DNA from: Cytophagales bacterium
GTDB lineage: Bacteria > Bacteroidota > Bacteroidia > Cytophagales > Cyclobacteriaceae
NCBI GenBank assembly: GCA_022360015.1
Contig: JAKSDQ010000158.1
Span: 1-64,000 of the forward strand
Length of the DNA stretch: 64,000 nucleotides
Direction of reading: 5' to 3'
Position 1 is the first letter of the stretch. Each line of letters opens with the position of its first letter. The translations under genes were made by a program, and so were the position numbers. The notes beneath the pieces were generated by a model. That model ran no database searches, had not been told where the DNA came from, and was given only the letters and a program-made list of their open reading frames with translations. Shown piece by piece: positions 1-64,000 of the stretch.

Positions 1-263
1 CTTCAAAACTAATCCAAAAGCCTCAGCAAGTTTCATAAATGGAAAGCTAGGGTTACAGAAAAATAACCAACGCACATTTGCAAGCCCGAAAGTCTCTAAT
101 TAGATTAAATAAAACTCATAGATTTTTAAGCCTCAGCAAGCACCTGAAAAGCTATTATAAGTAGCAAAGCCAAATCGAATGATCTCTCTTTTACTTTGCG
201 CTCTTCCCAGCAATTCCAATCATCTTTTTAATTTCAGCTAAAAGCAAATCCTGGTCAAAATTT

Positions 264-518
264 TCATTCTTCCTTCATGCTTGCTTCATAATAACTACAT
301 GCTCTGTCTACCAGGTAACCAGGTGTTACATCCAGGGCCTTTGCAACATGAATGATCATCTCCACCTTGGGCACACGCTTTCCAGCGTCATAACGTTGAA
401 AAGTACTCCGATCGAGGTGGTCTGATAATCTCAATAGTTTTTCCTGAGAAAGCCCTCTTTCCAGTCTTAATTCGCGTATTGCTTTACCAAAAGCGCGCTC
501 TAATTTTTCTTTGCTCAT
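264..518 (-). CDS. XRE-family helix-turn-helix regulator
   Basis: Small DNA-binding protein of the Cro/C1 (XRE) type. From the ATG at 518 it has 84 residues; a TTG five codons upstream is possible but less likely. The HTH core runs from about residue 8 to 68: an RELRLERGLSQEKL helix, a recognition helix around DRSTFQRYDAGKRVPK, then a VAKALDVTPGYLV helix, all usual for the family. The target is unknown; regulation of nearby accessory genes is only a guess. Odd: past the stop at 264, the same strand continues in a shifted frame to a stop at 191-193 with coding-like text (NFDQDLLLAEIKKMIGIAG). One extra base near 265-272 would explain this, and the repaired protein would have about 108 residues. 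Confidence 0.8.
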   Translation of the reverse strand: MSKEKLERAFGKAIRELRLERGLSQEKLLRLSDHLDRSTFQRYDAGKRVPKVEMIIHVAKALDVTPGYLVDRACSYYEASMKEE

Positions 519-533
519 CTGATTGTAAATCAA

Positions 534-973
534 AAGTTAGCTGATTTTTAAATTAATTTACAAAAATACATCCAAATAGACGGTTATCATTTGGGTATAG
601 TTCGAAATCTGGTTTAATGCTAGTCTACAAAAGTTTAATTATGAAAATTTCCAAACAAAAAACCGAGTAACTATGAAAGTAAAAACCAACCAAAGCCCGG
701 AAAACACCCACCTCCCTTCAAAGGCCAGGCTCATTTCACTCAAGCGTGATCATTATAAAGTTTAGAGCGTCGGAATATATATATTTCTATTAACAAAAAA
801 TTATTTTTTTGTTAATCATTGAGTATTTTTATATAATTGTAATGATTAAATAACATATAGCTTTGGCATAAAAATAAATCGTGAAATGTTTCCGTATATT
901 TTCCAGGCATAGCCGATGATCAAAAAACAACATTTTATTCAAAATATAAATTCAAACACTAAAACAATTCCCA
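534..973. other. AT-rich gene-poor gap upstream of the Panacea gene
   Basis: This gap separates the divergent XRE gene and the Panacea operon. It is very AT-rich. The only open stretch of note is a 30-codon ORF at 673-765 (+), starting MKVKTNQSPENTHLPSK, with no recognised similarity and no clear ribosome site. I do not call it a gene. A perfect AT-rich inverted repeat is listed separately at 789-816. I see no good TAnnTTTG promoter box. Confidence 0.5.
789..816. repeat. 12-bp perfect inverted repeat upstream of panA
   Basis: ATTAACAAAAAA (789-800) is followed after a 4-nt spacer by its exact reverse complement TTTTTTGTTAAT (805-816). It lies about 158 bp before the Panacea-domain gene. It could be an operator or an AT-rich hairpin. 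Low sequence complexity means chance formation cannot be excluded. Confidence 0.4.
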
Positions 974-1447
974 ATGTACAGTCCTCTGACCATAGCGAAT
1001 TTTTTTATAAAGAAAGGTATTGAATTCAGCGATCCTATATCTCAAACCAAGATTCAAAGACTAGTATATATAGCGCATGGATGGTATTTGGCTTTAACAG
1101 GTGATCCACTTATCAATTCTGTGGTTGAAGCCTGGAGATTCGGGCCAATTATTCCTGAAATTTATGATGCATTCAAAGCCTATGGAAATCTGCCGCTCAA
1201 ACATGTTATAGATAATAAAGAATCAATCAACAAGGAGGTTAAAAAATTACTGGAGGTTGTATGGAATTTATACGGAAGATATTCAACTTTTTTTCTTTCA
1301 AATTTTACTCACCAATCGAATACACCATGGGACATAGTGGCAAAAGAGTATTCATATAACATTCCGGCAAATAAGGATATCGATGATCGTATAATAAGAG
1401 CGTATTTTACTTCCCTGAGTAAGAAAATGAGTATAGCCGGAGTTTGA
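974..1447 (+). CDS. Panacea-domain (DUF4065) protein, PanA-like antitoxin
   Basis: 157-residue protein matching the Panacea/DUF4065 family (also seen in phage GepA and SocA-like proteins). Hallmarks are the N-terminal SPLTIANFFIKKG, the TKIQRLVYIAHGWYLALTG helix (about residues 25-43) and the EAWRFGPIIPEIYDAFKAYG segment (about 52-71). In PanAT systems this domain is the antitoxin and neutralises many unrelated toxins, including small membrane toxins. The gene overlaps the next reading frame by four bases (TTG start at 1444 within the stop), typical of a translationally coupled toxin-antitoxin pair. What follows is a two-helix membrane protein, so a PanAT-type pair is the best reading. Activity as an antitoxin is inferred, not shown. 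Confidence 0.8.
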   Translation: MYSPLTIANFFIKKGIEFSDPISQTKIQRLVYIAHGWYLALTGDPLINSVVEAWRFGPIIPEIYDAFKAYGNLPLKHVIDNKESINKEVKKLLEVVWNLYGRYSTFFLSNFTHQSNTPWDIVAKEYSYNIPANKDIDDRIIRAYFTSLSKKMSIAGV

Positions 1448-1829
1448 AAAACTTAAACGAACTTATAGAAAAGTTAGATAAATTGGAGGGTGCTTCCGAA
1501 TTACCGCCACGAGATTTTTCCGATCCTCCAAAAGAACTGCTCAGAGAAGAGTCCAATCGGCATGACATAAACCTGCTCTATTTTCAAAGTTATGAGCAAG
1601 ATATAAAAGAAAGAAATACGCTAGTCGAATATTTACATTAATTACAGGGTGGCTGGCGATAATTCTCTTCATTGTTGTTTTTCAGGGAATACGGAGTTTC
1701 CCATTTACCAATAATCCATTTGTGTTAACAGATACCGTAATGGTCACATTAATCACCACAACTACTGCCAACATTGCGGCTTACTTTTTAGTTGTAACCA
1801 AATACCTATTTCCAAATCATAGAAAGTAA
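1444..1829 (+). pseudogene. Frameshifted two-helix membrane protein, likely PanT-type toxin
   Basis: Two overlapping frames read as one small membrane protein. Frame A (1444-1641, TTG start) gives a soluble acidic start, MKNLNELIEKLDKLEG to YFQSYEQDIKER. Frame B, displaced by -1 and open from 1596 to the stop at 1827-1829, gives KKYASRIFTLITGWLAII, then FIVVFQGI, a loop, DTVMVTLITTTTANIAAYFL and a KYLFPNHRK end. The switch must fall within 1596-1641; one missing A in the A-rich run near 1606-1616 would restore a single protein of about 128 residues. The repaired protein resembles membrane proteins I know from genes next to DUF4065 antitoxins. Read as shown, the toxin is split: genuine inactivation, a sequencing error or frameshifting are all possible. 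No canonical X-XXY-YYZ heptamer is in frame. Confidence 0.6.
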
Positions 1830-2067
1830 GCGTTAGATTTTTAAAATATAGGCATATACTGCTTTTTAAGGTGAGTTTAGTTGATGTTTTGATGGTATCC
1901 TTTTCCTGGTTAAAATCTAACCCTCTAAAAAATAATAGTTTTGACAACGAAGTCATGCTGCCAGACTGAAATTTTCATTCTTTATACTTATCTTAGAAAA
2001 GTCAGAAGTGCTTATAATCAATACATAATAACCTTTAATAATCATTCCAGCGACCCAATCAAGGAAA

Positions 2068-2802
2068 ATGAATATTACCGCCTACATTGTAAACGATACA
2101 AGTAACAGATTACTTACCATAGAGCCCGCCGGGAAAACAAGAAATTGGATGGACGCGTCATCAGGTAAGTATGCTTACAATTGCCTGCCCTTGGTGATAG
2201 CCAATCAGCTTGGCTGGGTAGTTAAGGCCGCGCCTTCGTTTAGTGTAATATGGGATGGAAGGAATGAAAAGGACGCCATCAAATTCCATTTTCATGAACA
2301 GGAACCGGAAATGTCACAATTTGTAGTTTCTCATTTTGGACAGGGAATTATCTCTTTCAGGCTCCCATGGGTATTCCGTACCGATCCCGGCATCGGTTTA
2401 ATTGTCAGAGGTCCCTCTAACCAATGGTTACCCGGAGCCCATGGACTGGACGGGTTTGTGGAGACGTGGGGACTGGAATCCACATTCACTATGAACTGGA
2501 AGATTACCATACCTGACTTTACGGTTCACTTTCCCAGCCATTTTCCCTTTTGCCAAATATTGCCATATGAGATTGCCACCATCAATAACTATGCCTGCTC
2601 AAGAAAGCATATCTCCGAAAACAAAGAACTGGATCTCAAATATTCGAAATGGCTGAGCCGGAGAAAAGAAACACTAAAAAACCTGTTCAGTGGCACTAAA
2701 ACCACCAACTATTACGAAAAGAATTACATCAAGGGCCAGGATGTGGAAGGTGAAAAGGTCGAAGGGCATTTTAAGAAACTCGACCTATCGCAGTTTAAGT
2801 AA
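2068..2802 (+). CDS. DUF6065 family protein
   Basis: 244-residue soluble protein without signal peptide or membrane helix. The body (IANQLGWVV, SHFGQGIISFRLPWVFRT, LIVRGPSNQW, DGFVETWGLESTFTMNWKIT, FPFCQILPY) matches my memory of the DUF6065 family, whose function is not known. The C-terminal 60 residues are charged and repetitive (KNYIKGQDVEGEKVEGHFKK). It stands alone between the Panacea pair and the myo-inositol oxygenase gene, and no operon is evident. The start ATG at 2068 is the first in frame. I assign no function. Confidence 0.7.
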   Translation: MNITAYIVNDTSNRLLTIEPAGKTRNWMDASSGKYAYNCLPLVIANQLGWVVKAAPSFSVIWDGRNEKDAIKFHFHEQEPEMSQFVVSHFGQGIISFRLPWVFRTDPGIGLIVRGPSNQWLPGAHGLDGFVETWGLESTFTMNWKITIPDFTVHFPSHFPFCQILPYEIATINNYACSRKHISENKELDLKYSKWLSRRKETLKNLFSGTKTTNYYEKNYIKGQDVEGEKVEGHFKKLDLSQFK

Positions 2803-2838
2803 AACAACTGAACAGAAAAAAGTGCAAAGCATCTAGTT

Positions 2839-3696
2839 TTAAAATTTAAGCGCTGCAGGCAGGTATTTTGAGGCCAATTGCTCGTAGTAGGGTTTCAATT
2901 CCTCCACATTCGGTGGTGTGGGGGATTTGGAATACAGATCATAAGGATTGAATGCCTGAACCCATTTGAACATTTTGTGGTCATAATCGTCCATCAGGTG
3001 GTCGTAGGCATTTTCACGGTGTTGGGCGTAAAAAGAGTGGTACCTGATCATGTAAAGTGCCTGGTCAGGCAAGTAGTCTTTCATGATATGGTACAGGTAC
3101 TCATCGTGTCCCCATGACATATGGACATTCCTCAAACCACAATTCGGTTCATAAACCCCGTATTTTGTATTGTACTTTTCATTGTGATGGTCGGGATTAT
3201 CTTCAAAAAATTCGGGATATACAATTTTGTCAGAAAACCGGCACCCCACCGGGAAGGTATCACCGACCACCGCCCATTGCGGCTCGCCAAACAGGCAAAG
3301 GACTTTGCCCAGATCGTGCAAAAAACCGGTTAACACAAACCAATCGGGATGACCATCGGCCCTGATGGCTTCCGATGTTTGCAAAAGGTGCTGAGTTTGG
3401 TCGAGATCAATATCAGGATCCGAGTCGTCTATCAATGTATTCAGAAATTCTACCGCTTCCCAAAGAGACATGTTCTTTTTTTCAAACGATAAAAACTCCC
3501 GCTCCTTTTCCAGAACAAAATCATAGGTTTGATGCGTATGGTTGAGCCAGTAGAATTCTTTTACGGTGTCCCTGGCAGGGTCATCATAGTTTCTGTATGC
3601 TTCCTGGTTTTTGTGGGAATTTTCGGGATATCTTTTTAAAAGATCTTCTTCCCACAATTCCTCCATTTTATTGAAGTCCGACTTTTCGCTATTCAT
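2839..3696 (-). CDS. myo-Inositol oxygenase (MIOX)
   Basis: 285 residues, the same length as mammalian MIOX. The enzyme is a di-iron HD-superfamily dioxygenase that opens myo-inositol to D-glucuronate. All six expected iron ligands are visible: H103 ([12 protein letters not shown]), H127 and D128 ([11 protein letters not shown]), H197 ([11 protein letters not shown]), H220 (MIRYHSFY) and D253 (FNPYDLYSK). The [11 protein letters not shown] entry near residue 51 is also typical. The enzyme is best known from eukaryotes and is patchy in bacteria, so horizontal acquisition is plausible. No other recognisable inositol or glucuronate catabolic gene adjoins it; the sugar isomerase-like and Gfo/Idh/MocA genes lie 8-12 kb away. 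Confidence 0.93.
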
Positions 3697-3886
3697 GATA
3701 GTTAAATTTTACAACGGAAATTATCCGATAGAAATCACTGCATATATAGTACTAATATAAGCATTACATGCCATAGATAAAATATCTTTACAACTTCCGG
3801 CGGCTTGGGAGCGTAAGGGATGTATTAAATTTTTGTCTTTTTCTATTTTTTCTTGATATTTTGACAAAAAGAAAGGTACTTCTTAG

Positions 3887-5686
3887 ATGCGAGACAAACT
3901 ATATGGCAATACAATTCTACAACTACTGCTCAGGGCTGTCATTTGTCTGATAGTAGTTGCGGGTATGTTCTGTTGTACCACACCTGAGACGCCATTGAAT
4001 GCCGAAGAACCTGATTCATCGGCGGTGACACGTATAGTGAGGCCGGCTTTCTTATCCGACGATCACACCTGGGCAGACTCCATCTTAAAAACCATGACCT
4101 TGGATGAAAAGATAGGCCAGTTAATTATGGTCCGGGCCTATTCAAACCAGGGCTACCGGCACCGGAAAGACATTGAGAAGCAGATTGAAAAATACGGAGT
4201 GGGTGGCTTGATATTCTTTCAGGGAGGTCCCGGGCGGCAGGCAATATTGACTAACCGGTACCAGTCCATCTCAAAGATCCCGCTTTTTATCGCCATGGAT
4301 GGTGAATGGGGACTGGGCATGCGCCTGGACAGCGTATTGAGTTACCCTTATCAGATGACATTAGGAGCGATACAGGATGATCAACTCATCAAATCCATGG
4401 CGGAAGATATGGGCCAACAGTTCAGGAGACTGGGTGTTCAATGGAATCTGGCACCGGTGGTGGACGTTAACAACAATGCCAACAACCCTGTCATCAATTA
4501 CCGGTCATTTGGTGAGGACAAATACAATGTTGTGCTGAAAAGCCAGCAATACATAGCAGGCCTGGAAAAACAGCGCATCTTAACCGCGTTGAAACACTTT
4601 CCGGGCCATGGTGATACAAGCACTGATTCGCACAAGGCCCTGCCGGTCATTGACCATGAGCTCGGTAGGCTGGAAAACATCGAATTGTTTCCATTTATCC
4701 AGTTAATTCAAAAGGGGGCGCTGGCTGTCATGGTAGGCCATTTAAGCGTACCAGCGCTGGACTCCACGCAAAAATACCCTACTTCCCTTTCAAAAACTGT
4801 CATTAATGAACTATTGAAGAATGAAATGGGATTTGAGGGCTTGGTCATCAGCGATGCCATGGATATGAGGGGACTGACTGACTACGTGGAAAAAGACAGC
4901 GCTGAAGTCCTGGCCCTGCTGGCCGGTAATGATATTATTGAATTAGTAGAAGACGTGGAGTTTGCTGTTCAATCCATTAAAAAGGCGGTATTGACTAACA
5001 AAATCCCTGCATCTGAAATTGACCAAAAATGTAGAAAGGTATTGCTGGCAAAATACTGGACCGGGCTTTTCAAAAAATCACCAGTGGCATTGGAAAACCT
5101 GTATAAGGATTTAAACGACAGCGCATTTGTTACTTTGATATCGGAACTTTATCGCCGGTCAATTACTTTGTTGGAGAACAAAGACAGTGTATTGAACAAT
5201 CTGACTTTGGGTGACCGGTCCGTTGCGGTCATATCCGTTGGCAGCGGCAGGGCTTCGCCGTTTGCAAAAAATGTGGCTGATACACTCCGCACCAGGCCAT
5301 TGGTGTTACCCAGGTATGCCAGTCACAACCATACTATGGAACTGCGAAAGAACATTGAAAAGGCCGACTACGTTTTACTTTCACTGCATCAGATATCCCG
5401 GCAATCTGGAGTCAAACCGGGCTATGGCAAAAATACCAGGGCTGTAATAGAGGAGTTACTGGGCCGACATAACGTGGTACTGGTCAGTTTCAGGAATCCT
5501 TATGTTTTATCTCATATCAAAAATGTGGAAAAGGCCAGGGTGGTGTTACTAACCTACCAGGATAATGAGGTGACACAAAACACAGTTTTGGAGATATTCA
5601 ACGGAAACTGGTGTATTTCAGGAAAATTGCCCGTAACAATTAACGACAACTGGCGTGCAGGGCATGGTATTACCTTAGAAAAATAG
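3887..5686 (+). CDS. Glycoside hydrolase family 3 protein, beta-N-acetylhexosaminidase type
   Basis: 599-residue exported protein, probably a lipoprotein: hydrophobic residues 12-28 precede cysteines 29-30. The GH3 TIM barrel spans roughly 60-390. The NagZ-type signature KHFPGHGDTSTDSH is at residues 236-249, where the histidine-aspartate pair acts as general acid/base in the NagZ subgroup. The catalytic nucleophile is probably D323 in LVISDAMDMRGL. Residues about 400-599 resemble the GH3 C-terminal domain. Substrates are likely N-acetylglucosaminides such as peptidoglycan fragments. Unlike many Bacteroidota homologues there is no fused beta-lactamase-like domain. An XRE gene follows after three bases, so the two are probably cotranscribed. 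Confidence 0.88.
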   Translation: MRDKLYGNTILQLLLRAVICLIVVAGMFCCTTPETPLNAEEPDSSAVTRIVRPAFLSDDHTWADSILKTMTLDEKIGQLIMVRAYSNQGYRHRKDIEKQIEKYGVGGLIFFQGGPGRQAILTNRYQSISKIPLFIAMDGEWGLGMRLDSVLSYPYQMTLGAIQDDQLIKSMAEDMGQQFRRLGVQWNLAPVVDVNNNANNPVINYRSFGEDKYNVVLKSQQYIAGLEKQRILTALKHFPGHGDTSTDSHKALPVIDHELGRLENIELFPFIQLIQKGALAVMVGHLSVPALDSTQKYPTSLSKTVINELLKNEMGFEGLVISDAMDMRGLTDYVEKDSAEVLALLAGNDIIELVEDVEFAVQSIKKAVLTNKIPASEIDQKCRKVLLAKYWTGLFKKSPVALENLYKDLNDSAFVTLISELYRRSITLLENKDSVLNNLTLGDRSVAVISVGSGRASPFAKNVADTLRTRPLVLPRYASHNHTMELRKNIEKADYVLLSLHQISRQSGVKPGYGKNTRAVIEELLGRHNVVLVSFRNPYVLSHIKNVEKARVVLLTYQDNEVTQNTVLEIFNGNWCISGKLPVTINDNWRAGHGITLEK

Positions 5687-5689
5687 ATC

Positions 5690-6109
5690 ATGAAGGATTT
5701 GTTTAAGCGGCTAAAGTCCTGTAGAAAACAATTAGGGTTTTCCCAGGCCGAAATGGCGCAGAAATCATATTTCGAACAAAAAGATATCAGCCGCTTTGAA
5801 AATGGCAAAGTGAAATTTATCCCTATCCCTTATATTGTTTTTTTGTATCGACAGGGCATTAACCTGAACTGGCTCTACAGTGGCGAAGGCCCGGCTATGA
5901 TTGAAGATCTGGCTATCCCCGACCATCCGAAGGACCCGGAACTTAACCGCCAACCGTCAATTCCCACCGAGATTCAGCACAAAATAGAAGAACAAAAAGA
6001 GCAATTGCTTACCCTGCAGGTAGAAAATAAGCTCCTCAAAAAACAGGTAAAGGAATTGAAGGTTGAGCGTAAGACATTGCTTGAGGCTTTTAAAACAATT
6101 GGGAGGTAA
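5690..6109 (+). CDS. XRE-family regulator with C-terminal coiled coil
   Basis: 139 residues. The HTH region (about 1-60) reads LFKRLKSCRKQLGFSQAEMA, then a recognition helix around FEQKDISRFENGKVK and the phage-repressor-like YRQGINLNWLYSGEGPAM. After a proline-rich link, residues 95-135 are heptad-like and charged (EEQKEQLLTLQVENKLLKKQ), predicting a coiled coil for dimerisation. It starts three bases after the GH3 gene, so it is probably in the same transcript. This HTH-plus-coiled-coil layout is common in Bacteroidota, but a target cannot be assigned. Confidence 0.8.
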   Translation: MKDLFKRLKSCRKQLGFSQAEMAQKSYFEQKDISRFENGKVKFIPIPYIVFLYRQGINLNWLYSGEGPAMIEDLAIPDHPKDPELNRQPSIPTEIQHKIEEQKEQLLTLQVENKLLKKQVKELKVERKTLLEAFKTIGR

Positions 6110-6230
6110 AATGGAACATCGTAATTTTTTTAGTCAATTTCCGGTGTTTTTCGGGGCATCGGGAGCCTGGTCAGTCAGTACGGATGTCACGGTGGTGATT
6201 TAATTGGGAATTTTGTTTTACAGATAATGA

Positions 6231-6315
6231 TTTTTAAATTATTTCAGCACCAATCCAATCTTAAACCCAATCGTTACACTTTATCTGAAATCCGATTCAG
6301 GATGCAGATCTTCCC
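6231..6315 (-). pseudogene. Duplicated 3'-end remnant of the beta-barrel-like gene at 8115
   Basis: These 85 bases match 8107-8191 with only two differences. The minus strand reads the last 25 or so codons of the 8115-8822 gene (EDLHPESDFR, stop, SVTIGFKIGLVLK, stop): one substitution turns the tyrosine codon into TAA. Similarity ends abruptly at 6315/8191, so this is a fragment of a paralogue or a duplication scar. The rest of the 6110-6571 gap is AT-rich and shows no gene I can support. Confidence 0.8.
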
Positions 6316-6571
6316 CTATTTTCCAAATTGCAAAACCCATTTTCAAAAATTATCAGCCTAAATCGTGTATGGGCCGTTCTTTAAATAGGGTGTGGCAAAC
6401 AGAAAAAAGAAGGTAATAATTATTGGACAAACGTATGAGTACAGGCTAATATCGCTACAGGAAGTATTGGTAGCCCCTGTATACCATAAATTCTATGGCC
6501 ATTAAAGCCATCGATATACTTCCCAATAGCATTTCTTGCAGATAGGAAAACATCGCTGCAGCGAAGAAAAT

Positions 6572-6940
6572 TTAGTTTCCGGTTCCATCGGCCGGATGCT
6601 CTGCATCAATTTTAATAAGGGTTCTGATTGTTGATTTACTTGAATATTTAGCGATTTCCCTGGCATCCTTTATGATAGAAAATTTACCCTTCAACATATC
6701 AACTAAATCAAACTTTTTTGAAAAATCATCCATCAAATATTGTTTTCCTTTATAGAGTACTAACGTAGATTGACCCTGTTCCTTGTTGGAATAATAAGCT
6801 TGTAAAGCGTCTTTTTGTTCATCAAAAGTACTATTTGAGAAATCATTTTCATGGGTTATTGCATAATCGTTATTCAAAGATTTTGATCCGCTGCAAGCAG
6901 TTAGTAATAGCACCATCATTAATACTGATAATCTCATCAT
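6572..6940 (-). CDS. Small hypothetical lipoprotein
   Basis: 122 residues from the ATG at 6940; the longer frame needs a TTG start and would put ten residues before a clean signal peptide. The N-terminus MMRLSVLMMVLLLTACSGSK is a typical lipoprotein signal with the lipobox LTAC. The mature part is charged and ends with HPADGTGN. One segment (YKGKQYLMDDFSKKFDLVDMLKGKFS) suggests a compact domain, but I recognise no family. Adjacent same-strand genes are also small exported proteins, so this looks like a lineage-specific surface protein cluster. Confidence 0.65.
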   Translation of the reverse strand: MMRLSVLMMVLLLTACSGSKSLNNDYAITHENDFSNSTFDEQKDALQAYYSNKEQGQSTLVLYKGKQYLMDDFSKKFDLVDMLKGKFSIIKDAREIAKYSSKSTIRTLIKIDAEHPADGTGN

Positions 6941-6975
6941 CTGTTTTAGTTGGTTAATTGTAATATACAAAATTT

Positions 6976-7492
6976 TCAGCTCAAATTTTTATACCTCTTT
7001 TTATTTATGCTCGCATATTCATCATCACCAGGGGGGCAAATCGGGTCAAGCCCAACACAGTTAATGCCGCAAGGCACGAAGATTGATGCACCTGTGCTAT
7101 CATCAGTGAAAAGGGTTCCATATACCCAACATCCCGACTGCGTGAAAAAATACCCTTTTTCGATTTTATTGGGTTCTACCATTTCTAACAGAAGATTGAT
7201 CAAGCCCCTTTAATTTATAAAAATTAGCCATGTAGTCGGAGTTTTCATCTTCCACGTTTTTTACTTTGATTAAGTCGTCTGAAAATAGCTCACCGGGATT
7301 ATTTGTAGCATAGGTAACTTCAATTTCGATGAAACCATTTTCTGATGCAGAACTTTCAAAAAGCATGGTCAATTCCATAAATTCCGGTCGTTGTAATTCA
7401 CCTTCTGTCGAACAGGCAAAGCTAAAGGTTAAAAAAAGAACGGTTAAAAAAAGACATTGTTTAGACTGACAAAATGGATAGACTTCTTTCAT
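6976..7492 (-). pseudogene. Frameshifted hypothetical lipoprotein
   Basis: Two overlapping frames look like one gene. The first (7492 to 7166) starts with an ATG and a lipoprotein-like signal (VLFLTFSFACS) and runs through EVTYATNNPGELFSDDLIKVKN to KLKGL. The second frame (7203 to 6976), displaced by +1, continues with EMVEPNKIEKGYFFTQSGCWVYGTLF, a cysteine-rich CGINCVGLDPICPPGDD and a stop. The ends VRNGRTQ of the first frame and MINLLLE of the second look non-coding. A one-base insertion near 7170-7200 would explain the break; the repaired protein would have about 170 residues. A sequencing error is possible. Confidence 0.5.
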
Positions 7493-8114
7493 AGATCAAT
7501 GTAGTTTAAAGTGAAAACATAATGACTATTTATTCCGATTGGCATAATTACTGGTTGATTAAATAAAATCGTTGTTTAAAAAAAGAAAATTATTGTTAAT
7601 TTCAAATATCTTGAGAAGATATATGAGACTAAGATATTCTTTCCTCACATAGTACTTCATTTAACAATTAATCCGTAACAGCCCGGTAGAAATCTAATTT
7701 AGCAGCAGATTGCTGGAAAAATTAATCCTTAATCACTACAAAACATTTGATAAAATAGTCTATTAGTCGTTGGCACCAGGAATTTCCTGGAATTACTGTT
7801 TAGAAAACAGACCTCCGGATATTGATCTGCTTTTTCTTTTACCTTTACATATTTGCCAAGAACATGACATGTTTGAGAAGAATTTCCATAGGTGCTAATA
7901 TAGATTAGTCCAAAAATAGGTTTGTAGTTTTAATAATAAAACTTTTGTACATAGCCAAAGAAATTCAGCATACGGTGTAATAAACAATCAAACTTTTTTG
8001 AATTTATTTACAGAAATTGAAAAATTGATTGCTGGCAGTCATTTCCGGATAATATCCGCTTGTGCCGAAAGAGATAGCCTGTAATAAAAGTTCTTAGCCT
8101 AGTGTTTTTTTAAA
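7493..8114. other. 622-bp AT-rich gap without recognised gene
   Basis: I see no convincing reading frame on either strand. The only structure noticed is the short palindrome CCAGGAATTTCCTGG at about 7776-7790. Together with the neighbouring broken lipoprotein and the duplicated fragment at 6231 it looks like decaying accessory sequence. Confidence 0.5.
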
Positions 8115-8822
8115 TTATTTCAGCACCAATCCAATCTTAAATCCAATCGTTACACTATATCTGAAATCCGATTCAGGATGCAGATCTTCCCTTCTGACAA
8201 CTTCTGATAAATTCAGATCCAAACCCGACACATCAAACCACTTATACTTATAGCCCAGTCCCAAAAAGTAATCCAGGGTGAAGGTTTCACGATAAATACG
8301 CTGATTCCCAATCTTGAAGTGAACAGCAGCTTCCTGCCTGACGGCCTTAAAATCCATCAACCGAAAAAAATCGCAACCTTCATCACAATTTATTCCCAAG
8401 ACCTGCTCTTCATCTCCAAATACATAGCCGTAAAGCAGTTCCGGAGCGAGATAAAAACCCTTCTGGCTTTTTCTTGCAAAATCCAGGTAAAACCTGACCT
8501 CGTTACGAAACTTGAAGCCAACAGGGTTGTTGATAAACTCATCTTCATCGAAATCATAGTCGTTAAATCCCGTAACAATACCTATACCATGCTGGAGATA
8601 CAAAGTCGGTTTTACCCGGTATTCCACATCAATTAATAAATTGGAATAAGTATCAAAAAATGACAGGAGATCTAACTTTAAAATTACTTTGGGTGGAGCT
8701 ACCGGTTCTTTGTAGTAGGTTGTATCACTAAAATATTGGGCGTTGCCCTCGTTGACATACAACAGGCCGGTCACCAGTGTTAAAATGAGCTTAAACCTTA
8801 TCAGGCAGGTGAAGTTTTTCAA
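8115..8822 (-). CDS. Outer-membrane beta-barrel-like protein
   Basis: 235 residues with a TTG start at 8822, two bases after the stop of the upstream gene, which suggests translational coupling. A signal peptide (LILTLVTGLLYVNEGNAQ) is followed by alternating beta-strand text: VILKLDLLSFFDTYSNLLIDVEY, LYLQHGIGIVTGF, GFKFRNEVRFYLDF, LDYFLGLGYKYKWF and the terminal YSVTIGFKIGLVLK. This pattern is typical of small outer-membrane barrels of the DUF3575 kind, but the family is not certain. Its 3' end is copied at 6231-6315. It ends a same-strand run with two LVIVD-type lipoproteins. Confidence 0.65.
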   Translation of the reverse strand: MKNFTCLIRFKLILTLVTGLLYVNEGNAQYFSDTTYYKEPVAPPKVILKLDLLSFFDTYSNLLIDVEYRVKPTLYLQHGIGIVTGFNDYDFDEDEFINNPVGFKFRNEVRFYLDFARKSQKGFYLAPELLYGYVFGDEEQVLGINCDEGCDFFRLMDFKAVRQEAAVHFKIGNQRIYRETFTLDYFLGLGYKYKWFDVSGLDLNLSEVVRREDLHPESDFRYSVTIGFKIGLVLK

Positions 8823-8823
8823 T

Positions 8824-9582
8824 TTATTGAACGGAAATTTTACTTAAAAAGGTCATGTTGTCGGGGTTGGAATAATCATATTGATAAAGCCCGTCTTTTC
8901 CGATAGCGATTAAATGTCCATTATTAGGGATCACATCGTATCCATGAAAGCTGTTGATTTCAAACCTGAATACCAAATTAAACGGATCACTGGCATCAAT
9001 AATCTTCAACCCCTGCTCTCCTTCTGTGACAAATAGTGACATTCCATCTATCCCGAGGCCATGCGGATTGTACATAAGGTATGTGGAGACTGCCTGCGGT
9101 TCTCTTAAATTGCTGATGTCTACCACATCCAACTGGTTTTCACCAAACCTGCACTCCACACCGTCTCTGATGGTTACATAAGCATAGTTGTCCTGCACCA
9201 CCACCGGATCACAGGCTGTTACATGACGGTAGACCGATAGTTTTACAGGATTCGTGGGTGTAGAAATATCGTATATGTGCATACCGGTTGTCGAACCGAT
9301 AAACAGGTTATTACGATAAGGAAAAATAGTTTCAATACCGAATCCTATATTTACACGCCCTTTGGGTTCGGGGTTTGTGGCATCGGCAATATCAAAAAAC
9401 AGGAGATTCTGATTATCTACGATGTATAAGTTATTTTTACTGATAGCAAACCTCGCCATAGAACCTGCCTGCCCTGCACTATCGAGACGCATGCTGTCAT
9501 TGCTTTCTTCACACCCTGAAAAAGCCAGCAATAATAGTCCAATGGGTATAATGGCAAAAAGTGTTTTATTCATTTTTTTCAT
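8824..9582 (-). CDS. LVIVD-repeat lipoprotein
   Basis: 252 residues. The signal peptide LFAIIPIGLLLLAFSGCEES carries a lipobox ending at cysteine. The rest is a beta-propeller-like series of LVIVD repeats: NNLYIVDNQNLLFFDIADATNP, NNLFIGSTTGMHIYDISTPTNPVK, NQLDVVDISNLREPQ, QGLKIIDASDPFN, GLYQYDYSNPDNM. LVIVD proteins are extracellular and of unknown role. The upstream gene at 9585 has one similar motif and ends two bases before this start, and the barrel-like gene follows directly, so the three are probably one transcript. Confidence 0.8.
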   Translation of the reverse strand: MKKMNKTLFAIIPIGLLLLAFSGCEESNDSMRLDSAGQAGSMARFAISKNNLYIVDNQNLLFFDIADATNPEPKGRVNIGFGIETIFPYRNNLFIGSTTGMHIYDISTPTNPVKLSVYRHVTACDPVVVQDNYAYVTIRDGVECRFGENQLDVVDISNLREPQAVSTYLMYNPHGLGIDGMSLFVTEGEQGLKIIDASDPFNLVFRFEINSFHGYDVIPNNGHLIAIGKDGLYQYDYSNPDNMTFLSKISVQ

Positions 9583-9584
9583 GA

Positions 9585-10121
9585 CTATCTATAGCATTTA
9601 GGACTTACCAGTATTGTAGCTTCCCATCCTGTAACCACTCCCTTACGTGCATCTACACACTCGAAATACACATCATTACCAGGTGGAAAATTGTTCCCGG
9701 CAGGCAACACATCCTCAATTCTTTTCAATACTTCCACCTGATTTCCACTAGTAATTCTCACTGCCACCAAATCGTTGTAGTTGTCAAAGTAAAAAACATC
9801 CCCTTTGGCAGCAATATCTACATTGCCAGGGATACTGATAAAGGCAACAGGTTCAGGTGAAGAAGGATCAGTATTGTCAATAATATGGACCCCTTTTGCC
9901 AACTCATTAATATAGAGGAAGCCGCCCTTTCGATAAATCTTACCGGGTCTCTCTAGTTGCCGTGGGGCCTCGATCCGAATGTCTTTCAATTCCGCAAGAT
10001 TACCATAGATGGGTTTAAGCCCCTCCACCTCGCCCTCGGGAAACGCAACAGGTTGGTCTTCATTGATGCAACCTGAAATAACAATTAGAAAGGCTAGTAG
10101 CTGGCAAAAATATATCTTCAT
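9585..10121 (-). CDS. LVIVD-like lipoprotein
   Basis: 178 residues from the ATG at 10121; the longer frame uses a TTG and adds seven residues before the signal. The N-terminus MKIYFCQLLAFLIVISGCINE is a lipoprotein signal. The mature protein carries YINELAKGVHIIDNTDPSSPEP, the same kind of unit as the LVIVD repeats of the next gene, followed by GDVFYFDNYNDLVAVRIT. It is probably a short sister of that gene, with which it forms a tandem pair. Confidence 0.65.
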   Translation of the reverse strand: MKIYFCQLLAFLIVISGCINEDQPVAFPEGEVEGLKPIYGNLAELKDIRIEAPRQLERPGKIYRKGGFLYINELAKGVHIIDNTDPSSPEPVAFISIPGNVDIAAKGDVFYFDNYNDLVAVRITSGNQVEVLKRIEDVLPAGNNFPPGNDVYFECVDARKGVVTGWEATILVSPKCYR

Positions 10122-10210
10122 GGACAAACAAAGTCTCGCCAATAAGACGCTTAAAAGTTGTATTTAGTTGCCAAAGATTTGGAAAATGGTCATAACTGAC
10201 GGCTATTTAT

Positions 10211-11443
10211 TCACTTTTTTACCCTTTCCAAGAGGATCTTCATTAAAGAGACAGCGGCGGCCTTTCCTCTTTCCCTGATGACCTCCCTGTCTGTGCTGTC
10301 TCCAACCTCATAGGTGACAGCCGCCGCATGCAAATAGTTGTAAAACCAACTTTTGCTGGTGGGGGATAAATAACCTCCCGGCCTATCGTCTGGCTCAAAA
10401 TCAGGTATTTGTAGTGCCATCCCCTCCAATACCTCGGGTATCAAGCCAGGAATATAGGCCAGGGTGTCCTGCTCGTTTAAATAAAACAGGTCTGACCAGG
10501 TAGAATGAAAGTCACCTCCAAAGTATATTTTTGTACCTCTTTTTCTTACAATTCTTGTGATATCCTCAAAAATAGCGCGCACTTCCGGCTGTCTGTAAAA
10601 ATGCCAGTCCCTGTTCAGATCCACCCCTCCGGCATTATGCCTCCAATGGCCCATGTCCACCCCATCCGGATTAACCATGGGATAAACAATCATATCAAAT
10701 CTTCTACGAAATTCCTTTGCCAAATCACTTTGGCCCCATATGGTTTCCACGAAAGACTTCATAGCCATGTAACCGGTAACCTCCGGAGGGTGCTGGCGGC
10801 TTATTACCAGGATTTTGTTTTGGTTGACCGGAGCGTTTTCTTCCAATTTAATAATCGGCCTTCCCAGAGCAGATTGACCCACGATCTTTTTCGTGACATA
10901 GTTGCGGGCGCCTGCCAGCTTATCAGACCAGTCACTGGCATCCTGAAAAGGCAAAATTTCCTGCGCGGCTACCCACAGTGTATCGGCACTTACTTCGATC
11001 TGAAAACTGGTTCCCAGAGCGTCCGAATGATAATCTTCCCGAGGTATCTTACGCCAGTCCGACCCGTTTTCACTGACTTTTGGCCAGTACCGGTGATTAC
11101 CGTGTTCATAAATCAAATTGATCCTGATCATAATATCCTCGCCAGCCCATACCTTAAAAGCGTACCAAGGGCTGTCATTGATGGGACTGTTCTCAGGTCT
11201 TATTAATATCGTAAAAGTTGTCTCGTTATCCTGCGCAATGCCATTTAAACGGGCTGACGGAAAATCGTTGCTAAAGCCGACCCCGTTGGGAAAGGCAAAA
11301 GTTTGCTTCTTCTGGAAAACTACCGGTTTGGTATGGGTATCGACAAAGGCACTGGAATCCAGGGGCAGGTTGAACTGAGCATGGCAATAGAAAGAAAACC
11401 AGGCTAAAAAGCCTATGAAAATGGGGACTGGAGAAAATTTCAT
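10211..11443 (-). CDS. M14-family zinc carboxypeptidase, exported
   Basis: 410 residues with a signal peptide (FIGFLAWFSFYCHA). Residues 20-170 form an N-terminal beta domain like that of cytosolic-carboxypeptidase-type M14 enzymes. The catalytic domain follows: RQHPPEVTGYMAMK supplies the first zinc histidine and glutamate, VYPMVNPDGVDMGHWRHN and GGVDLNRDWHF give substrate-binding residues, and FGGDFHSTWSDLFYL holds the third zinc histidine. The C-terminal TYEVGDSTDRE probably carries the general-base glutamate. It should remove C-terminal residues from peptides in the periplasm or outside. It lies 89 bp upstream of the LVIVD cluster on the same strand. Confidence 0.85.
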   Translation of the reverse strand: MKFSPVPIFIGFLAWFSFYCHAQFNLPLDSSAFVDTHTKPVVFQKKQTFAFPNGVGFSNDFPSARLNGIAQDNETTFTILIRPENSPINDSPWYAFKVWAGEDIMIRINLIYEHGNHRYWPKVSENGSDWRKIPREDYHSDALGTSFQIEVSADTLWVAAQEILPFQDASDWSDKLAGARNYVTKKIVGQSALGRPIIKLEENAPVNQNKILVISRQHPPEVTGYMAMKSFVETIWGQSDLAKEFRRRFDMIVYPMVNPDGVDMGHWRHNAGGVDLNRDWHFYRQPEVRAIFEDITRIVRKRGTKIYFGGDFHSTWSDLFYLNEQDTLAYIPGLIPEVLEGMALQIPDFEPDDRPGGYLSPTSKSWFYNYLHAAAVTYEVGDSTDREVIRERGKAAAVSLMKILLERVKK

Positions 11444-11570
11444 TGTATTTCAGGCTTTGGTGACTGTTACCTTCAATTTATTTAATTTTTATTTGAATTA
11501 ATAATCTATAACTTTATATCACGTATTTTTTACGGTTATTAATCTGATAGCATACTTAGCATTTTAAGCC

Positions 11571-12452
11571 ATGGCAAAAAAAATCTCCCGTAAAAAAGCC
11601 ATCAGGAATCTTGGTGCAGGGGCAGCATTGCTTACTTTAACGCCCCATGCCTTTGCCAATAGCCTTAAAAACGCTAAACGCCCTAAATCCGACAGTCAAA
11701 TGAATCATTCAGTATGTCAATGGTGTTATAGCAGTATCCCGCTTGAAACCCTATGCGAAGCAGCAAAGGAAATAGGATTAAAGTCAATAGAATTATTAGG
11801 GCCTTCACAATGGCCGGTCATTGAAAAATATGGCCTAACTTGCGCCATGTCAAATGGCAGTTCCCTGGGTATTGAGCGAGGATTCAATGACCCTGACAAT
11901 CATGCCCAATTGAAAAAGGATTATCTTGACCTGATTCCCAAAGCTGCGGATCATGGCCTTGAGAATATTATTTGCTTTTCAGGAAACAAAAACGGTCTGG
12001 ATGATAAAAAGGGAATCGAGTATTGTAGCAAGGGGCTTGAGCCGGTGGTGAAAGAAGCACAAAAATATAAGCTGAACATTGTGATGGAGCTATTGAACAG
12101 CAAGGTAGACCACCCTGATTACCAATGTGATCATACGGAGTGGGGTGTTGCGTTGGTAGATAAACTGGGTGAAGATAATTTTAAACTTTTGTACGACATC
12201 TATCACATGCAAATCATGGAAGGTGACATTATTGCCACCATCAAAAAATACAGCAATTACATCGCCCATTATCATACCGGAGGCGTTCCCGGAAGAAACG
12301 AAATCGATGAAACCCAGGAGCTAAATTATAAAGCCATCATGAAAGCCATACAGGCGACCGGCTTTCAGGGATTTGTGGCACAGGAGTTTATTCCAAAAGG
12401 TAAAGACCCGTTAGCTTCTTTGCAGCAAGGTGTCAGCATCTGTGATGTTTAA
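11571..12452 (+). CDS. Hydroxypyruvate isomerase-like TIM-barrel protein with Tat-type leader
   Basis: 293 residues. The leader KKISRKKAIRNLGAGAALLTLTPHAFA resembles a Tat signal (basic SRKK then a hydrophobic stretch), as seen in many Bacteroidota sugar isomerase/epimerase-like proteins. The mature part fits the AP endonuclease family 2 barrel and is closest to hydroxypyruvate isomerases: SVCQWCYSSIPLETLCEAAKEIGLK, CAMSNGSSLGIERGFND, NIVMELLNSKVDHPDYQCD, LLYDIYHMQIMEGD, AHYHTGGVPGRNEIDETQELNY. Metal-binding glutamate and histidine positions look intact. The true substrate is uncertain. No partner gene is adjacent. Confidence 0.82.
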   Translation: MAKKISRKKAIRNLGAGAALLTLTPHAFANSLKNAKRPKSDSQMNHSVCQWCYSSIPLETLCEAAKEIGLKSIELLGPSQWPVIEKYGLTCAMSNGSSLGIERGFNDPDNHAQLKKDYLDLIPKAADHGLENIICFSGNKNGLDDKKGIEYCSKGLEPVVKEAQKYKLNIVMELLNSKVDHPDYQCDHTEWGVALVDKLGEDNFKLLYDIYHMQIMEGDIIATIKKYSNYIAHYHTGGVPGRNEIDETQELNYKAIMKAIQATGFQGFVAQEFIPKGKDPLASLQQGVSICDV

Positions 12453-12511
12453 CCGGGTCTGGTAACAACCTGTACCGGCACCGGCCCGACGGTCCATCTT
12501 CTGCTTGAAGG

Positions 12512-13456
12512 CTAGCATTCAATAAGCATGGCACCATAAGAATAGCCCCCACCAAAAACTGTTACGACAATTACATCACCGCTTTTAAACCTGGATTTGT
12601 TTTCATCCATAGCTATTGCTGCGCCAGCGCAGCCTGTATTTCCCAGGTATTGAATATTGGAGAGCGCTTTTTCAGGATCGACATTCAAACTCTCAGCTAC
12701 ATTTTTTGTAATTCTTAAATTGGCCTGATGGGGGATCAGGTAGTCGATATCTTCAATCGTATAATTATTCTCTTCAATGATTCGTTTGGTAACACCGGAC
12801 ATATACTGGCAGGCCTTTATAAATACGTCTCTGCCAAAAGGCATCTCAAAGCCCTCGTAGCCCGGCCTCAGAAAAACACTATCCGATGCCTTTCCAACAT
12901 TTCCAGCACCTCCTGTGATTACCTGCTTGATTGCAAAATCATTTTCCTTGAGCTTTTCCCTGGATATAAAAACTGCCGCAGCACCGTCACCCCAAAGATG
13001 TCCGGCCTTTTGGTCTTCATCTTTACTATACAGTGTATTGTGCTCTGACAAAACCACCAACGCTTTGCTGGCTTTGTTAAGGGCAAAATACCCCTCCACT
13101 ACTTCTACGGCATTAATAAAAGTGGAGCAGGCGGTGGATATTGATAAAACCGGAATATCACTTCTATCCAAAAGCTTTTGAATGGCATGTCCTAGGGTGA
13201 AAATCGTATCATAGGGTGTATAGGTACCTCCTACAATCAGGTCTATTTCCTCAGGTCCATAGGGCAAGTCTTCCAAACCATTTTTAACGGCCTCTATACC
13301 CATAGTCTGGGCATTTTCCGACTTACCGGCCTTGCGCCGTTCCTTTATTCCGGTGCGCTCCAGAATCCATTCATCACTCAGTCCATTCAAATTACCGAAG
13401 TAATCATTGGCAATTCTGTTAGAAGGTATATAGCTGGAAATATGGTTTATATACAT
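12512..13456 (-). CDS. 3-oxoacyl-ACP synthase III-like (FabH family) enzyme
   Basis: 314 residues of the FabH/KAS III thiolase fold. The catalytic triad is visible: C110 (SISTACSTF), H243 (LIPHQANLRI) and N273 (YLGNTGCAG). The terminal GGGYSYGAMLIEC is also usual. KAS III condenses an acyl-CoA with malonyl-ACP to start fatty-acid chains. This copy stands alone, away from plsX or acpP, so it may be a secondary paralogue for special acyl groups rather than the housekeeping enzyme. A TATATTTG -7 box lies at 13483-13490. Confidence 0.85.
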   Translation of the reverse strand: MYINHISSYIPSNRIANDYFGNLNGLSDEWILERTGIKERRKAGKSENAQTMGIEAVKNGLEDLPYGPEEIDLIVGGTYTPYDTIFTLGHAIQKLLDRSDIPVLSISTACSTFINAVEVVEGYFALNKASKALVVLSEHNTLYSKDEDQKAGHLWGDGAAAVFISREKLKENDFAIKQVITGGAGNVGKASDSVFLRPGYEGFEMPFGRDVFIKACQYMSGVTKRIIEENNYTIEDIDYLIPHQANLRITKNVAESLNVDPEKALSNIQYLGNTGCAGAAIAMDENKSRFKSGDVIVVTVFGGGYSYGAMLIEC

Positions 13457-13482
13457 CTTAAATATTTCGAATAAATCAGGCT

Positions 13483-13490
13483 CAAATATA
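13483..13490 (-). promoter_or_regulatory. -7 promoter box of the FabH-like gene
   Basis: On the minus strand this reads TATATTTG, an exact match to the Bacteroidota -7 consensus TAnnTTTG, 27 bases before the ATG at 13456. No TTTG -33 box is at the right distance, so the call rests on the -7 element and its position. Confidence 0.5.
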
Positions 13491-13566
13491 AAGTACTTGA
13501 TTTAATTTATTCAATTATTTAACACGTATCTATACGGTCGAAATGAAATAATCGGGGAAGTATGTT

Positions 13567-14481
13567 TCAACTGTTTTTGAACAGCGACCGATAGCCTATC
13601 AGACTAACTTCAACCATATATACGCCGAAGGGTAAGGCAGAAATATCCACTTTTCTTTTCAGGTCTGTGATGGATTTTCTGAATCGCATCGATTTGAGCT
13701 CTTTGCCTTTTTCATCCAGGAATTTTACAATCACATCTCCCATGATGTTGTTATTTACGCGGACATCCAGATAGTCTTTGCTTGGATTAGGATACATCCT
13801 TAAAGGCTGATTAACATCTTCCAACACCAGCCCCGTATTTCGCTCTGTCTTCTGGTAGGCGCCATCAAAAAGAGAGCGTCCGTATTCTGAAATCGCCCTT
13901 ATCCGGTAGTAGTAGGTTGAATTCTTTTCTACTGATTTGTCACAATAAATATTTTTATTGGCAGGCACCCTTCCAACCTCCTTGAATCCCCGGTCAGGGT
14001 ATTGAGAACGTTCTACCGAAAAACCCAGCTCGTTGTCGGAGTTGTCTTTCCAGATCAAATCAATCTGCCCCTGGCCTACTACCCTGGCAAATACATGACT
14101 GGGCGCAGATGGGAACTCAGCCTTTTTCACAGACAACACCTGGTTAACAGCGATATGATTCAATATTTGCTCCTCATTTGAAGGCCAGACTATTTTTAAA
14201 ATATCGATCGTTTCATTTCTGCCAAGGTCAAAATCAGCCTCCAACTCAGTCTGATGGTCGTTTGCCGGACACATAATTTTTTTGGTTTGCCAGGTATCTT
14301 TAACTTTTAGAGAAATCGTCATTTGCTTGGATTCAAATCGCTCATCGGTGTTCAATAGCTTCACAGTGAGCCAATTGCCTGACTTTGTTGCAAATGAATC
14401 TTGATATAATCCAACAAAGAGCAAAAATGAAAAAATCAATCTAAGCAGGGGGTGAATGTTTGTTGATACTTTAAGTGGCAT
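13567..14481 (-). CDS. Exported UnbV/ASPIC + fibronectin III protein with type IX sorting domain
   Basis: 304 residues. A signal peptide (LLRLIFSFLLFVGLYQDSFA) is followed directly by an UnbV/ASPIC-like domain: NWLTVKLLNTDERFESKQ to IDILKIVWPSNEEQILNHIAVNQVLSVKKAE (about 35-125). A fibronectin III domain follows (PSAPSHVFARVV, IDLIWKDNSDNELGFSVERS, YYYRIRAISEYG; about 128-210). The C-terminal domain LRMYPNPSKDYLDVRVNN to FGVYMVEVSLIGYRSLF fits the type A cargo signal of the type IX secretion system. UnbV/ASPIC domains normally follow long FG-GAP propellers; here the propeller is absent, so the gene may be a truncated or domain-shuffled relative. Confidence 0.75.
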   Translation of the reverse strand: MPLKVSTNIHPLLRLIFSFLLFVGLYQDSFATKSGNWLTVKLLNTDERFESKQMTISLKVKDTWQTKKIMCPANDHQTELEADFDLGRNETIDILKIVWPSNEEQILNHIAVNQVLSVKKAEFPSAPSHVFARVVGQGQIDLIWKDNSDNELGFSVERSQYPDRGFKEVGRVPANKNIYCDKSVEKNSTYYYRIRAISEYGRSLFDGAYQKTERNTGLVLEDVNQPLRMYPNPSKDYLDVRVNNNIMGDVIVKFLDEKGKELKSMRFRKSITDLKRKVDISALPFGVYMVEVSLIGYRSLFKNS

Positions 14482-14860
14482 AAGTGGCTAACAAATTTTG
14501 TGTTTTGGTGTTATTTAAAAAGTACAATTAACAGGCTGTCAATACTAGTACTTTATCTTGGAAAAAAATAATCAAAATTCTTATTTTCTTTCATGAAATT
14601 TATTTTGAATTTTCCTTCATAAGTACTTGAATTACAGAATATTGCAAGTCAGAATAATTTTGAAATTTCTTTGTTTTTTCCGAAAACAATTCAAAGACCT
14701 GACTTTTCTTACATCAGAAAACTCCTAAACTTTAAATTTTTAGAAAATTTGCTTTTGGAAGGTTGTCAGGAAAAACCAAAGGTAAAAATCCCCTGCCAAA
14801 AATTTACGCCCTCCAAATTGATGTTAAAACGTGGTTTCCAGGAAATATTATATTTTTCTT

Positions 14861-14897
14861 TTCCCCAAAGTGTAGAATTTTTCTACACTTTGGGGAA
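14861..14897. repeat. 17-bp perfect inverted repeat, 3-nt loop
   Basis: TTCCCCAAAGTGTAGAA (14861-14877) and its exact reverse complement (14881-14897) are separated by TTT. The stem would be very stable in RNA. No T-run follows on either strand, so it is not a standard intrinsic terminator. It could be a remnant of a mobile palindromic repeat or a binding site. Confidence 0.7.
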
Positions 14898-15147
14898 GGG
14901 GTGGGTATAGGTTACCGGTTCCGGGTTCAAGGGTATGAGTTCGTTGAGAAAGGAGGGAGTAATGGAACAGGGAGTTGCCGGAGGTGTAAGGATTGGGGGG
15001 TAGAATAGTGGAACGGGGAGTCTGCGGAATTATGGAATTTTTTAAGGGAGTGAAATAGGGAATGATGGGGAGTTTCTTGCGCATCAGATCGATATAAACT
15101 GATTTAAGATTTTATAGGGGAAGCATGATAAACCCCGCAAGAAATAA

Positions 15148-15155
15148 TATCTTTG
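15148..15155 (+). promoter_or_regulatory. -7 promoter box of the Gfo/Idh/MocA gene
   Basis: TATCTTTG matches the TAnnTTTG consensus and lies 19 bases before the ATG at 15174. No clear -33 TTTG accompanies it. Confidence 0.5.
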
Positions 15156-15173
15156 GATTTTGTTGGCTAAAAC

Positions 15174-16193
15174 ATGATGAGAAAAAAGAAGTTTGCCATT
15201 ATAGGTTGCGGGCGTATAGCAGGCCGCCATGCCCGACATATTGATAATTTGGGGTCATTGGAAGCTGTATGTGATATTAAAAAAGAACGGGCGGAGGCAT
15301 TGGCCGCAACTTATGGAGCTAATGCTTACTTTGACATCGGGGAGTTGCTAATCAACGAAAAGGAGATCGATGTCATCTCCATTTGTACACCTAACGGCCA
15401 CCATGCCACTCATAGCATTATGGCGCTTCAGGCGGGCTTCAATGTGCTTTGTGAAAAACCTATGGCTCTTAGTGCAAATGACTGCCGGGCGATGATCGAT
15501 GCAGCCGAAAAATTCAATAAGATGTTGTTTGTTGTCAAACAAAACCGATTTAACCCACCCATTGCGGCTGTAAAAACCGCTATCGATGAAAACAAGCTGG
15601 GTAAAATATACAGCGTACAGTTGAACTGTTTCTGGAACAGAAATTTTAACTATTACCGCCAATCAGACTGGAAAGGAAAAAAAGCAATGGATGGAGGAAC
15701 GTTATACACACAGTTTAGCCACTTTATAGATCTACTGTACTGGATGGTGGGAGACATCGCGGAGGTAAATGGGTTGTTAGGCAATTTTGCACATGAAGAT
15801 GTCATTGAGTTTGAGGACAACGGTGTGGTACTGCTCAGGTTTAAAAATGGGGCGATTGGCTCTATCCACTATACTGTGAACAGCTTTAACAAAAATATGG
15901 AAGGTTCAATTACGGTGTTTGGTGAAAAAGGAACAGTAAAAGTGGGAGGGCAGTACCTTAATGAATTGGAGTATCAACAAATCGAAAATTTCGAGATTAA
16001 AAACTTACCTAAAGGCAATCCCCCCAATTATTATGGGGAATATACCGGATCAATGTCAAACCATGACAAAGTTTACGAAAATGTCATCGAGGCTTTAGCC
16101 GGAACAGCCATGATTGCTACCAATGGTTTAGAAGGTTTAAAAACAGTAGAAATTATTGAAAAAATCTACAATCAGGCCAAATTTATTCACTGA
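15174..16193 (+). CDS. Gfo/Idh/MocA-family dehydrogenase, WlbA-like
   Basis: 339 residues. The N-terminal Rossmann fold carries FAIIGCGRIAGRHARHI, and the family signature LCEKPMALS is at about residues 101-109. The C-terminal domain contains VVKQNRFNPPIAAVKTAI, LGKIYSVQLNCFWNR and MDGGTLYTQFSHFIDLLYWMVGDI, closest to UDP-N-acetyl-2-amino-2-deoxyglucuronate dehydrogenases (WlbA/WbpB) of surface-polysaccharide synthesis. Other sugar dehydrogenases of the family cannot be excluded. No polysaccharide genes adjoin. The next gene is convergent with a gap of only six bases. Confidence 0.8.
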   Translation: MMRKKKFAIIGCGRIAGRHARHIDNLGSLEAVCDIKKERAEALAATYGANAYFDIGELLINEKEIDVISICTPNGHHATHSIMALQAGFNVLCEKPMALSANDCRAMIDAAEKFNKMLFVVKQNRFNPPIAAVKTAIDENKLGKIYSVQLNCFWNRNFNYYRQSDWKGKKAMDGGTLYTQFSHFIDLLYWMVGDIAEVNGLLGNFAHEDVIEFEDNGVVLLRFKNGAIGSIHYTVNSFNKNMEGSITVFGEKGTVKVGGQYLNELEYQQIENFEIKNLPKGNPPNYYGEYTGSMSNHDKVYENVIEALAGTAMIATNGLEGLKTVEIIEKIYNQAKFIH

Positions 16194-16199
16194 TACAAC

Positions 16200-17387
16200 C
16201 TACGCCAGAGATTGAATGGCTATCCAGGCCATCAAACCGCAGCCGATCTCCAGCGCGTCTTCGTCAATATCAAAAGTAGGGGTATGTACGAAAGAGGTAA
16301 TTCCTTTGGCTTCATTCCGCACACCCAACCTGTAAAAGGAAGCGTCGATTTCGTGTGAATAGAACGCAAAGTCCTCACCAGCCATCCATATATCCAGGTC
16401 CACCACATTGTCAGCCCCTAAATAGCTTACCGCTGCATTTCTGGCCAGATCAGTTAATTCAGGATTGTTTTCCAGGTAAGGATAGCCATTTACTATATTA
16501 AACTCACAACTTCCTCCCATACCCTCAGCAATGCTCTCTGCCATTTTTTTCATCTTCTTTTTGGCTTCGCTCCGCCATACTTCATCCATGGCCCGGAATG
16601 TCCCCTCGATTTTTACCTCATCCGGAATTATATTGGTTGCTCCATCGGCAATTACTTTACCAAAAGACAGTACCGAAGGCGTTTTAGGGCTGGCATTGCG
16701 GCTGACTATTTGCTGCAAGGCGACAATAATGTGCGCCATAATCAGCACCGGATCAATGTTCAGTTCCGGCATGGCACCATGTCCCCCTTTGCCTTTGACA
16801 GTAATATACAATTCATCGGTACTGGCCATATACATCCCCTTCCTGAAGCCTACTTTTCCTACTTCTATCAGGGGCATTACATGCTGGCCAATAATTTTTG
16901 TCGGGGCCGGATTTTCAAGTACACCGTCTTTAATCATCAACGATGCTCCCCCGGGTGCCTTTTCTTCGCCTGGCTGAAAAACTAACTTTACAGTCCCTTC
17001 AAATGCCGGTTTAAGTACTGTTAATATTTTGGCTGCCCCCAACAACGATGTGGTATGAACATCATGACCACAGGCATGCATAACACCATTAACACGAGAC
17101 TTGTAAGGAACTTCGTTGGCTTCCTGAATGGGGAGTGCATCCATATCAGCGCGTAAAGCTATTACTTTGGACGAGGGGTTCTTGCCCTCGATAATTGCAG
17201 TAAGACCCGTACCTGCAACACCCTCTTTGGGTGACAAACCAAAATCCCGGAGCTTACCGGCCACAAACTTTGCCGTATTAAATTCCTGAAAGGATAGCTC
17301 CGGGTTGGCATGCAGATGCCTGCGTATGGCAATCAACTCCTCTTTCACCTCGCCGGCCAGGCGCTGAACTTGTTGCTTTAGTTCCAT
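16200..17387 (-). CDS. M20-family amidohydrolase
   Basis: 395 residues of the M20D amidohydrolase/N-acyl-amino-acid hydrolase group. Metal and catalytic motifs are present: RRHLHANPELSFQEF, ALRADMDALPIQEA, GVMHACGHDVHTTSLLGAAK, VFQPGEEKAPGGASLM and the late WMAGEDFAFYS. Such enzymes hydrolyse N-acyl amino acids, hippurate-like substrates or auxin-type conjugates; the exact one is open. No signal peptide, so it is cytosolic. The SPOR lipoprotein gene ends on the base next to this gene's first base region on the same strand. Confidence 0.88.
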   Translation of the reverse strand: MELKQQVQRLAGEVKEELIAIRRHLHANPELSFQEFNTAKFVAGKLRDFGLSPKEGVAGTGLTAIIEGKNPSSKVIALRADMDALPIQEANEVPYKSRVNGVMHACGHDVHTTSLLGAAKILTVLKPAFEGTVKLVFQPGEEKAPGGASLMIKDGVLENPAPTKIIGQHVMPLIEVGKVGFRKGMYMASTDELYITVKGKGGHGAMPELNIDPVLIMAHIIVALQQIVSRNASPKTPSVLSFGKVIADGATNIIPDEVKIEGTFRAMDEVWRSEAKKKMKKMAESIAEGMGGSCEFNIVNGYPYLENNPELTDLARNAAVSYLGADNVVDLDIWMAGEDFAFYSHEIDASFYRLGVRNEAKGITSFVHTPTFDIDEDALEIGCGLMAWIAIQSLA

Positions 17388-17915
17388 TTAGTATTTGGAA
17401 GGAGGAAAAGTATTGGGGATACGAATGGGTATCAGGATAGCCTGAGGAAAGTGCTGTTTAAGCTCGCTGTAATGTTTTTGGGCTTCTATTTTCTCTATAA
17501 AGTTGCCCACCCTGACTTTGAAGTTAGGGGCTACCCACCCTACCTTAGGTCTGGACGAGGGCATCTGCTTATAGATTTCCGATTTAACCATATCGGCATT
17601 TTCACGGCTTGCCCCCGAATAAACCTGAATGGTATAACCTGAGGCGTAATCTATCTCCTCGTTTTTTTTAATGATCTCATTCAATATTTCGTCCAGCTTT
17701 TCGGTTACATCCTGTTGCGGTTCGCGCTTAACTTGTGGATCAATGCGGTTTTCAAGTGTATCCTCCTTTTGGATATCGCTTAACTTTTCGTCATACCTTG
17801 GCCTGAGGCTGGTGATGTTTTCTGAATAAGCGGAAGAGGTGCTACCGGGTTTACGAAGGCCTGTGCAAGCTGTCAAAGCTACCATCAAAAACAATATTCC
17901 CCCTGATCTTTTCAT
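17388..17915 (-). CDS. SPOR-domain lipoprotein
   Basis: 175 residues from the ATG at 17915. This start is chosen because MKRSGGILFLMVALTACTG is a clean lipoprotein signal, whereas the longer frame (from 17975) adds 20 residues in front and would overlap secA. The C-terminal 75 residues form a SPOR domain (GYTIQVYSGASRENADMVKSEI, FKVRVGNFIEKIEAQKHYSEL, AILIPIRI), which binds denuded glycan strands of peptidoglycan. The protein probably links the outer membrane with the cell wall or division site. It lies directly downstream of secA on the same strand. Confidence 0.85.
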   Translation of the reverse strand: MKRSGGILFLMVALTACTGLRKPGSTSSAYSENITSLRPRYDEKLSDIQKEDTLENRIDPQVKREPQQDVTEKLDEILNEIIKKNEEIDYASGYTIQVYSGASRENADMVKSEIYKQMPSSRPKVGWVAPNFKVRVGNFIEKIEAQKHYSELKQHFPQAILIPIRIPNTFPPSKY

Positions 17916-17964
17916 AAAATCAAATTGGTCATTCATAAAACGTGTAAAACTAGATAAATAAACG

Positions 17965-20900
17965 CTAATCTTCAATCAACACACATTTATTATTTCTAAT
18001 ATCTTCTTCTACAGTCTTAAATTTAACGTTTTTCTTGATGCTTCCATCGGAATACTGAACGGTAACTTTTTCATTCCTGCCGGCAATTTTCTGGGATTTG
18101 GCTGGTGTAACAACCTTTTGTTGCACAGGGGCACGGTGGTTGGTGCTTTCCCCACCACTAAGCAATGATTTCGACTCCTCTTTCGTCTCTCTCAGCCGCT
18201 GCCTGGTCTTTTGCGTATGGGCTTCCCTCACGTCCTGCGATTCCTTGACCGGAATATCGGCTTTCATCAAAAACGATACAGTATCTTCATTCACCCGGGC
18301 AACAAACCGTTTAAAGAGCTCAAAGGACTCAAACTTATAGATCAACAACGGATCTTTTTGTTCGTAGACTGCATTTTGTACCGATTGCTTCAAGTCATCC
18401 ATTTCCCTTAAATGTTCCTTCCATGCCTGATCAATAATCGCCAGTGTGATCATTTTCTCCATGGACCTGATCAATTCCCTGCAGTCGGTGTCCACATTTT
18501 TTTTCAGGTTAGACACTACACCAATTTGCTTTTTGCCATCGGTAAAGGGCACCATAATGTCGTCGACGGTCGCACCCCTGGTCCTATCTAATTCTTTGAT
18601 AATGGGGACGGAACGCTTGATAATTCCTGAATTCTTCTCCTGGTAATATTTTAAGGCTGCGTCATAAAGTTGTTCGGTCAAACCTTCCTGACTTACACTA
18701 TTGAAAGCCTCCAAATCCATAGGAAAATCCAGGCTCAGAATGCCCAGGCAATTTAACTTGAAGCTGTCGTAATCCTCGGAAGCTTTGGCATTTATCACGA
18801 TATCTTCACAGGTATCATACAGCATTGTAAGGATATCCAATTGTAACCGTTCCCCGTAAAGCGCATTTCTTCTCCTTTTATAAATAACTTCTCTTTGGGA
18901 ATTCATGACGTCGTCATATTCCAGCAATCGCTTACGGATGGCAAAGTTGTTTTCTTCCACTTTTTTCTGAGCTCTTTCAATGGATTTGGTTACCATCGAA
19001 TGCTGAATTACTTCCCCTTCCTGCAAACCCAGCCTGTCCATGATCTTGGTGACCCTTTCAGACATAAACATCCTCATTAGATTATCTTCAAGGGAAACAA
19101 AAAACTGCGATGATCCCGGGTCACCCTGGCGACCGGATCTACCCCTCAACTGCCGGTCAACCCTTCTTGACTCATGTCTTTCCGTGCCGATAATGGTGAG
19201 ACCACCAGCCGCCTTTGATTCCGGGGTTAGCTTGATGTCAGTCCCCCTTCCTGCCATGTTGGTGGCAATGGTCACGGTACTTGGCTTACCTGCCTCAGCT
19301 ACAATGTCAGCCTCTTTTTGATGTTGTTTAGCATTTAATGTCTGATGACTAATATTTCTGATTTTAAGCATTCTGCTTACCAGCTCAGAAATTTCCACCG
19401 AAGTGGTTCCTACCAAAACCGGCCTTCCTTCCTTGGTCAGGTCGACAATTTCATCGGCCACTGCGTTAAATTTCTCCCTGACTGTCTTGTAAACCTTATC
19501 TTCCATATCCCCTCTTACGATGGGCCTGTTGGTGGGTATTACCACTACATCCAGCTTATAAATTTCCCAGAACTCACCGGCCTCGGTCTCTGCTGTTCCG
19601 GTCATACCGGCCAGCTTATGATACATTCTAAAGTAGTTTTGTAAGGTGATGGTGGCGTAGGTCTGGGTTGCATCTTCGACTTTTACATTTTCCTTGGCTT
19701 CGATAGCCTGGTGCAGACCATCAGAATACCGGCGCCCATCCATAACACGGCCTGTTTGCTCGTCGACAATTTTCACCTTGTCATCGGCAATGATATATTC
19801 TACATCTTTCTCAAAAAGCGTATAAGCCTTTAAAAGTTGGTTGATGGTATGAATGCGCTCGGCCTTGGAGGCATAGTCTTTAATCAGTTCATCCTTCTTA
19901 TGTAGCTTATCTTCATCGGAAAGCTCACCGTTATTGTCTATTGCCGCCATCTCCATGCCAATGTCCGGAAGGATAAACAGTTTCGGGTCCTCTCCTTCAC
20001 CAGTAATTAAATCCAAGCCTTTTTCCGTAAGGTCAATGGTATTGTTTTTCTCATCGATGGTAAAAAACAAAGGCTCGTCGGCCTCTGGCATCATTTTGGA
20101 GTTATCCTGCAGGTAAAAGTTCTCCGTTTTATTAAGTATTTGCTTTTTCCCGGTTTCGCTGAGGTATTTTATCAAAGGCTTGTATTTCGGAAGGCCTCTG
20201 AAAGCGCGAAACAGGGCCAGGCCACCTTCTTTTTCATCAGCTTCATTGATAAGTTTTTTGGCTTCTATAAGGTATTGGGAAATCAGTTTCTTCTGGGCGT
20301 CGACCAGTTTTGAAATTCTCGGTTTTAATTCATAAAACTCATGCTCATCACCCTTGGGAACAGGTCCCGAGATAATCAGGGGCGTACGTGCCTCATCTAT
20401 AAGGACCGAGTCTACTTCGTCGACCATGGCATAGTGGTGCTTTCTTTGCACCAACTCTTGCGGATCCCTGGCCATATTATCCCTCAAATAATCAAATCCA
20501 AATTCGTTGTTGGTGCCATAGGTAATATCAGATTGGTAGGCCTTTCTTCTTGACTCGGAATTGGGTTCATGTTTGTCTACGCAATCTACCGTGAGACCAT
20601 GAAATTCAAACAACGGTGCCATCCATTCGGAATCCCTTTTAGCCAGATAATCATTAACCGTCACTATGTGTACACCACGCTGAGCCAGGGCATTCAGAAA
20701 TGCCGGTAGGGTGGCGACGAGTGTCTTACCTTCTCCGGTGGCCATTTCTGCAATTTTTCCCTCATGCAATATAATCCCCCCAATTAGCTGGACGTCATAA
20801 TGCAGCATGTCCCACACGATCTCATTTCCCGCAGCGATCCAACGGTTATGCCATATGGCCTTTTCCTCTTTGATCTCCACATTACTTTTATGTGCGGCAA

Positions 20901-21327
20901 TTTGTTTGTCCAGCAATTCGGCTGTTACTTCCAGTTTTCCATTTTCCTTAAATCTGCGGGCGGTTTCCTTGACAACTGCAAATGCGTCAGGGAGCACCTT
21001 AAGCAATACTTTTTCCAGCTCTTTGTTCCTATCCTCCTCCAGTTTGTCAATTTGATCAAAGATTTCCTCCTTCCGGTGTATATCCAGGTCCGGATTATCC
21101 GCTACCTCCTGATGCAACCCGGCAATCCGGTCATCAATTTCCTTCAGATCCTGGGCGATAATGCCCTTGATGGCTACAGTTTTACCCCTCAATTCATCAT
21201 CGCTAATCGCAGACAATGTCTCATAAGCCTCATTCACCTTTTCTACCAAAGGCATTACCTTTTTAATATCTTTCTCCGATTTGTTGCCAAAGATTTTGGT
21301 TATCCCTTTCGTTACAATATCTAACAT
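17965..21327 (-). CDS. secA: Protein translocase ATPase SecA
   Basis: 1120-residue motor that pushes preproteins through SecYEG. The Walker A motif is in MATGEGKTLVATLPAF (residues 195-210); MVDEVDSVLIDEARTPLIISG is the DEAD-box region; TNMAGRGTDIKL and RQLRGRSGRQGDPGSSQFF are late helicase motifs. The protein is over 200 residues longer than E. coli SecA. Insertions near residues 55-110 and 335-480 and an extended C-terminal tail are usual for Bacteroidota. The C-terminal cysteine-rich zinc motif (CxCxSGxxxxCH) is absent, so SecB-type docking is not expected. Confidence 0.98.
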   Translation of the reverse strand: MLDIVTKGITKIFGNKSEKDIKKVMPLVEKVNEAYETLSAISDDELRGKTVAIKGIIAQDLKEIDDRIAGLHQEVADNPDLDIHRKEEIFDQIDKLEEDRNKELEKVLLKVLPDAFAVVKETARRFKENGKLEVTAELLDKQIAAHKSNVEIKEEKAIWHNRWIAAGNEIVWDMLHYDVQLIGGIILHEGKIAEMATGEGKTLVATLPAFLNALAQRGVHIVTVNDYLAKRDSEWMAPLFEFHGLTVDCVDKHEPNSESRRKAYQSDITYGTNNEFGFDYLRDNMARDPQELVQRKHHYAMVDEVDSVLIDEARTPLIISGPVPKGDEHEFYELKPRISKLVDAQKKLISQYLIEAKKLINEADEKEGGLALFRAFRGLPKYKPLIKYLSETGKKQILNKTENFYLQDNSKMMPEADEPLFFTIDEKNNTIDLTEKGLDLITGEGEDPKLFILPDIGMEMAAIDNNGELSDEDKLHKKDELIKDYASKAERIHTINQLLKAYTLFEKDVEYIIADDKVKIVDEQTGRVMDGRRYSDGLHQAIEAKENVKVEDATQTYATITLQNYFRMYHKLAGMTGTAETEAGEFWEIYKLDVVVIPTNRPIVRGDMEDKVYKTVREKFNAVADEIVDLTKEGRPVLVGTTSVEISELVSRMLKIRNISHQTLNAKQHQKEADIVAEAGKPSTVTIATNMAGRGTDIKLTPESKAAGGLTIIGTERHESRRVDRQLRGRSGRQGDPGSSQFFVSLEDNLMRMFMSERVTKIMDRLGLQEGEVIQHSMVTKSIERAQKKVEENNFAIRKRLLEYDDVMNSQREVIYKRRRNALYGERLQLDILTMLYDTCEDIVINAKASEDYDSFKLNCLGILSLDFPMDLEAFNSVSQEGLTEQLYDAALKYYQEKNSGIIKRSVPIIKELDRTRGATVDDIMVPFTDGKKQIGVVSNLKKNVDTDCRELIRSMEKMITLAIIDQAWKEHLREMDDLKQSVQNAVYEQKDPLLIYKFESFELFKRFVARVNEDTVSFLMKADIPVKESQDVREAHTQKTRQRLRETKEESKSLLSGGESTNHRAPVQQKVVTPAKSQKIAGRNEKVTVQYSDGSIKKNVKFKTVEEDIRNNKCVLIED

Positions 21328-21381
21328 ATGGTCTGACTTTTCTAGATTGAATACTTAAAGTTAATGGTTAAAAGGGACATT

Positions 21382-22182
21382 TTATAAAATATTTATAACC
21401 CCTTCAAATACCATTCCGGCCGGCCCAATTAAATAAATATCTTCAAAATTTTGTTCATTTACCTTCTTAAATGACACCTGAAGGTCGCCTCCACGGGTTT
21501 TAATCTTGACAGGACTGGCAAAATTTTGGTAGCTTGCTGCCAAACTGACAGCCGTAACGCCAGTGCCACAAGACAAGGTTTCGTCCTCTACCCCCCTTTC
21601 AAATGTTCTGACAAATAATTCATTGCTTCCGCATGTCTCCACAAAATTGACATTGGTTCCTTCCGGGGCAAATTGTTGTTCAGAACGAATCGCCTTACCT
21701 TCCTTATATACGTCAAATTCATCGAGATTACTGATGAATTTAATATAATGTGGCGATCCGGTATCAATGTACCAATGACCATTCATTTTTTTGACCTCGC
21801 TGACATCATGCATTTTAAGATGAATCAGCCCCCCTTCAATAAAGGCCTCATGAGCCCCATCAACCGCCAGAAAACGTGTCGACTTCTCAATGATACCCAG
21901 ATAGTCGGCAAAGTGAACTGCACACCTGCTGCCATTCCCGCACAGGCTTTGGGATCCGTCAGCATTGAAATATATCATTTCGAAGTCATAGTGGTCATGA
22001 TCGCGAATTAGAATCAAGCCGTCTGCCCCTATCCCGAATTTCCTGTCACACAAGTTAGAAACAATCCTGGTATCGAATGTTTCAGCCCTGGCAGCGTCAT
22101 AGGGGAAATGGCGGTCTCGATCGTCAATCATGACAAAGTCATTACCTGTACCCTGATATTTGTAAAACCTTATCGAAGCCAT
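21382..22182 (-). CDS. dapF: Diaminopimelate epimerase
   Basis: 266 residues from the ATG at 22182 (MASIRFYKYQGTGNDFV); the longer frame needs a TTG start. DapF interconverts LL- and meso-diaminopimelate for lysine and peptidoglycan. Both catalytic cysteines are present: C81 in LCGNGSRC and C205 in LSCGTGVTAVSLA, with the usual QGTGNDFVMID start. It lies 54 bp upstream of secA on the same strand. The aspartokinase of the same pathway is at 33779. Confidence 0.96.
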   Translation of the reverse strand: MASIRFYKYQGTGNDFVMIDDRDRHFPYDAARAETFDTRIVSNLCDRKFGIGADGLILIRDHDHYDFEMIYFNADGSQSLCGNGSRCAVHFADYLGIIEKSTRFLAVDGAHEAFIEGGLIHLKMHDVSEVKKMNGHWYIDTGSPHYIKFISNLDEFDVYKEGKAIRSEQQFAPEGTNVNFVETCGSNELFVRTFERGVEDETLSCGTGVTAVSLAASYQNFASPVKIKTRGGDLQVSFKKVNEQNFEDIYLIGPAGMVFEGVINIL

Positions 22183-22273
22183 GTTCGGAATAATCAACTA
22201 AATTACAAATTAACCTATATTTACTAAAGTGCAACGGCTAAATTGTTTTTATAGTTATTAAAATATTTGCCCA

Positions 22274-22300
22274 TAAAAAAAGCCAACTTTTCAGTTGGCT
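22274..22300 (-). terminator. Intrinsic terminator of the rplS cluster
   Basis: On the minus strand AGCCAAC (22294-22300 side) pairs with GTTGGCT (22281-22287 side) around a 6-nt loop, followed by seven T residues. It starts 30 bases past the rplS stop, so it ends the rpsP-rimM-trmD-rplS transcripts. Confidence 0.88.
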
Positions 22301-22329
22301 CTTCTTTCGATATTTTTGCATGAGTTTGA

Positions 22330-22683
22330 TTATAACTTCTCTTTAATTCTGGCAGCTTTACCATGACGGCCCCTGAGATAAAACAACCTGGCCCTTCTTA
22401 CCTTACCTTTTCTCAGTACTTCTATCTTGTCAATGTTAGGGGACAATACCGGGAAAATTCTTTCCACACCAACGCCGTTGGAGATTTTTCTGACCGTAAA
22501 AGTTTCACCGTTAGTATTGGCATTTCTTCGTTGAATGACGGTTCCCTGAAACTGCTGAATCCTTTCTTTACTACCCTCACGGATTCTTACGTGGACGTTC
22601 ACCGTGTCTCCAGCCTTAAATTCCGGAAGTTCTTTCCTTTTTTCCGCGTATTCCTGTTCTATTAGCTTGATTAGCTCGCTCAT
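22330..22683 (-). CDS. rplS: Large ribosomal subunit protein bL19
   Basis: 117 residues of bL19, which sits at the 30S-50S interface. Family hallmarks are [52 protein letters not shown] and the tail [22 protein letters not shown]. It lies 100 bp after trmD, has its own -7 box at 22723-22730, and a strong terminator follows. The conserved order rpsP-rimM-trmD-rplS is found across bacteria. Confidence 0.98.
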
Positions 22684-22722
22684 GATCTATATAGTGATTT
22701 CTTGTGTCAAAAAAATGGACTG

Positions 22723-22730
22723 CAAATATA
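22723..22730 (-). promoter_or_regulatory. -7 promoter box of rplS
   Basis: The minus strand reads TATATTTG, 39 bases before the rplS ATG, inside the trmD-rplS gap. This suggests that rplS can be transcribed separately from the upstream rpsP promoter. No -33 box is evident. Confidence 0.5.
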
Positions 22731-22785
22731 GAAATAATTTTAATAATTATCAGGGAATAGCAGATTATTTTAAATCAACTGTGTT

Positions 22786-23463
22786 TCATTCTCCGATAGC
22801 CCCCGGCCTTCTCTGTTTTGTTCGTTTTACCGCTTGCTCAAACCGCCATGCTTCAATTTTCTTTTCATGGCCCGACAGCAAAACATCCGGTACCTTCATC
22901 CCTCTGAATTCAGCCGGCCGCGTGTAAACGGGTGGGGCTACCAGGCCATCCTGGAAAGAGTCTGTCAGGGCGGAGGTTTCATCGGATAATACCCCCGGGA
23001 TCAATCTTATTACAGCGTCAGACAGCACCGCTGCGGCCAGTTCCCCGCCTGATAAAACATAATCACCTATGCTGATTTCCCTGGTAATGTAATGTTGCCT
23101 GACACGTTCATCCACCCCTTTATAGTGACCGCACAAAATGATTATGTTTTTTCGCAGTGAGAGCTCATTGGCCAAAGACTGGTTGAGTAACTCACCATCC
23201 GGACTCATATAAATGACTTCATCGTAAGTTCTTCCGGACTTCAAATGTTCAATGCAATCCGCAATTGGCTCAATCATCAATACCATACCTGCCCCACCAC
23301 CATACGCATAATCATCCACCTGTTTTTGCCGGTTTTTGGCAAAATCCCTCAAATCGTGCACCTTTATCTCAACAAGCCCTTTGTTTTGTGCCCGCTTTAA
23401 AATCGAGTCTCCAAAAGGGCTTTCTAAAAGCTTTGGCAGGCAAGTTATGATATCAATCCTCAT
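22786..23463 (-). CDS. trmD: tRNA (guanine37-N1)-methyltransferase TrmD
   Basis: 225 residues from the ATG at 23463 ([20 protein letters not shown]); the adjacent ATG at 23466 is equally possible. The longer frame in the raw sequence extends into rimM and lacks family similarity. TrmD methylates G37 of tRNAs reading CNN codons, preventing frameshifts, and uses a trefoil-knot SAM site. Motifs: [43 protein letters not shown], and a C-terminal [20 protein letters not shown]. The start overlaps the end of rimM by 11 bases, giving translational coupling. Confidence 0.97.
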
Positions 23464-24001
23464 CATCTGAGTTGAATTCTTCCAGGTAGACCTCCAATAG
23501 CCCTTCGGGAAGTTTAACATGAATTTCGCGCGTCTTCCGGTTCAGATGTTTGATGATTTCGTCTTTTACCGGGATCAACACCTCTTTTTGGTGATAAATC
23601 ACTGCAAGCAGGTCCTGATTGGGAAGGGAATAAACCGTATTCACTGGTCCCAACTTGCCATGTACATCATCAATCACCTCAAAACCTATGATCTCATGGT
23701 AATAAAACTGATTGTCCCCAAGCCGTGGCAGTTGATCCAGAGGCAGATAAAGTAAACATCCTTTAAGCGCTGTAGCGGCTTCAATGTCTTTAACATCCTC
23801 AAATTTTACCACCGCCTTGTCTTTTCTTATGGCAATGGATCTAATAAAAAATGGAACCAGCTTTTGATCTATTTCGATAAAAACCGATTCCAAATGCTTG
23901 TAGTGTTCCGGAAAATCTACGTCTAGTAAAATTCCGACTTCACCCTTAATGCCATGGGCCTTGATTACATGGCCTAGTTGATAACACTGATCAACATCCA
24001 T
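23453..24001 (-). CDS. rimM: Ribosome maturation factor RimM
   Basis: 182 residues. RimM helps assemble the 30S head by binding uS19. The N-terminal domain reads [27 protein letters not shown]; the PRC-barrel half has [22 protein letters not shown] and [14 protein letters not shown]; the acidic tail [11 protein letters not shown] follows. It starts 10 bases after rpsP and its end overlaps the trmD start, an ordinary ribosome-maturation operon. Confidence 0.96.
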
Positions 24002-24011
24002 GACAACCGGA

Positions 24012-25052
24012 TTATTCCTTGCTTTCCTCTTCTTCTGACTTATCTTCAGGCTTAGTTTCTTCGGCTGCGGCCTCTGCGACCGGTTCCTTGGCCTCTGCCG
24101 TATCTGCAGTAGCTTCCCCAGCGGGTGTTTCCGTTTTGGCCTCAGATGCCGGAGTCACCTCCTCAGCAGATGTTTCTGCAATTACCGGGGCAGCTTCAGC
24201 TTGAGTAACTTCCCCGGAATTAGCCTCTGTCGTTGTGTCTTCTGCTTTGTTTTCAAGTGTTTCTTCAGCTTGAGGTTTTTCGTCAGCATCTACTGCCGGA
24301 GCTTCTGCCTCCACTTGGGCTTCAGTCGCTCCCTCCGGAGTTTCTTCGGCTGCAGTAGCTTCGGGAGTTACTTCTGCCGGCGCTTTGGTATCGGCAGCTT
24401 CTCTGGTTTCCCCCGTTTTTTCTTCTGCTTTGGCCTCAGAAGTTTCGACAGCTTCCGTTCCCGCTCCTGCCTCCGGGGTTGATTCTCCTGTAGCCTCGGC
24501 TGCAGGTGTTTCTTCTGTAGCTGCTTCAGTTTGAGCAATGGATTCTTCTGCCACAGTTTCAACCGCTTCTTCGGTGGCTGCCTCAGGTGCTTCAGCCACT
24601 TGTTTCTTTTTAAGAGCCTCGATCCTCGCCTCCTTCACTTTGGTTTCAGCATCTAACCTTGCCTTGGCATCGGCTTCTTTCTTTTTGGCAAGCTGATCAA
24701 TCTTGGTAGAGATTTTAGCCTCTTTTTCTTTCAACCAATCTGCCAGTTTCGTATCAGCTTCCTCCTGGGTTATGGCTCCCTTATTCACACCTATCTGTAA
24801 ATGCTTCCTCAGCATCACGCCACGATAAGATAGCATAGCCCTCACCGTATCTGTAGGCTGGGCGCCGTCCATGACCCATTTAAATGCCCTCTCTGCATCA
24901 ATATTGACCGACGCAGGGTCTGTGTTAGGATTATAAGTCCCGATTTTTTCAATAAAGCGACCATCCCGTGGTGCTCTGGCATCGGCTACGACCACGTCGT
25001 ACATGGCCAGTTTCTTGCGTCCTCGACGCGCTAATCTGATTTTTACTGCCAT
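24012..25052 (-). CDS. rpsP: Small ribosomal subunit protein bS16 with very long acidic tail
   Basis: 346 residues, whereas bS16 is typically 80-90 and in many Bacteroidota about 150-200. Residues 1-85 are the ribosomal domain ([38 protein letters not shown]). Residues 86-150 look helical and basic/acidic ([30 protein letters not shown]). From about 150 to 346 the chain is nearly all A, E, T, P, V, K with repeated words such as AEAT, EETP and AEEK, hence disordered and acidic. The tail is in frame with a normal stop, so it is not a fusion to a known domain. It is the first gene of the rpsP-rimM-trmD set, with a -7 box at 25106. Confidence 0.95.
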
Positions 25053-25105
25053 TTTTTATTTAACAATTTAGTTAAGCGATGGAACACGTCCACCTAAAAG
25101 GTCTG

Positions 25106-25113
25106 CAAAGGTA
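25106..25113 (-). promoter_or_regulatory. -7 promoter box of rpsP
   Basis: TACCTTTG on the minus strand is a full TAnnTTTG match, 54 bases upstream of the rpsP ATG. It probably drives rpsP-rimM-trmD. Confidence 0.6.
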
Positions 25114-25261
25114 AAACTTTTTTGTAATTTAATTGCCATTAAGGCTAAAATATCTAAGAATATAGACTAAATCATATTTTGATCGTTTTGAACTTGTATA
25201 TATATCCCTAACAGCACCACAATAACTTATATTATAGTATGCCGAATTTTGGGCTTGTGGC

Positions 25262-25269
25262 TATATTTG
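25262..25269 (+). promoter_or_regulatory. -7 promoter box of the TlpA-like gene
   Basis: TATATTTG matches TAnnTTTG and lies 27 bases before the ATG at 25297. A TTTG upstream is only ten bases away, too close to be a -33 box. Confidence 0.5.
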
Positions 25270-25296
25270 TCATGATATCAAGAAACATCTTTTTCA

Positions 25297-26718
25297 ATGA
25301 AACGCTGTTCATACCTGATTATATTTGTATGTTCCTTACCAGCCGTAGCGCAGGAAGGTTACAACATTAGTTTTGAAATCGAAGGACTCAGAGATACCAC
25401 CACTTATCTGGGTTATTATTATGGTGAAGGCACCTATCTCAAAGACACGGCCCTGATTGATCATACAGGAAAGTTTTCTTTTAAGGGAAACAATAAATTG
25501 CCTGCGGGTGTCTATTTTGTTGTGCTCAATAAAACCAGGCTCTTCGATTTCATTGTTAACAAAAATCAAAGGTTTAAAATCACAGCCAGCCAGGAAGACT
25601 ATCTGAAACATCTAAAAAGTATTGACGAAAAGGAAAATGAAGTGTTTTTCAACCATATGAGATTTATGCTGAAGAACAATGAATCGGTGCAACCCTACTT
25701 AAGCATACTAAAAGACAGCACTGCCAGGGATTCGGACAAACGACAAGCTCAGGCCAGCGTAGAGGAAATAGATAATCTGGTCCAAAACCACCAGCATGTA
25801 TTGGTGGAAAGGCATCCTGATTTGCTGGCGGCAAAATATATTATGGCTCAGCGTCCTTTGACAGTTCCCGAGGAAATCCGGCTAGCCACAGACAAAGAAA
25901 AAACCCTGCAGTATTATAAAGATCATTTTTGGGATGGTTTTGACCTGAGCGACGATGCATTTCTACGCTATCCTCAACCGATCTACCGGCAAAAGGTAGA
26001 AGATTACCTCGGAAACTTATTTGTACAACATCCTGACACCTTGCTGGAAGCGATTAATCTGCTCATTTCGGCTGCTAAAGAAAATCCTGAAACCTATAAA
26101 TACCTGGTATGGAATCTGGTATTAAACTATCAACAACCAAAGATAATGGGGCTGGATGCTATTTTTGTTGCGCTCTATGACCAGTTTTTTGCCAATGGTG
26201 AAATGGATTACTGGGCCAATGACCAATTAAAAGAAAACCTTAAAAAGCGGGCGGATCAACTTAGGAGTTCCCTCATTGGCCGGCAGGCCCCTAATCTGAT
26301 TATTCAGGATTTGGATAAAAAACCGAGATCCCTGGAATCTATTGAAAGTAAATACACCGTCATTTATTTTTACGATCCCGACTGTGGTTTTTGCAAGAAA
26401 GAAACACCTAAACTCCGCGATTTTAGTAACAAAACAACCCTGGACGTTAGCATCTACGCAGTCTGCGCAGACTCTTCGCTTGCCAAGATGACTACCTATA
26501 TTGAGGAGATGAAAATTGATCATTGGATTAATGTAAATGGTCCCAGGACTTACACGCAGCATTATAAAAACATTTATGACGCCGATACAACCCCCACGAT
26601 TTATCTGCTCGATGAACGCAAAAAAATAATTGCCAAAAAAATTGCGGCAGGTAAGATCCAGGAATTCCTGAATAACCACGAAAACAATACCGCTTCCAGC
26701 CAGACCAGGACCAGATAA
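25297..26718 (+). CDS. Exported TlpA-like thioredoxin-fold protein with DUF4369/DUF5106-type N-terminus
   Basis: 473 residues. The signal peptide SYLIIFVCSLPAVAQ is followed by a DUF4369-like beta domain (YNISFEIEGLRDTTTYLGYYYGEGTYLKDTAL; about 20-110), a helical DUF5106-like middle (about 110-320) and a C-terminal thioredoxin domain with the active site DPDCGFCKKETPKL (about residue 360). A cis-proline loop TTPTIYLLDE follows. Such proteins act as periplasmic thiol-disulfide reductases, for example in cytochrome maturation, but the partner is unknown. It is divergent from rpsP and 147 bp before sucA. Confidence 0.85.
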   Translation: MKRCSYLIIFVCSLPAVAQEGYNISFEIEGLRDTTTYLGYYYGEGTYLKDTALIDHTGKFSFKGNNKLPAGVYFVVLNKTRLFDFIVNKNQRFKITASQEDYLKHLKSIDEKENEVFFNHMRFMLKNNESVQPYLSILKDSTARDSDKRQAQASVEEIDNLVQNHQHVLVERHPDLLAAKYIMAQRPLTVPEEIRLATDKEKTLQYYKDHFWDGFDLSDDAFLRYPQPIYRQKVEDYLGNLFVQHPDTLLEAINLLISAAKENPETYKYLVWNLVLNYQQPKIMGLDAIFVALYDQFFANGEMDYWANDQLKENLKKRADQLRSSLIGRQAPNLIIQDLDKKPRSLESIESKYTVIYFYDPDCGFCKKETPKLRDFSNKTTLDVSIYAVCADSSLAKMTTYIEEMKIDHWINVNGPRTYTQHYKNIYDADTTPTIYLLDERKKIIAKKIAAGKIQEFLNNHENNTASSQTRTR

Positions 26719-26798
26719 TACGAACGCATTCATTAAGGCGTTAATAAAAGGGATAAAGCTAAGTATTTGATTATATTTGCATATGCGAATTAACAATT

Positions 26799-26828
26799 TT
26801 TGATAATAATGTGAACTTTGTACCTTTG
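26799..26828 (+). promoter_or_regulatory. Promoter of sucA
   Basis: TTTG (26799-26802), an 18-base spacer and TACCTTTG (26821-26828) form a near-ideal Bacteroidota housekeeping promoter (TTTG-N19-TAnnTTTG). The sucA ATG is 37 bases further on. A second -7-like TATATTTG lies at 26772-26779. Confidence 0.7.
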
Positions 26829-26865
26829 TCAATAGTTTTAAGCTTACAAAAACTTTCCAGGGAAG

Positions 26866-29583
26866 ATGGATAAATATTCGTACATAGCCAATGCACATGG
26901 ATCTTATATAGATGAGCTTTATAAGTCTTACAAACAAGATCCCGGATCTGTAGATCAAAGCTGGCAAAAATTTTTCGAAGGCTTTGATTTTTCCTTACAA
27001 AAGTATGGAGAAAATGGGGTCGAGGCAGCAGAGATCGATCACAGGGAGACTAACGTCAGGGATCTAATCCATGCGTACCGTTCGCGCGGCCATTTGAAGT
27101 CCGATACCAATCCCGTTAGGCCCAGGAGAAAACACAATGTAAAACTCAACCCGGGCGACTTCGGATTAACCGAGGCCGACCTTGACCATGAATTTGACAT
27201 AGGTGCTAAAATTGGCCTGGGCAAAACCTCTCTGAGAAAAATACTGGAAGCACTGAAAAAAGTATATACAGGTTCTATCGGATTTGAATTTATGCACATC
27301 CGCGATCAGGAGATCCTGGATTGGATGATTGAAAAGTGTGAAAGATCTTACCTTAACTACAACCCCGGTATAGAAGATAAAACGGGTATTCTGACCAAAT
27401 TAAACGAGGCAGTGGTTTTCGAAAACTTTTTGCACACCAAGTTTCTCGGGCAAAAAAGGTTTTCCCTGGAGGGGGGTGAGAATACCATTCCGGCTCTTGA
27501 CAAAATCATCAACAGGGCAGCCCAGATGGATGCAGAGGAGGTGATAATCGGCATGGCACACCGGGGAAGACTGAATGTGCTGGCCAACATCATGGGCAAG
27601 ACTTACGAAGAAATATTCAGCGAATTCGAAGGCAACACTAAACTCGACTTAACCATGGGTGACGGGGATGTGAAGTACCATCTCGGTTACTCCAGTAGAA
27701 TTGATACCGTTGCCAATAAAAAGGTTTATGTAAAACTTGCGCCTAATCCCAGCCATCTGGAGGCAGTAGATCCTATCGTTCTCGGTTATACCAGGGCACA
27801 GATTGATGATGAGTGCGAGGGCAATGTAAAAAAGACCATACCTGTTTTGATTCACGGAGATGCGGCTATCGCAGGGCAGGGGGTTGTATACGAGACTGTA
27901 CAAATGTCAGGACTCCCGGGTTATGATGTGGGTGGCACGATTCATTTTGTAATAAATAACCAGGTGGGTTTCACCACGGATTACGATGATGCCAGGAGCA
28001 GTATTTACTGCACCGATGTGGCAAAAATTGTAGACGCTCCTGTGATACATGTCAATGGTGATGATCCTGAGGCAGTCACATTTGCGGCAAACCTGGGTGT
28101 GGAATACAGGCAAAAATTTGGAAAAGACATATTCATTGACCTGCTATGCTATCGCCGTCACGGCCACAATGAAGGCGATGAACCCAAATTCACCCAACCT
28201 AAACTTTACAACATAATCGCCAAACATCCGAATCCCAGAGAAATTTATGTCAAAAAACTTATAGAAAGGGGGGATGTCGATGCAGAACTGGCCAACAGGA
28301 TGGACAAGGAGTTCAGGGCACAGTTGCAGGACAGACTCAATGAAGTGAAGCAAAACCCATTGCCCTATCAGCCTCAGAAAATAGAAGAAGAATGGCAACA
28401 GCTCAGAAAATCAAAGCCTTCGGATTTTGATGAGCCTTTTAACACTAAAATTAATCAGAAAACTGTCGATATCGTTGCCAAAGCGCTTACTACATTGCCT
28501 GAAGGGTTTAAACCGTTGAAGCAAATTGAGAAGCTGTTCAGGGATCGTAAAACCAATTTCTACGACAAAAAAATGCTGAATTGGGCAGATGGGGAGCTAT
28601 TGGCCTACGGTTCGTTGCTATTGGATAACATCATCGTACGTATGTCCGGACAGGATGTTAAAAGAGGTACCTTTTCGCACCGTCACTCTTATGTGTTCGA
28701 TGCTAACACAAATGAACCATATTGTAACCTGGATCACATCAGTGAAAATCAGGAGAAGCTCCAAATCTATAATTCACTGCTGTCGGAATATGGTGTGCTG
28801 GGCTTTGAATACGGCTACGCAATGGCCACTCCTCATGCGCTTGTCATCTGGGAAGCACAGTTTGGGGATTTCGCTAACGGCGGTCAGGTAATTGTCGACC
28901 AGTTTATCAGCAGTGCTTATACGAAATGGCAACGTATGAATGGACTTGTGCTGCTCCTGCCGCATGGATATGAGGGCCAGGGGCCGGAACACTCCAGTGC
29001 CAGGTTTGAAAGGTATTTGCAAATGGCAGCAGGCTACAACATGTTCATATGCAATATCACCACGCCGGCCAACCTTTTTCATGTGTTAAGAAGGCAACTG
29101 CTGCTACCATTCAGAATGCCATTGATCATAATGTCTCCAAAATCCCTGTTAAGGCACCCCAAAGTGGTCTCCCCGATGAAGGATTTCACCTCAGGAACCT
29201 TCAAAGAAGTAATAGGGGATGATTATGCCATCAAATCCACTGTCAAAAAAGTTATTTTATGCTGTGGCAAAATATATTATGATTTATTGGAAGAACAGCA
29301 AAAATCAAAACGCAAGGATGTGGCGTTGATCAGGATTGAGCAACTGGCCCCTTTCCCTGGTAAAAAAATAATGGCGGAGATTAAAAAATATAAGCAGGCG
29401 AAGGTTATCTGGGTACAGGAAGAACCGGAAAATAAGGGTGCCTGGTCTTATATTTTAAGGGTATTCAGGGAGTTTCCTCTCGATATAATTTCCAGAAGGG
29501 CCGCAGCCTCCCCGGCTACAGGTTATAACAAAGTGCACAAAGATGAGCAAGCTGCCATCATAAAAGCTGCCTTCAAGCTATGA
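26866..29583 (+). CDS. sucA: 2-Oxoglutarate dehydrogenase E1 component
   Basis: 905 residues. E1 uses thiamine diphosphate to decarboxylate 2-oxoglutarate and to charge the lipoyl group of E2 in the citric acid cycle. The N-terminus ([21 protein letters not shown]) is the E2-binding type. Further motifs are [79 protein letters not shown] and the late [17 protein letters not shown]. It is first in the sucA-sucB-lpd operon (52 bp and 62 bp gaps) with a strong promoter at 26799-26828. Confidence 0.97.
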
Positions 29584-29635
29584 TAATTTCTCAAAACATC
29601 ATCCTATTCCACAGACAGTAAACAGATCTAAAAAT

Positions 29636-31219
29636 ATGACTTTAGTAATGAAAGTACCAGCCGTAGGAGAGTCAATCACCGAGGTGACTATTGCCCAATG
29701 GCTGAAAAACGACGGTGATTATGTTGAGATGGACGAAATGATCGCCGAAATTGAAACAGACAAAGCCACCCAGGAGCTACCCGCAGAGGCTGCCGGTATG
29801 CTCAAGATTGTGGCACAGGAAGGAGATACGATTGAAATAGGGGCCACCATATGTGAGATCGATACCGATGCGGTACCCGCTTCACCACAGTCCGGAACAC
29901 AACAGCGCGAGGCTGCCAAACCTCAGGAGTCCTCAGGGGGGAAACCTGTCAAAACCGGGGACATCAAAGAAATGGTGGTACCGGCGGTTGGCGAATCCAT
30001 TACTGAAGTAACCATAGGGAAATGGGTAAAAAGCAATGGAGACTTTGTTGAAATGGATGAAGATATCGCCGAAATCGAATCGGATAAAGCGACTTTCGAC
30101 CTGCCTGCCGAAGCCTCGGGATACCTTCAGATTGTTGCTGAAGAGGGCGCTACACTGGAAATTGGCGAGGCGATATGCAGAATTGAGGTGGCTGAAGGAA
30201 AAGCACCTGCCACAGGAACTGCTCCGGTGGCTGACACAGGTACAACTGCCACCCAAGCCGCGGCTGCCGCCGCACCTACTCAGCCGGCAGAAAATGCCGG
30301 GACATCACCGGCCACTTACGCCACCGGCCATCCTTCTCCCGCGGCAGCAAAAATATTAGCTGAAAAGGGCCTGCAACCCGGTGATGTGAACGGTAGCGGG
30401 GTGGACGGAAGAATCACCAAAGAAGATGCTGAAAAAGCTCAAAAACAACCCACCCCTGTCGCTCAGGATGGGCCGTCTGTCCCGCCAACAGTAGTTACCG
30501 GTACCCTGCCCAACGGTGCGAGGGAGCAAACCAGAAAAAAAATGTCCAGTTTGCGGCGCACCATTGCAAGGAGACTCGTAGCAGTAAAAAACGAGACCGC
30601 TATGCTCACCACATTTAATGAGGTGAACATGAAGCCCATCATGGACTTAAGAAAAAAATACAAAGAGCAATTCAAGGAAAAGCACGGCGTTGGATTAGGA
30701 TTTATGTCATTTTTTACCAAAGCTTGCTGTGCCGCCCTACAGGAGTGGCCCGCTGTCAATGGCATGATCGATGGTGATGAAGTTGTGTATAATGACTTCT
30801 GCGATATCTCTATCGCCGTATCGACCCCCAGAGGACTGGTTGTGCCGGTAATCCGGAATGCGGAGCTGCTCGATTTCAAAGGCATAGAAAGTGAGGTAAT
30901 TCGCCTGGCTATCAAAGCAAGGGACAATAAATTAAGTATAGATGAAATGACCGGCGGTACCTTTACCATCACAAACGGAGGTGTTTTCGGCTCTATGATG
31001 TCCACACCTATCATCAATGCCCCTCAATCAGCCATATTGGGTATGCACAATATTGTTGAAAGGCCGGTAGTGGAAAATGGTGAAATTGTCGTAAGGCCTA
31101 TGATGTATGTGGCCTTGTCTTATGATCACCGGATTATCGATGGAAAGGAATCAGTTAGCTTCCTGGTTCGGGTGAAACAGCTACTGGAAGATCCCATGAG
31201 ACTCATGCTGGGGGTGTAA
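29636..31219 (+). CDS. sucB: Dihydrolipoyl succinyltransferase (E2) with two lipoyl domains
   Basis: 527 residues. Two lipoyl domains are present: the first (about 2-77) with lipoyl lysine K43 in [11 protein letters not shown], the second (about 112-186) with K151 in [11 protein letters not shown]. After A/P/T-rich linkers, a peripheral-subunit-binding domain is at about 232-268 ([13 protein letters not shown] to [11 protein letters not shown]), then the catalytic domain from about 300. The active-site text [11 protein letters not shown] is near residue 500. Most succinyltransferase E2s have one lipoyl domain; two is more typical of pyruvate E2s, so some dual use is conceivable, but position beside sucA favours the 2-oxoglutarate complex. 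Confidence 0.93.
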
Positions 31220-31281
31220 AATAGCTATAGTGTTTTTATATAAAAAAATTAATAAAGAATCATACTTTAAGGAATATAATT

Positions 31282-32682
31282 ATGCAATATGATGTAACCG
31301 TGATCGGTTCGGGGCCAGGAGGTTATGTGTGTGCCATCCGCTGCGCACAACTGGGTTTTAAGACCGCAATCATTGAAAAATACGACACCCTGGGCGGCAC
31401 TTGTCTCAACGTGGGCTGTATTCCATCAAAAGCTTTACTGGACTCTTCAGAGCATTTTCACAATGCAGAACAAACCTTTAAGGAACATGGAATTACCATC
31501 AACCAGCCTAAAGTGAATCTCAAGCAAATGATTCAAAGAAAAAGAGACGTTGTGAAAGTGACCTGCGATGGTGTGGAGTTTTTAATGAAAAAGAACAAAA
31601 TCGACGTTCATCACGGTGTGGGTTCATTTGTGGACAAAAACACTATTAAGATCATAGCGAAGGATGGCAAAGCCACTGAGATAAAAACAGACAAGGTCGT
31701 CATTGCCACCGGCTCCAAACCAGCTAATTTGCCTTTCATTAAACTAGACAAGAAGCGGATTATTACCAGCACCGAGGCTCTTGAGCTAAAGGAAGTACCC
31801 AAACATATGGTTATCATTGGTGGGGGTATAATCGGTATGGAACTTGGATCTGTTTACGCACGTTTGGGTGCCAAAATTACAGTTTTAGAGTTTCTGGACC
31901 GGTTGATTCCGGGTATGGATGGAACCATGAGCAAGGAACTTCAGAGGTCGCTCAAAAAACTTGGCTTCGATATCAAAGTAAATCATAAAGTCACCGCCGT
32001 TTCGGTCAAAGGAAAGGAAGTGATGGTCACAGCAGAGAATAAAAAAGGTGAAAGCATAGAAGTTAAGGGAGATTACTGCCTGGTTTCCATTGGCAGAAGA
32101 CCATATACGGAAGGACTTGGGCTGGAAAATGTAGGCATTACCCCAGACAATGCCGGACGGGTTGAAGTAGATGACCACCTGAGGACCAATGTTGATAACA
32201 TTTATGCCATAGGAGATGTTGTTAAAGGAGCTATGCTCGCCCATAAGGCCGAAGAAGAAGGAATCCTGGTAGCCGAACAGTTGGCCGGACAGAAACCGCA
32301 CATTAATTACAACCTGATACCGGGCGTAGTGTACACATGGCCTGAAGTGGCTGGTGTGGGTTATACTGAGGAGCAATTGAAGGAAAATGGCAAGGCGTAC
32401 AAAACCGGAACCTTTCCCTTCAGGGCATTAGCCAGGGCCAGGGCCAGTATGGATCTGGATGGCATTGTAAAGGTATTGGCAGACAAAGAAACCGATGAGA
32501 TTTTAGGGGTACACATTATCGGTGCCAGGGCCGCTGACATGATCGCTTCCGGTGTAACTGCCATGGAATATCGCGCCTCTGCCGAAGATGTGGCCAGAAT
32601 GTCACATGCTCATCCAACATACATGGAAGGGTTCAAAGAAGCTTGCCTGGCAGCTACTGAAGACCGTCCTATTCACATTTAG
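31282..32682 (+). CDS. lpd: Dihydrolipoyl dehydrogenase (E3)
   Basis: 466 residues, the flavoprotein that reoxidises the dihydrolipoyl group of E2 using NAD. The FAD motif is VIGSGPGGYVCAIRCAQLG. The redox disulfide is C41-C46 in GGTCLNVGCIPSK. A second dinucleotide site reads MVIIGGGIIGMELGSVYARLGA. The C-terminal MSHAHPTYMEGFKEA provides the base histidine. It is third in the operon with sucA and sucB and may also serve the pyruvate complex (pdhA at 36571). No terminator is obvious downstream. Confidence 0.96.
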   Translation: MQYDVTVIGSGPGGYVCAIRCAQLGFKTAIIEKYDTLGGTCLNVGCIPSKALLDSSEHFHNAEQTFKEHGITINQPKVNLKQMIQRKRDVVKVTCDGVEFLMKKNKIDVHHGVGSFVDKNTIKIIAKDGKATEIKTDKVVIATGSKPANLPFIKLDKKRIITSTEALELKEVPKHMVIIGGGIIGMELGSVYARLGAKITVLEFLDRLIPGMDGTMSKELQRSLKKLGFDIKVNHKVTAVSVKGKEVMVTAENKKGESIEVKGDYCLVSIGRRPYTEGLGLENVGITPDNAGRVEVDDHLRTNVDNIYAIGDVVKGAMLAHKAEEEGILVAEQLAGQKPHINYNLIPGVVYTWPEVAGVGYTEEQLKENGKAYKTGTFPFRALARARASMDLDGIVKVLADKETDEILGVHIIGARAADMIASGVTAMEYRASAEDVARMSHAHPTYMEGFKEACLAATEDRPIHI

Positions 32683-32947
32683 TGTTTTTGTTTTGGGAGG
32701 TTGACTTTTCTGTTCAGCAGGCAACAGTTGTAGAAACATCGGTTTTAGTTTGTTTGCATATCGGCTGTTTGAGGGATTAGCTTAAGATTTTAGAACCAGG
32801 TTCTATTCAATCAGGGCAAGAGGTTTGAAAACTTTCGGTAGTGGCTGGGAACTGAAAGGTAAAATTTCTTTGAAATTTTCCTTCGAGGTGAGTTTCTGAA
32901 AAAAATCAAACAAATCATCAATTGCCCATTGTCAATCGTTAATTAAA

Positions 32948-33712
32948 TCAATCCTCAAAAATAGCAACCACCCTGGCCGGTGCAGCAGAGGCATTTTTTA
33001 ATTTTAACGGAAACACGGCTACTTTAAAACCATTTGGAGGCAGCACCTTTAAATTCGTTAACTGTTCCATATGGAGATATTCTTTTTCCAGACCTACCAA
33101 ATGAGCCTGCCAGAATAATTCAGGATTTTGGGTTTCCCTGGCCCTTTTTGCCTGATATCTCAGTGGCAGATCAAAACCCCACTGATCTATGCCCATTACC
33201 TTTACACCTTTGTCTATGAGCCACTCAGTCGCTTCCTTGCTCATCCCCAACCCTTTATTCACATAGTCTTGCCCCTGCAATTGATCCCGGTCGGTACGGA
33301 TTAACACGATGTTTCCTTCATGTATTTGTGTTCCGGTTTTTTCAAGATCTTCCTCAATATCCGCAACAGTAATTTCTTCAAAGTCATTTTTATGCGACAC
33401 ATTGATGACAACCCCGGGTCCGAAAAGCCATTCAAGTGGTATTTCATCAATGGTTTTGGCCTTTTTTCCAGCTACTACCGGACCGTAATGCCATGGCGCA
33501 TCGATATGTGTGGTGGCGTGTACGCCCATGTTGACAATTTTATCATCAGCCCATCCCTGGAATTTTTTTGGAAACAAAGACTTGGGTAAATTCAGAAAAT
33601 AGCGAATCAAAAACACACTTTTTTTATGGGGGAAATTTTTCAGCTTGATCCTCATAAACCAGGGATCAGCTTTATTAAATTGTACTGTTTTTGACAGGTC
33701 AATTATTTTCAT
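32948..33712 (-). CDS. Cyclase-family hydrolase (kynurenine formamidase-like)
   Basis: 254 residues from the ATG at 33712 (MKIIDLSKTVQFN); the longer frame needs a TTG. The hallmark metal motif of the cyclase family (HxGTHxDxPxH) appears as HATTHIDAPWHYG at about residues 70-82, and the later MGIDQWGFDLP and ALAVIE-like VVAIFED end are usual. Members hydrolyse amides such as N-formylkynurenine or isatin; the substrate here is uncertain. The gene is followed by 265 bp of unremarkable sequence before lpd. Confidence 0.8.
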   Translation of the reverse strand: MKIIDLSKTVQFNKADPWFMRIKLKNFPHKKSVFLIRYFLNLPKSLFPKKFQGWADDKIVNMGVHATTHIDAPWHYGPVVAGKKAKTIDEIPLEWLFGPGVVINVSHKNDFEEITVADIEEDLEKTGTQIHEGNIVLIRTDRDQLQGQDYVNKGLGMSKEATEWLIDKGVKVMGIDQWGFDLPLRYQAKRARETQNPELFWQAHLVGLEKEYLHMEQLTNLKVLPPNGFKVAVFPLKLKNASAAPARVVAIFED

Positions 33713-33778
33713 GGGACCATACAAATTAAAGAAAAGATAAGTATTTCCGACAATCTTCAGCCAAAACCATGGCCAGAA

Positions 33779-35110
33779 TTACTCGATCAAATCAATGCTG
33801 AACAGTCCGATATTCAGTCGATCAAGCACTGCCTTTTTAAATTTTGTATCTATTAAAAAAGAGATATTGTTTTTACTTCCTCCAAAAGAAATCATCCTTA
33901 TGGGCACGCGATCGATAGAGTCAAAAACCTTTCTGACCACACCTCTGTTCTCGGAAACCTTCGCCCCTACTATGCAAATAATAGTTTGATCCCGGTCAAT
34001 TTCCACTTTACCAAAAGCCCGTAACTCCTGGTGGATCTCCTGCAAATTAGTACTATCGTCGATCGTCAGCGATACGGCTACTTCTGAGGTAGTAATCATA
34101 TCGATCGGCGTACGATACTTTTCAAAAACCTCAAACACTTTTCTCAAAAATCCATAAGCCAGCAACATACGGCTCGACTTAATTTTTATGGCCACAATAC
34201 CATCTTTTGCCGCAATGGCCTTGATTTCATCTTCGCTGGTAGACTTGCTGATAAAGGTGCCGGGGGCATCGGGTTGCATCGTATTCAGCAACCGGACCGG
34301 AATATTGTATTTCTGCACCGGCCAAATAGATGCCGGATGCAGTATTTTGGCGCCAAAGTAGCTTAACTCTGCTGCTTCATCAAAAGACAATCTGGATACA
34401 GGAAATGTCTTTTCTACGATTCTGGGGTCGTTGTTGTGCATACCATCTATATCCGTCCATATCTGCACTTCTTCCGCCTTAAGCGCCGCCCCGATTAAAC
34501 TGGCAGTGTAATCACTACCTCCACGCTTCAGGTTATCTATATTTCCCTGATGATTCAAACAAATATAACCCTGGGTTATGAACAAACCACACCCCTTATT
34601 GGCAGATATCAGTGCTTTTAACTTGTGTTCAATCGCCTCAATATCGGGTTCCTGATGGACATCGATTGACATAAAATCCAGGGCAGGCAATAACCGTACA
34701 CTTATACCCTTTTCTTTCAGATAAATAGTAAACAATTGAGTTGAAAGCAACTCTCCCCGGGCCAGTATGTCCTTTTCAAATTGTGGCTGATAGGCCTGAT
34801 CCGGGAAGCTTCTTATCAGATCAAAGTGTTCTTTTATAACCGTATTGGCCTTTTCAAGGGCATCGGTATGCTGATAAAGATTCTGAATGAATCCCTGGTA
34901 ATGTGCGTAAAGGTCATCGATCAACTCCGCGGCCTTTTCTTTTTCACCGGCGCCCAGTGCCTGGTCAATATTAACCAAAGCATTGGTTGTTCCGGCAATC
35001 GCCGAAAGAACCACCAGCTTCGGAACATCATCATTTGTAATCAGGGATGCTACATGATGCATCCTGTCAGGTTTTCCCAGCGAAGTTCCTCCGAATTTTA
35101 AGACTTTCAT
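33779..35110 (-). CDS. lysC: Aspartate kinase
   Basis: 443 residues. It phosphorylates aspartate, the first step to lysine, diaminopimelate, threonine and methionine. The N-terminus MKVLKFGGTSLGKPDRM is typical, then LLALDFMSIDVHQE, LITQGYICLNHQGNIDNLKRGGSDYTASLIGAAL (split motif around the nucleotide site) and EVQIWTDIDGMHNNDPR. Two ACT domains fill residues about 300-443, so feedback control by an end product is expected. It is not fused to homoserine dehydrogenase. dapF, from the same pathway, is at 21382. Confidence 0.96.
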   Translation of the reverse strand: MKVLKFGGTSLGKPDRMHHVASLITNDDVPKLVVLSAIAGTTNALVNIDQALGAGEKEKAAELIDDLYAHYQGFIQNLYQHTDALEKANTVIKEHFDLIRSFPDQAYQPQFEKDILARGELLSTQLFTIYLKEKGISVRLLPALDFMSIDVHQEPDIEAIEHKLKALISANKGCGLFITQGYICLNHQGNIDNLKRGGSDYTASLIGAALKAEEVQIWTDIDGMHNNDPRIVEKTFPVSRLSFDEAAELSYFGAKILHPASIWPVQKYNIPVRLLNTMQPDAPGTFISKSTSEDEIKAIAAKDGIVAIKIKSSRMLLAYGFLRKVFEVFEKYRTPIDMITTSEVAVSLTIDDSTNLQEIHQELRAFGKVEIDRDQTIICIVGAKVSENRGVVRKVFDSIDRVPIRMISFGGSKNNISFLIDTKFKKAVLDRLNIGLFSIDLIE

Positions 35111-35149
35111 GACTCAGATGATTATAAACAAGTTAAACAGCAAAAACGA

Positions 35150-35635
35150 TTAAAATCCTAGCATCTTAATAGCAGTAATGGCTGCTTCGTCGCCTTTATT
35201 GCCATGTTTTCCGCCGGCTCTGTCCAGGGCTTGTTGTTCATTATCGGGAGTAAGTACTCCAAAGATTACAGGTTTATTAAATTTCAGGCCTACCTCCGTG
35301 ATGCCCAGCGCTACTGTCTGGCAAATAAACTCAAAATGCCTGGTTTCTCCCTGAATCACACAGCCCAAACAAATCACGGCATCAATCTCTTCTCTTTGGG
35401 CCATCCACTGTGCCCCCAGGGTGAGCTCAAAACTGCCAGGTACATTTTTGCGAATAATATTTTCCGCTGTTGCCCCTTCCTTCAGCAGTGTTGATTTAGC
35501 CCCCTCAAATAATGCCTCTGTGACTTTTTCATTCCATTCCGAGACAATAACAGCAAACTTTTTATCACTGATGTTGACAAGATTTTTACCTGTATATTCG
35601 CTTAAATTTTTGTTAGCAGTTGCCATGTATGCCAT
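35150..35635 (-). CDS. ribH: 6,7-Dimethyl-8-ribityllumazine synthase
   Basis: 161 residues. It condenses ribityl-aminouracil with dihydroxybutanone phosphate in riboflavin synthesis and assembles into pentamers or 60-mer shells. Hallmarks: KFAVIVSEWNEKVTEALFEGA, VPGSFELTLGAQWMA, DAVICLGCVIQGETRHFEFICQ, PVIFGVLTPDNEQQALDRAGG. The last segment includes the usual GNKGDEAA end. No FMN riboswitch is visible upstream; a terminator for the previous gene separates it from the TPR gene. Confidence 0.97.
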   Translation of the reverse strand: MAYMATANKNLSEYTGKNLVNISDKKFAVIVSEWNEKVTEALFEGAKSTLLKEGATAENIIRKNVPGSFELTLGAQWMAQREEIDAVICLGCVIQGETRHFEFICQTVALGITEVGLKFNKPVIFGVLTPDNEQQALDRAGGKHGNKGDEAAITAIKMLGF

Positions 35636-35646
35636 TAAGTATTAAT

Positions 35647-35679
35647 AAAAAAAGGGATAAAACATCAAAGCTTTATCCC
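35647..35679 (-). terminator. Intrinsic terminator between the TPR gene and ribH
   Basis: On the minus strand GGGATAAA pairs with TTTATCCC (plus-strand positions 35654-35661 and 35672-35679) across a 10-nt loop, followed by seven T residues (35647-35653). It lies 24 bases beyond the TPR gene stop, so ribH should have its own start of transcription. Confidence 0.85.
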
Positions 35680-35702
35680 CTTCACAGTTCCCTTTTCAGC
35701 GC

Positions 35703-36410
35703 TCACTTCGATGCTTTACCTGCGATCCTGGCCCGCTGTTTTCGGGCGTTTTGAATTTCAGCAGATTTGGAAAATTTGTTAATTATTTCATCGTAAGACG
35801 CCACGGCCCTTTCAAAGTTTTCCAGTCTCTCATAGGCTAATGCCTCTTTCATCAAATATTGCGGTGTGAAGAATTCATTGGGGTGATGGTCCACAGCCCT
35901 GTTATAAAAGGTAACCGCGTTATCAAATTCCCCTTTTTCCATATAAGCATCACCTATTAAAGCATATGCCCTGGCCTGTACCAGCTTGTCGTCAGCATCA
36001 AATTCACTCAGGTATTCAATGGCACTATCAAAATCTCCATTCTTGATGTAACAGACACCGGCGTAAAAGTGGGCAAGGTTGGCCGCTTTGGTGGAGCCGT
36101 AATTATCAATGATTTCAAGAAACCCGTAGTTGTTACCGTCACCATTTAAGGCAAGATTGAGGCTGTCTGCTTCAAACCAGTACTGCGCCTGGAACATTTC
36201 ACTTTGAGCCAGATTATTTTGGTTGGCATTATAATATCTGTAAAACAAAACTCCACCTATAACCAAAACGATAACTGCCAACATGGAAAAAACCGGGTTT
36301 TTATGCTCCTCTATCCACTGCTCGGTGTTTGACAGTTTCTCCGCCAAAACCTCCGGGTTTTCCAGCAATTCCCTTTCCGGTTTCTTTTTTATTTTTTTCT
36401 TTGTCGCCAT
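35703..36410 (-). CDS. TPR-containing single-pass membrane protein
   Basis: 235 residues from the ATG at 36410 (MATKKKIKKKPERELLENPE); the longer frame needs a TTG start. A basic cytosolic N-terminus leads to one membrane helix (PVFSMLAVIVLVIGGVLFYRYY, about residues 38-59), then TPR-like repeats: AANLAHFYAGVCYIKNGDFDSAIEYL, ARAYALIGDAYMEKGEFDNAVTFYNRAV and LMKEALAYERLENFERAVASYDEII. The layout resembles YfgM, a SecYEG-associated periplasmic chaperone partner, but the sequence alone cannot prove that. It is followed by a terminator. Confidence 0.82.
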   Translation of the reverse strand: MATKKKIKKKPERELLENPEVLAEKLSNTEQWIEEHKNPVFSMLAVIVLVIGGVLFYRYYNANQNNLAQSEMFQAQYWFEADSLNLALNGDGNNYGFLEIIDNYGSTKAANLAHFYAGVCYIKNGDFDSAIEYLSEFDADDKLVQARAYALIGDAYMEKGEFDNAVTFYNRAVDHHPNEFFTPQYLMKEALAYERLENFERAVASYDEIINKFSKSAEIQNARKQRARIAGKASK

Positions 36411-36570
36411 CTTGAAAAATTTAGGTCGCAAAGTTAAAAAAATAAAATCAATAAAACATCTCCATTCAGCGGATTATTACATATCATCCATAGAGCAGAT
36501 TAAGGCAATGTAAAGAATAGCACCGGTGTAATACAACTTACTGGTTTTTTTCAACATTTCCTTGAAGGCA

Positions 36571-37632
36571 TCACTCCTTAATAAACGGATAATCCGGTTG
36601 CTCGTAAACGTCGTGAAAAGCCTCAGAAGGATCAGGGAATTTTGACTCCTCGGCAAATTTTACACAATCGGCTATGATGGCTTTAATTTGCTCGTCAATC
36701 TTTGCCAGTTCCGCTTCCGTAGCTATTTTTTTCTTTAAAATGGTGGATTTTACTTGCTCGATAGGATCTCTTTCCTTGTAGGACTCCACCTCTTCCTTAG
36801 TCCGGTACTTTGCAGGATCTGACATAGAATGGCCTTTGTACCGGTAAGTCCGTAACTCCAGCAGCGAAGGACCTTCGCCACTCCTGGCCCTGTCCGCAGC
36901 TTCGGCTATGGCAAGGTGAACCTCTTCGACAGACATCGCATCTACAGGCTTTGATGGCATATCATATGACTCTCCCAACGTATACAATTCGGTGACATTG
37001 GAAGTTCTTTCTACCGAAGTACCCATGGCATATCCGTTATTTTCTATGACAAATATCACCGGCAGCTTATAGGTCATGGCAAGATTCAAGGCTTCATGAA
37101 AAGCCCCCTGGCGGACAGCTCCATCACCCATGTAAGTGATACAAATATTGTCTGTCTTATTGTATTTTTCCGCAAACGCAATGCCGGCACCAAGTGGTAT
37201 CTGCCCCCCTACAATTCCATGACCACCAAAAAAATGATTTTCCTTATCGAACATATGCATAGAGCCACCTTTTCCCTTTGAAACCCCGGTTTCCCTAGCA
37301 AAAAGCTCCGCCATAACCCGTCTTGGATCGGTGCCTAAGGCGATTGGATTGGCGTGATCGCGGTAGGCAGTGATGTACTTGTCTCCTTTCACCAGCGCTG
37401 AGACCGCACCTGCGGCACAGGCCTCCTGTCCAATATACAAATGGCAAAATCCCTTGATTTTCTGCTGACCATACAACTGCCCCGCCTTCTCCTCAAACTT
37501 CCTCATCAGCAACATGCTTTCATACCATTGCATGTAAGTCTCTTTTGAAAAGTTTCCTTTAGATTTTACATTTGCTTTGGCTTTGCCATTGGGCTTCGTC
37601 TTTGTGGGTGTTTTCGATTTCGCTACCGCCAT
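36571..37632 (-). CDS. pdhA: Pyruvate dehydrogenase E1 component, alpha subunit
   Basis: 353 residues. The thiamine-diphosphate motif ICITYMGDGAVRQGAFHEALNLA (about 160-185) ends in FVIENNGYAMGTS. Other hallmarks are FCHLYIGQEACAAGAVSAL, MHMFDKENHFFGGHGIVGGQ and the phosphorylation-loop-like YRYKGHSMSDPAKYRTKEEV. With an E1-beta (not in this window) it decarboxylates pyruvate for the acetyl-CoA complex. The first 28 residues are lysine/proline-rich. No pdhB or pdhC is adjacent, so the complex genes are dispersed. Confidence 0.93.
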   Translation of the reverse strand: MAVAKSKTPTKTKPNGKAKANVKSKGNFSKETYMQWYESMLLMRKFEEKAGQLYGQQKIKGFCHLYIGQEACAAGAVSALVKGDKYITAYRDHANPIALGTDPRRVMAELFARETGVSKGKGGSMHMFDKENHFFGGHGIVGGQIPLGAGIAFAEKYNKTDNICITYMGDGAVRQGAFHEALNLAMTYKLPVIFVIENNGYAMGTSVERTSNVTELYTLGESYDMPSKPVDAMSVEEVHLAIAEAADRARSGEGPSLLELRTYRYKGHSMSDPAKYRTKEEVESYKERDPIEQVKSTILKKKIATEAELAKIDEQIKAIIADCVKFAEESKFPDPSEAFHDVYEQPDYPFIKE

Positions 37633-37714
37633 GGAATTAATATTTTATATTTTGAAATGGGGGGTGTAATTACTCCCTACTGCAAATTAAACAAAAACAT
37701 TCTAAAAGCTATTA

Positions 37715-38821
37715 ATGCATCTGGAAAATATAAGCTTACAACACTTTAAAAACTACCAGACGCTGGAACTTCAATTCCCCAAGGAAATTAACTGCTTCGT
37801 GGGCGAAAACGGAAGTGGCAAAACCAATCTGCTTGACGCCATCCATTACCTGTCATTAACAAAAAGTGCTTTTAACCCCATAGACAGTCAGAACATACAA
37901 CATGACGAAAACTACTTTGCCATAAGGGGCCGGTTCCAGGTAGACTCCAGGGAATACACTGTCGGGTGCAGCCTGCGGCAAAAACAGAAGAAGGTGGTAA
38001 AACTAAATCAAAAACCCTATGAAAAAATCAGTGAACACATCGGTAAGTTTCCCCTGGTGCTTATCAATCCTCATGATACGGACATGATCAGAGGTGGTAG
38101 TGAGGCAAGAAGAAAGTTCTTTGACAGCGTAATTTCACAGGTAAACCCCACCTATTTAAGCCATTTAATCCAGTATAATCACGGGCTAAAGCAAAGAAAT
38201 GCCTTGTTGAAACAATTTGCAGACGCCGGAAGTACCGATGAAGATTTGCTAACCCCATACAACCAAATCATTTTAGAACTGGGCAAGGAAATACACCGGG
38301 AAAGAAACAGGTTTACCGACACTTTTGTACCGATATTTGACTGGCATTATAAGACGCTTACCGGTGAAAAGGAACGCACTGCCATCATTTATACCTCGGA
38401 TCTCGATCATACGGATTTTGAAACTCGTTTCAAAAATAATTTAAATAAAGACCTGGTCTTAACACGCACCGGGCTGGGCACACATAAAGATGATTATATA
38501 TTTAATATTGAAAATCATCCCCTAAAAAAATTCGGGTCACAAGGGCAGCAAAAATCCTTTGTGATCGCTTTAAAACTGGCACAATACGATATTGTCAGGG
38601 AAATTAAAGGATTTAAGCCTTTGCTGTTGCTGGATGATATTTTTGATAAACTTGATGATCTACGCATCAATAAGCTGATGCTGATGCTTAAAGAAGGTAG
38701 ATTCGGCCAGATTTTCGTGACAGATGCCCGTCCTGAGAGAACAACTGCCATTTTTCAGGATTTGCGGGAAGATATGGACATATTTCTGGTTGAAAAAGGA
38801 ACCGTACGCAAATCAACCTGA
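37715..38821 (+). CDS. recF: DNA replication and repair protein RecF
   Basis: 368 residues of an SMC-like ATPase that loads RecA with RecO and RecR at gaps. Walker A is GENGSGKTNLLDAIHYLS (residues 30-47); the signature-type motif SQGQQKSFVIALKLAQ and Walker B LLLLDDIFDKLDD follow near the end. HLENISLQHFKNYQTLEL opens the family. Its 3' end overlaps a convergent gene by nine bases, and a DciA-like gene lies 590 bp on. Confidence 0.95.
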   Translation: MHLENISLQHFKNYQTLELQFPKEINCFVGENGSGKTNLLDAIHYLSLTKSAFNPIDSQNIQHDENYFAIRGRFQVDSREYTVGCSLRQKQKKVVKLNQKPYEKISEHIGKFPLVLINPHDTDMIRGGSEARRKFFDSVISQVNPTYLSHLIQYNHGLKQRNALLKQFADAGSTDEDLLTPYNQIILELGKEIHRERNRFTDTFVPIFDWHYKTLTGEKERTAIIYTSDLDHTDFETRFKNNLNKDLVLTRTGLGTHKDDYIFNIENHPLKKFGSQGQQKSFVIALKLAQYDIVREIKGFKPLLLLDDIFDKLDDLRINKLMLMLKEGRFGQIFVTDARPERTTAIFQDLREDMDIFLVEKGTVRKST

Positions 38822-39226
38822 ACCAACAGCCAAGCCTTTTAAGACCTGCATAACACCGAATAATATGACTACTCCCGATACCACAAAACCCGCATTGACA
38901 TTGATTATGTAGTACGACAATAAGGCAATCATTATACCAAATACCATCCAAAGCCCACCAAAAAAAACCTTTTTTTGCCCTTTTTGTATTCTCAGTCTTT
39001 CCTTTTCAGCCTCCAGCCCAGCTACCAGTTCACTGGCATCTTGTGATGAATATCCGGCCTCTACCAAATAATGGATGGTTTTTTCATGATCAATCCGGTT
39101 TTCAATCATACCCATCGCTTCTTGCCTGGCAATGGCTTTTTTTTCCTCTGCCTTGTTTACTTTGTAAACTAATGGTGCCCGGCCTCCGGAATTGGCCGGG
39201 ACATTGATGCCATAAGTGTTTTGCAT
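38813..39226 (-). CDS. Hypothetical membrane protein, two C-terminal helices
   Basis: 137 residues from the ATG at 39226 (MQNTYGINVPANSGG); a longer frame to 39304 would need a TTG start. A charged helical middle (KAEEKKAIARQEAMGMIENR, LVEAGYSSQDASELVAGLEAEKERLRIQ) precedes two membrane helices (VFFGGLWMVFGIMIALLSYYI and AGFVVSGVVILFGVMQVLKGL). The middle may be a helical bundle similar to those seen in many Bacteroidota small membrane proteins. I recognise no family. It overlaps the end of recF tail to tail. Confidence 0.65.
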   Translation of the reverse strand: MQNTYGINVPANSGGRAPLVYKVNKAEEKKAIARQEAMGMIENRIDHEKTIHYLVEAGYSSQDASELVAGLEAEKERLRIQKGQKKVFFGGLWMVFGIMIALLSYYIINVNAGFVVSGVVILFGVMQVLKGLAVGSG

Positions 39227-39350
39227 GACCGTCCGTTTTACTTCTTGGGTTTCCCGTAAGCAGCTTCCACCACAAAGGTGGTAATTTTTTGACTCATTTG
39301 CCAACAGGATTAATCAGGAATATTACGCATGTATAAACGCAAATAAACCA

Positions 39351-39358
39351 TAACTTTG
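39351..39358 (+). promoter_or_regulatory. -7 promoter box of the DciA-like gene
   Basis: TAACTTTG matches TAnnTTTG. It overlaps the TTG (39356) that would open a longer reading frame, which argues that translation starts at the ATG at 39413. Confidence 0.55.
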
Positions 39359-39412
39359 CTTATATTTAATGAGCAATCACGATTATCAACACCTGAACTT
39401 TTACAACACAGC

Positions 39413-39733
39413 ATGAAATACAGGAGAAATGATCCTATCAATCAAAGAAAATCAAATACCTCCACGGTTGGTGAGGCGATCAGGGATCTATTGAATGTCT
39501 ATCGACTACAACATAAATTTGACGAAGCACGATTGATAGAATCCTGGGATAGATTGATGGGTAAATCTATCGCCTCACGAACCACCAGATTATTTATTAA
39601 AGATAAAAAGCTTTTTATTCAGGTCAGCTCGGCCCCACTAAAAAATGAACTTAGCCTTTCAAAAGCTAAAATCATTGAGATCTTCGACCGGGAAGTAGGC
39701 AAAGATATTATCAGACAGGTTATTTTGTTGTGA
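39413..39733 (+). CDS. DciA-like DUF721 protein
   Basis: 106 residues from the ATG at 39413 (MKYRRNDPINQRKSNTSTVGE). DUF721 hallmarks: VGEAIRDLLNVYRLQHKFDEARLIESWDRLMGKSIASRT, then RLFIKDKKLFIQVSSAPLKNELSLSKAKIIEIFDRE. DciA proteins help load the replicative helicase in bacteria without DnaC, and DUF721 genes often lie next to recF, as here. The start is set by the -7 box at 39351-39358 that lies inside the longer frame. Confidence 0.82.
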   Translation: MKYRRNDPINQRKSNTSTVGEAIRDLLNVYRLQHKFDEARLIESWDRLMGKSIASRTTRLFIKDKKLFIQVSSAPLKNELSLSKAKIIEIFDREVGKDIIRQVILL

Positions 39734-39803
39734 ATTTACCGGGAGGTAAACTTGGCACTTTCACATAACTGAAGTGCTGTTTTGCTTTGCGGACGGAAGT
39801 AGC

Positions 39804-39915
39804 GCTGTTGCGTAACTCTGTGACTCTTTGTGCCTTGGTGCCTCCGTGGTGAAAAATGGTTAACCACGGAGGCACCAAGGCACAAAGCATTTTGCCGAAA
39901 ACGTTGTGCAACAGC
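39804..39915. mobile_element. Nested-palindrome repeat element, copy 1
   Basis: A perfect 24-bp inverted repeat (39826-39849 and 39864-39887) surrounds the 14-nt loop tgaaaaatggttaa. The arms carry CCTTGGTGCCTCCGTGG. Outer, degenerate arms GCTGTTGCGTAAC (39804-39816) and GTTGTGCAACAGC (39903-39915) flank it. The core and loop match the element at 52746-52932 in inverted orientation. It carries no gene and sits between the DciA-like and SDR genes. It resembles REP- or MITE-type non-autonomous repeats. Confidence 0.75.
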
Positions 39916-40104
39916 CACAGACGCCCGCACGATGTGGTATGAAGTTATTTAAATTTGAGGTTCGATCCCATCAATCGCGGAAACCTATGGTCGAATGTAA
40001 GGCTGTTTTTTTAGGATGTAAACAGAGGGTTTCGGCCGGATTACCGATCAATTTTTTGTAATTTCCGTTATATTCAAATCGAAGTAAACATTAAACTGAA
40101 TCAA

Positions 40105-40812
40105 ATGAAAATAACAGACAGTAGAATCATAATTACCGGTGGAAGTCTGGGAATTGGCAAAGCTACGGCAAAACTTTTGGTGGATAAAGGTGCTAAAGTT
40201 GTGATTACCGGCCGGGATGAAAAAAGGTTAAGGACAGCGGTGAAAGAAACAGGTGCATTTCCGGTAGTCGCTGATGTGAGCAATATGGTTGATATCAAAA
40301 GAACCTACCAGGAGGCCATGGATTATTTAGGAGGGCTGGATTGTCTGATAAACAACGCAGGAATCGGACATTTTCCTCATCTTTCTGATATTACCCTAGA
40401 AGATTTTGAAGAAGTATACCGGGTCAATGTTTTTGGAGCGGCGTTGATGGCCCAGGTGGCTGCCGAGATTTTTAAAAATCAACGTTATGGCAACATCATT
40501 AATATTGGCTCCACCGCAGCAAAAAAAGGATTTGAAAGAGGTACCATCTATGCCTCCTCCAAATTTGCACTGCGAGGCATGACAGAATGCTGGCAGGCTG
40601 AGCTCAGGAAGCATAATGTACGAGTGATGCTCGTTAATCCGAGTGAAGTGACAACAGCTTTTAACAGCGAAGAAAGAATAGAAAGGGGTGAAGAGATAAA
40701 AAAACTAAGAAGCAAGGAAATCGCACATAGCATCGTCAGCACACTTGACATGGATGACAGGGGCTTTACCCCCGAATTGACGGTATGGGCTACTAATCCC
40801 TGGCAAGATTGA
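40105..40812 (+). CDS. Short-chain dehydrogenase/reductase (SDR)
   Basis: 235 residues with a Rossmann fold: IIITGGSLGIGKATAKLLVDKGA binds the dinucleotide, CLINNAGIGHF is the NAG motif, NIINIGSTAAKKG carries the serine, and IYASSKFALRGM holds the YxxxK catalytic pair. It is an NAD(P)-dependent oxidoreductase of unknown substrate. It is monocistronic by appearance: a repeat element lies upstream and a bidirectional terminator follows within 22 bases. Confidence 0.88.
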   Translation: MKITDSRIIITGGSLGIGKATAKLLVDKGAKVVITGRDEKRLRTAVKETGAFPVVADVSNMVDIKRTYQEAMDYLGGLDCLINNAGIGHFPHLSDITLEDFEEVYRVNVFGAALMAQVAAEIFKNQRYGNIINIGSTAAKKGFERGTIYASSKFALRGMTECWQAELRKHNVRVMLVNPSEVTTAFNSEERIERGEEIKKLRSKEIAHSIVSTLDMDDRGFTPELTVWATNPWQD

Positions 40813-40833
40813 GCAAAAATATTTACAGGAAAG

Positions 40834-40860
40834 AAAAAAACCTGATAGTCAGGCTTTTTT
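40834..40860. terminator. Bidirectional intrinsic terminator
   Basis: CCTGA (40841-40845) pairs with TCAGG (40849-40853) around TAG, flanked by A7 before and T6 after, so it can terminate the SDR gene (+) and the small convergent gene (-). The stop of the small gene (40849) is inside the stem. Confidence 0.75.
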
Positions 40861-40968
40861 CTCGTTCCTGTGGTCGATAAATCCCAGAGCGGCCACAAAA
40901 CCTACAATAATGGCAACAATCCATATGAAAGTATTGGCCCCGCTGGCAATGATTGTTTCAGCTAACAT
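40849..40968 (-). CDS. 39-residue single-pass membrane protein
   Basis: Too short for usual gene finders. From ATG at 40968 it reads MLAETIIASGANTFIWIVAI, then IVGFVAALGFIDHRNEKKA, stop. One hydrophobic helix (about residues 12-29) precedes a short basic/acidic tail, so a small membrane protein is a sensible reading. It ends in its own terminator. No family is recognised; conservation would decide whether it is real. Confidence 0.55.
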   Translation of the reverse strand: MLAETIIASGANTFIWIVAIIVGFVAALGFIDHRNEKKA

Positions 40969-41025
40969 ATTACTTCGTTTTTATTTTGAGGTAAAATTAA
41001 GTATAAAATTATTTAAATTATAAGC

Positions 41026-41033
41026 TAATTTTG
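41026..41033 (+). promoter_or_regulatory. -7 promoter box before the 41048 gene
   Basis: TAATTTTG matches TAnnTTTG. It ends 14 bases before the ATG, which would give a leader of only a few bases. No -33 TTTG is at the proper distance, so this is tentative. Confidence 0.35.
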
Positions 41034-41047
41034 GTTAAAAATTACGA

Positions 41048-41476
41048 ATGGACACACCCCCCGATGCAATAAGGCCAGAGGTGTACCCATGGATGAGAGG
41101 GGTACTGCTACTAGCCGCAATATACAACCTGGCCTGGGGAATATTTATATACAATTTCTCTGATTCTTTTTACCATTGGGTGACCCAAACCAATGATACA
41201 ACTCCGGAAGTGATAGAGTACCAGGGACTTGGCATACTATTGTTTGCCTTACTATATTTCGTAAGCGCACTTTATCCCAAAAAATTTTGGTATTTCATTA
41301 TAATAGGTGTATTATCAAAGATTATTGGCCCGATTTGGTTCTACTTTGATATTATGGATCAACAGGTTACCAAAAGGTTTCTTTTTCATATAATAATGAA
41401 CGATATCGCCTGGGTCATTCCCCTAGCAGTCATTGCTTACAAGGCGTCTCAAATTAAAATGCATGCAAACCAATGA
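41048..41476 (+). CDS. Hypothetical four-helix membrane protein
   Basis: 142 residues with four hydrophobic stretches: MRGVLLLAAIYNLAWGIFIY, GLGILLFALLYFVSALY, WYFIIIGVLSKIIGPIWFYF and IIMNDIAWVIPLAVIAY. Amphipathic spacing and the pattern resemble small integral-membrane proteins with a DUF-type four-helix fold. The function is unknown. Its stop overlaps the start of the DinB gene (ATGA), so the two are coupled. Confidence 0.7.
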   Translation: MDTPPDAIRPEVYPWMRGVLLLAAIYNLAWGIFIYNFSDSFYHWVTQTNDTTPEVIEYQGLGILLFALLYFVSALYPKKFWYFIIIGVLSKIIGPIWFYFDIMDQQVTKRFLFHIIMNDIAWVIPLAVIAYKASQIKMHANQ

Positions 41477-41934
41477 AAGATCATTTTTTAGGGTTGTTCA
41501 AATACAACGATTGGGCAAATCAAAAACTTTTATTATGCTTACAAAAAAACAAAGTCAATGAAGAACAGATCCTTACCCTATACAACCATCTTATAATTGC
41601 CCAGAATGTTTGGTTGAACAGGATTAATAATATTTCCTCCCGAAATCTGGTTTTATGGGAGACCAAAAAATTGCTGGATCTCATTGAACTGACCCACAAA
41701 AGCTCCGAAGACTGGATAAAATTTCTTCAGGAATATAATCTGACCTCATTTGAAGAGGTTATTGCCTATCAAAACACCAAGGGTCAATCGTATGAAACCG
41801 GCCTGACAGATATTGTAATCCATGTTATCAATCACAGCACACATCACCGGGCTCAGATTGTTCACTTACTTAGATCGCTCGATGTCGAGCCACCCAGGAT
41901 CGATTACATATTTTTCTGCCGGGAAAACGTATGA
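41473..41934 (+). CDS. DinB-family protein
   Basis: 153 residues of the DinB/YfiT-like four-helix bundle. HLIIAQNVWLNRI holds the first histidine; VIHVINHSTHHRAQIVHLLRSL holds the closing histidine pair that usually binds a metal. The N-terminus FKYNDWANQKLLLCLQ is typical. Members include bacillithiol- or mycothiol-dependent transferases; no role can be given here. It overlaps the upstream membrane protein gene by four bases. Confidence 0.85.
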   Translation: MKDHFLGLFKYNDWANQKLLLCLQKNKVNEEQILTLYNHLIIAQNVWLNRINNISSRNLVLWETKKLLDLIELTHKSSEDWIKFLQEYNLTSFEEVIAYQNTKGQSYETGLTDIVIHVINHSTHHRAQIVHLLRSLDVEPPRIDYIFFCRENV

Positions 41935-41944
41935 GATAACTCAT

Positions 41945-43183
41945 TTAATCTGCGTTTAGTCTTTTTACCATTTTTTCTATGGTAAGTCCCTGGATTATCA
42001 GGGAGAATAGGACGACTGTATAGGTAATGGCCACAATAAAGTCTTTTTCCATCTCAGCTTGCAGAGACAAAGCCAAAGCAATAGAGATGCCTCCCCGTAA
42101 GCCTCCCCAGGTCATAATCAACAAGGCATTGGGGGCAAATGTTTTTCTGAAATTCAATAAATAAGATGGAAAGGCCAGTGAAAAATATCGAACCATTAAA
42201 ACGATCGCGGTAACAATTAAACCAATGATAACATAACTGATATCAAATGGGATCAGGATCAGCTCCAACCCTATCAAAACGAACAATACCGCATTCAGGA
42301 TCTCATCGATCATTTCCCAGAACTTTTGCACATAATCGCGTGTCAGTTGGGACATCGCCCTTTCAACACCCTGATTACCAATAAACAAACCAGCTACCAC
42401 CATGGCGAGTGGGCCTGAAAAATGCAGGTAAGTAGCCAGGCTGTATCCTCCCATAACAATAGCAAGTGTTATCAAAACCTCGGTCTGGTAATGATCGAGG
42501 GTTTTCATCATTTTGTAGCCTGCATAACCGATCAGGAAGCCCAGGCCGACCCCACCCAAAATCTCAGTAGCCAACAGGTGGGCTACTTCCGAAAAATGTA
42601 TGTTCTCCAGCCCGCTTTTTGCAATTTTAAATACTGTCAGAAAGATCACTACCCCAACACCATCATTAAACAGTGATTCCCCTGTAATCTTAATCTCCAA
42701 AGATTCAGGTGCCTTCGCCTTTTTCAAAATGCCCAGAACTGCAATCGGATCAGTTGGGGAAATTAAAGCGCCAAACAACAGGCAATAAATGTATTGAACC
42801 GGGGTACCTATCAACATCATTAAATAATACAATAAGGTGCCGATCAGAAATGTCGACATTAATACCCCGATGGTGGCAAAGCTCAGAATAGGCCATTTAA
42901 ACGTCTTCAAATGATCAAGATCCGTGTGCATAGCCCCGGCAAACAGCAAAAAGCTGAGCAGGAATTCCAACAGAAATTCGGTAAAATCCAGCCTCGCCAG
43001 CATAAGTGTTACACTTTCCTGAAAGGCGGGTGAAAAAGCACCTAAAGCCTGAACCAAAAATGACAAAAGCAAGCCTGCAATCATCAGGCTAATAGTGGTA
43101 GGCAATTTAAAATAACGCTGGTTCAGATAAGCAAAAATCGCTGATAAAACCAGAATACCACCGAAAATATTGACAATTTCCAT
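41945..43183 (-). CDS. Sodium/proton antiporter, CPA1 family
   Basis: 412 residues with about 11-12 membrane helices. Diagnostic motifs are [17 protein letters not shown] (helix 4 TDP motif) and [20 protein letters not shown] (ND motif of helix 5, ion binding). [18 protein letters not shown] is the usual later helix. Such carriers exchange Na+ or K+ for H+ to control pH and salt. A long C-terminal cytosolic regulatory domain is absent. The gene stands alone. Confidence 0.9.
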
Positions 43184-43229
43184 ATGAAATTTACCGGTCA
43201 GGAGTCATTGATTTTACCTGACTGTTCAA

Positions 43230-43691
43230 TCAGGAAATTGTCGCCTTCACGGCTTCGAAATCGGGTAACTTTGTAGCATCTTCCAATACTTCCGCATATT
43301 TGATCTTTCCCTGCGAGTCAATGACAAAGGCAGATCTTTTGGCTACTCCTTTCATGCCGAGCACAAATTCATCATATTGTGCCCCATAGGCTTTGGATAC
43401 TTCTTTGTTGAAATCAGAGAGCAAGGGAAAATTCAAATTCTGTTCTTCTTTGAATTTACCTAAGGTAAAAGGTGTATCTATAGAAATAGCCACCACTTCG
43501 GCATTTAATGAATTGTAGTCACCGATGTTGTCTCTTATACTGCACAACTCAGTGGTACATACGCTGGTAAAGGCTGCGGGAAAAAATAGAACAACAAGAT
43601 TTTTACCATGATAGTCTTCCAATTTAACCTGGTTTTTATCTGTGTCGAATAGGGTAAATGAGGGGGCTGTATCGCCAATATTTAGTGCCAT
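43230..43691 (-). CDS. Peroxiredoxin (AhpC/TSA, PrxQ/AhpE-like)
   Basis: 153 residues. The peroxidatic cysteine C45 lies in PAAFTSVCTTELCSIRD; C50 five residues on is the likely resolving cysteine of a PrxQ-like arrangement. The N-terminus GDTAPSFTLFDTDKNQVKLEDY and the later KRSAFVIDSQGKIKYAEV are typical. It reduces hydrogen peroxide and organic peroxides in the cytosol. A divergent DUF2807 gene starts 176 bp away. Confidence 0.92.
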   Translation of the reverse strand: MALNIGDTAPSFTLFDTDKNQVKLEDYHGKNLVVLFFPAAFTSVCTTELCSIRDNIGDYNSLNAEVVAISIDTPFTLGKFKEEQNLNFPLLSDFNKEVSKAYGAQYDEFVLGMKGVAKRSAFVIDSQGKIKYAEVLEDATKLPDFEAVKATIS

Positions 43692-43866
43692 ATCAATGAT
43701 TTTAATTAAGAGTAAACAGTTAAAATTAAGTGCCTAAAATTAGGAAATAACTTCATGAAATTATAAAAAATGCAAGTTCTTTACAGCCAATTATTTTTCT
43801 TGTTGCGATAGATGCAACTTTTTTCAAAAAACGGCATCATTGAGATAAAAACTAACAATGATTACC

Positions 43867-44547
43867 ATGAAAAAACTTCCATTTAGCTTAATAATTTGCC
43901 TTATTACCGTGGTATCCTGGGCCCAGAGCAAAGAAACCAGAGAGTTGTCGCCTTTCAGCAAAATCAGTGTAGGACAGGCGATCAAGGTACATGTTGAAAA
44001 GGGGGCCAAAGAAAGTTGTGTCATTGAGACAGAGGGAATCGATACCAGGGATGTTTTAACCGAAGTTGGCGGCAGAACGTTGAAAATCAGGCTTGACCGG
44101 AACAGGAGGAAGAACATCAATGTAGTAGTCCATCTGACTTACAAGGATATTAATGGCATTTCAATTAGTTCCGCAGCCCAGGTTTACTCAAAAGGCCCGA
44201 TTCAAAGTGATGAACTGGAAATCGATGTGAGCAGTGCAGGCAATGGAGAGTTGGACATTGAAGTTGATGAACTGGAAATCGAAGTATCCAGTTCAGGAAA
44301 ACTTACCATCGTTGGTACCGCCCGTTATCAGGATGTCGATATATCTAGTGCAGGCCACCTTGATGCCTATGACCTTAAATGCGAGGAGGTTTCGGTCTCG
44401 GTGAGCAGCGCAGGCAAGGCCAAAGTACAGGCCAGCAAGCGAATTGATGCCAGGGCCAACAGTGCCGGATCGATCAGGTATAAGGGTAATCCCGATAAGA
44501 CTTATGCCCGTGCCAACAGTGGTGGCGCAATCAAAAGAGTAAATTAA
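43867..44547 (+). CDS. DUF2807 (GIN-domain) exported protein
   Basis: 226 residues from the ATG at 43867; an ATG at 43858 adds three residues. The signal peptide KLPFSLIICLITVVSWAQ is followed by SPFSKISVGQAIKVHVEKG, then a run of strand repeats (GISISSAAQVYSKGPI, LEIDVSSAGNGELDIEV, LEIEVSSSGKLTIVG, VSVSVSSAGKAKVQ, ARANSAGSI) that form the right-handed beta-helix typical of DUF2807. Function is unknown; homologues are often surface or periplasmic in Bacteroidota. Confidence 0.85.
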   Translation: MKKLPFSLIICLITVVSWAQSKETRELSPFSKISVGQAIKVHVEKGAKESCVIETEGIDTRDVLTEVGGRTLKIRLDRNRRKNINVVVHLTYKDINGISISSAAQVYSKGPIQSDELEIDVSSAGNGELDIEVDELEIEVSSSGKLTIVGTARYQDVDISSAGHLDAYDLKCEEVSVSVSSAGKAKVQASKRIDARANSAGSIRYKGNPDKTYARANSGGAIKRVN

Positions 44548-44566
44548 AAACTAATTATATTAGTAT

Positions 44567-44601
44567 TTCCATACTTACTAATTAATTTAGTAAGTATGGA
44601 A
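44567..44601. promoter_or_regulatory. 14-bp perfect inverted repeat covering a start codon
   Basis: TTCCATACTTACTA (44567-44580) and its exact reverse complement (44588-44601) flank ATTAATT. The ATG of the radical SAM gene (44596-44598) is inside the right arm. A smaller palindrome, ACTAAT-tat-ATTAGT, is just upstream (44550-44564). The layout fits an operator, or an mRNA hairpin that hides the start codon. Confidence 0.55.
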
Positions 44602-45648
44602 GGCGATTATATAAAAGGCCGGGGTGCGCAATTCAATGCCAGAAATAAATTTTTGATCCATGAATATGTTCATGAGCACCCGGAAGGCATCGATGAGATA
44701 GATACACTGAACAAGTCAACCAAAATTTACTACGAGTACCCCAAAAAAATAATCAACAAGGTTGATAGCCCTGATTTATACTTTGGTTTTTCTATGAATC
44801 CATATCAGGGATGCGAGCATGGGTGCATATATTGTTATGCCAGAAATTCGCATGAATACTGGGGATTCAGCGCGGGAATGGATTTTGAAAGTAAAATCAT
44901 CGTCAAACCCGAAGCGCCCAGGCTATTGGAAAAGGAGTTTTTGAAGAAATCATGGAAACCCGCACCCATTATGTTATCGGGCAACACGGATTGTTACCAG
45001 CCCATTGAAAGAAAACTGAAAATAACCCGGCAACTGCTTAAGGTTTTGATAAAATACCAAAATCCCGTTGGTATGATCACCAAAAACAGTCTGATATTAA
45101 GGGATTTAGATTTTCTAAAGGCATTGAGCGAAAGCAATCTGGTGAAGGTCAGTGTTTCCATTACTACCCTGAACGAAAAGTTACGGCTAAAACTGGAGCC
45201 CCGTACCGCCAATATATATAAAAGGCTTAAGATCATAGAAAAGCTATCCGCAGCAAAAATACCGGTGGGTGTAATGGTAGCACCAATTATTCCGGGTCTA
45301 AACAATCATGAAATACCACATATCATGAAAAAAGCGGCTGAAGCAGGTGCCTTTGATGCCGGTATGACGATTGTGAGGCTCAATGGATCCATTCAATACC
45401 TGTTTAAGGATTGGCTTGAAAAGAATTTTCCGGATCGGTTTAACAAAGTATGGAACCAAATTGCGGAAGTTCATGGTGGGCAGGTAAATGACAGTCGATG
45501 GGGAAGGAGAATGACTGGCAGTGGGCCTATGGCCGAGTCCATTTGGAAATTGTTTAGAAGCTGCCACAAAAAACATTACCACAATAAGGGGATGCCTCCA
45601 TTTGATTTAACCAGATTCAGAAAATCCGGAATTATGAATTTATTTTAA
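44596..45648 (+). CDS. PA0069/SplB-like radical SAM protein
   Basis: 350 residues. The radical SAM cluster motif CxxxCxxC is at C73, C77 and C80 in QGCEHGCIYCYARNSHEYWGF. Neighbouring text (NPYQGC, GMDFESKIIVKPEAPRLLEKEF, MLSGNTDCYQPIERKLKITRQLLKVL) matches the PA0069/Rv2578c group, related to spore photoproduct lyase but of unknown substrate. The function of this group is not known to me. Its start codon lies within a perfect inverted repeat. Confidence 0.87.
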   Translation: MEGDYIKGRGAQFNARNKFLIHEYVHEHPEGIDEIDTLNKSTKIYYEYPKKIINKVDSPDLYFGFSMNPYQGCEHGCIYCYARNSHEYWGFSAGMDFESKIIVKPEAPRLLEKEFLKKSWKPAPIMLSGNTDCYQPIERKLKITRQLLKVLIKYQNPVGMITKNSLILRDLDFLKALSESNLVKVSVSITTLNEKLRLKLEPRTANIYKRLKIIEKLSAAKIPVGVMVAPIIPGLNNHEIPHIMKKAAEAGAFDAGMTIVRLNGSIQYLFKDWLEKNFPDRFNKVWNQIAEVHGGQVNDSRWGRRMTGSGPMAESIWKLFRSCHKKHYHNKGMPPFDLTRFRKSGIMNLF

Positions 45649-45688
45649 ACCTCAAAAGAGATTATCAAAGCAATAGGATAATAATGCA

Positions 45689-45844
45689 TTATTTTTTCTT
45701 GAAACTTCTGCCGGTTTCTTCTTTTACAAAGATCTCAAAATTCTTTAATGCAAGATCAAATTTATTAATGTAAGATCCGTCAAACGTATTGATCTCCCCT
45801 TTCCTATATTTTTTAGCTGCTTTTTTATTTAATATATTGATCAT
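45689..45844 (-). CDS. Possible 51-residue basic small protein
   Basis: From the ATG at 45844 a 51-codon frame reads MINILNKKAAKKYRKGEINT, FDGSYINKFDLALKNFEIFV and KEETGRSFKKK, then a stop. It is lysine-rich at both ends with a more hydrophobic middle. No family or Shine-Dalgarno site is recognised. The composition looks like a real small protein more than random sequence, but only comparative data would settle it. Confidence 0.4.
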   Translation of the reverse strand: MINILNKKAAKKYRKGEINTFDGSYINKFDLALKNFEIFVKEETGRSFKKK

Positions 45845-46020
45845 GACCTATTTATTTACAATCACGCAAAAATATGATTTTTGGTATTTATTACCGTAGT
45901 TATTATTAAATTGTTATGGAAATGTAATTTTTTTTATAAAAATCTCTCAATCAATTCAGTGTAAAGACCCTCTCGACCCTTAAAAGGTTTCCATTGCCTT
46001 AAAAGTTTTTTTGTTTAAAC

Positions 46021-46045
46021 AAAAAAAGGAGAGCGTTTGCTCTCC
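46021..46045 (-). terminator. Intrinsic terminator of the candidate RNA
   Basis: On the minus strand GGAGAGC pairs with GCTCTCC (46028-46034 with 46039-46045) around AAAC, followed by T7 (46021-46027). The T-run and the adjoining bases are part of a 22-bp palindrome TTTTTTTGTTTAAAC plus A-run at 46006-46027. Confidence 0.75.
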
Positions 46046-46262
46046 GGGCCGGATACCTTTCGCTCTTTTTTAGTTTTATCCAAACCGCCAAAGTAGCTTT
46101 TGGTAAATCTATGATTTATCCGGAAGTTTTATTCCGAGACGCTTTACAACCTCGGACTTCCTTCTTTAGTTTTAATCTATCCCGGGAGCTCTTTACAATT
46201 ACTACAATCACCTTTTCACTCTCCCTACCTGTCTGGCATTCCCGGTGTTTTAGTTTCTGCAA
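46021..46262 (-). ncRNA. Candidate structured small RNA
   Basis: No protein fits this stretch (the 69-codon minus frame at 46116-46325 begins upstream of the putative promoter and has no coding character). The minus strand could be transcribed from a sigma-54-like promoter at 46272-46288 and ends in a clear terminator: GGAGAGC-loop-GCTCTCC (46028-46045) then seven T. Inside are further perfect pairings: 46049-46055 with 46117-46123 (CCGGATA/TATCCGG), and a nested pair 46122-46126/46157-46161 with 46133-46138/46151-46156. Length would be about 240 nt. I recognise no known RNA family. Confidence 0.4.
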
Positions 46263-46271
46263 ATTAAGATG

Positions 46272-46288
46272 ACAATATGCGTGCCAAC
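46272..46288 (-). promoter_or_regulatory. Sigma-54-like -24/-12 promoter
   Basis: The minus strand reads TTGGCACGCATATTGTC. The -24 half TTGGCACG is exact for the sigma-54 consensus and the spacing to the -12 TTG is right; the -12 dinucleotide is GT instead of GC. The expected start is near 46262. An imperfect dyad at 46314-46353 lies upstream and could be an activator site. Confidence 0.4.
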
Positions 46289-46313
46289 TTTTCATAAAAG
46301 CTTGGTCAATCCG

Positions 46314-46353
46314 TTTTCGGCTCAATAGGAATCATTTTAGCGAGTCGAAAACA
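46314..46353. promoter_or_regulatory. Dyad upstream of the sigma-54-like promoter
   Basis: GTTTTCGGCTC (46314-46324) and GAGTCGAAAAC (46343-46353) are reverse complements with one mismatch, spaced by 18 bases. The centre lies about 48 bases upstream of the -24 element, in the place where an enhancer-binding activator of sigma-54 could bind. That role is inferred. Confidence 0.35.
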
Positions 46354-46487
46354 GTTCCGGCCATTAGTGTATTTTTTTAGGCACTTTTGTTGTATAAATA
46401 TGAACACATAATGCCTCAAAAACGGACAAAAAACCACTAAACCGGGCAATTCTGCCAACAGGGCCGATCATCTTTACACAAAAAAAA

Positions 46488-47228
46488 TCACAGTAAAAAT
46501 TCGGCTACCACAGCTATCGAAGCACCCAGCATGCTGATGATTAGCTTTTGTGCACTTAGCTTATGTTCGGGACTGGTTTCAAAAAAGATGGTTGTGGAAA
46601 TGTGTAGAAAATTTCCACTGACCAGGGCAAATAATATCAAAAACAGGTCATTCGACAACACATCCACTGCGATCAAATAATCACTTAACAACAGGCCAAT
46701 AGGAGAAGCTATCGCAAAAACAGTAATATAGAAAACTATTTTTCCACGGCTTTCGATCACAGGCATCAATACTGAACACAAAGCAATGGCAGCCGGAATT
46801 TTATGTAAAACGATCCCTATCAGCAGGGCCTTGGCATTATGTTCATGATCCATAATAGTAGGATGTACCAGCAAAGTTCCCTCCAAAAAAGCGTGGATAG
46901 AAAGGGAAACCAGTAAAATCACCGGCCTTGACAAAAGGTGCGAAGATTCATGATGGACATGGACATGCCCATGTTCAATACCCCTGGAAAAGTGCTCGAG
47001 GGCAACCTGAATAAAAAAACCGATCAACACAAAGTAACCAGGAGGAACCCCGTCACCATGCTGATGAAAAACTTCCGGGAGAAGATGAATTATTGTGAGA
47101 GAAAAAAGATAGGAGCCCCCAAAAATCAAGAATAGCCTTAAGTTAACGAGTTTCTTTAAAGGTTTTGAAAGGAAAATCATCCCGGTCAGGAACACTGAAA
47201 AAAATAAGACTATAATATCGATCAACAT
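46488..47228 (-). CDS. ZIP-family metal transporter
   Basis: 246 residues with about eight membrane helices. Metal-site motifs of helices 4 and 5 are LSIHAFLEGTLL (H112, E116) and VLHKIPAAIALC (H142). A histidine-rich loop, EHGHVHVHHESSH (residues 85-97), lies between helices 3 and 4, and HQHGDG precedes helix 3. The probable cargo is zinc or another divalent metal into the cytosol. A SAM methyltransferase gene lies just upstream on the same strand (6-bp gap). Confidence 0.88.
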   Translation of the reverse strand: MLIDIIVLFFSVFLTGMIFLSKPLKKLVNLRLFLIFGGSYLFSLTIIHLLPEVFHQHGDGVPPGYFVLIGFFIQVALEHFSRGIEHGHVHVHHESSHLLSRPVILLVSLSIHAFLEGTLLVHPTIMDHEHNAKALLIGIVLHKIPAAIALCSVLMPVIESRGKIVFYITVFAIASPIGLLLSDYLIAVDVLSNDLFLILFALVSGNFLHISTTIFFETSPEHKLSAQKLIISMLGASIAVVAEFLL

Positions 47229-47234
47229 ATTACT

Positions 47235-47972
47235 TTATTTTTCAACGATGAATATCATCCGGTCAGACATTTCCTTTTCATAGGAATCTAAATCGTAACT
47301 TCCGAATAATTGTTTGCAGGAGAGTCCGGCCTGTTCGAAAAACTCCAGAAATTCTATCCGCCTTATGGCCTTCACTTTTTCCTGATAGTGATAAAGTTGT
47401 CCCTGATGTTCGAAACTGATTTTTTTGATGATGTACCCATTATTGCTGATTTCTTTCGTAATGTTAAACAGAATACCATCGACTTCCTTTACCTCTGCCG
47501 GCACCAGATTGTTTACTACTTTGTATGTATTCAGAAAATCTACAATTAGTTTCCCACCTGTTTTAAGGGCTTTTGCGGCCGCCGCAATCGCTGACTTGTG
47601 TTCATCTGTCGAGTCAAAATACCCAAAACTGGTAAACATATTGAGGACGTAGTCAAATTGGTCGTAGGCAAATACTTCCCGCATATCGTGGATGTAAAAG
47701 CCCAGCTTCGAATTACTAAACTGGCTTGCGTATTTGATATTCTCAGCAGATAAATCTATCCCTGTAACGTCAAAGCCCTTGTGATTCAGATAGATAGCAT
47801 GCCTGCCCTTACCACAAGCAAGATCTAAAATTTTGTCTTGTGGTGAAAAACCAAGATAAATACAAAGATTGTCGATAAATGTGTGTGCTTCTGTATTGTC
47901 TCTGTTTTTATAAAGAATATGGTAATAGGGAGAGTCAAACCACTCTCCAAACCATTCCTTTTTTTTACTCAT
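47235..47972 (-). CDS. Class I SAM-dependent methyltransferase
   Basis: 245 residues from the ATG at 47972 (MSKKKEWFGEWFDSPYYHILYK); a longer frame needs TTG. SAM motif I is ILDLACGKGRHAIYLNHKGFDVTGIDLS, motif II/III FDYVLNMFTSFGYF, later GGKLIVDFLN. The opening EWFGEWFDSPYYHILY is a conserved entry in a bacterial subgroup. The methyl acceptor is unknown. It lies six bases from the ZIP gene on the same strand, a possible operon. Confidence 0.88.
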   Translation of the reverse strand: MSKKKEWFGEWFDSPYYHILYKNRDNTEAHTFIDNLCIYLGFSPQDKILDLACGKGRHAIYLNHKGFDVTGIDLSAENIKYASQFSNSKLGFYIHDMREVFAYDQFDYVLNMFTSFGYFDSTDEHKSAIAAAAKALKTGGKLIVDFLNTYKVVNNLVPAEVKEVDGILFNITKEISNNGYIIKKISFEHQGQLYHYQEKVKAIRRIEFLEFFEQAGLSCKQLFGSYDLDSYEKEMSDRMIFIVEK

Positions 47973-48074
47973 ATGACGGATTATTTCTTTCTGCAATATT
48001 GCTGCAAATAAAAGCATGAATTGATAATTTAAAAACAATGTGTTTAAAAATATCGGTGCGTGAAAAACTTGAGA

Positions 48075-49109
48075 TCATCTCAATATCTCAGCCTTCAAAT
48101 TATCGGACATGTATGTTTTTAGCTGGCCCTGTGGGTCGCTAAAGATAAGAAAAGCCTCCAGTCCTGCCATTTTTTCTACTATTTCAACAGATTTTTCAAG
48201 TCCCAACACCATAAAAGCAGTGGCATAGGCATCCGCTTCGATACATTTATCTGCAAAAACCGATGCGCTTAACAAAGAATGCACCACCGGATAGCCGGTG
48301 TAAGGACTTATTGTATGGCTAATTTTTTTCCCATCCAGCACATAAAAATTCCTGTAATTTCCCGAAGTAGCCACCGCCTTGTTATTTATTGAAAAAGCAG
48401 TAAAAAGCGCCCTGTTTTCCACTGACTTTGTAGGATCTTCCACGCCCACACTCCATGGCTTGCCTTCTGCAGTGTTTGTTCCTTTGGCCGCCACTTCACC
48501 CCCGATTTCAACAAAAATGTTATCTATTTCCCTGGTATCGAGAAAGTCAAGGACGAGGTCTACCGCATAACCTTTGGCGATGGCGCTAAAATCCAGCTTT
48601 ACACCTTCTTTCAATTTACAAATCGCTACGCTGTCAAAGAATATGTGATCAAAGCCCACCAACCTTTTTAGCTCGTCAATGGTACTGGAATCAGGTCTTT
48701 CAATTTTGTCAGGACCAAAACCCCAGGCATTTACCAAGGGCATTACGGTAGGATCAAATGCCCCCGCAGTGACTTCATAAATTTTTTTACTTTCATGAAG
48801 CACCGGTAAAAAAAACCTGCTTTCATATTTTAGTAAAGTGGTATTATTGAATTTTGAGATTTCCGAATCAGGAATGTATGTAGATAAGGATTGATTGAAA
48901 GCGATTAATAGTGAGTCAATCTCCTTTTTGTAATTACGCCCGTTTTTTTTATCAATGTATTTAACATGATAGACGATGTTTCCCATGGTAGTTCCTGTGA
49001 TATGAAAATTTGCAGGCAGGTGGCCCTTTTTACGGTATTGCCACACTATTAGCAATAGAAGGACTACCAGCAAAGGAAAAAGTCGTTTTATATTAAAAAC
49101 ATTTTTCAT
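48075..49109 (-). CDS. apbE: FAD:protein FMN transferase (ApbE)
   Basis: 344 residues. ApbE attaches FMN to threonine residues of flavoproteins such as Na+-NQR or Rnf subunits. The N-terminal hydrophobic stretch (LFPLLVVLLLLIVWQY) indicates a membrane anchor or uncleaved signal. Hallmarks: ITGTTMGNIVYHVKY, FDPTVMPLVNAWGFGP, KLDFSAIAKGYAVDLVLDFL, FVEIGGEVAAKGTN, KKISHTISPYTGYPVVHSLLSASVFA, CIEADAYATAFMVLG. No nqr or rnf gene lies nearby in this window. Confidence 0.93.
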   Translation of the reverse strand: MKNVFNIKRLFPLLVVLLLLIVWQYRKKGHLPANFHITGTTMGNIVYHVKYIDKKNGRNYKKEIDSLLIAFNQSLSTYIPDSEISKFNNTTLLKYESRFFLPVLHESKKIYEVTAGAFDPTVMPLVNAWGFGPDKIERPDSSTIDELKRLVGFDHIFFDSVAICKLKEGVKLDFSAIAKGYAVDLVLDFLDTREIDNIFVEIGGEVAAKGTNTAEGKPWSVGVEDPTKSVENRALFTAFSINNKAVATSGNYRNFYVLDGKKISHTISPYTGYPVVHSLLSASVFADKCIEADAYATAFMVLGLEKSVEIVEKMAGLEAFLIFSDPQGQLKTYMSDNLKAEILR

Positions 49110-49221
49110 GTCAAGCTAATTTATAGCAATTTAAGGCTTATTTATGAAATTATATGGCATATAACTAAATTAGTGGAAAGTGTGGTTAATACCGTGAGGA
49201 TGGCCATCAGATATACAGCAT

Positions 49222-50250
49222 ATGCGAGAAGATTATCTAAGCGGAGATAGCAGTCAAATGACCCAGGCTGACAAGGAAATAGAAAGGGCGTTACGCCCTT
49301 TGAATTTTGGGGATTTTACCGGTCAGCAAAAAGTAGTGGAAAACATTAAAGTTTTTGTCCAGGCCGCAAAACAAAGGCGTGAGGCACTTGATCACGTGTT
49401 GTTACACGGGCCTCCCGGACTGGGTAAGACAACCTTGTCGTATATCATTGCCAATGAGTTACGCACCCATATAAAAATCTCTTCGGGCCCTATTCTGGAT
49501 AAGCCCAGTGATCTTGCCGGGTTACTTACCAACCTGGAAAGCCATGACGTACTATTCATCGATGAAATTCACCGGCTTAATCCCATCGTTGAGGAGTACC
49601 TTTACTCGGCCATGGAAGACTACAAAATCGATATCATGCTGGATACAGGGCCCAATGCAAGATCGGTGCAAATTACCCTCAATCCATTTACTCTGATCGG
49701 GGCCACCACCAGAGCAGGGCTACTCACTTCCCCCCTGAGGGCAAGGTTTGGTATTAACGCCAGGCTGGAGTATTACAACGCCGAAATTCTTTCCGGAATT
49801 GTCGATCGGTCCTCACAAATATTAAACACACCGATAGAGAAAGATGCTGCCTATGAAATAGCGAGACGAAGCCGCGGAACACCAAGAATTGCCAATAATT
49901 TACTGCGACGAACCAGGGACTTCGCCCAGGTTAAAGGCGACGGTACCATCACAAAAAGTATTGCAGAACTCGCGTTGAAGGCCCTCGATGTGGATCAGCA
50001 TGGACTTGACGATATGGATAACAGAATTCTATCCACCATTATTGACAAATTCAAAGGGGGACCGGTCGGATTGGGTACAATCGCCACCGCCTGCGGGGAA
50101 GAAGCAGAAACCATAGAAGAGGTTTACGAACCTTTCCTGATCCAGGAAGGGTATATAAAACGTACTTCCAGGGGAAGAGAAGCTACAGCACTGGCCTACC
50201 AGCATCTTAACAAAGTTCCTCCAAGCGCTACACCAAGCCTGTTTGATTAA
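49222..50250 (+). CDS. ruvB: Holliday junction DNA helicase RuvB
   Basis: 342 residues. RuvB is the hexameric AAA+ motor that, with RuvA, drives branch migration. The [18 protein letters not shown] start, Walker [20 protein letters not shown] (62-80), Walker [20 protein letters not shown] (110-128), sensor [20 protein letters not shown] and the winged-helix end [16 protein letters not shown] are all intact. The adjacent genes are unrelated. Confidence 0.98.
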
Positions 50251-50485
50251 GATTTTATGCACCTTTCAGGAAGCCACTAGTGTGTCCTATATGGAAAGAT
50301 CTGGGAATATTACTATTTTTCCTTTTCTTTCTCCCATCAAAAATCAATAAAAACAATACATGGCTAAGAAGGACTATTATCCTTCAGGTTACCAAGCATT
50401 GAATATTTGTATATAGTAGTGATTTTAAATTTTGATCGATTTATGTTGTTGCTATAAGCATAGGCATCCCAAGTTTTGGTTAAGG

Positions 50486-52600
50486 ATGAAAAAAATTGTT
50501 TACATTTTATTGTTGTTGGCTTTTACACCTGATATTCAGGCTCAGGAAACCAATATAGATCAATTACAACAGGATTTGCATCTGGCTACAAATGATACAA
50601 TGCGGTTACAGGTACTGTTGAAATGCATTGATTATTATTACAGAAATAATCCTGATACCGCCCTGGCCATTGGGTACCGATCAGAAAAAATTGCCCTAAG
50701 ACTACAGAATGAGGTATCCCTGGCCCACGCTGAAAGGGAGATAGCAAGACTGTTGGTACGGAGGGCAGACTACCGTCAGGCGCTAGCTTATATAACCAGG
50801 GCCCTGGCAAGGGAGAAAAACCTGGGCAATAAAATAAACATTTCCAAAGCGCATAATATCATCGGCGTCCTTTACTATGAGCAAAGTAATTTTGTGAATG
50901 CGCTAAAACACTACCTCGAGTCATTAAAAATATACGAAGAATTAGAAAATAAAGATGGTATAGCATCTATATACAATAATCTGGGGCTGTTGTACAAAGA
51001 AAAAGGTGAAACTGACAGGGCCCTGGAATATTATAAAAAGTCACTTGAAATAAACAAATTGCTAAATGACAGCATTGGCCTCGCTTATGGCTACAATAAC
51101 CTGGGTGTTGTTTACCGGAGAAAAGGCAATTATAAAGCTTCTCTTGAATATTTTAATAAATCTCTGCATATAAAGGAAGCGTTGGGAAATAAAGAAGGGA
51201 TGATTTCAAGCCTGCTAAATATTGGCATCACTTACAACAAACAGGGGCATTTTGAAGAAGCCAAAAAAGTAGCATTTAGAGGTCTTCAATTAACACAGGA
51301 ATTAAATAGTGTTGCCAGAGAAGCCAGTACGTACAGCATATTGGCCGAAACCTATCTGAAAATGGGTAATCCGCCTACGAGTATCGTCTATGCTAAAAAT
51401 GCCTATGACATTGCCAAGGAAATTGGTAAAATTGACATCGTACAGGAAACCACAGAAATAAGCTACAAGGCTTACAAACAAATGCGAAATCACGAAAAAG
51501 CCCTTCAATTTTTTGAAATTTCCCAACACCTGAAAGATAGTTTAACGCAGGTTCAAAAAAACGCCGATCTCAAAAACCTCAGAGAGAATTACGAGATCGA
51601 GAAACAACAAATGCAAATTGAATCACTGAACAAAGATCGTATCATCCAGGAAGAACAAATTCAGAGACAATCGATGCAGCAGAATGTATTGGTCGTGGTT
51701 TTGACCTTTCTGGCTATCATTGTTTCTATTTTGTATAAAAACAATCGCCGTAAACAAAAGATTAACAACCTGTTAACCCAGAAGCATAAAGAAATTGAAT
51801 TGAAAAACACCGAATTGGCAAGATTAAATCAGGAGATTGTCAATCAAAATCAATCCATTAGTATTCAGAAAAACAACCTGGAAGAGTTAAATCACATCAA
51901 AAACAACTTGTTTACGATTGTATCACATGATTTCCGCAGTCCACTAAAATCAATTCAAGGCTTTCTGCATCTACTTAGCCTAGGTGCATTAACCCGGGAG
52001 GAGATGAAAAAGCTGGTAGAAGATCTTACTATAAAAGTGGACATGACCACAGATTTTCTTGAAAACCTGTTGACCTGGGCCAGGAATCAAATGTACAAGA
52101 TTGAAAGTAAGCCTCAGCCCGTGAATCTGAAAAAAATCGCTGATGATAACGTAGCACTGTTAAAGCCGGTTGCGGAGAAAAAGGATGTGAAACTTATTGT
52201 AGAAATATATGATAATTTTGAAGCTTTTGCAGATGCCAACATGATCAACCTGGTCATCAGGAACCTGGTTGTTAATGCCATCAAGTTTACTTCAGAAGGT
52301 GACGAGATCAGACTTACCGCCCACCGGGAAGGGGCGAAAGGTGTTTTCTCTGTGCATGACAACGGCATAGGCATCGATGAAAGGATATTATCGAAGCTAT
52401 TCGAACTGGAGACCTACTCCACCACCGGCACTGCCAATGAAAAGGGTACCGGGCTGGGATTAGTACTTTGCAAGGACTTTGTAGAAAAAAATCACGGCTC
52501 GATCTGGGCTACCAGCGAAGTAGGTGTGGGAAGTGTCTTCAGCTTTAGTCTTCCTCTCACGCCTGCCAGCCACGAGGTGCATGAGCAGGTTATTTCCTGA
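50486..52600 (+). CDS. TPR sensor histidine kinase
   Basis: 704 residues from the ATG at 50486 (MKKIVYILLLLAFTPDIQAQ, a signal peptide); the longer frame has no ATG. Residues about 70-380 hold seven or so TPRs (for example ASIYNNLGLLYKEKGETDRALEYYKKSLE). A membrane helix (VLVVVLTFLAIIVSILYK, about 405) is followed by a coiled coil, the H-box VSHDFRSPLKSIQGFLHLL and an HATPase domain (NLVVNAIKFT, DNGIGIDERI, GTGLGLVLCKDFVEKN). The periplasmic TPRs probably sense a ligand or protein. No response regulator is adjacent, so it is an orphan kinase. Confidence 0.88.
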   Translation: MKKIVYILLLLAFTPDIQAQETNIDQLQQDLHLATNDTMRLQVLLKCIDYYYRNNPDTALAIGYRSEKIALRLQNEVSLAHAEREIARLLVRRADYRQALAYITRALAREKNLGNKINISKAHNIIGVLYYEQSNFVNALKHYLESLKIYEELENKDGIASIYNNLGLLYKEKGETDRALEYYKKSLEINKLLNDSIGLAYGYNNLGVVYRRKGNYKASLEYFNKSLHIKEALGNKEGMISSLLNIGITYNKQGHFEEAKKVAFRGLQLTQELNSVAREASTYSILAETYLKMGNPPTSIVYAKNAYDIAKEIGKIDIVQETTEISYKAYKQMRNHEKALQFFEISQHLKDSLTQVQKNADLKNLRENYEIEKQQMQIESLNKDRIIQEEQIQRQSMQQNVLVVVLTFLAIIVSILYKNNRRKQKINNLLTQKHKEIELKNTELARLNQEIVNQNQSISIQKNNLEELNHIKNNLFTIVSHDFRSPLKSIQGFLHLLSLGALTREEMKKLVEDLTIKVDMTTDFLENLLTWARNQMYKIESKPQPVNLKKIADDNVALLKPVAEKKDVKLIVEIYDNFEAFADANMINLVIRNLVVNAIKFTSEGDEIRLTAHREGAKGVFSVHDNGIGIDERILSKLFELETYSTTGTANEKGTGLGLVLCKDFVEKNHGSIWATSEVGVGSVFSFSLPLTPASHEVHEQVIS

Positions 52601-52621
52601 AAACCTAAGATAAACTGCCAC

Positions 52622-52646
52622 AAAAAAAGGATCAATGAGCGGATCC
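52622..52646 (-). terminator. Likely terminator of the TonB receptor transcript
   Basis: On the minus strand GGATC pairs with GATCC (52629-52633 with 52642-52646), followed by T7 (52622-52628). It lies 361 bases past the receptor stop, with the repeat element at 52746-52932 in between. The T-tract orientation excludes the plus-strand kinase gene. Confidence 0.55.
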
Positions 52647-52745
52647 CTCCATATGATCTCTTTAAGTTGATAATAATCAATAATTTATATGTTTAAACCC
52701 GGCGTAAGCTTTGGCATGGCGCAGGTCTCACCCAACCCCAAGGCA

Positions 52746-52932
52746 CAAGCGTATCGTGGGTGTTGCACAACGTTTTATACAAAATTCTTGGTGTCTCTTT
52801 GTGTCTTGGTGCCTCCGTGGTTAACCATTTTTCACCACGGAGGCACCAAGACACAAAGAGGCACAGAGGTTTTTGCCTTTAAATAAAAATGCAGGCTTAT
52901 TCTTAAGTTGTGCAACACCCACGATACGCTTG
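52746..52932. mobile_element. MITE-like element with nested perfect inverted repeats, copy 2
   Basis: 187 bp with no coding content. The outer 26-bp terminal repeats are perfect: 52746-52771 and 52907-52932 (CAAGCGTATCGTGGG TGTTG... type). Inside, a second perfect 26-bp inverted repeat (52795-52820 and 52835-52860) surrounds the loop ttaaccatttttca. The inner core CTTGGTGCCTCCGTGG is shared with copy 1 at 39804, in inverted orientation. Such double palindromes are typical of REP-type or MITE-type repeats moved in trans. No target duplication is evident to me. Confidence 0.85.
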
Positions 52933-53006
52933 CGTTAGTTGTTGTTTTTCCTGCGGAAGCGGTTATTTGAAAACATCATAGAGCAATGATATCGCCAAAG
53001 CAACTG

Positions 53007-55727
53007 CTAGAAACGTACGCCAAGGGTAGAATTCCAGGTTGTACCAAATCCATAAAATCCCCTGTTCTCATTAAACCGGCCTTCTCCGGTGATATTAGAG
53101 TCCAGCTCAGCGATATACTCTTCGTCCAAAACATTGTTAATATTTAAACCCCAGGTGAAATCCAACTTACCGACCCGGAAATCATAATAAATACCGGCAT
53201 CCACCAGATTGTAAGAAGGAAGTTTCACAGCCTGATTGCCAGGCGTCAGGAAAAGGTCATCATTGGCCACATCATATTCCGCATAGAGGTCATCTGCGAA
53301 ATACCAGCTTCCATACAACCTCAAATCTTTTAATAGTTCATAAGTTACACCGATTCTGGCAGTGGTTTGGGCCGCATCTCCGACTTTTACACCGTCCAGA
53401 AAGTAAGTGAAATTTCCCTGATTAACTTGGTTATCATCGAATATGCTGGTATTTATATTACCTCCGTAGGTCCAATCCCCTATAGAAAACATGCCATCGA
53501 TTGTAAGGTTACTTATCGGTCTGAAAGTCATGTCTACTTCTATTCCAGTGTGAATCTGGTCAATACCTGCCAGATTCGCTGTTCCTTCGACACCATTGAC
53601 ATCAACTGACCTATTTAAAAAACGGTTGGTCCATGATGTTCTATATAAATTCAGATTGGCGCTGAATATGCTGGACCGGTAGCCATAGCCTAGTTCAGCT
53701 CCAAATACCCTTTCATTTTCGACATCCGGATTTACAGTATTTAAAAAGTTAATAAATACATTGTCAAAAATAGGTTGTCTGCTGTAAAAACCTACATTGG
53801 CAAAAACATTATGGCGTTCATTAATGTTATAATTAGCACCCCCCTTTACATTGCCACCCAGGAAATTTTCGAAATCCGTTTCCTGTTTAGGATCTCCGTC
53901 TGCTTCGGTGTCATCCCCATCCAGGTAATTGAAGTAGTCGATCCTTTTGAATCCCTGATTGGAAAGTGACGTCGATACAAAGGCTGAAAGGGGTCCTTGC
54001 GTATATTCTAATTGCCCGAATAACCCCAGCCATTGCACAATGCCATCGTTATTATAGTTTATCGGGGCATCATTTCTCAGATTGGCAATAGCGCTTGACT
54101 CCCTTTCCCCGGTTACAAACCGTCCGGCAAGATTAATATTATCATCGGTAAAAAAAGCATCTGCACCCAGCAGGTTATCTATTCTTTGGTAATGAATACC
54201 CCTGTAATGCCGGGCATCTATTCCGGCAATCAGCGTGAATCGATCGCTCAGCTCATGGGTCAGGTTGGACAGTACGCCTACCCAGTTGTGCGAGTTGATA
54301 GAGGCCCTTCTTACTAACCCTTCATTGCTTGTATTCACAAACTTATCAGCAAAAAAGCCCTCACTATTATCTAAATCAGGATTTAGCGCTCCCCAGGTCA
54401 CTTTAGGATCCCCGAAATCAGGCACGTCTTCGCCCATGTTCCACCGTCTGATATCTTCAAATCTTACCTGTCCGTTCTCATCCCTAAAAACCTCATCCGT
54501 GTCAAATCTACTGTTCAGCCTACCTCTCGGACCTGTTCCACCACCTCTGCCAAAGGATATGTATGCCGTAGTAGCTAATTCCGTTCTATCTGAAATAGTC
54601 CAGTAATGATTAAAGAATATTTTGGGTTTATGATAAAAGTTTCTTCTCCAGTTAAATACCTCTCCATCCAATTCTCCCCACAGGTGATTATATTTTAATC
54701 CTCTTTCCTGGAAGGTCTCCAAAGTAACCTCATCAAATCTGCCTATCCTTCTCTGATTGTGCCACTGTGGCGCTCCAATCGCAGTAAAATGAAGTGAATG
54801 CTTTTCATTAAATACTTTGGCTATAGAGGCAAAATAAGAATATGCCCTGAACTGTGTACCATCAATGTATCCATCTCCCCTTGTATGAGTACCTTGCAGG
54901 CTTATTGCCCAACCGTTCTCGGTCAAACCGGTAGAGGTGGAAAATGAAAATTTGTGGTAGCCATCATTTCCAATTGAATAACCCAATCTGTTTCCTCTTT
55001 TCATTTCAGCGGCATTGGTAATAATGTTAATGGTACCACCCACAGAATTAATAGCCAGTTTAGAAGCACTCAGCCCCCTTTGCACCTGAATATTGCTGGT
55101 TACATCACTTAAACCAGCCCAGTTTGACCAGAAAACCCAACCGTTTTCCATATCATTGACTGGCACCCCATTGATTAATACGGCGGTATTTCTTTGATCG
55201 AATCCGCGCACATTGATCCGGGAATCGCCAAATCCTCCACCTTGCTTGGTAACATAAATGGAAGGTGTGGATCTTAAAATCTCAGGAAATTCCTGGTTAC
55301 CGATCTTAGCTTCGATCTCAGAACCTTTGATGGTAGAAACTGCTACGGGTGTTTTCCTGTCTATAGCCACAGAGGCAATTATTTCTACCTCCTTCAGCCC
55401 TACGGCACTGGCCCCAAGGGCGACAGTGCCCACATCAATCGTTTGTCCGTCGATTACCTTAACAAACAATTCCTGATTTTCATATCCTACATAGGAAATT
55501 ACTACTACCTGATCTCCGGCTGCCAATCCGGATAAAGTAAAACTACCGTTGATGTCAGTTGTAGCGCCTTTTGTTGTGCCCTTAAGCACTACCGTAGCCC
55601 CAATTAATGCCTCTTGATTTTCGGCATCCAGAACAGTTCCGGTGACTGTCCCCTGCGCATATACTACCTCACTTCCCAATAAAAGCAGCAGCATACCCAT
55701 TGAAAAAAATAGTAGACTTTTTTTCAT
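53007..55727 (-). CDS. TonB-dependent outer-membrane receptor
   Basis: 906 residues. A signal peptide (MGMLLLLLGSEVVYAQ) precedes a CarboxypepD-regulatory-like domain (GTVTGTVLDAENQEALIGATVVLKG, about 25-105), the plug domain (PEILRSTPSIYVTKQGGGFGDSRINVRGFDQRNTAVLINGVPVNDMENG cut here as separate motifs at about 147-195) and a long beta-barrel ending GFGTTWNSTLGVRF, whose last residue is aromatic as usual. It imports siderophores, vitamins or oligomers with TonB energy; the ligand is not predictable. No SusD-type partner adjoins, so it is not a classic polysaccharide locus. A repeat element lies between its stop and its terminator. Confidence 0.9.
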   Translation of the reverse strand: MKKSLLFFSMGMLLLLLGSEVVYAQGTVTGTVLDAENQEALIGATVVLKGTTKGATTDINGSFTLSGLAAGDQVVVISYVGYENQELFVKVIDGQTIDVGTVALGASAVGLKEVEIIASVAIDRKTPVAVSTIKGSEIEAKIGNQEFPEILRSTPSIYVTKQGGGFGDSRINVRGFDQRNTAVLINGVPVNDMENGWVFWSNWAGLSDVTSNIQVQRGLSASKLAINSVGGTINIITNAAEMKRGNRLGYSIGNDGYHKFSFSTSTGLTENGWAISLQGTHTRGDGYIDGTQFRAYSYFASIAKVFNEKHSLHFTAIGAPQWHNQRRIGRFDEVTLETFQERGLKYNHLWGELDGEVFNWRRNFYHKPKIFFNHYWTISDRTELATTAYISFGRGGGTGPRGRLNSRFDTDEVFRDENGQVRFEDIRRWNMGEDVPDFGDPKVTWGALNPDLDNSEGFFADKFVNTSNEGLVRRASINSHNWVGVLSNLTHELSDRFTLIAGIDARHYRGIHYQRIDNLLGADAFFTDDNINLAGRFVTGERESSAIANLRNDAPINYNNDGIVQWLGLFGQLEYTQGPLSAFVSTSLSNQGFKRIDYFNYLDGDDTEADGDPKQETDFENFLGGNVKGGANYNINERHNVFANVGFYSRQPIFDNVFINFLNTVNPDVENERVFGAELGYGYRSSIFSANLNLYRTSWTNRFLNRSVDVNGVEGTANLAGIDQIHTGIEVDMTFRPISNLTIDGMFSIGDWTYGGNINTSIFDDNQVNQGNFTYFLDGVKVGDAAQTTARIGVTYELLKDLRLYGSWYFADDLYAEYDVANDDLFLTPGNQAVKLPSYNLVDAGIYYDFRVGKLDFTWGLNINNVLDEEYIAELDSNITGEGRFNENRGFYGFGTTWNSTLGVRF

Positions 55728-56195
55728 GTGTCAAATGATTTAGTTGATTTTAAGTTTAGTAAGTGATAATTCCAGGTTTACTTCATTGCGAAATTAGAAA
55801 CCTGGATTTAATTCGCGCGGTTTCTTAAATTATCTTATTGTTAAATTAACAGCGCGTTTCTTTCTATCACGTTTTTTTCGTGAATTGTTGGCAAGCAAAC
55901 CAGCGCTTTCAATTTATATATCATTCAATTGCGCTTTGCAGCCCATACTCCATCTGTTTCATAGGGGACGAATCTACCGAGTGTTCAAAGTGAATAATTT
56001 AAAATCATTCCTTCATGATTTGTTTCAATATCACCATTTCCTGTCAATTTACCAATGGTATTAGCCCGATACAATTAAGCAAATTTTACGCAAACAGAAA
56101 TATCCGTTTTGTATCTAAAATCAGGCTTTCCTCCTGTTCTGCACAAAAAAAATCATAAAATAGTAGTATTTTTATCAACAAAAAAGCAACCACTT
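55728..56195. other. 468-bp divergent intergenic region
   Basis: This separates the TonB receptor (-) and the M14 peptidase (+). An inverted repeat at 55771-55806 is listed separately. Otherwise the region is AT-rich with no reading frame that I support and no good TAnnTTTG box; the frame that would extend the peptidase to 56109 starts with TTG and adds a non-signal leader. Confidence 0.5.
55771..55806. promoter_or_regulatory. 9-bp inverted repeat upstream of the TonB receptor
   Basis: TCCAGGTTT (55771-55779) and AAACCTGGA (55798-55806) are exact reverse complements with an 18-base spacer, 44 bases before the receptor start. It could be an operator or leader hairpin controlling the receptor. 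No known regulator motif is matched. Confidence 0.4.
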
Positions 56196-58760
56196 ATGAT
56201 TAAACATTTAACCTTTAGCTTATTAATCACTTTCTGTTTGTTAAGCAATGCACAATCGCAAGTAGACCTCTCTTACTATTTATCTTCCAATACCAGCTAC
56301 GATCAATCCATCCCTACTCCACGGCAAGTATTAGGCTACGAGGTAGGTGAATGGCATGTCAACCATGATCAACTGTTCAGGTACATGGAGATAATAGCGG
56401 GAGTATCTGACCGGGTAAGCCTTGAAATTTATGCCAGAACTTACGAAAACAGGCCTTTGATGTTACTTACCATCACGGCTCCCGAAAACCATGCCGATAT
56501 CGAATCTATCAGGCAACAGCATGTTGGCCTGTCAGATCCGTCATCGCAAAATAACCCCAATATTGCCGACATGCCTGTTGTAGTATGGCTTGGTTACAGT
56601 GTTCATGGCAATGAGTCGAGCGGCACTAATTCTTCATTACTGACCGTATATCACCTGGCTGCAGCTACAGGTCCTGACATCGAATCGATGCTTAAAAACA
56701 CCATTATTCTTGTGGACCCCATGATAAACCCTGATGGTAATATGCGATTCTCGTCATGGGTGAACAGTCGTAAAAGTAAAAACGTCATTGCCGACCCTAA
56801 CAATCATGAACAAAACGAACCCTGGCCAAGGGGGAGGACGAATCACTACTGGTTTGATCTGAACCGTGACTGGATATTGTTGCAACACCCGGAAACAAGG
56901 GGGAGAATTGAGCAATTTCACCGGTGGAAGCCAAATATTCTAACCGATCACCATGAAATGGGCACCAATGCCACCTTTTTTTTTCAGCCAGGCGTCCCTT
57001 CCCGCAATCATCCTTTAACGCCTCAAAATACCTTTAAACTGACTAATCAAATTGCCGGATATCATGAAAAGGGCCTGGATAAGATTGGTTCGCTTTACTA
57101 TGCAAAAGAAGGCTTTGATGACTTTTATTATGGAAAGGGTTCAACTTATCCGGATATCAACGGAGGTGTAGGCATTTTGTTTGAACAGGCAAGCTCCAGG
57201 GGGCATGCACAAGAAAGTGTCAATGGAACCTTGAAATTCCCGTTTACCATCAGAAATCAATTCACCGCTACCCTTTCCACATTGGAAGCTTCACAGCAAC
57301 TTCGTAAAGAGCTGCTGACCCACCAATCAGAATTCTTCAATAATGCCAAGTCACAAGCAGCCAAAAATGCGGTAAAGGGGATTGTGTTCGGCGCGGTGCC
57401 TGATCGCTCAAGGTTAAACGCCATGGCAGAAATCCTGCAAAGGCACCAGATTCGAGTGCACAAATTAGGTCAACCTGTTGATTTCGAAGGTGAAACTTTT
57501 GAGCCGGACAATAGCTACATTGTACCGCTTAATCAACAGCAATACCTGCTCATAAAAGCATTGTTCGAAACAAGAACTTCTTTCCGGGACAGCCTTTTTT
57601 ACGATGTTTCTGCCTGGACGCTGCCAATGGCATTTAACATTCCCTATGCGGAATTAACCGCCAGGACATTCGATAATAATTCGGTAGCTGAGGAAGTGCA
57701 GGACTTTTCTTTAACAACTACAAAATTTCCCGCCGATAAGCCCACTTATGCCTATGGCCTTAACTGGAACGAATACTTTGCCCCTCGAGTGCTTTTTAAA
57801 TTGTTAAAAGCCGGAATCAGGGCCAAGGTGGTTACAGAGCCATTTACGCACGTTAACGGCAAAGCATATAATTATGGTACTATTATCATTCCATTACATA
57901 ACCAACCATTATCACCTGCTCAAATCCATAGAATCATGGATGAAATCAAGGCAAAGGGTGGAGTGGAAGAGATATTTCATTTTAATTCAGGGGCATCCGT
58001 CAACGGCAATTACCTGGGCAGTAATAAGATGAAAAATGTGGTGCAACCGAAACTTGCTTTGATCGTTGGCGAAGGAATAGCGGGTTACGATGCCGGGGAG
58101 GTATGGCACCTGCTCGATGAACGATTTGATATGGAACTAAGTCTGCTGCCAATACACAAGGTGGCCGACACCAGACTCGAACGTTATAATACCATAGTTC
58201 TTGTCGAAGGAAATTATGCAGGACTCGGTTCAAGAGCACGTGATAAAATCAGGCGTTGGGCCCAAAACGGAGGAAACATTATCGCTATGCGAAATGCCAG
58301 TAAATGGCTATCGGAACAGGGGCTAACCAAAGTAAAATTTAAAACAAGCAAAAAAACCGATACGCTTCGTCAAAGAGCCTATGTCGACCTGCCACGGTAC
58401 AAAGGCGCCCAGGTAATCGGAGGGGCAATATTCGCCACCCGGTTGGACCTGACCCATCCCCTGGCATATGGCTATAACCGGGAGATTATGCCGGTATTTA
58501 AAAAAGGGACCTTGTTCATGGAAAGAGAAAAAAACCCCTATGTCAATCCAGTGATGTTTACGCAAAACCCATTGTTAAGCGGATATATCTCAAATGAAAA
58601 TCTGGCGAAACTAAAAAATACCGCAGCAGTAAACATCAGCGCTTTCGGAAAAGGCAAAATTATTTCTTTCACCGACAACCTTAACTTCAGGGCATATTGG
58701 TATGGTACCAATAAAATGTTTCTGAATGCCCTGTTTTTTGGGGATATCATTGATTTATAA
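56196..58760 (+). CDS. Large M14-family zinc carboxypeptidase
   Basis: 854 residues from the ATG at 56196 (signal peptide MIKHLTFSLLITFCLLSNAQSQ). The zinc motif HGNESSG (GYSVHGNESSGTNSSL) supplies histidine and glutamate; DPMINPDGNMRFSSWVNS, YWFDLNRDWILLQHPETRG and LTDHHEMGTNATFFF follow, the last holding the third zinc histidine. The C-terminal 250 residues have a GATase1-like domain (KLALIVGEGIAGYDAGEVWHLLDERFDMELSLLPI). Such peptidases are common in Bacteroidota; substrates are unknown. It is unrelated in size to the 410-residue M14 enzyme at 10211. Confidence 0.9.
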   Translation: MIKHLTFSLLITFCLLSNAQSQVDLSYYLSSNTSYDQSIPTPRQVLGYEVGEWHVNHDQLFRYMEIIAGVSDRVSLEIYARTYENRPLMLLTITAPENHADIESIRQQHVGLSDPSSQNNPNIADMPVVVWLGYSVHGNESSGTNSSLLTVYHLAAATGPDIESMLKNTIILVDPMINPDGNMRFSSWVNSRKSKNVIADPNNHEQNEPWPRGRTNHYWFDLNRDWILLQHPETRGRIEQFHRWKPNILTDHHEMGTNATFFFQPGVPSRNHPLTPQNTFKLTNQIAGYHEKGLDKIGSLYYAKEGFDDFYYGKGSTYPDINGGVGILFEQASSRGHAQESVNGTLKFPFTIRNQFTATLSTLEASQQLRKELLTHQSEFFNNAKSQAAKNAVKGIVFGAVPDRSRLNAMAEILQRHQIRVHKLGQPVDFEGETFEPDNSYIVPLNQQQYLLIKALFETRTSFRDSLFYDVSAWTLPMAFNIPYAELTARTFDNNSVAEEVQDFSLTTTKFPADKPTYAYGLNWNEYFAPRVLFKLLKAGIRAKVVTEPFTHVNGKAYNYGTIIIPLHNQPLSPAQIHRIMDEIKAKGGVEEIFHFNSGASVNGNYLGSNKMKNVVQPKLALIVGEGIAGYDAGEVWHLLDERFDMELSLLPIHKVADTRLERYNTIVLVEGNYAGLGSRARDKIRRWAQNGGNIIAMRNASKWLSEQGLTKVKFKTSKKTDTLRQRAYVDLPRYKGAQVIGGAIFATRLDLTHPLAYGYNREIMPVFKKGTLFMEREKNPYVNPVMFTQNPLLSGYISNENLAKLKNTAAVNISAFGKGKIISFTDNLNFRAYWYGTNKMFLNALFFGDIIDL

Positions 58761-58836
58761 ATACTTGAATAGCAGAAGTTCTCAAACTATTTATTACTTT
58801 CTGAGGTTTGAGCAACTGCTTAATCCGGATACTACT

Positions 58837-58866
58837 AAAAAAAGGAAGGCCGCCATGCGACCTTCC
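58837..58866 (-). terminator. Intrinsic terminator of secDF
   Basis: The minus strand gives GGAAGG, a short loop region with extra G-C pairs, and CCTTCC (58861-58866 with 58844-58849), then T7 (58837-58843). It lies 26 bases beyond the secDF stop. Confidence 0.88.
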
Positions 58867-58891
58867 CTTTTAGTTTCATTTTAACCAGGAG

Positions 58892-61800
58892 TTAGACCTT
58901 TTGTTTTACTGGTTCTGCTTTTTGCTTGACCGGTTCTTTTTCCTTGGCCAATAATTTTTTCGTCAAATCAATTACTACAGGAGTAGCTACAAAGATTGAT
59001 GAATAGGTACCCACAAGAATACCTACCAACAAGGCAAATGAAAAACCTTTCAATACTGCTCCACCAAACAGGAACAATACCAAAACCACAAACAAAGTGG
59101 TTGCCGAAGTTATTAAGGTTCTGCTAATGGTGTTATTTATGGATAAGTTAAATGTTTTTTCCAGATTGGCAGTCCCCCTTAAACCGAGGGTTTCTCTGAT
59201 ACGGTCAAAGACAACCACCGTGTCATTGATCGAATAACCGATAATGGTCAGCATCGCTGCAATAAACACCTGATCAACCTCATAGGTGATACCCAGCACT
59301 CTGGCAATGGAAAAGGCAGAAATAACTATCAGTGTATCATGAAACAGTGCTACGATAGCGCCCAAGCCAAATTGCCATTTTCTAAACCTGATAAGAATAT
59401 AAAGAAATATTACAATCAGGGAAAAGAATATCGCCTGTTGAGAAGAGGATTTAATGTCATCCGCGATGGTGGCGCCCACTTTTTCAGAGCTCAGAATGGT
59501 AAAATGTGTCTCATCCACCTTAGAATCATCTGCAATAAATTGCTGGCCACTGAATTCTTCCAAACCTTTGATCAATGCAGCTCTTACTTTATTGTCAGCA
59601 TCGGTGGCTTCATCATCGACCAGGTAACTGGTCGTAATTTTCAGCTTGTTGCTGGCTCCGAAAGTTTTTACTTCGGTACCAGTATTTTCAAAATCATCCT
59701 GCAGGGCGGTTTCAACCTCTGAAGTCACCTGAGGCTGGGCAAAGCTTACTACATAGGAACGACCTCCCTTGAAGTCTACCCCCAGGTTTAACCCACCTTT
59801 TATAAGTAAAGCCGTAATCCCTATAAGAATAATCGATACCGAAGCAAAATATGCTTTTTTCCTTTTGCTCAAAAACTCCCAGTTGACATTTGAAAGTAGT
59901 CCTTTGGAAAAAGGGGTAGCAAAGGATATTTTACTTTGATCACCTTTTCCGGATAGCCAGATCATAATCAGCCTGGTCACAAATACTGCGGTAAAGAAGG
60001 AACAGAAAATACCGATGATAAGTGTTACCGCAAATCCTTTTACCGGTCCTTCTCCAATCAGGGCCAGAATGACAGCGGTTAACAAAGTTGTAAAGTTAGC
60101 ATCAAAAATAGACCAAAAAGCTTTCTGGTAACCATTGCTAATGGCTTTTAACAAGGTAACCCCATTTCTTAGCTCTTCCCTGATACGTTCGAAAATCAGT
60201 ACGTTAGCGTCAATAGACATACCGATGGTCAGCACAATACCGGCAATGCCGGGTAAGGTAAGGGCCGTTTTGAACTGAGCCAGAATACCGAAAATAAAGA
60301 ATATATTAAATGCCAGTGCCGAATTGGCCACTAAACCACCTTTGGCATAGTAGAAAATCATAAACAATACCACGATTCCCAGACCTACAATAATCGAGGT
60401 GATACCCTGCGCGATGGATTCCTGTCCCAAAGTCGGGCCAATGATGGCTTCCGAAACGATTCTTGTCGGAGCAGGTAATTTTCCGGCTTTCAATAAATTA
60501 GCCATATCGATTGTTTCATCAATGGTAAAATTACCTGAGATCACTGATTGACCATTGGGTATTTCCGAAGATACATTGGGCGCGGAAATAACCTTGTTAT
60601 CCAATACGATGGCAATTCTTCGATTGATATTAGCAGCCGTCAATCTTCGCCACCTCTTTGCCCCGCTTGCATTCATTACCATATGAACCGCCGGCCTGTT
60701 CACTTCATCCCTGCCCTGATAGGCATTGGTAATTACCTCACCGGTCAAAGGGGCCTTTCCTCCCCGCCCAACTCGCAGCGCATGTAATTCCAACAAATCC
60801 GAGACTGTGCCATCATCAGGGCGGGTATCGGGTTTAACCTGCCATTTGAATACTACGCTGGGAGGAAACAAGGATTTTACATCCTCCCTGTTAAAAATCC
60901 GGTTTAACCTGGCCGTGTCTCTTAAATTGCTGAATAAATAAGCTTGGCCTTCCTTATCAAACTGAATGCTTAACAATTCCTGCAATGGCGAAACCTGCTG
61001 GTTAGCCAATGAATCCAATGCGGAAGAGGTAGTATCAGAACCTTCCAACTGATCTGCAAGACTTTCTTCCTCCACCTGTGTAGTATCCTTTGCAGTACTG
61101 TCATCAGGCAGCAAAGAACTAAGAGCATCGTCGGTAGAAGCTGCTTCCTGATCATCGGTCAATGGCAAAGTGTCGGATTTGGCTAGTTTTTCATCCAGCA
61201 ACAATTCACTGATCGCATTAATAGAGGCGGCGTATTCCTGAAAATCAGCTACCTCCCAAAATTCCAGCTTGGCTACCCCCTGCAATAATTTCCTGACCCT
61301 GTCCACATCTTCCACACCCGGTAGCTCTATTTGAATTCTATTGGTACCCTGAATTCTCTGGATATTCGGTTGTGAGGTGCCAAACTGGTCAACCCTTGTC
61401 CGTAATATGTTAAATGACCGGTCGATGGCTCCATCGATTTCCTCCCTGATCAATTCCAGGACATCGCTTACAGACGACTGCAGGCTGATCCGGTCCCGGT
61501 TGGCAGAATTGGAAAAAATCTCTACCAGCCTCTGGTCCTGACCACCCAGGTCGGAATAAGCCTGATAAAACAAATCAGAGAAGGCAGCCTGGCTGTTACG
61601 CTGCAATTTCTTTGCCTCTTCCAAAGCCTGCAGAAAAGTTTGATCTTTGGTATTTCCGGCCAGGCTTTTAATAATTTCATCGGGAGTCACCTCAAGTGTG
61701 ACATGCATTCCTCCCTGCAAATCAAGTCCCAGGGCCAACTCATTTTTCTTTACATCCTCATAGGTATATTCAATGCCAAAAAGGTTATAGACCGGCTCGT

Positions 61801-61978
61801 GCCATATGGAATCCAGGTATTGCCTTTTCTTATTGAAATCCAGTACTCCGCTTTGATCTGTAGCATACGCGATAGCATCATTCTGCACACCGTTGGCTTT
61901 GAAGGTAAACGACAGATAGTACAAACACAACAATGTGACCAGTACTGTCAGGATAATCACTGCGCCTTTGTTTTGCAT
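58892..61978 (-). CDS. secDF: Fused protein translocase subunit SecDF
   Basis: 1028 residues, SecD and SecF joined in one chain as usual in Bacteroidota. SecD half: an N-terminal helix (AVIILTVLVTLLCLYYLSFTF), GLDLQGGMHVTLEV, NILRTRVDQFGTSQPNIQRI, and the helix set from VGLGIVVLFMIFYYA. The SecF half begins near residue 680 (LGVDFKGGRSYVVSF), then GLGAIVALFHDTLIVISAF and ISRTLITSATTLFVVLVLFLFGG. It couples the proton gradient to late protein translocation, together with SecA (17965). The middle region of SecD is enlarged by an acidic D/S/T-rich insert around residues 260-325. Confidence 0.96.
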   Translation of the reverse strand: MQNKGAVIILTVLVTLLCLYYLSFTFKANGVQNDAIAYATDQSGVLDFNKKRQYLDSIWHEPVYNLFGIEYTYEDVKKNELALGLDLQGGMHVTLEVTPDEIIKSLAGNTKDQTFLQALEEAKKLQRNSQAAFSDLFYQAYSDLGGQDQRLVEIFSNSANRDRISLQSSVSDVLELIREEIDGAIDRSFNILRTRVDQFGTSQPNIQRIQGTNRIQIELPGVEDVDRVRKLLQGVAKLEFWEVADFQEYAASINAISELLLDEKLAKSDTLPLTDDQEAASTDDALSSLLPDDSTAKDTTQVEEESLADQLEGSDTTSSALDSLANQQVSPLQELLSIQFDKEGQAYLFSNLRDTARLNRIFNREDVKSLFPPSVVFKWQVKPDTRPDDGTVSDLLELHALRVGRGGKAPLTGEVITNAYQGRDEVNRPAVHMVMNASGAKRWRRLTAANINRRIAIVLDNKVISAPNVSSEIPNGQSVISGNFTIDETIDMANLLKAGKLPAPTRIVSEAIIGPTLGQESIAQGITSIIVGLGIVVLFMIFYYAKGGLVANSALAFNIFFIFGILAQFKTALTLPGIAGIVLTIGMSIDANVLIFERIREELRNGVTLLKAISNGYQKAFWSIFDANFTTLLTAVILALIGEGPVKGFAVTLIIGIFCSFFTAVFVTRLIMIWLSGKGDQSKISFATPFSKGLLSNVNWEFLSKRKKAYFASVSIILIGITALLIKGGLNLGVDFKGGRSYVVSFAQPQVTSEVETALQDDFENTGTEVKTFGASNKLKITTSYLVDDEATDADNKVRAALIKGLEEFSGQQFIADDSKVDETHFTILSSEKVGATIADDIKSSSQQAIFFSLIVIFLYILIRFRKWQFGLGAIVALFHDTLIVISAFSIARVLGITYEVDQVFIAAMLTIIGYSINDTVVVFDRIRETLGLRGTANLEKTFNLSINNTISRTLITSATTLFVVLVLFLFGGAVLKGFSFALLVGILVGTYSSIFVATPVVIDLTKKLLAKEKEPVKQKAEPVKQKV

Positions 61979-62080
61979 TTTATTAAAGTTTATGGTTTAT
62001 AGCTTAATTAATTTTTGGGAATGAAAACTGTCAGTTTTGTCAGATAAAACTGCACTTTTCGGTATTAAGAGGAAGTCCGG

Positions 62081-62437
62081 CTACGGAGCATTGGGGCTTA
62101 TGATAAACCTGAAGAGGGTATTAAAATATTCTGAATTGTCAACAGGTTCATCAAAATCCCTGAAATGAATAATTTCACTTACCTGTGTTAATTCCTGAAT
62201 CAGATAGGACTCAAAATGAAGGTCTATATGGATAAAGTTGATAATCGCCTGGAAGGTTACCATGGCTATTTCCGCCGAGGTATTATCCTGCTTACCTGAA
62301 TCATCATTGGTCACTTCCATCCGGTTGACTTGCTCCGCTCCAACCATATAGGTGGAAACTGCACCCATAAAGGTGGCGAGCGTAAGCACCAGCACCGTTA
62401 AACGTGACAAAACCGATTTGTTTATCCAGTATTTCAT
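62081..62437 (-). CDS. Hypothetical single-pass exported protein
   Basis: 118 residues from the ATG at 62437 (MKYWINKSVLSRLTVLVLTL); an ATG at 62461 adds eight. A hydrophobic segment (LTVLVLTLATFMGAVSTYMV) anchors or exports it. The rest is short and unlike known families (AEIAMVTFQAIINFIHIDLHFESYLIQEL, then FNTLFRFIISPNAP). It lies 102 bp before secDF on the same strand and may share its transcript. No function is assigned. Confidence 0.55.
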   Translation of the reverse strand: MKYWINKSVLSRLTVLVLTLATFMGAVSTYMVGAEQVNRMEVTNDDSGKQDNTSAEIAMVTFQAIINFIHIDLHFESYLIQELTQVSEIIHFRDFDEPVDNSEYFNTLFRFIISPNAP

Positions 62438-62626
62438 TTTGTAGCCTGTAAAGCTAGGCATATTCAATTAAAATTCAATGCTTTAATTGACGAAATCTGC
62501 TGGTCAGGCAAAGGAAAATAACATTGGAAATGTTTTTGGCATGAATCATTTTTATTTTGCAACCTAAGTTCTGTATGACAGTTAAAATAAGCGTACCAAA
62601 TTATTGTCTTATCATCTGTTTTTATT

Positions 62627-63277
62627 ATGCAAATTGTTTCATTAAATACCGGTCAGATCAGGGAAATAAATCAAAATGGTAAAATCATTACCACAGCGAT
62701 TTACAAAACGCCGGTCGACCGATCCCTGGAAGTCCATAGCCTGGGTATTGAAGGCGATCAACAGGCAGATTTACGCGTTCATGGAGGTGTGGATAAGGCG
62801 GTGTATGCTTATCCCGCAGAACATTATGATTACTGGCAAAAATTGCTGAACAGCAACGAATTGCCCTACGGTATGTTCGGAGAAAATATTACCACCTCCG
62901 GCTATCCGGAGGATCAGGTTTATTTTGGTGACGTGTTCCAAGCCGGCACAGCCGAATTGCAGGTTACCAGGCCGCGTCAGCCTTGTTCAAAGTTAAATTT
63001 AAAATTCAATGATAATCGAATGGCCAAAAAATTTCTGGCCAGTGGTAGAAGTGGTTTTTACTTTCGTGTATTGAAACCTGGCAGGATAAAAGCAGGGGAT
63101 CCGTTTATCAGAGTTGCCACATCTCCGGATAGATTCTCTATTCATGAGTTTAATGTGGTTTATAGTAAGGAAAAAAATAATATAGGTTTGTTGAAGAAGG
63201 TTGTAAAGGTAAAGGATGTTCCTTTGAAGTACAGGGAGCAGTTTAGGGAGCATCTTAATGGTTTATTGGAGGTTTAG
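62627..63277 (+). CDS. MOSC-domain protein (YiiM-like)
   Basis: 216 residues. MOSC proteins handle the molybdenum cofactor; YiiM-type members reduce N-hydroxylated compounds. Hallmarks: VHSLGIEGDQQADLRVHGGVDKAVYAYPAEHYDYW, YGMFGENITTSGYPEDQVYFGDVFQAG and the MOSC cysteine in ITRPRQPCSKLNLKF. A C-terminal YiiM-like tail (KVKDVPLKYREQFREHL) is present. It is divergent from the small gene at 62081, with G-rich repeats directly behind it. Confidence 0.88.
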   Translation: MQIVSLNTGQIREINQNGKIITTAIYKTPVDRSLEVHSLGIEGDQQADLRVHGGVDKAVYAYPAEHYDYWQKLLNSNELPYGMFGENITTSGYPEDQVYFGDVFQAGTAELQVTRPRQPCSKLNLKFNDNRMAKKFLASGRSGFYFRVLKPGRIKAGDPFIRVATSPDRFSIHEFNVVYSKEKNNIGLLKKVVKVKDVPLKYREQFREHLNGLLEV

Positions 63278-63450
63278 GTAGTGGGGTAGAGGGCGGATGG
63301 AATGATGAGGTAGTGGAATAATAGATTGAGGTAGTGGAGTAATAGATTGTTAGGGTGGTGGAATAATGGATTGGTGGGAAAGTGGAATAGTGGGATTTTG
63401 GGGTAGTGGGAAGTTAGAATTTCGGGATAGTGGGGCATGGTCGAGGGGAG
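63278..63450. repeat. G-rich degenerate tandem repeat
   Basis: From just behind the MOSC stop the plus strand carries loosely repeated units of about 20-24 bases: GGTAGTGGAATAATAGATTGA, GGTAGTGGAGTAATAGATTG, GGTGGTGGAATAATGGATTGG, AAGTGGAATAGTGGGATTTT and GGGGTAGTGGGAAG. C is almost absent. The composition and words recall the stretch at 14931-15075. No protein frame is expected here. Confidence 0.65.
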
Positions 63451-63581
63451 GTGTGCAGGATATTGGATTGAGCAGGTGTTAAGTTTTTGTTAACTTTCAT
63501 AGAATTGGGTTTTTCGGCCTATTCAACTGGATAAAAAATGATTATTTTCGGGCTTTAAGTTTTCAAAAGCACATGCGGTAA

Positions 63582-64000
63582 ATGAAATTCAAAAAAGAGA
63601 AAATCCATTCTCTTATTGACGCCATAGAGGTCATAATACGGCGGTTAAAGCAGGCTGAAAATGACCAGACACATTTGTTGGAAGAAATACACCCTAATGC
63701 ACGATTAAGTGCGATGAATCTTATTCATTATCGTAATCTCAGGGAATATGATATCCGTGATGTGCAGAAAAAGCTCGGCAACATGGGGCTTTCGCGACTG
63801 GCCAAAGCAGAGTCGCATATTATGGCCAGTTTGATATCGCTGGAACAGATCCTCCGAAAAATGTGTGAAGAACCGGTTGACGAAAATTCAAAACCACCGT
63901 TTTCTATTAAAAAAGGACAAAAGATACTGGCCGCAAATACTAAATCATTGTTTGGCTACCGTTCAAAAAACAGGCGCGTTAGAATAATGGTAACGCAACC
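63582..64000 (+). CDS. Pyruvate kinase-type protein, N-terminal part (cut by window edge)
   Basis: The frame opens at the ATG at 63582 and stays open to the last base (about 139 codons). The text IRRLKQAENDQTHLLEEIHPNARLSAMNLIHYRNLREYDI, read in pieces, and VQKKLGNMGLSRLAKAESHIMASLISLEQIL match the N-terminal extension of long bacterial pyruvate kinases (HPxxxxSAxNLxHYxxLRxxDIRxxQxxLxxLGLSxLxxxEAH). The catalytic barrel is beyond the window, though VTQ at the edge fits its first strand (RIMVT). It would convert phosphoenolpyruvate plus ADP to pyruvate plus ATP. No terminator or promoter was assigned. Confidence 0.72.
   Translation, partial: MKFKKEKIHSLIDAIEVIIRRLKQAENDQTHLLEEIHPNARLSAMNLIHYRNLREYDIRDVQKKLGNMGLSRLAKAESHIMASLISLEQILRKMCEEPVDENSKPPFSIKKGQKILAANTKSLFGYRSKNRRVRIMVTQ

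Follow-up and report, generated by a model that had tools for sequence, protein, structure and literature searches.

A predicted small RNA gene with a sigma-54-like promoter, shared by two species of a Cytophagales genus

Results

Genomic context and comparison with a sister species

The window analysed here, a 64,000-nt stretch of a 7.3-Mb Cytophagales genome (the host genome, G000), carries a folded RNA element on the minus strand between the gene for a ZIP-family metal transporter and a 51-aa ORF. The ZIP gene lies on the same strand and its stop codon is ~200 bases upstream of the element, while a PA0069-family radical SAM gene is encoded on the opposite strand beyond the ORF. An earlier note on this sequence had described an unannotated folded RNA with a sigma-54-like promoter, an upstream dyad and a hairpin-T7 terminator, and had read the combination as an activator-controlled small RNA gene. 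The features are as follows.

47228-46488, minus: ZIP-family metal transporter gene
46352-46342/46323-46313, no strand: 11-bp dyad GTTTTCGACTC/GAGCCGAAAAC, one mismatch
46272-46290, minus: sigma-54-like promoter block AAGTTGGCACGCATATTGT (-24 box TTGGCACG, -12 box TTGT), 19/19 identical in the sister species
46021-46260, minus: putative noncoding RNA, ~240 nt, start placed by promoter geometry and end by the terminator
46182-46245, minus: P1 helix, CCGGGA (46245-46240) with UCCCGG (46187-46182), long-range, closing a 52-nt loop
46231-46222, minus: CAGGUAGGGA block in the P1 loop, all 10 bases shared by the two species, with no consensus pairing
46122-46161, minus: P2 hairpin, GGAAG/CUUCC and UCCGAGGU/GUCUCGGA with an asymmetric loop, all pairs kept in both species
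46050-46122, minus: P3 long arm, CGGA/UCCG, UACC/GGUA, GCU/AGC and CUUU/AAAG, with two compensatory double changes
46045-46021, minus: intrinsic terminator GGAGAGC-AAAC-GCTCTCC-T7 (U7 in the RNA), 25/25 identical in the sister species
45844-45689, minus: 51-aa ORF, 83% DNA identity to the sister-species copy

A DNA search of 59 relatives recovered one real homolog, on contig JAUJEB010000008.1 of Agaribacillus aureus BMA12 (locus L002, 1539-1783), one other species of the genus, and the comparison reported here is one of two sequences. The order of the ZIP gene, the RNA, the 51-aa ORF and the radical SAM gene is the same in both species. Identity is 70% across the ZIP coding sequence, 49% from the ZIP stop to the promoter, 100% in the promoter block, 40% from -11 to -1, 68% in the RNA body and 100% in the terminator, and the promoter block and terminator stand out against a decayed intergenic background. 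This comparison shows that the RNA element, with its promoter block, fold and terminator, has persisted in the genus, whereas the intergenic DNA around it has decayed. It is the comparison with the sister species, and not the single sequence, that places the promoter block, terminator and helices above chance.

No reading frame across the RNA is shared: a 69-aa frame and shorter ones are not common to both species, and the region differs by indels of 1 and 4 bases. The 51-aa ORF has no Pfam or NCBIfam match, begins ~180 nt past the terminator, and is preceded in both species by a conserved, near-identical promoter-like TATTTTTGCGTGATT ~16-30 bases before its ATG. Hfq was not found in either genome, an absence that has also been reported for Bacteroides (PMC7366714).

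A conserved sigma-54-like promoter block

The string TTGGCACG-CATA-TTG at 46287-46273 is the sole exact match to TGGCACGN4TTGY in the host genome. Its -24 box is near-consensus and its -12 box reads TTGT, not TTGC. The sister species keeps both boxes, in contrast to the -7 stretch, which is TTAATTTG in the window and TATAAGTG in the sister. The gene rpoN, whose absence would have undermined the earlier reading, was found in both genomes, and PF00158 (Sigma54_activat) has 14 matches in the host genome, eight of them above 200 bits; eight or nine rank as strong Sigma54_activat proteins. The presence of rpoN, the near-consensus -24 box and the conservation of both boxes against a non-conserved -7 box make the sigma-54 assignment plausible, and likely but unproven. 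The motif itself is hardly enriched across the genome: TGGCACGN4TTGC with at most one mismatch occurs 57 times against 42 for the reversed control, and an approximate sigma-54 consensus matrix or spacing profile run on 1.25 Mb gave weak enrichment. A matrix built from the genus's own two conserved sigma-54-like sites was overfitted and uninformative, and was set aside.

Two other sigma-54-like sites, conserved in both species, were seen near enhancer-binding-protein genes (TTGGCAYA-N4-TTGG and TTGGCACA-N4-TTC; TTGGCAYANCTTTTGG and TTGGCACAGTTTTTC), with the same box spacing and variable -12 letters. They are found, as TTGGCAYANCTTTTGGAT and TTTTGGCACAGTTTTTCNATAT, at L082 2532 (+) with L083 and at L089 with L096. 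Together these suggest that the sigma-54 consensus of the genus departs from TTGC at -12; given the variable -12 letters, TTGT is not out of place.

The upstream dyad, proposed earlier as an activator site, is present with its one mismatch. Its score is reached by 34/200 dinucleotide shuffles, it is absent from Agaribacillus aureus and it has no second copy in the host genome; it was rejected as an activator site on these grounds. No other dyad common to both species was seen, and any conserved activator site may be non-palindromic or distant. Control by an activator is suggested here by the sigma-54-like promoter itself.

A consensus fold shared by two species

Folded as a single sequence, the RNA is ordinary (minimum free energy z -1.07; 27/200 shuffles equally good), and the folding potential described in the earlier note is not above chance at that level. 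Comparison with the sister species gives a different result. RNAalifold, run on a hand-corrected two-species alignment with the terminator left out, returned a consensus of -29.9 kcal/mol against a column-shuffle mean of -13.1 (sd 3.4), a z of -4.9 that was reached by 1/1000 shuffles; the earlier uncorrected alignment gave z -4.1. The antisense strand has a consensus fold nearly as good (-24.1).

All 33 consensus pairs form in both species. Six of them vary, four by changes on one side only and two by compensatory double changes (46121-46051, G-C to U-A; 46097-46062, G-C to A-U). Two such changes are frequent in shuffled alignments (685/1000, and 132/500 in a second test), and with two sequences the compensatory changes are not significant by themselves. 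Changed columns are rarer among paired positions (7/66) than among unpaired ones (56/147; p = 4e-5), in a structure derived from the same alignment.

The consensus has three domains. P1 is identical in both species, with alifold pair probabilities of 0.84-0.93; P2 contains four pairs with one-sided changes in which pairing is retained; and the base of P3 is the CCGGATA/TATCCGG helix picked out in the earlier note, which carries one of the two double changes. The TCCGAG/CTCGGA and GGAAG/CTTCC helices named with it are likewise present, and all three rise above chance once compared with the sister. The CAGGUAGGGA block, although unpaired in the consensus, is partly paired in single-sequence ensembles, and is the best candidate for a contact site of the RNA. 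In both species AGGUAG in the P1 loop (46230-46225) can pair with CUACUU in P3 (46096-46091) on the minus strand, an invariant complementarity that may represent a pseudoknot or an alternative state.

The hairpin and T7 run are present as previously described and exceed chance by the sister comparison. The same hairpin recurs exactly or nearly at unrelated Cytophagales loci (L003, L005, L008 and L009), so its letters represent a shared terminator type rather than a mark of this RNA.

Distribution and family searches

None of the 4227 families of Rfam 15 matched at gathering score in the window, and matches at a permissive threshold (DM_SisR1, L20_leader and others) fell far below their gathering scores, none being credible, in agreement with the earlier statement that the element resembles no known RNA family. 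A DNA search of 397 genomes of the family returned terminator look-alikes and chance pieces alone. A match at locus L010 (genome G010) lies inside coding sequence and was discarded as a relative. Covariance models run on 391 genomes of the order (R1) and 395 of the class (R2) gave chance-level matches alone, the four class-level ones (E ~0.004-0.007) being the count expected by chance. A pattern scan of GTDB contigs recovered Agaribacillus aureus and three records in Streptococcus and Pantoea, which the covariance model does not match and which were rejected as relatives. Plasmids and phages yielded no relative, and in the other genera searched neither the element's promoter nor its motifs occur downstream of the ZIP homologs. 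The large searches used strict filters, by which diverged relatives could be missed; as far as these data go, the element appears restricted to the genus within the genomes searched.

Discussion

The syntenic homolog, the fully conserved promoter block and the consensus fold lend good support to a separate noncoding RNA gene whose product is structured and terminated. An apparent promoter and a terminator of its own, situated between genes and both conserved, are what is expected of an intergenic small RNA gene, and that this is a new, lineage-specific and otherwise ordinary one is believable. Our preferred reading, to which we assign a probability of about 0.55, is a stand-alone, sigma-54-dependent small RNA gene whose product would act in trans without Hfq, with CAGGUAGGGA as its likeliest contact site. 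The earlier proposal of an activator-controlled small RNA gene holds to the extent that an RNA gene is supported and sigma-54 is plausible; the dyad is not supported as its activator site.

An unlikely alternative keeps the same trans-acting RNA gene and gives it to the housekeeping Bacteroidota sigma factor, with the TTG at 46287-46285 as -33 element and TTAATTTG at ~46267-46260 as -7 element. In the window the spacing is workable and TTAATTTG is off in one of the six fixed positions of the published -7 consensus TAnnTTTG (PMC7366714). However, the -7 stretch lies in the poorly conserved -11 to -1 segment and reads TATAAGTG in the sister, whereas every base of the sigma-54-shaped block, with its GGCAC and TTGT, is unchanged. 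Quite improbable is a cis-acting leader or attenuator in which the fold and terminator would set read-through into the 51-aa ORF: strand and order are the same in both species and the intervening stretch is also conserved (70%), yet the ORF has its own promoter-like TATTTTTGCGTGATT, it lies ~180 nt past the terminator, and the alternative GGGAGAG/CUCUCC pairing with the terminator, which the window sequence would allow, is lost in the sister, where GGGACAG stands instead.

We give very little weight to a 3' untranslated region of the ZIP transporter mRNA that uses the same terminator and is possibly processed to a small RNA. Such a transcript would fit the shared strand, the short distance from the ZIP stop and the lack of a terminator-like site between that stop and the element in the window. 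Against it, the intervening 200 bases are unconserved apart from the promoter block, a weak terminator-like site is found at the stop of the sister's ZIP gene, and the element's promoter and motifs do not follow ZIP genes in the other genera searched. It is most improbable that no functional RNA exists and that two close species are alike here simply through inherited intergenic DNA; the ordinary single-sequence fold and the occurrence in two species only would agree with this, but neighbouring intergenic DNA fell to 49% while promoter, terminator and helices stayed, and the consensus fold lies well outside its shuffles. A free small RNA is most likely, since conservation covers promoter, body and terminator together and the ORF downstream is preceded by its own conserved promoter-like site.

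In the stand-alone sigma-54-dependent gene that we infer, transcription by sigma-54 RNA polymerase, switched on by an enhancer-binding protein, would start near 46260 on the minus strand and stop near 46021, at the terminator formed by the hairpin and T7 run. The product would be a three-domain RNA consisting of the P1 loop, the P2 hairpin and the P3 long arm. It would most likely act in trans, base-pairing with mRNAs or binding a protein, with CAGGUAGGGA as the likeliest point of contact. As no Hfq was found in either genome, the RNA would work unaided or through a different chaperone.

Small RNAs under sigma-54 control are known chiefly from Gammaproteobacteria, where they are Hfq-assisted. 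The Qrr RNAs use Hfq, and the predicted element is about twice their length. GlmY/GlmZ of Enterobacteria stands alone and can be transcribed from a sigma-54 promoter; the element would resemble it in both respects, its own promoter being sigma-54-like, and differs in phylum and in having no Rfam match. The sigma-54-dependent Qrr of Vibrio, for example the quorum regulatory RNA of a bacterial symbiont (PMC10162802), is comparable to the element as a small noncoding RNA gene with an intrinsic terminator and a -24/-12 promoter, putative in the element, and both sit in genomes that encode rpoN together with enhancer-binding proteins. Unlike Qrr, the element has no adjacent activator gene and a host without Hfq, and the two show no sequence or Rfam match.

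The phylum commonly lacks Hfq, and its GibS of Bacteroides thetaiotaomicron (PMC7366714) and Rfp18 of Flavobacterium psychrophilum (PMC9723704) are likewise intergenic small RNAs; Rfp18 is also structured and conserved at the genus level. The element differs in its sigma-54-like promoter, and no relative emerged from Rfam or from the covariance model in class-wide sampling. Tentatively, and with rather doubtful odds, the element would be a Cytophagales regulatory RNA that is enhancer-activated, sigma-54-dependent and Hfq-independent. Its three-domain fold would match no family described so far, and it would connect a signal under activator control with post-transcriptional regulation in Bacteroidota. 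If confirmed, such a case in an Hfq-less genus of the Bacteroidota would offer a testable entry to the roles of sigma-54 and enhancer-binding proteins in the phylum; taken from sequence alone, the element is one more lineage-specific small RNA.

The interval from the terminator to the 51-aa ORF (46020-45885, minus strand) forms a second conserved noncoding stretch with 70% identity to the sister species, and within it GAAACCTTTT, AGGGTCTTTA and TGAGAGATTTTTA are identical in both.
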